Of a stretch of 33,424 bases of DNA, positions 1 through 33,424 are shown in pieces. Position numbers and translations under genes: made by a program. The stretch lies in the NCBI GenBank assembly GCA_017547655.1, contig JAFYPF010000010.1, positions 1 to 33,424 on the forward strand. Direction: 5' to 3'. Position 1 is the first letter of the stretch, and each line of letters opens with the position of its first letter. A model generated the notes under the pieces. The model was not told where the DNA came from. It made no database searches and saw nothing but the letters and a program-made list of their open reading frames with translations. The DNA comes from Clostridia bacterium. GTDB taxonomy: Bacteria > Bacillota > Clostridia > Oscillospirales > CAG-272.

Positions 1-3000
1 CCGGACTAGCAGTAAGATCGCTGAACTTTGTTTCAGGAACAACTTCAACCTGTTTGATTCCGGCAAGTGCAGCTCCTACTTCAGGAAGCTCTGTGCCTGC
101 GTTTGCAAAGTAAACGTTCTTACCTGCAATACGGTTGTTAATAAGGTATGTATATCCATCACCTATTACTGCATTGTACTTGTCTACTTGTTTTACAGTA
201 ACATCATTTGAAACATGTGAAATATCCAAGTACTGTGCTTTGGTATTTAAGTTGAATGTTCCGCTAAATTTGCCGGTACCGTCTTCAACAAACTTCACGC
301 ATTTACTGCCATTAACAGTTGCTTGCCAAGCAGGACTCCACTTAAACGTCTGACCTGTAATATCGGCATCTCCGGTGTGAATTTCAAACAATACATCACC
401 GTTATTTGTTAATAAAAGTGCACCATTTGAGCCCGTTGCTGATGCCATAGGAGTTACATAAGCATTACCATTTCCAACCTTACCGCCGTTTTTATAAATA
501 ATAGCGAGGTCAACATTCATTGTCTGTGTCTTACCTGTTGATTTCCAATAATAACCTGCAAAAGCATCACAAAGCCAATTGCATCCATCTATAATGACCT
601 TATTGATAATCTTATTGGTGGAAGGGGTACGTAATTGTGTCGAAAGTACCGAAGACTTGGTGGCAGCATAATAAGAACCGCCAAATACAAACGTCATTTT
701 ATCCCAGTCTCTATATCCCAACAACACACAAGAACCGGTAATTTCAGCAGTAGAGTTGTTCTGCTGACTTAAATGGTTATTGTCTGTATAATAGTTTCCA
801 GCGTACAAATTACAGTCTAACGCAAGTTCTTTTCCTGTGAAACTATCATAAAGTTTCGCATTAGCATCTTCTTTAAAATTGATTCGTTTAGATGTACCTT
901 CTGTGGGAGCCTTAACATAAAGGTTAGACGTACCTGTATGGTTAGCTTTAGGGAGAGCCGGAGCGGTAGCCCATGAATTTATAATACTTCCGGCAACTAT
1001 ACCACTTTCATAAAAATTAGTGGCCGTACATCTGCGAATATTTTGGAAATATCCAAATCCGTTTTCTGCGTCAATTGTAAGGGAAGAATTTCCCTGATGT
1101 GCAGCGGCTGTACCGTTAGTATTCAAGCAAGAACCGCCTGCTATTGTAGGAATGTCAGTCAATATTGAATTCTTAATGGTAACGGAAGAGTTTCCTACGT
1201 GTTTACCATCTCCTGTAAATAGAGAACCACCAAAAATATATCTGGCGTTATTAGATAAAACGTCACTAACCATAACTGTAAGGTTTTTGGTCTTTCCGCC
1301 ATAACTCTGTGTATAAATATTTTCAATTATGAGTTCAGAATCAGCTTCGTGGTTTGCTCCAGATTTATTAGAGTATGAACCACCTGCGATGTAACTACCA
1401 CCTTTTGAAAGCGCACTTATCGTCTTGCCTTCAGTACCTATAAGCTTAAGGGTAGATTTTCCTGTTTGTTTAGCATTATTGTATACCAAGTTTGAACCGC
1501 CATAAATGCTAGCACTAATTGTACCGCCTTTAATGGTTACGTTGGAAGCACCAGTGTGCGAAATAGCACCTTGTCCATTTGAACCGCCATAAACAGTGGT
1601 AATTGTACCGCCTTCAATGGTTACGTTGGTTGTACCAGTGTGCTTTGAAGTGTATAGCGTTGAACCGCCATAAACAGTGGTAACTGTGCCTTTTTTAACG
1701 ATAAGGTCGACTTCTCCGGAGTGTTGAGCAGCAGTGCCAACAGATATAGATGAGCCGCCATATAAATTAGTCACTGTACCCTTTTCCAATTCCACAGTAA
1801 GAGTAACTTTACCACTATGTTTGCCGTTGGCTGCGGTATTAATCAAAGAACCACCCCAGGTATTGCCAAGCGTACCGTCAACGCCGCTAATCGTCATATT
1901 AACATCGCCGCTGAATGTAGCGCCGCCTGTAATTAAAGAACCGCCGAGCACTGCGCCTTTAAACGTACCACCTTTAATGGTCATAGTAACATCGCCTGTT
2001 TGTTCGGTGCTATCGGTAAGCAAATAACCACCGAAGACTCTACTGTTAAAGGTACCGCCTTCAATTGTAAGGTTTCCGTTACCATAAACTTCATGATAAG
2101 TACCCGATTTTATCGTTGCGTTACCGGAAATGTCAATTGGGGTACTTCCCGAAATGGTTATATTCTCACCAAAAGTACCGTACGCTCCGGCAGGGAAACA
2201 GAAACCTGTATCAAACTTCCCAGCGGTATTTCCCGTTGCATAGATACAAATGTTATTAAATTCCAAATTGCCATCGAAAGTTACCTTAACTCCATTATTA
2301 ACAATCAAAGAAGAGCCGTTCGAGGACTTAACTGTAACCTTATTCACCAAAGGACCAACAGTGATAGCGCTATCAAACTTCATGTCCTTTTCAACATTTA
2401 CAGTAACATTGCCTATTTCAGCCAATCCAGCTACCTTATTCCAAAACTCTGCGAGTGTATCTGTAGTATCGTTACCATAAATTGCTTCATTTGCAAATTC
2501 GGAGCCTGTTGCAAAAACACGGTTAGCTTTTACAGTGTCTTTCAATTCTGTCTTAAAAAAGCCGTTTGTGTAACCGAAGTTATCAACAGCAACTTCAATT
2601 CCGGCATAACCGTCAACCGCTACGCCCTTGTTTGTAAAGTTTACAGTAAAGAGTGTGCCTGTTTCTGCATTGATTTCAGAGCCTGCCCAAGCAATAACTG
2701 CCTTGCCGTCTTCAATCTTGAAACCGAACTGTGCATCTCCCAAAGCTTCACCGGGAACGATTCCATTTTCAACAGCAGCCATTTTGGCGCTGTCCCATGT
2801 CAATGTGATCTTGCCACATTCAACTTTAGTGTTGTTTCCCTTGAACTTGAAGTTAAAATCAACACTGAAGTTCTCACCTTCAGCTACTTCAACTGTTTCG
2901 CCGTATATAACCGCAGTAGATTCTACCCCTGCTGCAAATACGCCGAGAGCCGTACATGCAAGTACCGCTACTACAACCAAAGCAACCCAAAAAAGTTTTG

Positions 3001-3013
3001 AAAACTTTTTCAT
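1..3013 (-). CDS. Secreted cohesin-like / repeat-rich surface protein (C-terminus outside window)
   Basis: This frame stays open from the ATG at 3013 to the window edge (1004 residues seen). A GGAGGG ribosome site lies 9 nt before the start. The N-terminus is a signal peptide: MKK, a hydrophobic core, then VFAAG. Residues about 36-150 look like a cohesin-type beta-sandwich, with alternating hydrophobic strands and the pattern LTWDSAKM...VENG...AWAGSE. Residues about 325-630 carry a degenerate repeat of about 27-32 residues, each ending in YGGS, FGGS or GGSL after a VTI-x-GGT strand. At least ten GGS turns and one GGY turn are spaced 80-100 nt apart, and another GGS lies near residue 771. This suggests a parallel beta-helix or adhesin stalk. 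A role in adhesion or polymer binding is inference. No anchor is visible because the C-terminus is missing. No dockerin or enzyme partner gene is seen nearby. Confidence 0.8.
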   Translation of the reverse strand, partial: MKKFSKLFWVALVVVAVLACTALGVFAAGVESTAVIYGETVEVAEGENFSVDFNFKFKGNNTKVECGKITLTWDSAKMAAVENGIVPGEALGDAQFGFKIEDGKAVIAWAGSEINAETGTLFTVNFTNKGVAVDGYAGIEVAVDNFGYTNGFFKTELKDTVKANRVFATGSEFANEAIYGNDTTDTLAEFWNKVAGLAEIGNVTVNVEKDMKFDSAITVGPLVNKVTVKSSNGSSLIVNNGVKVTFDGNLEFNNICIYATGNTAGKFDTGFCFPAGAYGTFGENITISGSTPIDISGNATIKSGTYHEVYGNGNLTIEGGTFNSRVFGGYLLTDSTEQTGDVTMTIKGGTFKGAVLGGSLITGGATFSGDVNMTISGVDGTLGNTWGGSLINTAANGKHSGKVTLTVELEKGTVTNLYGGSSISVGTAAQHSGEVDLIVKKGTVTTVYGGSTLYTSKHTGTTNVTIEGGTITTVYGGSNGQGAISHTGASNVTIKGGTISASIYGGSNLVYNNAKQTGKSTLKLIGTEGKTISALSKGGSYIAGGSYSNKSGANHEADSELIIENIYTQSYGGKTKNLTVMVSDVLSNNARYIFGGSLFTGDGKHVGNSSVTIKNSILTDIPTIAGGSCLNTNGTAAAHQGNSSLTIDAENGFGYFQNIRRCTATNFYESGIVAGSIINSWATAPALPKANHTGTSNLYVKAPTEGTSKRINFKEDANAKLYDSFTGKELALDCNLYAGNYYTDNNHLSQQNNSTAEITGSCVLLGYRDWDKMTFVFGGSYYAATKSSVLSTQLRTPSTNKIINKVIIDGCNWLCDAFAGYYWKSTGKTQTMNVDLAIIYKNGGKVGNGNAYVTPMASATGSNGALLLTNNGDVLFEIHTGDADITGQTFKWSPAWQATVNGSKCVKFVEDGTGKFSGTFNLNTKAQYLDISHVSNDVTVKQVDKYNAVIGDGYTYLINNRIAGKNVYFANAGTELPEVGAALAGIKQVEVVPETKFSDLTASP

Positions 3014-3049
3014 AAGATATACCCTCCATATAATAAAAATTTTTATTGG

Positions 3050-3106
3050 CCGTATCTTTATATAAATTCTCCGCCGTTGCTGCTATACATTTAACGGAAA
3101 ATACGG
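3050..3106 (-). promoter_or_regulatory. Nested hairpin in the leader of the surface-protein gene
   Basis: In the 5' leader CCGTAT (3101-3106) can pair with ATACGG (3050-3055). It encloses a second helix, CCGTT (3093-3097) with AACGG (3074-3078). The element ends about 35 nt before the start codon. It matches no riboswitch class I recognise. It could be a stabilising or regulatory leader structure. Confidence 0.3.
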
Positions 3107-3240
3107 TTCTTTTTTGTGCACTTTTTCCCTCGAACAAAGGAATAAAGCGCTTTTTTTGTACAATATACCCCCCAAGCCGCACTCATTTTTCAAGCAACCT
3201 CAAAATGGATATAACTCGGCACGATAAAATTATACACTAT

Positions 3241-3269
3241 ATTTTAACACAATTATCTCCAAGTGTCAA
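3241..3269 (-). promoter_or_regulatory. Promoter of the surface-protein gene
   Basis: On the minus strand TTGACA (3264-3269) is followed by a 17-bp spacer and TAAAAT (3241-3246). It leaves a leader of about 220 nt before the ATG. Confidence 0.6.
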
Positions 3270-3508
3270 CACAATAATAAAATTTTTTTGTAACAATTTT
3301 TAATTGTCTTTTTGTTTTTTCTCCCTACAGTTTGCTACACATTTTCCGTGTCGTATACAATACGTATACATACTATATAGGAAGTTTTTTGTAAATCCGA
3401 ATTTATTTACTTCATTTGGAGAACATTATCATCACAGGTAAATATAATTTAAAAATAAAGATAATAATATAACAATCGGTGTGCACGTTAAAGAAAGGTA
3501 GTTTTTTT
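3270..3508. other. Intergenic region between divergent genes
   Basis: This is AT-rich sequence between the surface-protein promoter and yitT. The only structure I see is a pair of GTATAC palindromes at 3353-3358 and 3364-3369, whose centres are 11 bp (one helical turn) apart. They lie about 140 bp before the yitT start and could be an operator. No convincing yitT promoter could be assigned. Confidence 0.3.
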
Positions 3509-4384
3509 ATGACGAAAGGCAAGATTATCAGAAAAACACTTTGGGATTATTTCATTATAACTTTGGGCTGCATAATATATGCTTTGTCCTTTTCCGTTTT
3601 CTTTAATTCAAATAATTTGGCAATGGGTGGTTTTACGGGTTTGGCGCAAATCATCAATCATTTTATCCCCGCTCTTCCTATAGGTATTATGGTGTTTGTA
3701 ATGAACGTCCCTCTTCTGTTTGCAGGTTTTAAAAAAGAGGGACTCAAATTCCTTTTGGCTTCCTTTTACGCAATTTCGCTGACCTCTGTTATGATCGACC
3801 TGATAAATATATTCTTTGAGTTCCGCAAAACGGATACTCTTCTCGCTTGTATTTTCGGTAGTATTCTTATCGGCGCTTCCCTCGGTATTTTGATGCTGAA
3901 GGCTGCTACAACCGGCGGAACCGAGCTACTCGCAAGATTGCTCAAATACAAAATCCATAATCTTTCTATAGGCAAAGTATGTCTCATCATCGACGTTACT
4001 GTCATCTGCATATACGCAATAAGCTTCCGTAAGTTCGAAAGCGCTCTCTACGGAATAATCGCAATGTATATTTCAAGTATTGCTATAGATACAATTTGTT
4101 ACGGCTCATCAAACGGCAAAATGGCATATATCATAAGCGATAAAAACGACGAAATAATGAAAACGCTTCTCGAACAGGGACTTGGCGTAACGCTTATAAA
4201 CGGTAACGGCGGCTGGTCCGGTGATGGAAAGAAAATCCTCCTCTGTACTGTCAAAAAAAATAAAATAGCCGCCATAAAAAAAGCCGTATCCGAAATCGAT
4301 CCCCAAAAAGCATTCGTCATAGTATGCGAGGCAAAGGAGGTCTTCGGAGAGGGCTTTGGCGACTATACGGGCATAGGTATATAA
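3509..4384 (+). CDS. YitT family membrane protein (DUF161/DUF2179)
   Basis: This 291-residue protein has an N-terminal block of about five membrane segments (residues about 10-190). It includes the family-typical stretches NNLAMGGFTGLAQII and TTGGTELLARLL. A soluble C-terminal domain of DUF2179 type follows (about 200-285), with a GVTLINGNGGWSGDGKK turn. The length is normal for the family. The ATG at 3509 was chosen over a GTG at 3479 because GAAAGG lies 10 nt upstream and the N-terminus then matches the usual MxxKxxxx-LWDY start. The function of YitT proteins is not well established; they are integral membrane proteins of Firmicutes and some are linked to transport. It is a single-gene unit converging on the DUF6512 gene across a shared hairpin. 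Confidence 0.85.
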   Translation: MTKGKIIRKTLWDYFIITLGCIIYALSFSVFFNSNNLAMGGFTGLAQIINHFIPALPIGIMVFVMNVPLLFAGFKKEGLKFLLASFYAISLTSVMIDLINIFFEFRKTDTLLACIFGSILIGASLGILMLKAATTGGTELLARLLKYKIHNLSIGKVCLIIDVTVICIYAISFRKFESALYGIIAMYISSIAIDTICYGSSNGKMAYIISDKNDEIMKTLLEQGLGVTLINGNGGWSGDGKKILLCTVKKNKIAAIKKAVSEIDPQKAFVIVCEAKEVFGEGFGDYTGIGI

Positions 4385-4425
4385 TATATATATGTAGAAT
4401 AAACGTTCCCCGTCTCTGTAAAAAA

Positions 4426-4467
4426 GGGGCTGTATCATCTGCAAAAAATTTGCTTTGATACAGCCCC
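4426..4467 (-). terminator. Intrinsic terminator between convergent genes
   Basis: A perfect 12-bp stem, GGGGCTGTATCA (4426-4437) with TGATACAGCCCC (4456-4467). Read on the minus strand it is followed by six Ts, so it mainly ends the DUF6512 transcript. On the plus strand the tail is GTATTTAA, a weaker terminator for yitT. Confidence 0.85.
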
Positions 4468-4521
4468 GTATTTAAGAGTTAAATCAATAAATACATCTGT
4501 CACGCCGCATAAAGGGATAAT

Positions 4522-5046
4522 TCATATACCAAAGGTTTTTGTCACAGGATCTTTGAAAACTGCAATTTCAGGCGTAACAAAAGTAAATACTATAAACAAC
4601 AAAGCAATTATACAAAGAACGGCAAAAGCCAACCTTGAATAATTGCATTTCTTTTCCTCGTCTTTAAAAAGCACCGTTTCATAAACATAACCAATCGCCG
4701 CGCAAATAAAAAATATAGATATATTTATCCAGTCGGGAGATTTCCCTATTACTCCGTTATAAGTATAAAAAATAACCGGTATTAGCCCTACACTTAACAA
4801 TATACCTTTTAACTTAACACACCAAAAGCTTTGAATATCCTTAAAGAAAAAGCTTTGGAAAGCCGCAAACAAAAACATAGGCCAAAACAGCAGCTTCATG
4901 TGCTCCCAGGTCGACTCGTTTACTCCCGAGAAAAAAGCTGCAATTTTGTTTTCGCCTGTCCAATTATATAAAAAATGCAATAGTGTGCCACTCAACGACG
5001 TCGTGGCAAACCCTAAAAACTGCCAAATGTTAATTGATCTTTTCAT
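4522..5046 (-). CDS. DUF6512 family membrane protein
   Basis: A 174-residue protein with five predicted membrane segments and no obvious catalytic motif. The conserved-looking block is FFSGVNESTWEHMKLLFWP near residues 40-58, which I associate with the uncharacterised DUF6512 family. The start is the ATG at 5046, which has GGAGAGG 6 nt upstream. The longer frame from 5112 adds 22 Phe/Tyr-rich residues without a ribosome site. It is followed by a strong terminator, and the ClC gene upstream lies about 160 bp away, so it is probably transcribed alone. The function is unknown. Confidence 0.7.
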   Translation of the reverse strand: MKRSINIWQFLGFATTSLSGTLLHFLYNWTGENKIAAFFSGVNESTWEHMKLLFWPMFLFAAFQSFFFKDIQSFWCVKLKGILLSVGLIPVIFYTYNGVIGKSPDWINISIFFICAAIGYVYETVLFKDEEKKCNYSRLAFAVLCIIALLFIVFTFVTPEIAVFKDPVTKTFGI

Positions 5047-5207
5047 ATAACCTCTCCGCATATATAAGTTTTTTAAAAACAGTATATTCGAAAAATAAAA
5101 ATATATACGCAAAGACAGTTCCGAAGTTATATCAATCTATCGCAATTCTACTGCCAAAATCAGTATTACACAGTTTGTAACGGCATAACCTACATAAAAG
5201 ACTATTC

Positions 5208-6791
5208 TTACGGATTCATAAGGCTTTTTATATGCTCCGACTGTACTCCTACAAGACACTCAAATTCTTCCGCTGTCGCAACGGGGTTATACGTTTTGTA
5301 GCGTACCGTAATAACGTCTCCCTCGGAAATCCCGATAGTCTCGTGATTATCTACCGTATGTTTAACCGAAATCACCACGCAAGAGGTCGGCCAAAGAATA
5401 TCTTGCAACTCTTTACCTACCGCAAACGATGCTCGATTTACCGTAAGAGGTACTTCAATAACAGTAGGCTCTTTACCCTTGCTGATTGAACGAACCTTTG
5501 CTTTTATAACCGAATCCGTAAAGTCTTCAAGCCCCGAGGATTCTACCACCAACAAAGCAACAATTGTCGCAATTATAACAGAAAGAACGTTGTTTGTTCC
5601 GCCAAGCGATTCAACGGCAAATACACACGCCGTTATGGGAATACGAGACGTCGCACCAAGAAAAGCCGAAATGCCAAGCACCACCATCAAGATATAGTGT
5701 TCTGCTCCTACCAACCCCAAAGCAATCATCGCCTCTGCACAAAGTCCGCCTAGCAAAGCGCCAAAAGCAATAGTAGGTAAAAATATACCGCCGGTTGCCC
5801 CCGAGGTGTTGGATACTATCATTAAAACTGCGCGAATTAAAAACAGTAAAATCAGTCCGTACCAAGTAATTTCCGCACGAAATACTCTGTCCGTAAGCGT
5901 ATGTCCCGTTCCGAGAGAATCCGATAAAAAATAACCGATTACAGAAACACAGGCAAACAATAAAGGAATTACAACTTTTACGGGTAGCTTTTTTAGTATT
6001 GCATGCATAATTTTATCAATACAATGATATAAACGGGTAAAAAGTATTGAACCTAAACCGCATACAATACCAACCAATAAAGGCGCAAAAAATATTTTCG
6101 GAGAAATAGCGGCAATTTCGGGAATTTCAAACAAGCCAACCGAGCCGATGCCTATCGATGCAAAAATTTGAGTTGTCACCTGCGCCGATATAACAGATAA
6201 AGAAACAACTGTCAACAATATGGGAGAAAACTTCTTGTGAAGCTCTTCCATAGAAAAAATTATTGCGGCTATGGGCGAAGACGTTGCAACCGAAAAACCC
6301 GCAGAAGCACCGCCCGTCATAATATATCGACGCCAGCCCTTATGCTTTTTCGAGCCTAAACAAGTAATGACACCGTTTCCAACGGCAGTTCCCATCTGTA
6401 CGCATGGCCCCTCCGTGCCAAGCGGTAAGCCGCAAAGAAACGTAAGTAAAGCAGAAAAAGGAAGTACAAAAATACTTGCATACCACCTAAAACTCACAAT
6501 ACCCCTAATAGCGGCAACAGAAGTGGGTATTCCACCCCCTCGACAGCTGCGCGAGTGGGTAAGCACAAGACTCGCAACAAGACCTACTGACACAGCCCCA
6601 AGTATCAACAACGGTAAATATATAGGGTTCGTGCGTACCGCGCCGTATAAAGTATTTGATAAATGAATAACATTCTCTGCCAAAATTTTGAAAACCGTAA
6701 TAATTACGGCAGATAAAAATCCCGCTACTACAGAAAAAGCAAGACACGGAAAAAGAAGAGTCTTTATATGATTGTAAAGTCGCTTGTGCAT
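5208..6791 (-). CDS. ClC-family chloride/proton antiporter with C-terminal RCK_C (TrkA-C) domain
   Basis: A 527-residue ClC protein whose membrane core spans residues 1 to about 420. Filter motifs are RGGGIP (84-89), GTEGPCVQMG (125-134) and GATGGIFLP (331-339). By alignment from memory, E127 is the external gating glutamate and E183 (in SMEELH) the internal proton glutamate. Keeping both suggests an H+/anion exchanger rather than a channel. A TrkA-C-like domain (about 445-520, ending in GDVITVRY) may sense a ligand. Two central anion-site positions are atypical: Gly86 where the Escherichia coli protein has Ser107, and Thr399 where it has Tyr445. GREGP has become GTEGP. The anion carried is therefore uncertain. 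GGGGAG lies just before the ATG, and a near-consensus promoter lies 60 bp upstream. Confidence 0.92.
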   Translation of the reverse strand: MHKRLYNHIKTLLFPCLAFSVVAGFLSAVIITVFKILAENVIHLSNTLYGAVRTNPIYLPLLILGAVSVGLVASLVLTHSRSCRGGGIPTSVAAIRGIVSFRWYASIFVLPFSALLTFLCGLPLGTEGPCVQMGTAVGNGVITCLGSKKHKGWRRYIMTGGASAGFSVATSSPIAAIIFSMEELHKKFSPILLTVVSLSVISAQVTTQIFASIGIGSVGLFEIPEIAAISPKIFFAPLLVGIVCGLGSILFTRLYHCIDKIMHAILKKLPVKVVIPLLFACVSVIGYFLSDSLGTGHTLTDRVFRAEITWYGLILLFLIRAVLMIVSNTSGATGGIFLPTIAFGALLGGLCAEAMIALGLVGAEHYILMVVLGISAFLGATSRIPITACVFAVESLGGTNNVLSVIIATIVALLVVESSGLEDFTDSVIKAKVRSISKGKEPTVIEVPLTVNRASFAVGKELQDILWPTSCVVISVKHTVDNHETIGISEGDVITVRYKTYNPVATAEEFECLVGVQSEHIKSLMNP

Positions 6792-6850
6792 AATAATCTC
6801 CCCGCCAAATATTATGGCATCTTAAAGTCACTTCGTTTTTTGGACTATTG

Positions 6851-6879
6851 ATTATAGCACAACTTAATCCATTTTTCAA
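6851..6879 (-). promoter_or_regulatory. Promoter of the ClC gene
   Basis: On the minus strand TTGAAA (6874-6879), a 17-bp spacer, then TATAAT (6851-6856). Confidence 0.7.
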
Positions 6880-6896
6880 GTCATTATTCAAAACAC

Positions 6897-6916
6897 TTTG
6901 CCTTAAAATCGGCAAA
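6897..6916 (-). terminator. Weak hairpin after the PiT gene
   Basis: A 6-bp stem TTTGCC/GGCAAA, followed on the minus strand by GTGTTTTG. It is a plausible but weak terminator for the phosphate transporter gene. Confidence 0.35.
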
Positions 6917-6952
6917 AACTTGCTTTTTTAACAAAATTATTTAAGGTTTAAT

Positions 6953-8005
6953 TCAGCCGAATATATATATAAAAAGCTTGGTTACAAAAAACGAAAGAAG
7001 CATACAGCCGGGAAAAGTAAGCGCCCACGTCAAAACCATTTCCTTTACTATGCCAAAGTTTATCGCAGAAAAACGCCTGACCACCCCCGCCCCCATAATA
7101 GCCGTCGCCTTTACGTGGGTTGTAGAAACGGGTATGCCGAACACCGAACAAAAAACAAGAGAAATCGACGATGCTATATCCGAAGAAAAGCCTTGATATT
7201 TTTCAAGCTTTACCACATCCATTCCCATAGCTTTAATAATTCTCTTTCCTCCCATACTCGTACCTATCGCCATAACGAGTGAGCAAATAACCATAAGCCA
7301 CATCGGAATTATAAAAGATGACTCGGAAACACTACTACCCTGCAAAGTGAATACGCAAAGCAAAATAATCCCCATAAACTTCTGTCCGTCTTGCGCTCCG
7401 TGCATAAACGACATAGCCGCCGCACCCGCAATTTGCGCCCATTTGAAAAACGGCTCGGTTTTTACTCTGTTCGCCTTGTAAAAAATAAGCGTTACAAGCT
7501 TACAAATAAACCACGCTCCAAAAAAGCCGAGGCTTATTGAAATTATAATCCCGTATACAACCTTTAACCACTGATGCCAAACGATAGCGCCAATTCCGTT
7601 CAACGCCACAGCTCCACCGCTTAACCCCGCAATAAGCGCATGACTTTCGCTTGTAGGAATACCGAATACCCACGCTAACGTTGCCCACGCAACTATAGCA
7701 AACATTGAAGCGCAAAGGACTATAATTATTGTCCGTCCTTCACTTTCTCCAAAATCAACCATACTTGTAATGGTTACAACGACTTCATTACTGATTTTCG
7801 TCATAATGAATACACCGAGAAAATTGAACAGCGCCGACATAATTATTGCCACTCTCGGAGCCATACATCTCGTTACAACACAGGTCGCAATAGCATTAGG
7901 CGCATCAGTCCACCCGTTTACAAGTATTACACCGAGCGTAAGCATTACCGCAAAAAATAACAGCGGACTATACGTCATTTCTTTCAGAAACTCTAAAAAA
8001 ACCAT
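6953..8005 (-). CDS. Inorganic phosphate transporter, PiT family
   Basis: A 350-residue integral membrane protein of the PiT/PHO4 family, which couples low-affinity phosphate uptake to H+ or Na+. The two inverted family repeats are visible. The N-terminal one has NGWTDAPNAIATCVVTR near residues 30-46 and GIPTSESHALIAG. The C-terminal one has MSFMHGAQDGQKFMG and GIPVSTTHVKATAIMG. About ten membrane segments are predicted. The ATG at 8005 is preferred because GGGGGAGAGA lies immediately upstream; a GTG six codons earlier would place that site inside the gene. Many bacterial pit genes are paired with a PhoU-like (DUF47) gene, but none is seen here. The next gene is divergent. Confidence 0.93.
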   Translation of the reverse strand: MVFLEFLKEMTYSPLLFFAVMLTLGVILVNGWTDAPNAIATCVVTRCMAPRVAIIMSALFNFLGVFIMTKISNEVVVTITSMVDFGESEGRTIIIVLCASMFAIVAWATLAWVFGIPTSESHALIAGLSGGAVALNGIGAIVWHQWLKVVYGIIISISLGFFGAWFICKLVTLIFYKANRVKTEPFFKWAQIAGAAAMSFMHGAQDGQKFMGIILLCVFTLQGSSVSESSFIIPMWLMVICSLVMAIGTSMGGKRIIKAMGMDVVKLEKYQGFSSDIASSISLVFCSVFGIPVSTTHVKATAIMGAGVVRRFSAINFGIVKEMVLTWALTFPGCMLLSFFVTKLFIYIFG

Positions 8006-8114
8006 TCTCTCCCCCGCTTTCACTCGATATGCTCTAATGAACAGTCTTTTTACTATTTTATTGTGTCTAAAGAGAATATAGACTTTATATTATGCTCTAT
8101 AAAAACAATTCCAC

Positions 8115-8143
8115 TTGCATGTAATATCGTTTTATGGTATAAT
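8115..8143 (+). promoter_or_regulatory. Promoter of the ATC-hydrolase-family gene
   Basis: TTGCAT (8115-8120), a 17-bp spacer, then a perfect TATAAT (8138-8143). The -35 box is weak. Confidence 0.55.
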
Positions 8144-8184
8144 AACTAATAATAAAAATATTTACTTCAAGGAGACTAAAATAA

Positions 8185-8691
8185 ATGAGCAAGGTAAAAA
8201 ACGAACCTAAATACAAAAACGGATTATTACAGGCTATCCGCGCACAGCTTGAACACAGAGCATTTTGGTTATATCTGCTTTGCGACGAAGCAAAAAAAAG
8301 AGGTCTTGATCCCAGAGATTTCGGCAGCGCGGCAGTAAAAAGATGCGGCCTTTCGCAAGGTGCTGACCTTGTTAAAAAAGGCAAAACCGACAGCTTAAAA
8401 GGTCTGCGCAAAACGTTGTTTACAAAAGCGGCTCAACTTGTTTTTGAGATGGACGTTCTTGAATCTACCGACGATAAGCTTTCTATTGACTTCCACTACT
8501 GCCCTTTGGTAAAAGCATGGCAAAAGGCAGGCTGCACAGATGAAGAAATTGCAATGCTTTGCGATATCGCTATGTGCGGCGACCACGGAATCGGCGAATG
8601 CTACGGAAGCGTTCTCGATCTTCCAAAGTGTATCGCAAAAGGCGACGATATTTGTTCGCTCCGTTATCACAAAAAAACAGAAGAAAAATAA
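8185..8691 (+). CDS. L-2-amino-thiazoline-4-carboxylate hydrolase (ATC hydrolase) family protein
   Basis: A 168-residue soluble protein. The N-terminal half is helical, and the C-terminal half carries clustered Cys/His: HYCP (H104, C106), CDIAMCGDHGIGE (C126, C131, D133, H134), then C149 and C157 in a CIAKGDDIC knot. This arrangement is what I associate with the ATC_hydrolase family, whose founding member in Pseudomonas opens the thiazoline ring on the way to cysteine. Many Clostridia carry solitary members of unknown substrate, so the enzyme activity is inference. AAGGAG lies 9 nt before the ATG. The gene has its own promoter and terminator, with no cysteine-pathway neighbours. Confidence 0.75.
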   Translation: MSKVKNEPKYKNGLLQAIRAQLEHRAFWLYLLCDEAKKRGLDPRDFGSAAVKRCGLSQGADLVKKGKTDSLKGLRKTLFTKAAQLVFEMDVLESTDDKLSIDFHYCPLVKAWQKAGCTDEEIAMLCDIAMCGDHGIGECYGSVLDLPKCIAKGDDICSLRYHKKTEEK

Positions 8692-8707
8692 TTACATACA
8701 AAAACAT

Positions 8708-8734
8708 AGAGGATATGGAAACACCATATCCTCT
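8708..8734 (+). terminator. Intrinsic terminator after the ATC-hydrolase-family gene
   Basis: An 11-bp perfect stem, AGAGGATATGG (8708-8718) with CCATATCCTCT (8724-8734), loop AAACA, followed by TT. Confidence 0.7.
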
Positions 8735-8806
8735 TTGCTATACCCTCTCCAAATTTTATAATATGTCTTATTCCACCCATATTAAAGCAATTTGTTCGGC
8801 AAACCG

Positions 8807-8835
8807 TTGAAATATTATTATAAATGTGTTATTAT
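8807..8835 (+). promoter_or_regulatory. Promoter of the M20 peptidase-yfcC operon
   Basis: TTGAAA (8807-8812), a 17-bp spacer, then TATTAT (8830-8835). It lies about 50 bp before the start codon. Confidence 0.6.
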
Positions 8836-8885
8836 ATAAGATAGGTCAATAAACCTACCCTATTTTTATAAAAATCGGAGCTTAT

Positions 8886-10205
8886 ATGTTGGATAACAGA
8901 ACTCAAAAATATGCAGATACTCTTGCCCAATTGATCCGTATGGATACTACTTCGTATGACAACCAAACGGATAAAACGGCTTTTTATCATTTCCATAAAT
9001 TGCTTAAGGAAAAATTTCCTAACATTTTTTCAGTAGTCGAATACGAGGACTTTTCGGGTAGCTTTCTTCTCAAATGGAAAGGCGAAAGCAGCCAAGCCCC
9101 CATTTTACTTATGAACCACCACGACGTTGTTGCGGCTACGGGCAATTGGCGTTTCCCCCCTTTTTCGGCTGAAATCGCTGACGGAAAAATTTGGGGACGC
9201 GGTACTCTTGACGATAAGGGCGGTCTTTGGGCTATGCTTCAGGCGGCAGACGAGCTTGCCTCGGAAGGCTTTGTTCCAAAACGCGATATATACTTTGTTT
9301 CCACCTGCACAGAAGAACAAACGGGACTCGGCGCGGATATTATTTCAGCCGCACTAAAAGAAAAAGGTCTTCGCTTCGATATGGTTCTTGACGAGGGCGG
9401 TATGATTGTCTTCGAGCCTATAGCAGGGGCAATCGGTAAATACGCTATGGTCGGAGTAGGCGAAAAGGGTTGCGTTAATTTGAAATTTACAGCTCGCTCG
9501 GAGGGCGGACACGCCTCCACTCCCGAAAACAATACTCCCCTCGTAAGATTGGGTAAATTTATGGCGGAGGTTGACAACGGCAAACAGTTTAAATCAGAAC
9601 TTTCTCCTACCGTTTGTACAACATTTAACCGTATTTCAAAGGGTATGAAAGGCCCCGTAAAGTTCCTCCTCGAAAATGCAAAAATGTTTAAACACTTGCT
9701 TTCGGCTGTTATTCCCAAAATTTCGGCAGCCGCAGGCGCTATGCTGAAAACTACTATCGCTTTCACTATGTGTTCCGGCTCAACCGAATCTAATGTATTG
9801 CCCGAATCCGCTTGGGTTCTTGCTGATATGCGCTATTCCCACCACCAGGGAAGCAAAGACAGTATTCGTGTTGTTACCGAAATAGCAAAAAAATACGATA
9901 TCGAAACGGAAATTGTCGGCCCCGTGTTCGACTCACCCCTATCCGATACCGAAAGTTATGCTTTCAAAACGGTCGAAAATGCTATTGCAAGAATCTTCCC
10001 CGACGTCATAACAGCGCCATATATTATGACGGGCGCAAGCGATAGCCGTTATTTTAGCAGAGTTTGCGACAACTGCATCCGTTTCTCCCCCTTTACAATC
10101 AACAACGAACAGCTTGACAGCGTTCACGCAGTTAATGAAAACCTCGACCTCGACTGTCTCGCTCCCGCTGTTGATTTCTATCGTTTGATAATTACGGAGG
10201 CTTAA
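8886..10205 (+). CDS. M20/M25/M40 family metallopeptidase
   Basis: A 439-residue cytoplasmic, probably di-zinc hydrolase. The metal and catalytic motifs are all present: H78-x-D80 in NHHDVV, the bridging aspartate D109 in GRGTLDDKGG, the glutamate pair E143-E144 in TEEQTG, D169 in LDEGG, and the distal H414 in DSVHAVNE. The lid domain between (about 195-320) contains SEGGHAS. Length and motifs fit carboxypeptidase or dipeptidase relatives; the exact substrate cannot be read. GGAG precedes the ATG. The gene ends 4 nt before the YfcC-family transporter, so the two are almost certainly one operon, and the enzyme probably cleaves what the transporter imports. Confidence 0.9.
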   Translation: MLDNRTQKYADTLAQLIRMDTTSYDNQTDKTAFYHFHKLLKEKFPNIFSVVEYEDFSGSFLLKWKGESSQAPILLMNHHDVVAATGNWRFPPFSAEIADGKIWGRGTLDDKGGLWAMLQAADELASEGFVPKRDIYFVSTCTEEQTGLGADIISAALKEKGLRFDMVLDEGGMIVFEPIAGAIGKYAMVGVGEKGCVNLKFTARSEGGHASTPENNTPLVRLGKFMAEVDNGKQFKSELSPTVCTTFNRISKGMKGPVKFLLENAKMFKHLLSAVIPKISAAAGAMLKTTIAFTMCSGSTESNVLPESAWVLADMRYSHHQGSKDSIRVVTEIAKKYDIETEIVGPVFDSPLSDTESYAFKTVENAIARIFPDVITAPYIMTGASDSRYFSRVCDNCIRFSPFTINNEQLDSVHAVNENLDLDCLAPAVDFYRLIITEA

Positions 10206-10209
10206 AATT

Positions 10210-11607
10210 ATGTCAGAAAAAAAAGGTCTGAATATAAGCGTAAAATCATTTATTACAGCACTAGTGGTTATTTTTGCGCTGATGATTGCCGCTTACGTAT
10301 TAACCCTCGTTATCCCCGGCGGTGAGTACGCACGTATACCCAATGCCGATGGAAATATGATTATCAATACAGAAAACGGCTTCTCCTACGTCGACGGCGG
10401 TATCCACTTTTGGAAATGGCTGCTTTCTCCCATTTTGGTGCTTGGCGCTTCGGGCAACGGAACCTTAATTGCGGTTATCATCTTCTTGCTCGTTATCGGC
10501 GGTGTATTTAACTCTCTCGACCGTTGCGGTCTGATGAAATATCTGCTTGATAAAATTGCAAACCGATTCGGTAAACACCGTTATTCTCTTATGGCGGTTA
10601 CCACTCTGTTCTTTATGGGCATGGGCGCTTTGATTGGCTCGTTCGAAGAATGCGTTCCCCTCGTTCCCATTGTCGTCGCTCTTTCAATCAATCTTGGCTG
10701 GGACGCTTTGACCGGTGTCGGTATAAGCCTTCTTGCGGTAGGCTGCGGTTTTGCATCGGGCGTGTTTAACCCCTTTACTGTCGGCGTTGCTCAACAGTTG
10801 GCAGGCCTCCCTATGTTCTCGGGCTCTTCAATGCGAATTTTGGCATTCGTTCTTATCTATTTTCTTCTTTTATTCTTTATAAGACTGTATGCTAAAAAAA
10901 TCGAGAAGCCATTAAATGAGTGCATATCAGAAAACACTTTCGTTCGCAACGAAAAAATGGATAAGGGTATTATCTTCTTTGCTGTACCTCTTACCATTGG
11001 TATTGTAACTATATTCTGCTCGGGCTTTATTACCGCTCTCCAAGATTTTACCATGATTATCGTAGCCGTAGCATTCCTTGTAGCCGGAATATCCGCTTGT
11101 CTTGCAACCGGTATGGGCGGAAAAGCGTTGGGTAAAACCTTTATACAAGGAATAGTTAGCATCTTCCCCGCGGTTTTGATGATTCTTATGGCTTCGTCTA
11201 TTAAATATACGTTGGAAGAAGCTCACGTTTTGGATACCGTACTCCACGGCGCCGTTGAGCTTGCGCAAATTTTGCCTAAATGGGCGGTTGTTTTGTTTAT
11301 TTATCTCATCGTGCTCGTAATGAACTTCTTTATTTCATCGGGCTCGGCAAAGGCGTTTATGCTTATCCCACTTATCGTGCCTATCGCACAGGTGTTCGGT
11401 ATCTCATCTCAACTTTGTATTTTGGCATTCGCTTTCGGCGACGGCTTCTCAAACGTGCTTTATCCCACCAATGCGGCGTTGCTTATCGGTTTGGGACTCG
11501 CAGACGTCGGCTACGTCGATTGGGTTAAGTGGACTTGGAAATTCCAAACCGCTACCCTTATTCTTACCTCTCTCCTGCTCTTGCTCGGCTTGGCTATCGG
11601 ATATTAA
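10210..11607 (+). CDS. YfcC family (DcuC/AbgT-like) transporter
   Basis: A 465-residue membrane protein with about twelve hydrophobic segments. Markers of the YfcC family are the early LVIPGGEYAR segment (residues about 33-42), GALIGSFEECVPLVPI mid-protein, and the C-terminal VLYPTNAALLIGLGLADVGYVDWVKW signature. Relatives are annotated as C4-dicarboxylate or arginine/ornithine-type carriers, but substrates are mostly untested. An EEC in the first half and an SSGSAKAF loop in the second half suggest two inverted repeats. It is 4 nt downstream of the M20 peptidase, with GGAGG at the end of that gene as its ribosome site. This points to uptake of a peptide or acyl-amino acid that the peptidase then hydrolyses. 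Confidence 0.88.
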   Translation: MSEKKGLNISVKSFITALVVIFALMIAAYVLTLVIPGGEYARIPNADGNMIINTENGFSYVDGGIHFWKWLLSPILVLGASGNGTLIAVIIFLLVIGGVFNSLDRCGLMKYLLDKIANRFGKHRYSLMAVTTLFFMGMGALIGSFEECVPLVPIVVALSINLGWDALTGVGISLLAVGCGFASGVFNPFTVGVAQQLAGLPMFSGSSMRILAFVLIYFLLLFFIRLYAKKIEKPLNECISENTFVRNEKMDKGIIFFAVPLTIGIVTIFCSGFITALQDFTMIIVAVAFLVAGISACLATGMGGKALGKTFIQGIVSIFPAVLMILMASSIKYTLEEAHVLDTVLHGAVELAQILPKWAVVLFIYLIVLVMNFFISSGSAKAFMLIPLIVPIAQVFGISSQLCILAFAFGDGFSNVLYPTNAALLIGLGLADVGYVDWVKWTWKFQTATLILTSLLLLLGLAIGY

Positions 11608-11718
11608 CACACTATTTTTTGATATATAATTCGCAAGGTTATTTCCCACAAGAATCTATATAGACTTTCTCACGAGTTCTAATGAAGGCTTTTCAAAAGC
11701 GTTATCGGTTAAAAATAT

Positions 11719-11749
11719 AGGACAACGAACATAAAACGTTCGCTGTCCT
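11719..11749. terminator. Bidirectional terminator between yfcC and the MATE gene
   Basis: A 12-bp stem with one A-C mismatch, AGGACAACGAAC (11719-11730) with GTTCGCTGTCCT (11738-11749). Six Ts follow on the plus strand, and ATATTTTT follows on the minus strand. Confidence 0.85.
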
Positions 11750-11786
11750 TTTTTACTCACTGCATTACTTTTATATACAAAAACAG

Positions 11787-13214
11787 TTATGATTTACTTA
11801 AGTTTATATCAAGACTCTCTCTTTCACATTTATTTATCAACAAGATTGCAAACACAAATAAGACTGCCCCCGTGAAAAACCACGAAATCGGATAGGATAT
11901 ATATATTGACTCCAATGTGTGAAAATGCTCAAATATCGTATATATCCATACCACCCTAAGCACACAAGTCCCTATAAAAGTGACTGCTGCGGCTGTAGTT
12001 GATTTGCCAAGCCCCCTTATCGTCCCCGAACAAGCATTCATAATCGCATAAAACAGAAATGTGCTCCATTTTAGGAATATTCTCGTTTCAGCGGCTGAAT
12101 AAGCAATCTGTGACAACTCGTCTGTACCGTTTATTACCCCAAACAACGCCATCAATGGTTCTCTAAACGGGATCGTCAATGCCATACCACCGCCTAACAC
12201 CACAGAAATAATAAGTATAGCCCAAAATATTTTTTTAATTTCTCTATAATTTTTTGCCCCAACGTTTCGGGCAGTAAACACACTTGCGGCAGTTGTTAAA
12301 GGCGCCAATGCCACAAACATAAAATTCTCAATCTCCGAACCCGCAGAATTCGCCTTTAATACAGGCGCATAGGCACTTCCATTCGGGGTAAGAATGTCAT
12401 TCATCTCTATTATTGACGAGGATATAATCAAATTAGATATGCTAAACAAAGCATTCTGCAGTCCTGCAGGAAAGCCTATCCTCGCAATTTCAATAAACTG
12501 TTCTTTTTTAAATCCAAGCTTACGAAAGTCGAGGGAACATTCTTTCCCTTTTTTATATAGATATATCCAAAGAATGGCTGAAGATGCTACGTTGGCAATC
12601 GCCGTAGCTATTGCAACACCCTCTACCGCCATACCAAACCCAAGCACGAAAAGAAGATTCAGTAAAACGTTTAATATCCCCATTCCGGTCAGTACCCAAA
12701 AAGGCGTTTTGGTATCTCCTTTTGCATGTAGTACAGCTATAAGAAAATTTGTCAAAGCCGAGAACGGCATACAAGCAAGACAAATACAAGCATATCGCAT
12801 AGCAAGGTTTAAAATCTTCCCCGTAAGTCCCATTTTGAGAAATACGGGATAGGCAAAAGCACACCCGAGAATTGCGCCTATTACCCCGAAGAAAATACCC
12901 ATTGATACGGATGTATGTACAGCTCTCGATATACCCTCTCTGTCATTAGCACCTATGTTTCGAGCAATAACTACATTAGCTCCAACCGAAAAACCAATAA
13001 AAACGTTCCTGATAAGAGCTATGTAACTGCTTGTTGAACCTATTGCTCCCACAGCATCAGGTTCAACGGAAAGACCTACCACAACTACATCGGCAGAGTG
13101 ATAAAGCTGTTGAAGAATATTAGCTAAAATAAGAGGTATTATAAATCGAATAATGTTAATGAATACATACCCCGACATCATAAAATTTGAGTTTTTACGC
13201 TTTGTCAATTGCAT
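11787..13214 (-). CDS. MATE family efflux transporter
   Basis: A 475-residue protein with twelve predicted membrane segments in two homologous halves, the normal length for the MATE family of Na+- or H+-coupled drug/metabolite exporters. Typical stretches are IPLILANILQQLYHSADVVVVG near the N-terminus, then GFSVGANVVIARNIGA (about 74-89). The second-half equivalent is FTARNVGAKNYREIKK. The substrate is unknown. AAGGGGA lies 6 nt before the ATG. A perfect 16-bp palindrome sits just upstream of that ribosome site and could be an operator. The gene converges on yfcC across a shared terminator. Confidence 0.9.
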   Translation of the reverse strand: MQLTKRKNSNFMMSGYVFINIIRFIIPLILANILQQLYHSADVVVVGLSVEPDAVGAIGSTSSYIALIRNVFIGFSVGANVVIARNIGANDREGISRAVHTSVSMGIFFGVIGAILGCAFAYPVFLKMGLTGKILNLAMRYACICLACMPFSALTNFLIAVLHAKGDTKTPFWVLTGMGILNVLLNLLFVLGFGMAVEGVAIATAIANVASSAILWIYLYKKGKECSLDFRKLGFKKEQFIEIARIGFPAGLQNALFSISNLIISSSIIEMNDILTPNGSAYAPVLKANSAGSEIENFMFVALAPLTTAASVFTARNVGAKNYREIKKIFWAILIISVVLGGGMALTIPFREPLMALFGVINGTDELSQIAYSAAETRIFLKWSTFLFYAIMNACSGTIRGLGKSTTAAAVTFIGTCVLRVVWIYTIFEHFHTLESIYISYPISWFFTGAVLFVFAILLINKCERESLDINLSKS

Positions 13215-13229
13215 ATTTTTCCCCTTATA

Positions 13230-13245
13230 AGCTGAAATTTCAGCT
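13230..13245. promoter_or_regulatory. 16-bp perfect palindrome before the MATE gene
   Basis: AGCTGAAATTTCAGCT reads the same on both strands. It ends just before the AAGGGG ribosome site of the MATE gene. It may be a repressor operator or an RNA hairpin near the ribosome site. Confidence 0.4.
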
Positions 13246-13410
13246 ATCGTTTACAGTAAAATTATGAGGTTTGCAAGACTTTTTATAGATAAAAAACGAA
13301 GAAAGTTTGTCCATTTATTGGACTTACCATTATTTCTTTCATCGCACCGTTGAGGAAATCCCCCAAACTCTGCACCGCATGTAATCTGACCGCTTACTTT
13401 GATGTTTGTA

Positions 13411-13700
13411 TTATATCAGATAAAAAGAAAAAAAGCAATCTATAAATACAATTGATTTTATATAATCATCTTCTTTTGCATCATCGTAGAAATACCACTC
13501 CGTAATTTCTTGAGGAGTAAATATTGCCCCACAAGAAAAGCATCCGCAAAGCTTTGCCATTTTAGCAAATTTATAGTTATGGTCACTCTTCTTAATCGCC
13601 TTTTCGCACTTAAAGCACTTACTACGCATTTGTGTATGCTCAGCGACGTATGCAAGATCTTTTATGGCTTTCCAAATTGCGTCAGACAGTAAACAAATCT
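13411..13700 (-). pseudogene. Decayed small zinc-ribbon (GCFxC...EITEW) gene
   Basis: A minus-strand frame encodes CFKCEK, a histidine in HNYKF, then CGCFSCGAIFTPQEITEW. I recognise this pattern from a family of small cytoplasmic zinc-ribbon proteins in Firmicutes. The expected C-terminal CPYC knuckle is absent from all three frames, and the frame instead runs into FIDCFFSFYLI and stops. No ATG or ribosome site lies before the motif except an internal ATG just ahead of CFKC. The upstream part of the frame reads through the 13757-13777 hairpin, so the longer frame from 13788 is not a real start. A truncated gene beside the tRNA element is the best reading; a short functional protein from the internal ATG cannot be excluded. 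Confidence 0.35.
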
Positions 13701-13756
13701 TTGCGTAACAAATTGCGTAACACTTCCATAAAATCTGCGTAGCAGGTAAGAAAAAA

Positions 13757-13777
13757 GAGGCTGTGGAAAACAGCCTC
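13757..13777 (-). terminator. Hairpin terminator, minus strand
   Basis: An 8-bp stem GAGGCTGT/ACAGCCTC, followed on the minus strand by six Ts. It lies between the tRNA-like element and the decayed zinc-ribbon gene. Confidence 0.65.
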
Positions 13778-13807
13778 AAAAAGTTCAAAAAAGCTTATAG
13801 GTAAAAT

Positions 13808-13839
13808 AAAAATCGGGAATCGAACGATTCCCGATTTTT
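13808..13839 (-). terminator. Terminator abutting the duplicated tRNA-Pro 3' end
   Basis: A perfect 13-bp stem, AAAAATCGGGAAT (13808-13820) with ATTCCCGATTTTT (13827-13839). On the minus strand it begins directly at the CCA of the tRNA fragment and ends in a T-rich tract. This is the same arrangement as the terminator of the intact tRNA-Pro gene. Confidence 0.8.
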
Positions 13840-13866
13840 GGTCTAAGTGACTGGACTTGAACCAGC
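13835..13866 (-). repeat. Direct repeat copy 1: duplicated tRNA-Pro 3' end
   Basis: These 32 bp are identical to 14157-14188. They comprise the T-arm, the 3' acceptor strand, the discriminator A and the CCA of tRNA-Pro, plus five flanking bases. The identity ends abruptly at 13866. The pattern resembles the attachment-site duplication left by integration into a tRNA 3' end. Confidence 0.85.
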
Positions 13867-14013
13867 AAAGTGCCCTTCCTGAAATATAGTCGAAATGCGC
13901 GCTCAGCATAAAGCACCCGCTTCCATTTCTCCTTATTTCAGTTAAACCTCGGCGAAAAATAGTCCACCGGACTGTTTTTCGCTCTCGTCACCCTACAACC
14001 CCAATCCACTTAG
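13839..14013 (-). other. Possible tRNA-like structured RNA (175 nt)
   Basis: Read on the minus strand, CTAAGTG (14007-14013) is perfectly complementary to the acceptor strand CACTTAG (13843-13849) of the duplicated tRNA-Pro end. Between them lie a hairpin GAAAAACAGTCC/GGACTATTTTTC (13954-13980, one mismatch), an 8-bp helix CTGAAATA/TATTTCAG (13934-13941 with 13879-13886), and the intact T-arm. The molecule would end in A-CCA and be followed at once by a terminator. An AAGGAG with ATG 3 nt later opens a seven-codon frame inside it. No clear promoter is seen. It may instead be only a recombination scar. Confidence 0.3.
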
Positions 14014-14092
14014 TTAAACAAGAGGGTATGTTTATTTCAAAAACATACCCTCGTATTATCTTACAAAACTTTGCGTGGTTGGGGTGTAGGTG
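13989..14092. repeat. Imperfect inverted repeat within the tRNA-flanked insert
   Basis: The minus-strand sequence from 14009 down to 13989 (GTGGATTGGGGTTGTAGG...) recurs on the plus strand at 14075-14092 (GTGGTTGGGGTGTAGGTG), differing only by three single-base deletions. The arms flank the 14022-14052 hairpin and could form one long interrupted stem, or be the ends of a small palindromic element. Confidence 0.5.
14022..14052 (-). terminator. Hairpin upstream of the tRNA-like element
   Basis: A 12-bp perfect stem, GAGGGTATGTTT (14022-14033) with AAACATACCCTC (14041-14052), followed on the minus strand by TTGTTT. It may stop transcripts coming from the tRNA-Pro side. Confidence 0.6.
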
Positions 14093-14123
14093 GGCGCTGG
14101 TTCACACCCGATTACGTAAAACG

Positions 14124-14161
14124 AAAAAAGACGAATGAACTAACGTTCATTCGTCTTTTTT
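14124..14161 (-). terminator. Terminator of tRNA-Pro
   Basis: A perfect 17-bp stem, AAAAAAGACGAATGAAC (14124-14140) with its complement at 14145-14161, loop TAAC. On the minus strand it starts right after the tRNA CCA and ends in six Ts. Confidence 0.9.
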
Positions 14162-14188
14162 GGTCTAAGTGACTGGACTTGAACCAGC
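14157..14188 (-). repeat. Direct repeat copy 2: 3' end of the intact tRNA-Pro
   Basis: This is the parental copy of the 32-bp repeat at 13835-13866, offset by 322 bp in the same orientation. It is the 3' end of the intact tRNA gene. Confidence 0.85.
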
Positions 14189-14236
14189 GGCCTCTACCAC
14201 CCCAAGGTAGCGCTCTCCCAGCTGAGCTACACCTAG
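14161..14236 (-). tRNA. tRNA-Pro(GGG), CCA encoded
   Basis: A 73-nt cloverleaf plus encoded CCA. The acceptor CTAGGTG pairs with CACTTAG (one G-U pair). The D-arm is GCTC...GAGC, and the anticodon stem CTACC/GGTAG encloses TTGGGGT, giving anticodon GGG (reads CCC/CCU). The T-arm is GCTGG-TTCAAGT-CCAGT. The C1-G72 pair and A73 are the usual bacterial proline identity features. It has its own promoter and terminator, and its 3' end is duplicated 322 bp downstream. Confidence 0.95.
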
Positions 14237-14248
14237 TCAACGGACGAT

Positions 14249-14277
14249 ATTATAACATATATTTTTAAATTAGTCAA
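14249..14277 (-). promoter_or_regulatory. Promoter of tRNA-Pro
   Basis: On the minus strand TTGACT (14272-14277), a 17-bp spacer, then TATAAT (14249-14254), about 13 bp before the tRNA 5' end. Confidence 0.8.
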
Positions 14278-14409
14278 GTAGTTATACAATTATTTTTTTA
14301 TTATTTTTCAACATAATTTTTCCCTCTCACTATCATCTTCATATCACAACTCTCTATCTTTTTTACACAAAACCCACCTTTCCACCTGATTTTTATACGC
14401 CCTAAACCA

Positions 14410-14438
14410 TTGACATCACTCGCTAAACTTGCTATAAT
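14410..14438 (+). promoter_or_regulatory. Fully consensus promoter of the lipoprotein gene
   Basis: TTGACA (14410-14415), a 17-bp spacer and TATAAT (14433-14438): both boxes are perfect. This implies strong SigA-type transcription. The stretch 14278-14409 before it is AT-rich, and I see nothing else in it. Confidence 0.85.
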
Positions 14439-14483
14439 GTTACCTGTATATAAATATCATAACTAACATCAAGGAGAACTCTT

Positions 14484-15995
14484 ATGAAAAAACTTTTATC
14501 AATAACACTTTGTCTTCTTATGATTCTCTCAACCTTGGCTGTCTTTACAGCTTGCGGCGGTTCCGAATCAAGCAACAACTCCGACTACATTGATAATGAT
14601 GATCAGTTCGGAATCCTCGACAACGACAATAACCAGTCTGGTGACGAAAACCAAGAACAAGCGAAAGACGAAAAAGAAGAAGTCGCTATCAGCGAAGAAA
14701 AAGGTAACGCTCTTCCCTCCAAGCTTGTTGCAAACAAAATCGCAAGCTATAATGAATCAACCATTATGGTATATAACGGTGGTTATCTCTATGGCAAGGA
14801 CGGCAAAATCGGCATCTCTTCTTTTGATGGCAAAAGCAACTCCGGTGCAATTTACACTTCCGCTAAAGGTGAAGAAAACTACTTCATCGTTGCTACTACC
14901 GACGTAAAAACTGATCCCACCAACATAAATACTCTCAACGTATTCGGTCTTGTTGACGTTACGGGCAGAGTTATCGTTCCTTGCGAATACGCTTCAATAT
15001 CCGTATTGAACGAAAGATACGTAAAAGTATGCGTTGCAACCGAAACAACAACCGACAAAGAAAGCGCTATGATCTACGCTTCAAAAGACGGCTCTTTATC
15101 ATTTACCCCCAAAGATGATGACTACTTCTTCAACGGTGTATGGTATATCTACGATATAACAAACGGTCAAAAAGTTGAGGGCGCAACAGGCAAAAAAGCT
15201 GTAAACCCCAGAGTTAAAAACAACATCATCTCTTTCACAAACGACGAAGGAAAAGATATTGTTATCAACGAAAAAGGCGTTGCTCTCTCCGAAGATGCTG
15301 ACGTTATGTCAGACGGCTCATACTTGCTTGGCGGCAAAATGTACGGCAATGACGGCTCCGAACTCTTCACTATCAAGAAAAACGGTTTTGAACCCACAAA
15401 AGCAACTGATGACGGCAAATACTACGTCGCTTCAAAATATTCAGACGGCGAAACACGTTACGTCATTATGGATAAAACAGGTAAAATAGTTTCTGTTGAA
15501 TTCACAAAGAGCATCTACGTTTACGGTCTGCTTATTGAAAACCAGGATAAAGTATACAACTTCAAAGGCGAACAAATCATCGACGGCGAAGTTGACAGCA
15601 TATACTACTCAACCGGCGCAAACATTGAAATATATGTACTCGAAAAAGACGATGTAACAACCGTACTTGACGGCGCATTTAACATAATTTACACAGGCGA
15701 ATTAACCGATGATATGCGTGCATACAAGTCCTACGGTGTAATCAGCCAAACAATCGACAAGGTTAGCACAAGCTACAACTACACAACAAAAGATTTCTCG
15801 GTTGAGGGGTATTCAAACGGCTTCCTCACAACGCTCGGCGGCAAATACCCCTCTTACAACCTCAATGATGCAATCTCTGGCAACACCTTAATCGCAGAAA
15901 GCAGAGATATTTCACTCAAAAAACTTGACGGTACACTTTACGCTGTCGCAAGAACAGACACCGCATACGACATCTATACAATCGTTGCAGGTTAA
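14484..15995 (+). CDS. Lipoprotein with WG-repeat-like beta domain
   Basis: A 503-residue exported lipoprotein. The lipobox is VFTAC, with the lipidated cysteine at 24 after a 23-residue signal. Residues 25-75 are an acidic, Asn/Asp/Gln/Glu-rich low-complexity linker. From about 85 onward the chain is a series of short beta modules with WG-repeat character, the clearest being FGLVDVTGRVIVPCEYASIS, then IYASKDG, YVIMDKTGKIV and TVLDGAFNIIYTG. Such modules usually form beta-propeller-like binding surfaces, so an extracellular scaffold or binding protein is a fair guess, but no enzyme motif is seen. AAGGAG precedes the ATG, and the promoter is perfect consensus, so it is probably abundant. Confidence 0.75.
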   Translation: MKKLLSITLCLLMILSTLAVFTACGGSESSNNSDYIDNDDQFGILDNDNNQSGDENQEQAKDEKEEVAISEEKGNALPSKLVANKIASYNESTIMVYNGGYLYGKDGKIGISSFDGKSNSGAIYTSAKGEENYFIVATTDVKTDPTNINTLNVFGLVDVTGRVIVPCEYASISVLNERYVKVCVATETTTDKESAMIYASKDGSLSFTPKDDDYFFNGVWYIYDITNGQKVEGATGKKAVNPRVKNNIISFTNDEGKDIVINEKGVALSEDADVMSDGSYLLGGKMYGNDGSELFTIKKNGFEPTKATDDGKYYVASKYSDGETRYVIMDKTGKIVSVEFTKSIYVYGLLIENQDKVYNFKGEQIIDGEVDSIYYSTGANIEIYVLEKDDVTTVLDGAFNIIYTGELTDDMRAYKSYGVISQTIDKVSTSYNYTTKDFSVEGYSNGFLTTLGGKYPSYNLNDAISGNTLIAESRDISLKKLDGTLYAVARTDTAYDIYTIVAG

Positions 15996-16006
15996 TATCT
16001 ATATAT

Positions 16007-16072
16007 AAAAAAAGAACTGCCAATCTGAAGTGAACCCCAAATAGTTCACTTCAATCAGGCAGTTCTTTTTTT
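16007..16072. terminator. Long bidirectional terminator
   Basis: A 9-bp inner stem GAAGTGAAC/GTTCACTTC and an outer stem of about 15 bp, AAAAGAACTGCC with GGCAGTTCTTTT plus A/T extensions, separated by a small internal loop. Poly-T follows on both strands. It serves the convergent lipoprotein and DUF4886 genes, and its end overlaps the DUF4886 stop codon. Confidence 0.9.
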
Positions 16073-16814
16073 ATTCTTTCGGTTCAAACACTATATCTTC
16101 AACTACTCTTACAATACTTTTTATAATCCCCTCGTCAAAGCTTTCAAAGCCTTCGGAGGTTATACGTCTTCCCGTCAACGCACAATAAAAAGTTGCTGCC
16201 GCCGCAAAACGTCCGTAATCGAGGCTTAAATGAAAACCGTCTCTGTTTAAAGACATTCCGCCGTTTCTGTAGTCAAACTTGGGCAAACTTTCGCGTATCG
16301 TCTGTATAACTCTTCCTACAGGGATAATCGGCACTTCAAGTATCTTTTCCGCCATTTCCGATGTATCAAGAATACGTCTGTACATCTCGCACTGGTCACG
16401 GTTATACGCATCAAAAGACTTCGAATCTCTGTCTATCTCGTAACTCCACGTCTGAAAATAAAATATCTTCGCCTGCGGTTGCTTCTCTCTTACAACGTTC
16501 GCTATATTCTGCAAATAAGGAAAATACGACTGCGGTCTTCCGCTCAAAGGACTTGATTGCTGTACAGTCACAACATCCCATTCATCAATCTCAAGCGCCT
16601 CATTCAAGGATATATTCCGTTCACCTCTACAGCCGTTCAGTTCCCAAGAATAATCTTCCTTTTTCTCAAGATAGTTATTCCAGTGCATTTCAAGATTACA
16701 GCCACCTATATAAAGATTGGCGCTATTCACTTCAACACCGTTCTGCTCCGCAAGTTTATGAAGCCATTTATGAGCATCTTGAGAAAAGCTGTTTCCAATA
16801 GACAAAACTTTCAT
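16071..16814 (-). CDS. DUF4886 family SGNH-hydrolase-like protein
   Basis: A 247-residue protein of SGNH/GDSL-hydrolase fold. Block I is SIGNSFSQD with candidate nucleophile S9 (or S11). An oxyanion glycine lies in IGGC (37-39). Block III is the VTVQQSSPLSG strand-turn (82-92), and block V is D192-x-x-H195 in RDGFHLS. This fits DUF4886, members of which are presumed carbohydrate-ester or acyl hydrolases, but the substrate is not known. No signal peptide is seen, so it should act in the cytoplasm. AAAGGAG lies 8 nt before the ATG. It lies 143 bp downstream of copA on the same strand; no clear terminator separates them, so partial read-through is possible. Confidence 0.8.
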   Translation of the reverse strand: MKVLSIGNSFSQDAHKWLHKLAEQNGVEVNSANLYIGGCNLEMHWNNYLEKKEDYSWELNGCRGERNISLNEALEIDEWDVVTVQQSSPLSGRPQSYFPYLQNIANVVREKQPQAKIFYFQTWSYEIDRDSKSFDAYNRDQCEMYRRILDTSEMAEKILEVPIIPVGRVIQTIRESLPKFDYRNGGMSLNRDGFHLSLDYGRFAAAATFYCALTGRRITSEGFESFDEGIIKSIVRVVEDIVFEPKE

Positions 16815-16957
16815 AATAAATCTCCTTTAATCGTTCTTACATTCTGCAATCTGACAAAAATAAATATATCATTACAAATATAATAACATACTATTTTTGT
16901 CATTTTAAATACATCTTCGCTTAATTTTTCCCGTCTTTTATTATACGCTCGTATATT

Positions 16958-19423
16958 TCATCTGTCTCCAACAATCATTTTTTTAACCTTATAACCGTCC
17001 ACTTCTACTGCCTTTTTTAACAAATTGACGTCAACATCTCCGTCAGTCCAAATCAAAGCAACGTTCTTTTTGTGGTCAACTTCCGCCGAAACAACGCCAC
17101 TAACCTCAAGCAACGCTTTTCTCACAGAATTTTCGCAATGTTCACACATCATACCCTTTATTTTCATAATAATATGAGGCGAAGCCCCTGCCTCCTTTGG
17201 CAGCTTAACAAAATTCAATCGCAAAGCATTCGTAACAACGCAAAAGCTCGACAAACTCATCGCAGCCGCACCAAACATCGGAGTCAGCTTCCAGCCAAAC
17301 AAATATATAAACACTCCCGCCGATACGGGTATTCCAATTGCATTATATATAAACGCCCAAAACAAATTTTCGTATATAGTACGCAACGTAGCTCGGCTAA
17401 TCTTTATTGCAGATACAACGTCAAAAAGTCTGCTCTTCATCAACACTACGTCTGCCGAGTCTATAGCTATGTCCGTTCCTGCGCCAATCGCAACACCTAC
17501 ATCGGAAGTCGTTAACGCCAAAGCATCGTTTATACCGTCGCCAACCATGGCTACCTTGCCACTAGACTTAAGCTTGTTTATAACACGTTCTTTTTCGTTT
17601 GGCAACATTCCCGCAATAACCTCATCAATTCCAGCTCGGTCAGCTATTGCCTTTGCAGTTCGTTCGTTATCTCCCGTAAGCATAACAGTATGAATACCCA
17701 TACTCTTCAGCTGCATAACGGCATCTCTGCTGTCTTCTTTTATAACGTCAGCTACGGCAATTATGCCAACAAGTACGTTATCCAAAGCAAAAAACAAAGG
17801 AGTTTTACCCTCGTTAGCCAAATCTTCAGCCACACTCATTACTTCGCTTTCAATATTAGCAACACTTTCAATATACTTCTTGTTTCCGCCGTAAAACTTC
17901 TTGTCCTCATATTCTCCGTATAAGCCGTTTCCGACAACAGTTTTAAAATCAGTTACGTCAAAACAACTTATATTTTTGCTTTCAGCATAAGCAACTACCG
18001 CCTTTGCAAATGGATGCTCACTCTTCTTTTCAAGTGAATATGCATATTCAACAAGCTGTGTTTCTGTAGTATTTGAAAAAGGAATTATATCGGTTATTAC
18101 AGGCTTTCCCTCGGTAACGGTGCCCGTCTTGTCAAGCGCTACAGTCTTTATTTTGCCCATAACCTCAAGTGATTCAGCCGTTTTAAAAAGAATACCGTTC
18201 TTGGCGCCAACGCCGTTTCCTACCATTATTGCAACCGGTGTCGCAAGCCCCAAAGCGCACGGACAGCTTATAACTAAAACGGATATACCGCGTACCAATG
18301 CAAATCCAAACTCGTAGCCAAATATAAGCCATACGCCAATGGTAACCAAAGCAATAGATATAACAACAGGCACAAAAACACCCGATACCTTATCGGCAAT
18401 ACGAGCAATAGGCGCCTTTGTTGCCGATGCATCGCTTACCATTTTTATAATCTGCGCCAAGGTTGTATCACTTCCTACCCTCGTCGCTCTGCATTTCATA
18501 AAGCCAGAAAAATTAACCGTACCTGCGCTAACGCTGTCTCCTACCTCTTTGTCAACGGGTATGCTTTCTCCGGTTAAAGCCGATTCATTAACCGAGCTTG
18601 ACACCTCAATAACACTCCCGTCAACCGCTATACTCTCGCCGGGGCGAACTACAAAAATATCTCCCGCCTTTACTTGCTCTATGGGTATAACCTTTTCTAC
18701 TCCGTCAACTAATACAACAGCACTCTTTGGAGCAAGCTTCATAAGACTTTTCAAAGCATCGGTCGTTTTCCCCTTTGATATTGCTTCAAGCATCTTGCCA
18801 ACGGTTATAAGCACCAAAATCATAGCCGCCGACTCATAATACAGCTCATGCAAAAGGTGATATGATTTTTCAATATCAGTCATCATTACAACGGTTACGC
18901 CTATACTGTACAAAAATGACGCCAACGAGCCTAATGCAACAAGGGTATCCATATTCGGACTGCCGTGAAAAAGCGATTTGAAACCGTTTACAAAAAAGTT
19001 TTTGTTTATAACAAGCACAACTAATGATAACACAAATTGTATTAACGTTATCAAAAGCGGATTATTTTCTAAAAACGTCGGCAACGGCAAACCGAGCATA
19101 TTATGCCCCATAGCCATATACATAAGAAACAACAAGAAAACGAATGATGAAACAAGTCTTTTTTTCAGCTTTGCTATTTCCAAAGCAGCATTATCATTTG
19201 TATCAGAGACATACGCATTTTCTTCCGAATAAACAGACGCATCATAGCCCGCATTTCTCACTGCGTTTATAAGCTCGACCGCATCATATTCACCCTCTAC
19301 GTTCATCGAGTTGGTCAAAAGGCTTACAGAACAGCTTTGAACGCCGTTCACCTTTTTTACCGCCTTTTCAACACTTGCAACACAAGCGGCACAGCTCATA
19401 CCCTTTACGTTATATTTTCCCAT
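16958..19423 (-). CDS. copA: Copper-translocating P1B-type ATPase with N- and C-terminal HMA domains
   Basis: An 821-residue heavy-metal P-type ATPase. The N-terminal metal-binding domain has GMSCAAC (C11, C14). Eight membrane segments follow, with TGES (284-287) in the actuator domain and CPC (387-389) in TM6. D431 of DKTGT is phosphorylated. SEHPF (468-472) and GDGINDA (628-634) mark the nucleotide and hinge sites. YN in TM7 (693-694) and AMSLSS in TM8 (721-726) are the Cu(I)-type signature, so Cu+ export is the likely role. A second HMA domain with MMCEHC (C760, C763) follows TM8, which is an unusual position because extra HMA domains usually sit at the N-terminus. GGAG lies 8 nt before the ATG. 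No copper chaperone or CsoR gene is adjacent. Confidence 0.95.
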
Positions 19424-19455
19424 ATCTTTTCTCCACGGTTAATCTATCTGAAAAT

Positions 19456-19484
19456 ATTATATTACTTACAAAGACTAAAAGCAA
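19456..19484 (-). promoter_or_regulatory. Promoter of copA
   Basis: On the minus strand TTGCTT (19479-19484), a 17-bp spacer, then TATAAT (19456-19461). I could not identify a copper-type operator. Confidence 0.6.
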
Positions 19485-19515
19485 GTTTTTTGACAAGTTT
19501 TCTTTAAAATGCAAG

Positions 19516-19547
19516 AGATGGGTATGTGCCAAAGCCCATACCCATCT
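19516..19547 (-). terminator. Hairpin after the ABC exporter operon
   Basis: An 11-bp perfect stem, AGATGGGTATG (19516-19526) with CATACCCATCT (19537-19547). It starts 5 bp beyond the ABC gene stop. The following tract is only moderately T-rich. Confidence 0.6.
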
Positions 19548-19551
19548 TATT

Positions 19552-21489
19552 TTACTCAAGCTCAAACGCGCCTGTATAAAGTTGATAATAAGTTCCCTTT
19601 TCCGCAATCAACTTTTCGTGATTGCCTCTTTCAATAATCCTTCCGTGGTCAAGCACCATTATAACGTCGGAGTTCTTAACGGTAGAAAGTCGGTGCGCAA
19701 TAACGAACACTGTTCTTCCCTCCATAAGCTTATCCATTCCTCTCTGTACAATTGCTTCCGTACGTGTATCTATAGATGAAGTCGCTTCATCCATTATCAT
19801 AACGGGCGGATCTGCAACAGCCGCACGCGCAATAGCTATAAGCTGTCTCTGACCTTGCGAAAGGTTTGAGCCATTATTTGAAAGCATAGTATTATAGCCT
19901 TCGGGAAGTCTTGTTATAAAATCGTCAGCACCCGCAAGTACAGCCGCCTTTATGCACTCTTCATCAGATGCATCAAGCTTTCCGTATCGTATGTTTTCCA
20001 TAACCGTGCCTGTAAAAAGGTTTGTTTCTTGCAATACTATACCAAGCGAACGGCGAAGGTCGCTCTTCTTTATCTTGTTTACATTGATTCCGTCATATCT
20101 TATCTTTCCGTCTGCAATATCGTAAAAACGGTTAATAAGATTTGTTATAGTTGTCTTTCCCGCGCCCGTAGCGCCAACAAAAGCAACCTTTTGTCCCGGT
20201 TCAGCATAAACCGTAACGTCATGAAGAACAGATTTGTTCTCCTCGTATTCAAAATCTACATTGTGGAGTCTTACGTCGCCTTTGAGTTCGGTATATGTTA
20301 AAGTACCGTCTCCGTGAGGATGTCTCCATGCCCATTTGCCCGTATGCTTGTCGGTTTCTTTTATTGTTCCGTCTTCGGCAATTTCAACGTTTACAAGAGT
20401 TACGTAACCCTCGTCAACTTCAGGCGTTTGGTCCATAAGACTAAATACTCTTTCAGCTCCTGCCATTGCCATAATTATTGAGTTTATCTGCTGTGAAACT
20501 TGGTTCACGTTACCTGTAAACTGCTTCGTCATATTAAGAAACGGTATTACTATATCTATCGTAAAAGGCAATCCCGAAAGACTGACGTTCGGAAAATTGG
20601 TTACAAGGAAAAGTCCGCCCATAGTTATACAAACAACGTACAAAACGTTACCGATATTCATTATAACGGGCCCGAGTATATTCGCAAATGCATGCGCTTT
20701 GGTACTGTCAGCACACAATTCATTGTTGATCTCGTCAAAATCCTTTTTTACTTGCTCTTCACGGCTGAATACCTTTATAACCTTTTGTCCGTTCATCATT
20801 TCCTGAACGTAACCCTCGGTTTTACCGATTGACTTCTGCTGACGTATAAAATACTTCGCCGAGCCTCCTCCAAACTTCGCTGACACAAAGAACATACAAA
20901 CTACGCCGAGGAGTATAATTAAAGTCATAAGTATACTGTAGTATAGCATAATAAACAATACAGTCGTTACAATTATGCTTGCCTGCATTAAACTCGGCAA
21001 CGATTGAGAAACAAGCTGACGAAGAGTGTCTATATCATTTGTATAATAACTCATTATATCGCCGTGCTTGTTAGTGTCAAAATATTTGATAGGCAAATTT
21101 TGCATACCTTCAAACATCTTCTTTCTCATTTTTCCGAGAAAACCATGCGTAATTATCGCCAAAAGCTGTGTCTGTACAGTAATAAATATCAAAGAGAAAA
21201 TATAAAGACCAATAAGTATAGCTATCAATGGGAATATTTCTTCCTTTGCCGAAGCCCAGCTCATATTTCCACTGTCAAGATATTTGGTTATAACCGCCAT
21301 TACCTTTTGGGTAAATATCGACGGTATCGCAGAAACGAGTGATGATGATATTATACATACCATTACAATCGGTATTAACACCGGATATGACTTAAAAAGG
21401 AGCTTCAAAACTCTGCTGAGAACCTTGAAATTCATTTTTCTCATCGGAGGTCTGCCGTTTGCTTGAGACTTTGCACTCTGCTTACTCAT
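19552..21489 (-). CDS. Heterodimeric ABC exporter subunit, catalytic-site half (TM288-like)
   Basis: A 645-residue fused membrane/ATPase half-transporter: six membrane segments (about 35-340), then a nucleotide-binding domain (about 405-640). Walker A is GATGAGKT (439-446), the signature LSQGQ (543-547), Walker B ends in D567 with the catalytic E568 intact, and the switch histidine is H599. The intact Glu and His mark this as the subunit whose Walker motifs form the consensus ATP site, as in TM288 of the TM287/288 exporter. An unusual acidic/His insertion (about 360-400) joins the two domains. The ATG at 21489 is used because GGAGGTGA precedes it; it overlaps the partner gene's last 8 nt, implying translational coupling. 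The substrate is not predictable (drugs or lipids are typical). Confidence 0.92.
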   Translation of the reverse strand: MSKQSAKSQANGRPPMRKMNFKVLSRVLKLLFKSYPVLIPIVMVCIISSSLVSAIPSIFTQKVMAVITKYLDSGNMSWASAKEEIFPLIAILIGLYIFSLIFITVQTQLLAIITHGFLGKMRKKMFEGMQNLPIKYFDTNKHGDIMSYYTNDIDTLRQLVSQSLPSLMQASIIVTTVLFIMLYYSILMTLIILLGVVCMFFVSAKFGGGSAKYFIRQQKSIGKTEGYVQEMMNGQKVIKVFSREEQVKKDFDEINNELCADSTKAHAFANILGPVIMNIGNVLYVVCITMGGLFLVTNFPNVSLSGLPFTIDIVIPFLNMTKQFTGNVNQVSQQINSIIMAMAGAERVFSLMDQTPEVDEGYVTLVNVEIAEDGTIKETDKHTGKWAWRHPHGDGTLTYTELKGDVRLHNVDFEYEENKSVLHDVTVYAEPGQKVAFVGATGAGKTTITNLINRFYDIADGKIRYDGINVNKIKKSDLRRSLGIVLQETNLFTGTVMENIRYGKLDASDEECIKAAVLAGADDFITRLPEGYNTMLSNNGSNLSQGQRQLIAIARAAVADPPVMIMDEATSSIDTRTEAIVQRGMDKLMEGRTVFVIAHRLSTVKNSDVIMVLDHGRIIERGNHEKLIAEKGTYYQLYTGAFELE

Positions 21490-23227
21490 TGTCTTCACCT
21501 CCGTGTGTCTGCTGTTCGTATACTTCACGGTATATTTCACTTCTTGTAAGAAGCTCTGCGTGTTTGCCCACGTCGGAAACTTTGCCGTTTTCCATTACTA
21601 TTATCAAATCTGCATCTTGAACCGATGCTATTCTCTGCGCAATTATTATCTTTGTGGTTTCGGGGATATACTGCTTAAATCCCGCCCTGATAAGCGCATC
21701 TGTTCTCGTATCAACAGCGCTTGTTGAGTCGTCGAGAATAAGTATTTTGGGCTTTTTGAGCAATGCTCTCGCTATACAAAGTCTTTGCTTCTGTCCCCCG
21801 GAAACGTTTGTTCCGCCCTGCTCTATTTTTGTATCGTAACCATCGGGGAACGATTGAACGAAGTCATCAGCCTGCGCAAGTACACATGCTTCTCTTAATT
21901 CTTCGTCAGTTGCATTTTCATTACCCCAACGAAGATTTTCTTTTATAGTACCCGAGAAAAGCAAATTCTTCTGCAAAACAACCGATACGGCGTTTCGAAG
22001 TGTATCTATATCGTATTCTCTTACATCAACGCCACCAACACGAACGCTACCCTCGGTTACATCGTATAGACGAGGGATAAGCTGTACAAATGAAGATTTA
22101 CCCGAGCCTGTTCCGCCGATAACGCCAACCGTCATACCCGATTCAATCTTGATATTAACGTCAGACAATGAGCTTCTCTTTGCTTTTGACGAATATTTGA
22201 AATTCACGTTATCAAACTCAACGGAACCGTCAGCAACATTGTATATAGGCTTTTCGGGATTGGAAAGAGCAGTTTTTTCTGACAACACTTCATATATACG
22301 CTTCATTGACTCCAAAGACATCGTTATCATAACGTATATCATAGAAAGCATCATAAGGTTAATAAGAATCTGCATACCGTAGGTAAGCATCGCAGACATT
22401 TCGCCAACGTTTATAATACTGCCGCCCGACGATATTGCAAGCTTCGAACCTACAAGCATAACGAATATCATATTGAAATATACGCAGAACTGCATTAAAG
22501 GAGAGTTGAACGCAACTATTCTTTCAGCCTTTGTAAAATCGTTTTGTATATCATCTGCAGCTACTGCAAACTTTTTCTTTTCGTATTCTTCTCTTGAAAA
22601 CCCTTTTACTACACGTGCTGCACGTACGTTTTCTTCGATGGATTCATTAAGCTTGTCATACTTTTTGAAAACACGTCTGAATGCGGGCATAGCATTTCTC
22701 GCCACTATAAGCAAACCTACCGCAAGTATAGGTATAAGAACAACAAATGAACCCGCCAATTTACCGCCCATTATGTACGCCATAACCACCGAAAATACCA
22801 ACATTAAAGGTGCTCTTATAGCAATTCTTATTATCATCATAAATGACATCTGCACGTTTGCAACATCGCTTGTCATTCTTGTAACCAAAGATGACGATGA
22901 AAATTTGTCGATGTTTTCAAACGAATACGTCTGTACTGTAGTAAAAATATCGTGTCTTAAATTTTTTGCAAAGCCTGCAGATGCTTTGGCACAGGTAAGT
23001 GCCGCAATAGCGCCGCAACCAAGTGAAAGCACAGCCATTAAAACAAGTATAAAACCTATTTTGATGATATAGCTCATATCGACAATATTTGCTTCAAGCT
23101 TGTTTATTACCTTTGATGTAATAAACGGCAAAAAGCATTCTATGACGACTTCTGCAATAATAAAGAACAACGTAAAGAATACGTATTTTTTATATTCTCT
23201 TACACAGTCGAATAGCCTCTTTATCAT
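21482..23227 (-). CDS. Heterodimeric ABC exporter subunit, degenerate-site half (TM287-like)
   Basis: A 581-residue half-transporter with six membrane segments (about 15-300) and a C-terminal nucleotide-binding domain. Walker A is GGTGSGKS (371-378) and the signature VSGGQ (475-479). Two catalytic positions are replaced: the Walker B glutamate is D500 (ILILDD), and the switch histidine is Q531 (IIAQR). The same two changes define the degenerate site of TM287-type subunits, so this protein should pair with the product of the overlapping downstream gene. AGGAAAGGG precedes the ATG. It is the first gene of a two-gene operon; the stop codon lies inside the start region of its partner. Confidence 0.92.
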   Translation of the reverse strand: MIKRLFDCVREYKKYVFFTLFFIIAEVVIECFLPFITSKVINKLEANIVDMSYIIKIGFILVLMAVLSLGCGAIAALTCAKASAGFAKNLRHDIFTTVQTYSFENIDKFSSSSLVTRMTSDVANVQMSFMMIIRIAIRAPLMLVFSVVMAYIMGGKLAGSFVVLIPILAVGLLIVARNAMPAFRRVFKKYDKLNESIEENVRAARVVKGFSREEYEKKKFAVAADDIQNDFTKAERIVAFNSPLMQFCVYFNMIFVMLVGSKLAISSGGSIINVGEMSAMLTYGMQILINLMMLSMIYVMITMSLESMKRIYEVLSEKTALSNPEKPIYNVADGSVEFDNVNFKYSSKAKRSSLSDVNIKIESGMTVGVIGGTGSGKSSFVQLIPRLYDVTEGSVRVGGVDVREYDIDTLRNAVSVVLQKNLLFSGTIKENLRWGNENATDEELREACVLAQADDFVQSFPDGYDTKIEQGGTNVSGGQKQRLCIARALLKKPKILILDDSTSAVDTRTDALIRAGFKQYIPETTKIIIAQRIASVQDADLIIVMENGKVSDVGKHAELLTRSEIYREVYEQQTHGGEDNE

Positions 23228-23417
23228 CTCTTCCCTTTCCTCTTTTCTTATATGTATTGTTTATAAATCTATGTTTTTTCAAACTCTTTATATTATATCA
23301 CATCTATCTTTGTTTTTCTACTATATTTTGTAAACAAGGGGATATTTTTTGAAATAATAACAAACAAAACTCTCACTCTATGCAGACTTTTTGTTAATGT
23401 ACAGTGGTAAAGAAAAC

Positions 23418-23458
23418 AAAAAAAGCTTACCTTTCCGTTTTTTGGAAAAGTAAGCTTT
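23418..23458 (-). terminator. Terminator of the NhaC gene
   Basis: On the minus strand AAAGCTTAC-TTTTCC pairs with GGAAAG-GTAAGCTTT, followed by a seven-T tract, about 20 bp after the nhaC-type stop codon. Confidence 0.85.
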
Positions 23459-23480
23459 CAATTGGTATTTTGAAAACAGT

Positions 23481-25199
23481 TTATGCCTTCTTATTGCTTG
23501 TCATAAATTTAATTATGAACAACGTTGCTATCATAAGCGCAACTGCAATTGCAAGTGAAATAATTGCATTCTGAACAAATGCTGCAATTATAAAGCTTAC
23601 AAATGATACAGCAGCAACTACCAATGCATAAGGAAGCTGTGTAGATACGTGGTTAATGTGGTCGCACTGCGCTCCCGCAGATGACATAATCGTCGTATCG
23701 GAAATAGGTGAACAGTGGTCACCGCATACCGCACCTGCAAGACATGCAGATATACCAATTATCATAAGCATCGAATCTGCTGGGAATATTGCCGTTACAA
23801 TAGGAATAAGTATTCCGAAAGTACCCCATGAAGTGCCGGTCGCAAACGCAAGTCCGCAAGCAACAAGGAATATAATCGCAGGCAACAAGCTACTGAGTCC
23901 TGCAGCTGCGCCTTCCATCATCTGTGCAACAAATACTTTTGCGCCAAGAAGACTTGTCATATTCTTAAGAGCTGTTGCCATTGTAAGAATCATAATTGCG
24001 GGTACCATCGCCTTAAAGCCTTCGGGGATACTATCCATACATGACTTAAAGTTAATTACACGGCGAAGAGTATAGTAAATAATAGATGCTACAAGAGCTA
24101 TAAGTCCGCCCCAAGGCAAACCTACCGTTGCATCGGTATTAGAAAATGCTTCAATAATATTCATATTAGCAAAGCTGTATCCGTTACCATTGTAAAGCAA
24201 CGCCAATACGCAGAACACGATAAGAGCAAGTACGGGGAAGATAAGATCGAAAACAATTCCCTTGGGGTTGCCTTCCGCTTCTTCTTTTGAAGCCATAATC
24301 TCACCTGATGTAAACAAATCTCCGTTCTTTGCATTTTCTTCGTGCTTCTTCATAGGACCGAAATCAATCTTCATTACTATAATTCCAATAATGAAAACAA
24401 ATGTCAGCAATGAATAGAAATTATAAGGAATAGCTTTTATAAACAATTCCAAGCCTTTACCCTCTTCGGCATAACTTGCAACAGCCGCCGCCCAGGAAGA
24501 AATGGGAGCTATCATACATACGGGCGCTGCAGTAGCGTCAATAAAATACGCAAGTTTCGAACGTGAAATCTTGTGCGCATCTGTAACAGGACGCATAACC
24601 GAACCAACCGTCAAGCAGTTGAAATAGTCATCAATAAATATAAGCAATCCTAACACAAAAGTAGCAATCGATGCGCCAACTTTCGTATGGATATGAGTCT
24701 TCGCCCATCTGCCGAATGCCGCAGAACCGCCCGTCTTATTTATTAGTGAAACCAATGCGCCGAGTATAACAAGGAACGCAAATATACCTGCAGTGTCGGA
24801 TACTGCGGAAATAATACCACTTTCTATAACGTTGTCAACAGTTGACATAACGTTAAAGTTTGCCGAGAGTAAACCTCCCGCAACAATACCTATAAACAAA
24901 GAAGAATACACTTCTTTCGTTATCAAAGCCAATACAATCGCAATAACAGGAGGAAGTAACGCCCAAAAAGTCGCAAACTTCGGCATATCAGCCCTTACAG
25001 TCTCAAGCGCCGTCTTTGAGTTCTCCTCAAAATTCTCATCACTTCCGCTATTTGTCGTATATTCGTCAAGATAACCCACAGCCGTATCATAATCAGTATA
25101 ATCGGGAGCAGCTTCTTCAGCACATACAACAGTCGCAAAAGCCATGGTTATCATAAGTACTAACATTATGATAGCAAAAAGCTTTCTTTGTCTTAACAT
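23481..25199 (-). CDS. NhaC-family Na+/H+ antiporter with N-terminal signal-peptide-like extension
   Basis: A 572-residue membrane protein of the NhaC superfamily, which exchanges Na+ (or an organic ion) for H+. Family stretches include FIDDYFNCLTVGSVMRPVTD, the following AYFIDATAAPVCMIAPISSW, and near the C-terminus FATGTSWGTFGILIPI and AGAVCGDHCSPISDTT. The start is the ATG at 25199, with AAGGAGA 9 nt upstream; 37 more N-terminal codons in the frame have no ribosome site. The protein opens with a signal-peptide-like segment ending ATVVCAEEA, then about 45 acidic residues before the first core membrane segment. This suggests a short extracytoplasmic N-terminal domain, which standard NhaC proteins lack. 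It has its own promoter, divergent from the small Cys-rich gene. Confidence 0.9.
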   Translation of the reverse strand: MLRQRKLFAIIMLVLMITMAFATVVCAEEAAPDYTDYDTAVGYLDEYTTNSGSDENFEENSKTALETVRADMPKFATFWALLPPVIAIVLALITKEVYSSLFIGIVAGGLLSANFNVMSTVDNVIESGIISAVSDTAGIFAFLVILGALVSLINKTGGSAAFGRWAKTHIHTKVGASIATFVLGLLIFIDDYFNCLTVGSVMRPVTDAHKISRSKLAYFIDATAAPVCMIAPISSWAAAVASYAEEGKGLELFIKAIPYNFYSLLTFVFIIGIIVMKIDFGPMKKHEENAKNGDLFTSGEIMASKEEAEGNPKGIVFDLIFPVLALIVFCVLALLYNGNGYSFANMNIIEAFSNTDATVGLPWGGLIALVASIIYYTLRRVINFKSCMDSIPEGFKAMVPAIMILTMATALKNMTSLLGAKVFVAQMMEGAAAGLSSLLPAIIFLVACGLAFATGTSWGTFGILIPIVTAIFPADSMLMIIGISACLAGAVCGDHCSPISDTTIMSSAGAQCDHINHVSTQLPYALVVAAVSFVSFIIAAFVQNAIISLAIAVALMIATLFIIKFMTSNKKA

Positions 25200-25260
25200 T
25201 TTCAAATTTCTCCTTTTTATTTTCTTATTGACACAAAAAACGCCAATTTTATATATATTT

Positions 25261-25288
25261 ATTATAATTATTTTTAACAATATGTCAA
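25261..25288 (-). promoter_or_regulatory. Promoter of the NhaC gene
   Basis: On the minus strand TTGACA (25283-25288), a 16-bp spacer, then TATAAT (25261-25266). Both boxes are perfect. Confidence 0.75.
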
Positions 25289-25326
25289 CAGTTTCATCAT
25301 ATTTTGACAATGCACAAGAAAACCCA

Positions 25327-25355
25327 TTGACAAACTCATCAATTAGTGTTATTAT
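25327..25355 (+). promoter_or_regulatory. Promoter of the FeoB-associated small gene
   Basis: TTGACA (25327-25332), a 17-bp spacer, then TATTAT (25350-25355), directly ahead of the 22-bp palindrome. Confidence 0.7.
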
Positions 25356-25362
25356 CTTAACA

Positions 25363-25384
25363 TAAGTTAGCTTAAGCTAACTTA
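25363..25384. promoter_or_regulatory. 22-bp perfect palindrome, likely metal-repressor operator
   Basis: The left half is TAAGTTAGCTT and the right half is its exact complement in reverse. It begins 8 bp after the -10 box, so it covers the expected transcription start. The GTTAG...CTAAC core resembles operators of the DtxR/IdeR iron-repressor family, although the half-site spacing is wider than in the classical 19-bp site. With an iron-uptake-linked gene downstream, iron repression is a reasonable inference. Confidence 0.6.
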
Positions 25385-25400
25385 CAAAAAGGAGATAATT

Positions 25401-25565
25401 ATGAATTATGCTATATTGGCAGTAATAATATTAGCTTTTATTCGTGCGATAGTCTATCTTATAAAAGCAAAAAAGAACGGAAAAAGCTGTCACAACTGTT
25501 CGAACAGCAGCTTTTGTAACGGCTCGTGCGCTTCGTGCACTTCGGATTGTTCCGATAAAAAATAA
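25401..25565 (+). CDS. FeoB-associated Cys-rich membrane protein
   Basis: A 54-residue protein. It has one N-terminal membrane helix (about 3-22, starting MNYAILAVIILAF), a basic patch KAKKNGK, and a Cys-rich tail with seven cysteines: CHNC, FC, C-x2-C and C near the end. This is the layout of the FeoB-associated Cys-rich membrane proteins found at the ends of feoAB ferrous-iron operons in Firmicutes, where they are presumed to help FeoB. GGAG lies 8 nt before the ATG. No feoA or feoB lies in this window, so the gene is detached from its usual partners. A consensus promoter and a DtxR-like palindrome sit just upstream. Confidence 0.8.
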   Translation: MNYAILAVIILAFIRAIVYLIKAKKNGKSCHNCSNSSFCNGSCASCTSDCSDKK

Positions 25566-25598
25566 AAAAGTGACTATACAATATGAGGTGAAACAAAA

Positions 25599-25649
25599 AT
25601 GATAATTTTAAACTTCAACGTAATGACGGCAAAAGAAGAATACCGTTAA
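25599..25649 (+). CDS. Very short ORF after the Cys-rich gene (doubtful)
   Basis: A 16-codon frame (MIILNFNVMTAKEEYR) begins 8 nt after a good GAGGTG ribosome site, 33 nt downstream of the FeoB-associated gene. The good ribosome site with so short a product suggests either a leader peptide or the start of a decayed gene. A second, start-less 42-codon frame overlaps it at 25592-25720. I do not recognise either product. Confidence 0.2.
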   Translation: MIILNFNVMTAKEEYR

Positions 25650-25751
25650 ATGAGTTTTTAAACAATTTAAGCATTACTCTCGCAAGAATTTCTATTTTTA
25701 AAAAAACAACAAAGCCTTGAAAATTTCGGCTATTTACACCATAAGCAAAAC

Positions 25752-25779
25752 AATATCCCCCGCTTCTGCGGGGGATATT
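25752..25779 (-). terminator. Terminator of the glmM-glmS operon
   Basis: A perfect 12-bp stem, AATATCCCCCGC (25752-25763) with GCGGGGGATATT (25768-25779), tetraloop TTCT. On the minus strand it is followed by GTTTTGC. It lies 8 bp past the glmS stop. Confidence 0.85.
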
Positions 25780-25787
25780 CTACTATA

Positions 25788-27617
25788 TTATTCTACCGTT
25801 ACACTTTTAGCGAGGTTCTTCGGTTTATCGATGTCACAACCCTTCTTTTTGGCTGTGTAGTAACTCAACAGTTGTAGGGGAACTATCTGTAAAGAAACGG
25901 TAAACTGAGGAAGCGTATCGGGAACAATAAAAGTATTCTCAAATTCAGCAATAAGCTCTTTATTTTTATCGGTAGTAACAACAAGCATTTCAGCGCCTCT
26001 TGCCATTACTTCGCAAATGTTGCTATATGTTTTTCCGAATATTTCTCCATCTGCGGCAAGCGCTACAACAGGAACTCCGGGATCAATAAGTGAAAGCGTG
26101 CCGTGCTTCAATTCTCCTGCAGCATAGCTTTCAGAATGTATATAGCTTATTTCTTTCATCTTCAAGGATGCTTCAAGCGCTGTAGCATAGTCAAGCCTTC
26201 TTCCGATAAAATATATATCCGTAGCATTCGCAAACTGTTCGGCATAGATTTCTGCCTTTTCTATATTGCGATCCAACGTCATCTGTATCTTATGAGGAAG
26301 AGCCGCCAACTCGTGTGTCATTCGCTTTTCTTCTTCGGAAGATATTTTCCCGTTGCCTTTTGCAAGTCTTATAGCAAGAGCATAGAGAGCCACAAGCTGC
26401 GCACTATACGCCTTTGTCGTCGCTACGGCAACTTCTCTGCCCGCCTTTGTATATATAACGTTATCGCTCTCATTTGCTATCGCACTTCCGCTCACGTTTA
26501 CTATAGACAATACCTTTGCGCCCTTTTGTTTTGCCAAACGAAGCGCCGCCAAAGTATCTGCCGTTTCACCGCTTTGGCTTATAAACACTGCCAAAGTATG
26601 CTCGTCAATAAGAGGATCTACATATCTGAACTCGGAGGCTATCTCTGCCGAAGCTCTAATGCTGCCCATCGACTCTATAAGAGACTTTCCAACAACACCT
26701 GCATGATATGCTGAACCACAGGCAACAATTACAACCTCTCTCAATTCATTTTTTATATAATCGTCTGTAATATCAACGCCGCCAAGACATATTGCGTTAT
26801 CTTTTATAAGCGGCAATATGGTATCTCTTACTGCATTCGGCTGTTGAAGCATCTCAAGCATCATATAATGCTCGTATCCTTGCTTATCGGCTGTAAGCTC
26901 ACCTACTTCAATCTTTACCGCAGCCTTTTCGATAGGCTGACCGTCATTACCGTAAAATTCTATTTTCTTATCGTTCAATACGCATATCTCACCGTTTTTT
27001 ACAGGATAATATTCACTCGCATAAGCGGAAATAGCCCCAGCATCTGAACAAATAAATCCACAGTCTGCAGTCTTTGCCGCAACCATCGGGCTCGACATCG
27101 CCGTACTGAAAATAGTGTCGGGATAATCAGTACAAAGAATCCCTAATGCATACGAGCCTTTGAGGAGTGATATAACCTTGCTTATCGTTTCCACAACGTT
27201 TCCGTTATAGTACTTCGAAAGAAGATGAACCACCTTTTCTGTATCGGTTTCCGAATTATAACCAACGCCCTCAAGTTCGGTATCCGCAAGCTCATTCGAA
27301 TTTTCAATAATACCGTTATGTACAATAGCAAACTTTCTGTCGTGACTGAAATGAGGATGCGCGTTATCTTCAGAAGGTCCACCGTGTGTTGCCCAACGGG
27401 TATGACCTATACCAACAAAACCATTCAATTTATCTTTTTCTGCCGCTTCACGAAGTCCGGCGAGTCTGCCTACCGTCTTGCTTGATGCAATTATTCCCTT
27501 TTCATCAAAAACCGCAACTCCAGCAGAATCGTAGCCTCTGTATTCCAAACATTCAAGTCCTTTTAAAATATAGGGTACTGCGTTATCACGACCAACCCTT
27601 CCTATAATTCCACACAT
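25788..27617 (-). CDS. glmS: Glutamine-fructose-6-phosphate aminotransferase (isomerizing)
   Basis: A 609-residue GlmS of normal length, making glucosamine-6-phosphate from fructose-6-phosphate and glutamine, the entry step to UDP-GlcNAc and peptidoglycan. The N-terminal Ntn glutaminase begins MCGIIG, so C2 is the nucleophile, with ECLEYRGYDSAG and GHTRWATHG following. Two SIS domains hold the sugar site, with FISQSGETADT and TKAYSAQL in the first and HGTLSLIDPG in the second. The C-terminal KNLAKSVTVE carries the conserved lysine and tail. It starts only 11 nt after the HTH-GlmM stop, with AGTGAGGT as its ribosome site, so the two genes are co-translated from one mRNA. There is no room for the glmS ribozyme found upstream of this gene in many Firmicutes. 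Confidence 0.97.
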   Translation of the reverse strand: MCGIIGRVGRDNAVPYILKGLECLEYRGYDSAGVAVFDEKGIIASSKTVGRLAGLREAAEKDKLNGFVGIGHTRWATHGGPSEDNAHPHFSHDRKFAIVHNGIIENSNELADTELEGVGYNSETDTEKVVHLLSKYYNGNVVETISKVISLLKGSYALGILCTDYPDTIFSTAMSSPMVAAKTADCGFICSDAGAISAYASEYYPVKNGEICVLNDKKIEFYGNDGQPIEKAAVKIEVGELTADKQGYEHYMMLEMLQQPNAVRDTILPLIKDNAICLGGVDITDDYIKNELREVVIVACGSAYHAGVVGKSLIESMGSIRASAEIASEFRYVDPLIDEHTLAVFISQSGETADTLAALRLAKQKGAKVLSIVNVSGSAIANESDNVIYTKAGREVAVATTKAYSAQLVALYALAIRLAKGNGKISSEEEKRMTHELAALPHKIQMTLDRNIEKAEIYAEQFANATDIYFIGRRLDYATALEASLKMKEISYIHSESYAAGELKHGTLSLIDPGVPVVALAADGEIFGKTYSNICEVMARGAEMLVVTTDKNKELIAEFENTFIVPDTLPQFTVSLQIVPLQLLSYYTAKKKGCDIDKPKNLAKSVTVE

Positions 27618-27628
27618 TTTTCAATACC

Positions 27629-29269
27629 TCACTTATCTTTTCGGCTAAGTCCAAGACTGTTTATCAGTTCCTCTACCCTTGCCGTATAGTTTTCACATAC
27701 CTTTTGACTGCCGCTTTCAACCATAATTCTTACAACCGGCTCGGTTCCGCTTTCGCGCAGCAATATTCTGCCGTCATTACCAAGCTCTTTTTTTATTTCA
27801 TCAACTACAGCTTTAACCTGTTCGTTGTTTGCAACAGCCGATTTATCAATAACCTGCACATTTCTTATTGATTGAGGATACATGGTAACAGGATCTGCAA
27901 GTTCACTCAAAACCGCCTTTCTGTCCATCATTTCCTCAAGAAGCATAATTGCTGTCAATATGCCGTCTCCCGTCGTCGCATATTTTCTGATTATCGTATG
28001 CCCCGACTGCTCTCCGCCTAAATAATAGTCGTTTTCTATCATAGCATCGTGTACGTATCTGTCGCCTACTGTCGTCTGTACATATCCGATACCTACTTCG
28101 TCAAGCGCTTTGTATAGTCCCATATTCGACATTATTGTAGTAACTACCTTATTACCAGGCAAAAGTCCTTTATCCCGCAAACGCCTTGCAAGAACATACA
28201 AAACATGATCACCGTTTATGATGTTACCCTTTTCGTCAACCGCTATACATCTGTCAGCATCACCGTCAAACGCAAATCCAACGTCCATCTTGTTCTCTCT
28301 TACATATTTGCGTAACGCACCGATATGCGTGGATCCTGCTTGCTCGTTTATATTAACGCCGTCAGGCTCCGCATTTATAACGTAAACCTGCGCACCAAGC
28401 GCACTAAAAACCGCTTTTGCTATCATCCAAGACGATCCGTTTGCGCAGTCGAGCACTACTTTCATATTTCTGTACGAATTTGCAGCAACTGATATAAGAA
28501 ATCCTACGTATCTGTTTCTTCCCGCAACGTAGTCTATTACACAACCCACTTTTTCGCGTGTAGCTAACGGAAGGTCATCGCCCTCAACGCCAAGCTTTGA
28601 CAGGTCGCCGTCAATATAATCTTCAATCAAAGCAAGCGTGTTATCGTCCATTTTCTCGCCTGCACTGTTTATAAGCTTTATACCGTTATCAAAAAACGGA
28701 TTGTGCGATGCCGATATCATAACGCCGCAATCAAACATATCTTGTCTTACAACGTACGATACGCTCGGAGTTGTCGTAACATGAAGCATATATGCATCTG
28801 CTCCCGAAGACGTTATTCCCGCAACTATCGCATATTCAAGCATATAGCTTGAACGTCTGGTATCCTTTCCGATAACCACCCTTGCTTTTCGGTTATCTGA
28901 ATGTTTTTTTGAATAATACCAGCCCAAAAATCTTCCTATTTTAAATGCATGAATCGCTGTCAGCTTCTCGTTTGCCTCACCTCTGAATCCGTCAGTACCG
29001 AAATATCTGCCGTTAAACACAACTGATTCTTTCGGTCTGAATAAGGTCTCGGTATAAGTAGGAGCCAACGGTATATCGTCTCTCAATAAGTCATCTGTCG
29101 TAACGTTAAATAAAGACGAAAGTTGAAGTATCTTTCCAACCTCCGGAACAGACTGATCCGATTCCCATTTAGATACCGATTGGCGAGAAACCTCAAGTCT
29201 CTCCGCTAACTGTTCTTGCGAAATCTGCATAGCTGTACGAAGTATGGCTATCTTCTGGCCTATTGTCAT
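27629..29269 (-). CDS. glmM: Fusion: XRE-type helix-turn-helix domain + phosphoglucosamine mutase (GlmM)
   Basis: A 546-residue protein in one uninterrupted frame. Residues 1-65 are a complete Cro/C1-type helix-turn-helix domain, with SQEQLAERLEVSRQSVSKWE as the DNA-reading region and a typical FNVTTDDLL end. A linker of about 20 residues follows. From about 87 (GRYFGTDGFRG) it is a full-length GlmM: the phosphorylated serine S188 in SASHNP, metal-binding DGDADR (335-340), sugar-loop GGEQSGH (418-424) and the phosphate-binding RESGTEP (505-511). GlmM converts glucosamine-6-P to glucosamine-1-P and is normally about 450 residues without a DNA-binding domain. GGAGGG lies 7 nt before the HTH start, while only a GTG without a clear ribosome site precedes the mutase. 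It lies 11 nt upstream of glmS. It may regulate its own operon (inference). Confidence 0.93.
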   Translation of the reverse strand: MTIGQKIAILRTAMQISQEQLAERLEVSRQSVSKWESDQSVPEVGKILQLSSLFNVTTDDLLRDDIPLAPTYTETLFRPKESVVFNGRYFGTDGFRGEANEKLTAIHAFKIGRFLGWYYSKKHSDNRKARVVIGKDTRRSSYMLEYAIVAGITSSGADAYMLHVTTTPSVSYVVRQDMFDCGVMISASHNPFFDNGIKLINSAGEKMDDNTLALIEDYIDGDLSKLGVEGDDLPLATREKVGCVIDYVAGRNRYVGFLISVAANSYRNMKVVLDCANGSSWMIAKAVFSALGAQVYVINAEPDGVNINEQAGSTHIGALRKYVRENKMDVGFAFDGDADRCIAVDEKGNIINGDHVLYVLARRLRDKGLLPGNKVVTTIMSNMGLYKALDEVGIGYVQTTVGDRYVHDAMIENDYYLGGEQSGHTIIRKYATTGDGILTAIMLLEEMMDRKAVLSELADPVTMYPQSIRNVQVIDKSAVANNEQVKAVVDEIKKELGNDGRILLRESGTEPVVRIMVESGSQKVCENYTARVEELINSLGLSRKDK

Positions 29270-29368
29270 TATCTTCCCTCCGAGTAGTTATATTCCACAA
29301 TTATATAAGAATGGATAACATCAAATATTCACACAACAAAATCCGACACATCCACGCTTATTTTTATT

Positions 29369-29398
29369 ATTATACTCCAATTCATATACATCCGTCAA
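29369..29398 (-). promoter_or_regulatory. Promoter of the glmM-glmS operon
   Basis: On the minus strand TTGACG (29393-29398), an 18-bp spacer, then TATAAT (29369-29374), giving a leader of about 95 nt before the HTH-GlmM start. Confidence 0.65.
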
Positions 29399-29406
29399 GC
29401 AACCAA

Positions 29407-29461
29407 GGTTGATATTTTTTTGTCAACCCCGAGTTGCGAAACAACATTTTTCCGCAACTCG
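29407..29461. promoter_or_regulatory. Two tandem inverted repeats upstream of the glmM promoter
   Basis: GGTTGA (29407-29412) pairs with TCAACC (29423-29428), and CGAGTTGCG (29430-29438) pairs with CGCAACTCG (29453-29461). The first ends 9 bp before the -35 box. They are candidate operator or terminator sites and natural targets to test for the HTH-GlmM protein. The rest of the 29270-29634 gap is AT-rich leader plus the terminator of the upstream operon. Confidence 0.4.
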
Positions 29462-29555
29462 ACAACAAAAAGTACGCTTATCAAGCGAATTTTCTTAAAA
29501 TTTCAATCTGCCTACAAACCCAACACTCATAGTTGACATAATCTATAAAAATCAT

Positions 29556-29584
29556 AGGGGATATGGGCAAAGACCATATCCCCT
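29556..29584 (-). terminator. Terminator of the CNNM/HlyC operon
   Basis: An 11-bp perfect stem, AGGGGATATGG (29556-29566) with CCATATCCCCT (29574-29584). On the minus strand a TGATTTTTA tract follows. Confidence 0.75.
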
Positions 29585-29634
29585 CAATTGTATACAACAA
29601 CGCGCAGGTTAATATAAACCTACTCGTTTTCATA

Positions 29635-30987
29635 TCATTCCTCTGTTTTCTCTTTTTCCTCGGGTAACATTCTTCTTACAAGAACGGTAAGCTTCTTTAT
29701 ACGCATATCTTCCATTCCCGACACAATAACGTAAAGTTCCGTATGACCTTCATAGTCCTCGTCTTCTACATCTTGTTCGCCAAGGTCAGAATAGTTGAAG
29801 TTATCACCTACGTGAGGATCGGCATTAAGCATCTCAATAGCCCATCCGCCAACCGTCGAATACTCACACTCAAAGTTTTTCGGCTCAAATTCTATCTCTG
29901 CGAAAAAGTCTTCGATATTCATATCACCCGATACTTCATAAGTATTGTTACCGGTCTTAACAAATTCGTTTACTATTTCGTCAGATTCATCCCAAATCTC
30001 ACCAACAAGCTCTTCGAGTATATCCTCAATCGTTACAACACCCATAGTGCCGCCGTATTCGTCAACCACTATCGCTAAATGCATCTTTCTTTCACGGAGT
30101 ATGTTCAACGCTCTGTTTAACTTCATAGTCTTATGAATAAAGCAAGGTTCCATAAGAAGCTGTCTTAAATCCGTCTTATTCTTTACACCGGAGCCCGTTA
30201 TCTTTCTGTAATAACGGTTAAGGTAAAGCACACCTATAATATCGTCAATTGACTCATCATATACGGGAATACGTGAAAAACGTGAATTTTCCGCAATATA
30301 ACTTAATTTTTCCAATGAATGTGTAATATCAAAGGAAAGCATATCAATTCTTGGTGTCATTATCTCTTCAACGGTAGTTTCGCGAAACGTAATTGCAGAC
30401 TGCAAAAGCTCTTTCTTCTCTTCGTCAATTACGCCCTCTTCTTCAACCGTCTCAATAATCGAAGAAAGCTCTTCTTCTGTTACGGTAGGAGCATCCTCGT
30501 CATCTTTACCCCATAGCTTTTCAAGTCCCTTTATAAGAGCCATTACAAGCCATACGAGAGGATATAAAATCCACTTAACAGCAGTAATAACATACGCAAA
30601 AAAGTAAACCATTACATCTGCGTTGTTTTTTGCAACAAGCTTCGGAACTATCTCGCCAAAAATAAGTATAATAACGGTCATTACAACGGTAGATGCGATA
30701 GAAGCAATACTATCCCCGTTGTTCATATCCTGAAACATCAGAATAGCAATAACAGTCGCAGCTGTGGTACAAGCTATGTTTGCAAGGTTATTACCGATAA
30801 GTATAGCCGAAAGCGAAGTATTAAAGTTCTCAATAATACCATAAGCAAGTGTTGCGGATTTGTTTCCCGCCTCGCTTGCTTTTTTCAAGCGCTTTTTGTT
30901 AGCGGAATTAAAACATATTTCAGCTGCGGAAAAACATGCCGAAAGCGCAACCATCAGCACAATAATTACAATATTCTTTATATACAT
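29635..30987 (-). CDS. CNNM/HlyC-family transporter (DUF21-CBS-CBS-CorC_HlyC), second paralog
   Basis: A 450-residue protein. An N-terminal DUF21 membrane domain (about 1-170) begins with FSAAEICFNSANKKRLKK. A CBS pair follows (about 200-325, with EEIMTPRIDMLS and VDEYGGTMGVVTIEDILEELVGEIWDE), then a C-terminal CorC_HlyC domain (about 340-430, with VGGWAIEML and the acidic EDEDYEG). The family was named for haemolysin C, but members are now seen mainly as Mg2+/Co2+ exporters or regulators of divalent-cation flux. GGGGGAATAG precedes the ATG, 14 nt after the upstream paralog's stop, so the two form one operon and may act as a heteromer. Confidence 0.9.
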   Translation of the reverse strand: MYIKNIVIIVLMVALSACFSAAEICFNSANKKRLKKASEAGNKSATLAYGIIENFNTSLSAILIGNNLANIACTTAATVIAILMFQDMNNGDSIASIASTVVMTVIILIFGEIVPKLVAKNNADVMVYFFAYVITAVKWILYPLVWLVMALIKGLEKLWGKDDEDAPTVTEEELSSIIETVEEEGVIDEEKKELLQSAITFRETTVEEIMTPRIDMLSFDITHSLEKLSYIAENSRFSRIPVYDESIDDIIGVLYLNRYYRKITGSGVKNKTDLRQLLMEPCFIHKTMKLNRALNILRERKMHLAIVVDEYGGTMGVVTIEDILEELVGEIWDESDEIVNEFVKTGNNTYEVSGDMNIEDFFAEIEFEPKNFECEYSTVGGWAIEMLNADPHVGDNFNYSDLGEQDVEDEDYEGHTELYVIVSGMEDMRIKKLTVLVRRMLPEEKEKTEE

Positions 30988-31001
30988 ATTCTATTCCCCC
31001 T

Positions 31002-32318
31002 TCACACAGCCGAAGAACTTTCGGTCTTACCCAAAAGCTCTGCTATCTCTGCAGGAGATAGAAGTCTGATTACTACATTTTTTACGAGATTACTTTCGAC
31101 AACATCAACCGTAATTTCCATATTACGATATACGAAAGACTCTTCTTCCTCCGGAATTCTTCCGAAGTGTTCAATCACTATTGAAAGCAAAGGTCTGTCA
31201 AAATCTTGGTCACGACGGTGGTTAAGACCGAGACGCTTGTAAATTTCTCCCATTTTCAAGTGAGTATTTACCTGCGTTCTGTTTCCGCCAAGCTTTACAA
31301 AATCGTTGTCAACAACATCATCCTCGTCCCAGATTTCACCAACAAGCTCCTCAAGGAAGTCTTCTATGGTAACAAGCCCCAAAGTCTTGCCGTTTTCCGA
31401 GACAATACCGAGATAAAACTTATGCTGACGCATTTCCGTAAGCAAATCCTCAATCATAGCATCGGGTTTCACCTTATATGCCGGCATAACCAATTTTTTT
31501 ATATCAACCTCGGGATCCTTCAAATATGCCTTAATAAAAGTTCTTATTTGAATTACACCGATTATATTATTTAGATCTCCTTCATACACCGGAAGTCGTG
31601 TGTGAACAGATTTACGGATAAACGAAAGCAATTCATCATTTGGAAGCGATACGTCAACAGAAACTATATCGTCCCTCATTGTCATAACGTCCCTTGCCGA
31701 TATTCCCGAAAAGTCAAGTGCCGATTTCATAAGATCGCCTTGCTCTTCATTCACTACGCCCTCTTCTTCGATAGTATCAATTATTTCATAAAGCTCCTCT
31801 TCCGTAATCGACGGTTGAGTCTCCTGCTTTACAAACCTTGATATCAATTTCATAAAAAGGTTTGATATCCACTCAAAAAATACCGCAAAAGGATACAAAA
31901 TCTTCATCAAGAACCTTAAAGAATTTGAAAATGCCAATGCCGTAGATTCACTTCTGTCATTTGCAAAACTTTTGGGTATCATCTCACTGAAAAGGAATAC
32001 TATAAAAGTAGTCACAACAGTACACATCCAAGTAACAGTATCGGTCATCTCAAACATTCTGGAACAAATAAGAGTAGCCACCGATGCCGCCGCAATATGT
32101 GTAATGTTGTTTCCGATAAGCAACGTCGTCAGAGCCTTTTCAAAGTTGTTCGACACAAACATTGCATTCTTTGCTTTTTTGTCTCCGTTGTCTGCCTTTG
32201 ATTTAATACGAATCTTGTTCATTGCGGAAAATGCGCTCTCGGCTCCGCCGAAATATCCGCCTCCCACAACAAATAAAATGAATAATAGGACCAGAACCGC
32301 TATACCCGAAGAGTTCAT
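31002..32318 (-). CDS. CNNM/HlyC-family transporter (DUF21-CBS-CBS-CorC_HlyC), first paralog
   Basis: A 438-residue paralog of the next gene with the same order of domains: DUF21 membrane domain (GGGYFGGAESAFSAMNKIRIK near the start), CBS pair (ARDVMTMRDDIVSVDV, then TLGLVTIEDFLEELVGEIWDED) and CorC_HlyC tail. The ATG at 32318 was chosen because GGAGGG lies 4 nt before it and the N-terminus then matches family length. The frame continues up to a GTG at 32396 or an ATG at 32384 without as good a ribosome site, adding a polar segment of 22-26 residues. Its core sequence differs enough from the next gene to suggest an old duplication. Divalent-cation transport is inferred from the family. Confidence 0.9.
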   Translation of the reverse strand: MNSSGIAVLVLLFILFVVGGGYFGGAESAFSAMNKIRIKSKADNGDKKAKNAMFVSNNFEKALTTLLIGNNITHIAAASVATLICSRMFEMTDTVTWMCTVVTTFIVFLFSEMIPKSFANDRSESTALAFSNSLRFLMKILYPFAVFFEWISNLFMKLISRFVKQETQPSITEEELYEIIDTIEEEGVVNEEQGDLMKSALDFSGISARDVMTMRDDIVSVDVSLPNDELLSFIRKSVHTRLPVYEGDLNNIIGVIQIRTFIKAYLKDPEVDIKKLVMPAYKVKPDAMIEDLLTEMRQHKFYLGIVSENGKTLGLVTIEDFLEELVGEIWDEDDVVDNDFVKLGGNRTQVNTHLKMGEIYKRLGLNHRRDQDFDRPLLSIVIEHFGRIPEEEESFVYRNMEITVDVVESNLVKNVVIRLLSPAEIAELLGKTESSSAV

Positions 32319-32441
32319 ATTACCCTCCGCAGTTTTCTCGAGCGCTCTGTAAATTAAGCCCTGTATATTCCCGTCCGCGTCCATGAAAAATTTCACTTCT
32401 CTTTCAAAAAATAATTATTCGTGTTTACACACGTAAATATC

Positions 32442-32470
32442 ACTATATCATATATATCAAAAAAAGTCAA
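32442..32470 (-). promoter_or_regulatory. Promoter of the CNNM/HlyC operon
   Basis: On the minus strand TTGACT (32465-32470), a 17-bp spacer, then TATAGT (32442-32447). The leader contains the small palindrome TTTACGTGTGTAAA. Confidence 0.65.
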
Positions 32471-32605
32471 GTTTTATTATATTTCTCGCTTAAAAGCTCA
32501 ATTTAATAAATACATACTCAGAGTACAAATCCCTGTGCAACGAAAGGGATACTATCAGACAGGTTTTAAAGGAAGCAAAATGGGAAATTTACAATTACAG
32601 TACAT

Positions 32606-32639
32606 AAAATTAAGGCACGGAAGACCGTGCCTTAATTTT
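32606..32639. terminator. Perfect hairpin at the end of the IS200 remnant
   Basis: A 15-bp perfect stem, AAAATTAAGGCACGG (32606-32620) with its complement at 32625-32639, loop AAGA. The stop codon of the tnpA remnant lies inside it. It can terminate in both directions, or be the right-end hairpin of the element. Confidence 0.7.
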
Positions 32640-32772
32640 CGCCATCCGTAAAGAAGGCATCCAGAACTATTGATGCAATTGGACTATAATAAGGATCTAA
32701 TTTACCCATATGGTACTTGCAATCCCATTTTGTATGTGCTAAACTATTTGTGTCTATGTGCTCTTTTTTCAT
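32632..32772 (-). pseudogene. tnpA: Internally deleted IS200-type transposase (tnpA)
   Basis: A 46-codon frame. Its first 21 residues, with NSLAHTKWDCKYH, match the start of IS200/IS605 TnpA proteins as I know them (usual form ...HTKWNCKYHIVFAPKYRR). Right after KYH the family sequence breaks off and an unrelated tail (MGKLDPYYSPIASIVL...) follows to the stop. The HUH motif and catalytic tyrosine of this roughly 140-residue enzyme are therefore missing. A central deletion of the gene is the likely cause. It is too short for a working transposase. Confidence 0.6.
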
Positions 32773-32826
32773 CGGTTAACCTTTATCCAACCAAGCGACT
32801 ATCGCGTGGTTTTCGTTTTACAAAAA

Positions 32827-32861
32827 GAGTCATAAAGATTCTATAAGAATCGTTATGACTC
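32827..32861 (-). terminator. Hairpin guarding the IS200 remnant
   Basis: A 15-bp stem with one mismatch, GAGTCATAA-x-GATTC (32827-32841) with its partner at 32847-32861. On the minus strand five Ts follow. IS200 elements are known to carry such an upstream terminator that blocks read-through into tnpA. Confidence 0.65.
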
Positions 32862-32879
32862 ATGAAAATTGCGGAAATA

Positions 32880-32908
32880 TTGAAATTTTGAACAATTGGT
32901 GGTATAAT
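32880..32908 (+). promoter_or_regulatory. Promoter of the ion channel gene
   Basis: TTGAAA (32880-32885), a 17-bp spacer, then TATAAT (32903-32908), 30 bp before the start codon. Confidence 0.75.
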
Positions 32909-32938
32909 AAAACAAAAAACAAATAGAGAGTGTGCCGT

Positions 32939-33424
32939 ATGAGGAAAAGACTATATTCTATCATTGAGCCTGCTGATAATGGCGATAAGTTTAGTAGTAT
33001 CTATGATTTTATAATGATGGTGACAATCATTATAAGTATTATTCCCCTCGCATTTAAAGAAACAAACGTCGTTTTTCAATGGATTGACTACATAACAGTT
33101 AGTATTTTTATAATTGACTATCTTCTTCGTTTAATAACTGCCGATTACAAAATCAGCAAATCCGTTGCATCATTCTTTGTATATCCAATCACACCAATGG
33201 CAGTTATTGATTTGCTTTCCATACTCCCTTCTATATCCGTCCTAAATAGCGGTTTTAGATTGCTTAAACTTTTCAGATTATTAAGAACCTTAAAAGTTCT
33301 TCGAGCATTTAAGTTTTTAAGATACTCAAAAAGTTTTGACATAATTGCAAATGTCTTCAAAAAGCAAAAAAAGATTCTATCTGCCGTCGCAACTATGGCC
33401 ATTGCATATATTCTCATATCTGCC
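32939..33424 (+). CDS. Voltage-gated ion channel, Ion_trans family (C-terminus outside window)
   Basis: The first 162 residues of a six-helix voltage-gated channel, most likely for K+. Helices S1-S3 are visible (starting near FIMMVTIIISI, with IDYLLRL and MAVIDLLSILP). They are followed by a clear S4 voltage sensor, FRLLKLFRLLRTLKVLRAFK, with a basic residue at every third position. The window ends in S5, before the pore helix and selectivity filter, so the ion cannot be read. The ATG at 32939 has GAGAG about 11 nt upstream. It has its own promoter and is divergent from the IS200 remnant. Confidence 0.85.
   Translation, partial: MRKRLYSIIEPADNGDKFSSIYDFIMMVTIIISIIPLAFKETNVVFQWIDYITVSIFIIDYLLRLITADYKISKSVASFFVYPITPMAVIDLLSILPSISVLNSGFRLLKLFRLLRTLKVLRAFKFLRYSKSFDIIANVFKKQKKILSAVATMAIAYILISA

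Follow-up and report, generated by a model that had tools for sequence, protein, structure and literature searches.

The window, i.e. the whole 33,424 nt stretch of DNA analysed here, carries on its minus strand a gene (HTH-glmM) whose single reading frame joins a DNA-binding domain to a complete phosphoglucosamine mutase, and which is followed by glmS (Table 1). The coordinates confirm that 11 nt separate the two genes, as originally predicted. Domain searches likewise bear out the prediction that a complete XRE helix-turn-helix (HTH) domain lies in frame with a full GlmM: Pfam HTH_3 matches at 47.2 bits (cut-off 23), which assigns the N-terminal domain to the XRE/Cro-C1 type, all four PGM_PMM domains (I-IV) score above their Pfam cut-offs, and the NCBIfam GlmM equivalog TIGR01455 matches residues 90-537 at 519.8 bits (cut-off 447.55). 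The catalytic serine, metal, sugar, and phosphate motifs of GlmM are all present in the sequence, and one chain thus holds both an enzyme and a DNA-binding domain. We take the recognition helix of the fused HTH to lie at approximately SRQSVSKWE (residues 28-36).

Table 1. Features of the HTH-glmM locus; positions are those of the window.
Feature	Position	Strand	Evidence or remark
Terminator-like hairpin after glmS	25752..25779	(-)	hairpin scan
glmS, likely same operon, downstream	25788..27617	(-)	TIGR01135, 683.8 bits
HTH-GlmM fusion gene	27629..29269	(-)	546 aa, ATG start; ORF, Pfam, and NCBIfam
GlmM catalytic region, residues 88-537	27659..29008	(-)	SASHNP, DGDADR, GEQSGH, and RESGTE motifs
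Linker, residues 66-87	29009..29074	(-)	non-conserved between relatives
XRE/Cro-C1 HTH, residues 1-65	29075..29269	(-)	Pfam HTH_3 at residues 8-61
Ribosome-binding site GGAGGG ahead of HTH start	29276..29281	(-)	sequence reading
Promoter TTGACG-18-TATAAT, 11/12 consensus	29369..29398	(-)	consensus scan
Putative operator site 2, CAACCTTGGTTG	29400..29411	(-)	adjoins -35; two-site element 29400-29436
Putative operator site 1, GCAACTCGGGGTTGA	29423..29437	(-)	one mismatch to GCAACYNNNRGTTGC
Terminator-like hairpin after upstream CNNM/CBS genes	29556..29584	(-)	likely upstream operon edge

Given a near-consensus promoter and terminator-like hairpins on both sides, glmM-glmS reads as one transcription unit. 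The promoter is the best of 13 consensus matches in the scan (chance alone would give 9.8 at its threshold), and eight terminator-like hairpins were found against 2.7 expected by chance. Two tandem genes for CNNM/CBS/CorC-type membrane proteins lie upstream (29635-32396, minus strand) and appear ordinary, with a terminator-like hairpin between them and the operon. A search of the window genome (1.39 Mb in 36 contigs, 84.6% complete) returned no second GlmM at E ≤ 1e-80, and it is most likely, as judged from gene content, that the fusion carries out the essential reaction there. An acetyltransferase gene was not found in this incomplete genome with a distant query.

Searching for proteins that combine an HTH with GlmM, as had been suggested for this locus, revealed a conserved family in MAGs of Clostridia and Bacilli. 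The in-frame fusion recurs in four more genomes of the genus and two other genera (39 genomes, the window's own included), in at least 49 of the 295 genomes of the window's family (counted by matches from residue 1), and in at least 14 other genomes, belonging to six other families, among 391 of the class; in the family genomes G280 and G178 the match spans just the first 346 and 330 residues. Because the fusion is repeated across relatives, chance or an assembly artefact can be dismissed. In a scan of named genomes the carriers were MAGs, many of ruminant gut origin, with labels of Clostridia or its subgroups and, more distantly, of Bacillales, Erysipelotrichaceae, or Bacilli; no other scan brought up carriers in Bacilli. 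A sample of 398 genomes from the phylum held, at E ≤ 1e-150, no fusion other than the window genome's own. Altogether at least 64 fusion loci were found in the family and class samples, 61 of which were read in detail (G178, G327, and G616 were left out). A maximum-likelihood tree was built from the GlmM portion, without L112, which a contig end truncates, and without two non-fusion rows that were short or contained a stop. In it, 60 fusions cluster together, apart from 38 non-fusions and 8 outgroups. This grouping requires one change and has a modest SH-aLRT of 83, and none of the 38 HTH-less GlmMs falls inside it, a pattern which suggests that the fusion probably arose once.

Across the 61 fusion loci, mean pairwise identity reaches 69% for GlmM and 61% for the HTH and falls to 13% for the linker, and Q18, R29, W35, and E36 of the HTH are invariant in 61/61. 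Every locus that is not truncated keeps the four catalytic motifs, with minor changes beside key residues (for example, DGDCDR in 11 loci and GEQTGH in one). A Shine-Dalgarno-like 4-mer stands ahead of the HTH start at 57/61 loci, in line with the good ribosome site (GGAGGG) anticipated there in the window, and translation from the HTH is thereby supported at the level of sequence. The opposite case, raised alongside the original prediction, is that the HTH is vestigial and that GlmM is made from an internal start. Some start codon does occur within the 22 codons before the GlmM domain at 28/61 loci, and the window has both a TTG and a GTG in that stretch, the GTG lying five codons before YFGTDG. 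However, an internal start with a Shine-Dalgarno-like 4-mer was seen at just 2/61 loci, against the 57 that have one before the HTH, and the identity and invariant residues of the HTH speak against a relic; we regard this case as so improbable as to deserve hardly any weight.

Side-by-side reading of the regions upstream of the fusions is how a shared palindrome was first noticed. With at most one mismatch and within 250 nt upstream, GCAACYNNNRGTTGC is present at 57 of the 61 fusion loci (43 exact; absent at this tolerance from L074, L082, L093, and L096) and at 0/40 non-fusion glmM loci, where the best match has three mismatches; these 40 are a non-random set with 52-66% identity to the query, which includes paralogues from genomes with both kinds of GlmM and two loci (L189 and L205) with unsure start sites. 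Only one further copy was found in the 454,960 nt of the fusion loci, at -275 of another fusion gene, and the 271,998 nt of the non-fusion loci hold four copies, none within 250 nt upstream of glmM. For a reversed control motif, the counts are 0/61 upstream stretches and five copies elsewhere. Among 41 further named loci, which include near-copies and are phylogenetically non-independent (five duplicates and L269, with 6 nt upstream, were left out), the palindrome precedes the fusion in 27/30 Clostridia and 6/11 Bacilli, the other three and five being without a site at up to one mismatch. In the window, this putative operator falls inside the stretch 29270-29470 that had been proposed as the target for DNA binding, at the fusion's own promoter. 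A cognate palindromic operator at its own promoter, taken as a mark of XRE regulators, is thus predicted for HTH-GlmM by comparison among loci.

In Clostridia, a weaker second copy lies approximately 23 bp downstream of site 1, beside the -35 hexamer, and the -10 hexamer is usually found 60-63 nt past the start of site 1 (58 rows). The operator is therefore upstream of the predicted transcription start, which makes it an element of the DNA and not of a leader RNA. Searched as a two-site pattern, it has a single match in the window genome, at the fusion's own promoter; 34/63 fusion genomes have a match, 30 of them at the fusion's promoter, compared with 2/17 non-fusion genomes that match anywhere and 0/80 genomes for a reversed control. 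The exact palindrome occurs genome-wide in 63 copies in 52 of 63 fusion genomes (0-3 per genome) and in 31 copies in 28 non-fusion genomes (0-11 per genome). Since the palindrome is about equally frequent in both kinds of genome, it is its place, not its number, that tracks the fusion. The largest number of exact palindromes in any of the 80 genomes searched (11) is that of G010, which has no fusion.

Several XRE genes without GlmM (L331, L332, L333, L351, and L337) have a two-site promoter of the same type, with CAAC-N5-GTTG present twice. This sharing suggests, by sequence resemblance, an operator code common to this HTH subgroup, and such stand-alone XRE genes are a possible source of the fused domain. 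It also means that another XRE protein of the cell could bind the palindrome, in which case the HTH of the fusion would be a passenger. Similar two-site promoters at other XRE genes of these genomes, and the presence of the palindrome in genomes that lack the fusion, are compatible with such a passenger, but the operator at glmM tracks the HTH (57/61 vs 0/40), and the presumed recognition helix is near invariant across the 61 fusions; a passenger HTH is thus very unlikely.

Where the operator sits relative to the promoter bears on the direction of control. At six Bacilli loci it begins 26-33 nt before the ATG, just after the -10 hexamer as judged by eye. Bacilli loci such as L252, L256, L260-L262, L264, L266, and L268 share, again by eye, a motif resembling GTAAA-N5-GTT near -35, which is possibly a diverged site 2. 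Sites centred at about -42 and -65 have a geometry like that of an activator, as in the lambda cI/PRM layout, and HTH-GlmM could accordingly be an autoactivator that recruits RNA polymerase from its operator, a reading with which the regular spacing of site 1, site 2, and -10 in most of the 58 rows agrees. The window promoter, on the other hand, is near consensus unaided (11/12), and the six Bacilli palindromes lie past -10, where binding should block; we consider autoactivation unlikely. As a site 2 beside -35 fits repression, and binding just past -10 in Bacilli should block, operator placement in these sequences favours repression of the fusion's own operon, and HTH-GlmM is probably a repressor rather than an activator.

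The operon itself varies among relatives. An acetyltransferase gene adjoins the fusion in 48/59 loci of the first set (two loci with less than 400 nt downstream were left out), 26/30 further Clostridia loci, and 11/11 Bacilli loci; its product, a left-handed beta-helix protein, is similar to the acetyltransferase half of archaeal GlmU and matches TIGR03992 across positions 210-389 of 393 with 148 bits, short of the whole-protein cut-off of 292. For nagB within the read stretch the corresponding counts are 14/59, 14/30, and 8/11, and for glmS adjacent to the fusion 5/59, 1/30, and 0/11. From gene order, the common operon thus appears to join HTH-glmM to the gene of a presumed GlcN1P acetyltransferase, nagB being an optional third member; in the window's clade glmS takes their place. 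Of the predicted link between glmM and glmS, the adjacency in the window stands, but a conserved pairing is rejected, since it is mostly specific to the window's clade and the acetyltransferase gene is by far the more frequent neighbour.

Copies of the operator also occur in trans. They were found before glmS in G260, as a two-site operator 94 nt before nagB in G259 (TIGR00502, 296 bits; cut-off 236.9), and before a PPi-dependent phosphofructokinase gene in G157 (L306), which has a promoter like that of HTH-glmM. A promoter similar to the latter lies near a contig end in G056 (L310), where the contig stops before any target gene; G157 and G056 each also carry a second GlmM without an HTH. G260 has one more exact palindrome, with no clear second site, in the interval from an SDR oxidoreductase gene to a contig-cut nagA, and weaker versions of the operator were seen by eye before glmS in G005 and G175. 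As annotated, the targets in trans are mostly genes of the branch from fructose-6-phosphate to amino sugars. There is no sign of a large regulon, with 0-3 exact palindromes per fusion genome and several of the extra copies inside ORFs or before XRE genes.

These sites also bear on whether the regulator would sense anything. HTH-GlmM might be a constitutive autorepressor, with an HTH that does no more than stabilise the amount of enzyme and responds to no metabolite; this would fit a two-site element that occurs in the window genome solely at the fusion's own promoter, and an unconserved linker, in which nothing points to a dedicated signalling route. Conversely, fusion of the HTH to a pathway enzyme, where a free repressor would have served, suggests control at the level of the pathway, as do the copies in trans at glmS, nagB, and the phosphofructokinase gene in relatives. 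We regard constitutive autorepression as a realistic possibility, although one well short of probable.

The supply of glucosamine-6-phosphate can also be controlled by the glmS ribozyme. No RF00234 match above the gathering score was found in the window, the glmM-glmS leader, or the window genome, in agreement with the earlier reading of the leader as ribozyme-free; with the genome 84.6% complete, absence from it is not absolute. At E ≤ 1e-60, glmS was detected in 129/295 family genomes, and among these the ribozyme is present in 2/21 with the fusion and 56/108 without it (Fisher p=2.5e-4); over all family genomes the counts are 3/49 listed fusion and 65/246 non-fusion genomes (p=0.0013). While this raw contrast is strong, it vanishes in a Cochran-Mantel-Haenszel test over genera (chi2 0.18), in which five genera hold both states and two have any ribozyme, g86 agreeing and g53 disagreeing with the contrast. 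The proposed role of the fusion as a stand-in for the ribozyme is therefore borne out by the raw counts but fails on stratification by genus, and 52/108 glmS-positive non-fusion genomes also lack the ribozyme; as a general rule we reject it as confounded by kinship. For the window's clade it is plausible that protein control has taken over from RNA control, without this amounting to a rule.

When 40 fusion genomes, among them all 28 with glmS, were searched more sensitively, the ribozyme turned up in three (G082, G233, and G300, the last with no glmS detected). Ten genomes have a ribozyme without a detected glmS, which indicates that assembly gaps affect the counts. Where glmS lies downstream of glmM, a ribozyme stands between the two in 0/9 fusion and 10/24 non-fusion loci (Fisher p=0.03; coordinates of the 24 loci were compiled by hand from the rows listed). 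The gene glmS itself was found in 21 of the 49 listed family fusion genomes, and in 28/63 fusion genomes overall. It went undetected in 166/295 family genomes (77/152 when completeness is ≥ 90% and contamination ≤ 5%), namely 28/49 listed fusion and 138/246 non-fusion genomes, which gives no sign that the fusion is a consequence of glmS loss. Where the HTH-glmM operon includes nagB, the reverse NagB reaction may supply glucosamine-6-phosphate.

A matching operator at the promoter in nearly all Clostridia fusion loci read, and in about half of the Bacilli ones, leads us to propose that HTH-GlmM is very probably a DNA-binding autoregulator, and quite likely both an active phosphoglucosamine mutase and a transcription regulator of its own operon; a role as an autoregulated enzyme-regulator of amino-sugar supply is, from these comparisons, very likely. 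B. subtilis GlmM dimerises through domain 1, and its domain 4 is described as flexible between structures (PMC8573169, in excerpt). Since a linker whose length varies ties the HTH to domain 1, a dimer of this published kind could offer two HTHs to the two-fold operator, and by analogy the flexibility of domain 4 is a possible route to ligand-dependent DNA affinity. Bound to site 1 and to site 2 beside -35, HTH-GlmM would repress transcription of glmM-glmS in the window, and in most relatives that of the glmM-acetyltransferase unit with or without nagB. Amino-sugar phosphates in the active site, or the state of the catalytic phosphoserine, may shift DNA affinity, and operon output would thereby follow demand for UDP-GlcNAc. 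That regulator activity is coupled to substrate or product in this way has, in our judgement, not quite an even chance. We also put forward, more tentatively, that HTH-GlmM would be the protein equivalent of the glmS ribozyme: in the active enzyme, substrate occupancy or phosphoserine state would directly set the protein's own DNA binding and so control entry of fructose-6-phosphate into cell-wall precursors. Pooled over the family, its regulon would reach the branch point, with glmS or nagB at the entry, followed by glmM and the acetyltransferase, and with the competing phosphofructokinase added in one genome.

To our knowledge, enzymes with a DNA-binding domain that repress their own operon are few (BirA and PutA); ligand coupling is established for both of these, whereas for HTH-GlmM we infer it. 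In BirA (an HTH-biotin ligase) and PutA (a DNA-binding proline dehydrogenase) one chain is likewise described as metabolic enzyme and own-operon repressor (PMC6978683; BirA also PMC5882156; both in excerpt), but the enzyme, the pathway, and the DNA-binding domain, which is XRE in HTH-GlmM, are different. Enzyme-repressors of this kind are thus already known, and no report of HTH-GlmM was found in the titles or abstract openings of the openly licensed papers searched. The glmS ribozyme (RF00234) is RNA in the transcript, whereas the HTH-GlmM element is part of the DNA ahead of the promoter and presumably works together with a protein. NagR/YvoA (GntR/HutC) also represses amino-sugar genes, those of GlcNAc utilisation, with effectors that lift repression (PMC4333415, in excerpt); unlike HTH-GlmM, it is a stand-alone GntR regulator of catabolism with no enzyme domain. 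A second, regulatory role of GlmM is described for GlmM-CdaA in Bacillota, where GlmM acts by protein contact on the cyclase and has no HTH in the account excerpted (PMC8573169). Autorepressors of the Cro/C1 type share the XRE HTH, and similar two-site promoters precede XRE genes of these genomes, but in HTH-GlmM the HTH is accompanied by an entire metabolic enzyme. As a family widespread in gut Clostridia and Bacilli, HTH-GlmM would extend the enzyme-repressors to the essential UDP-GlcNAc pathway, and would offer an answer to how amino-sugar supply may be controlled in bacteria without the glmS ribozyme or without glmS; its operator, being defined from sequence, is directly testable.

Several fusion genomes have a glmS with neither a link to the fusion nor an operator. 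At L129, L131, L133, and L134, glmS was seen by eye directly after genes with guaA- or purB-like C-termini, and glmS may ride in purine operons in several fusion genomes.
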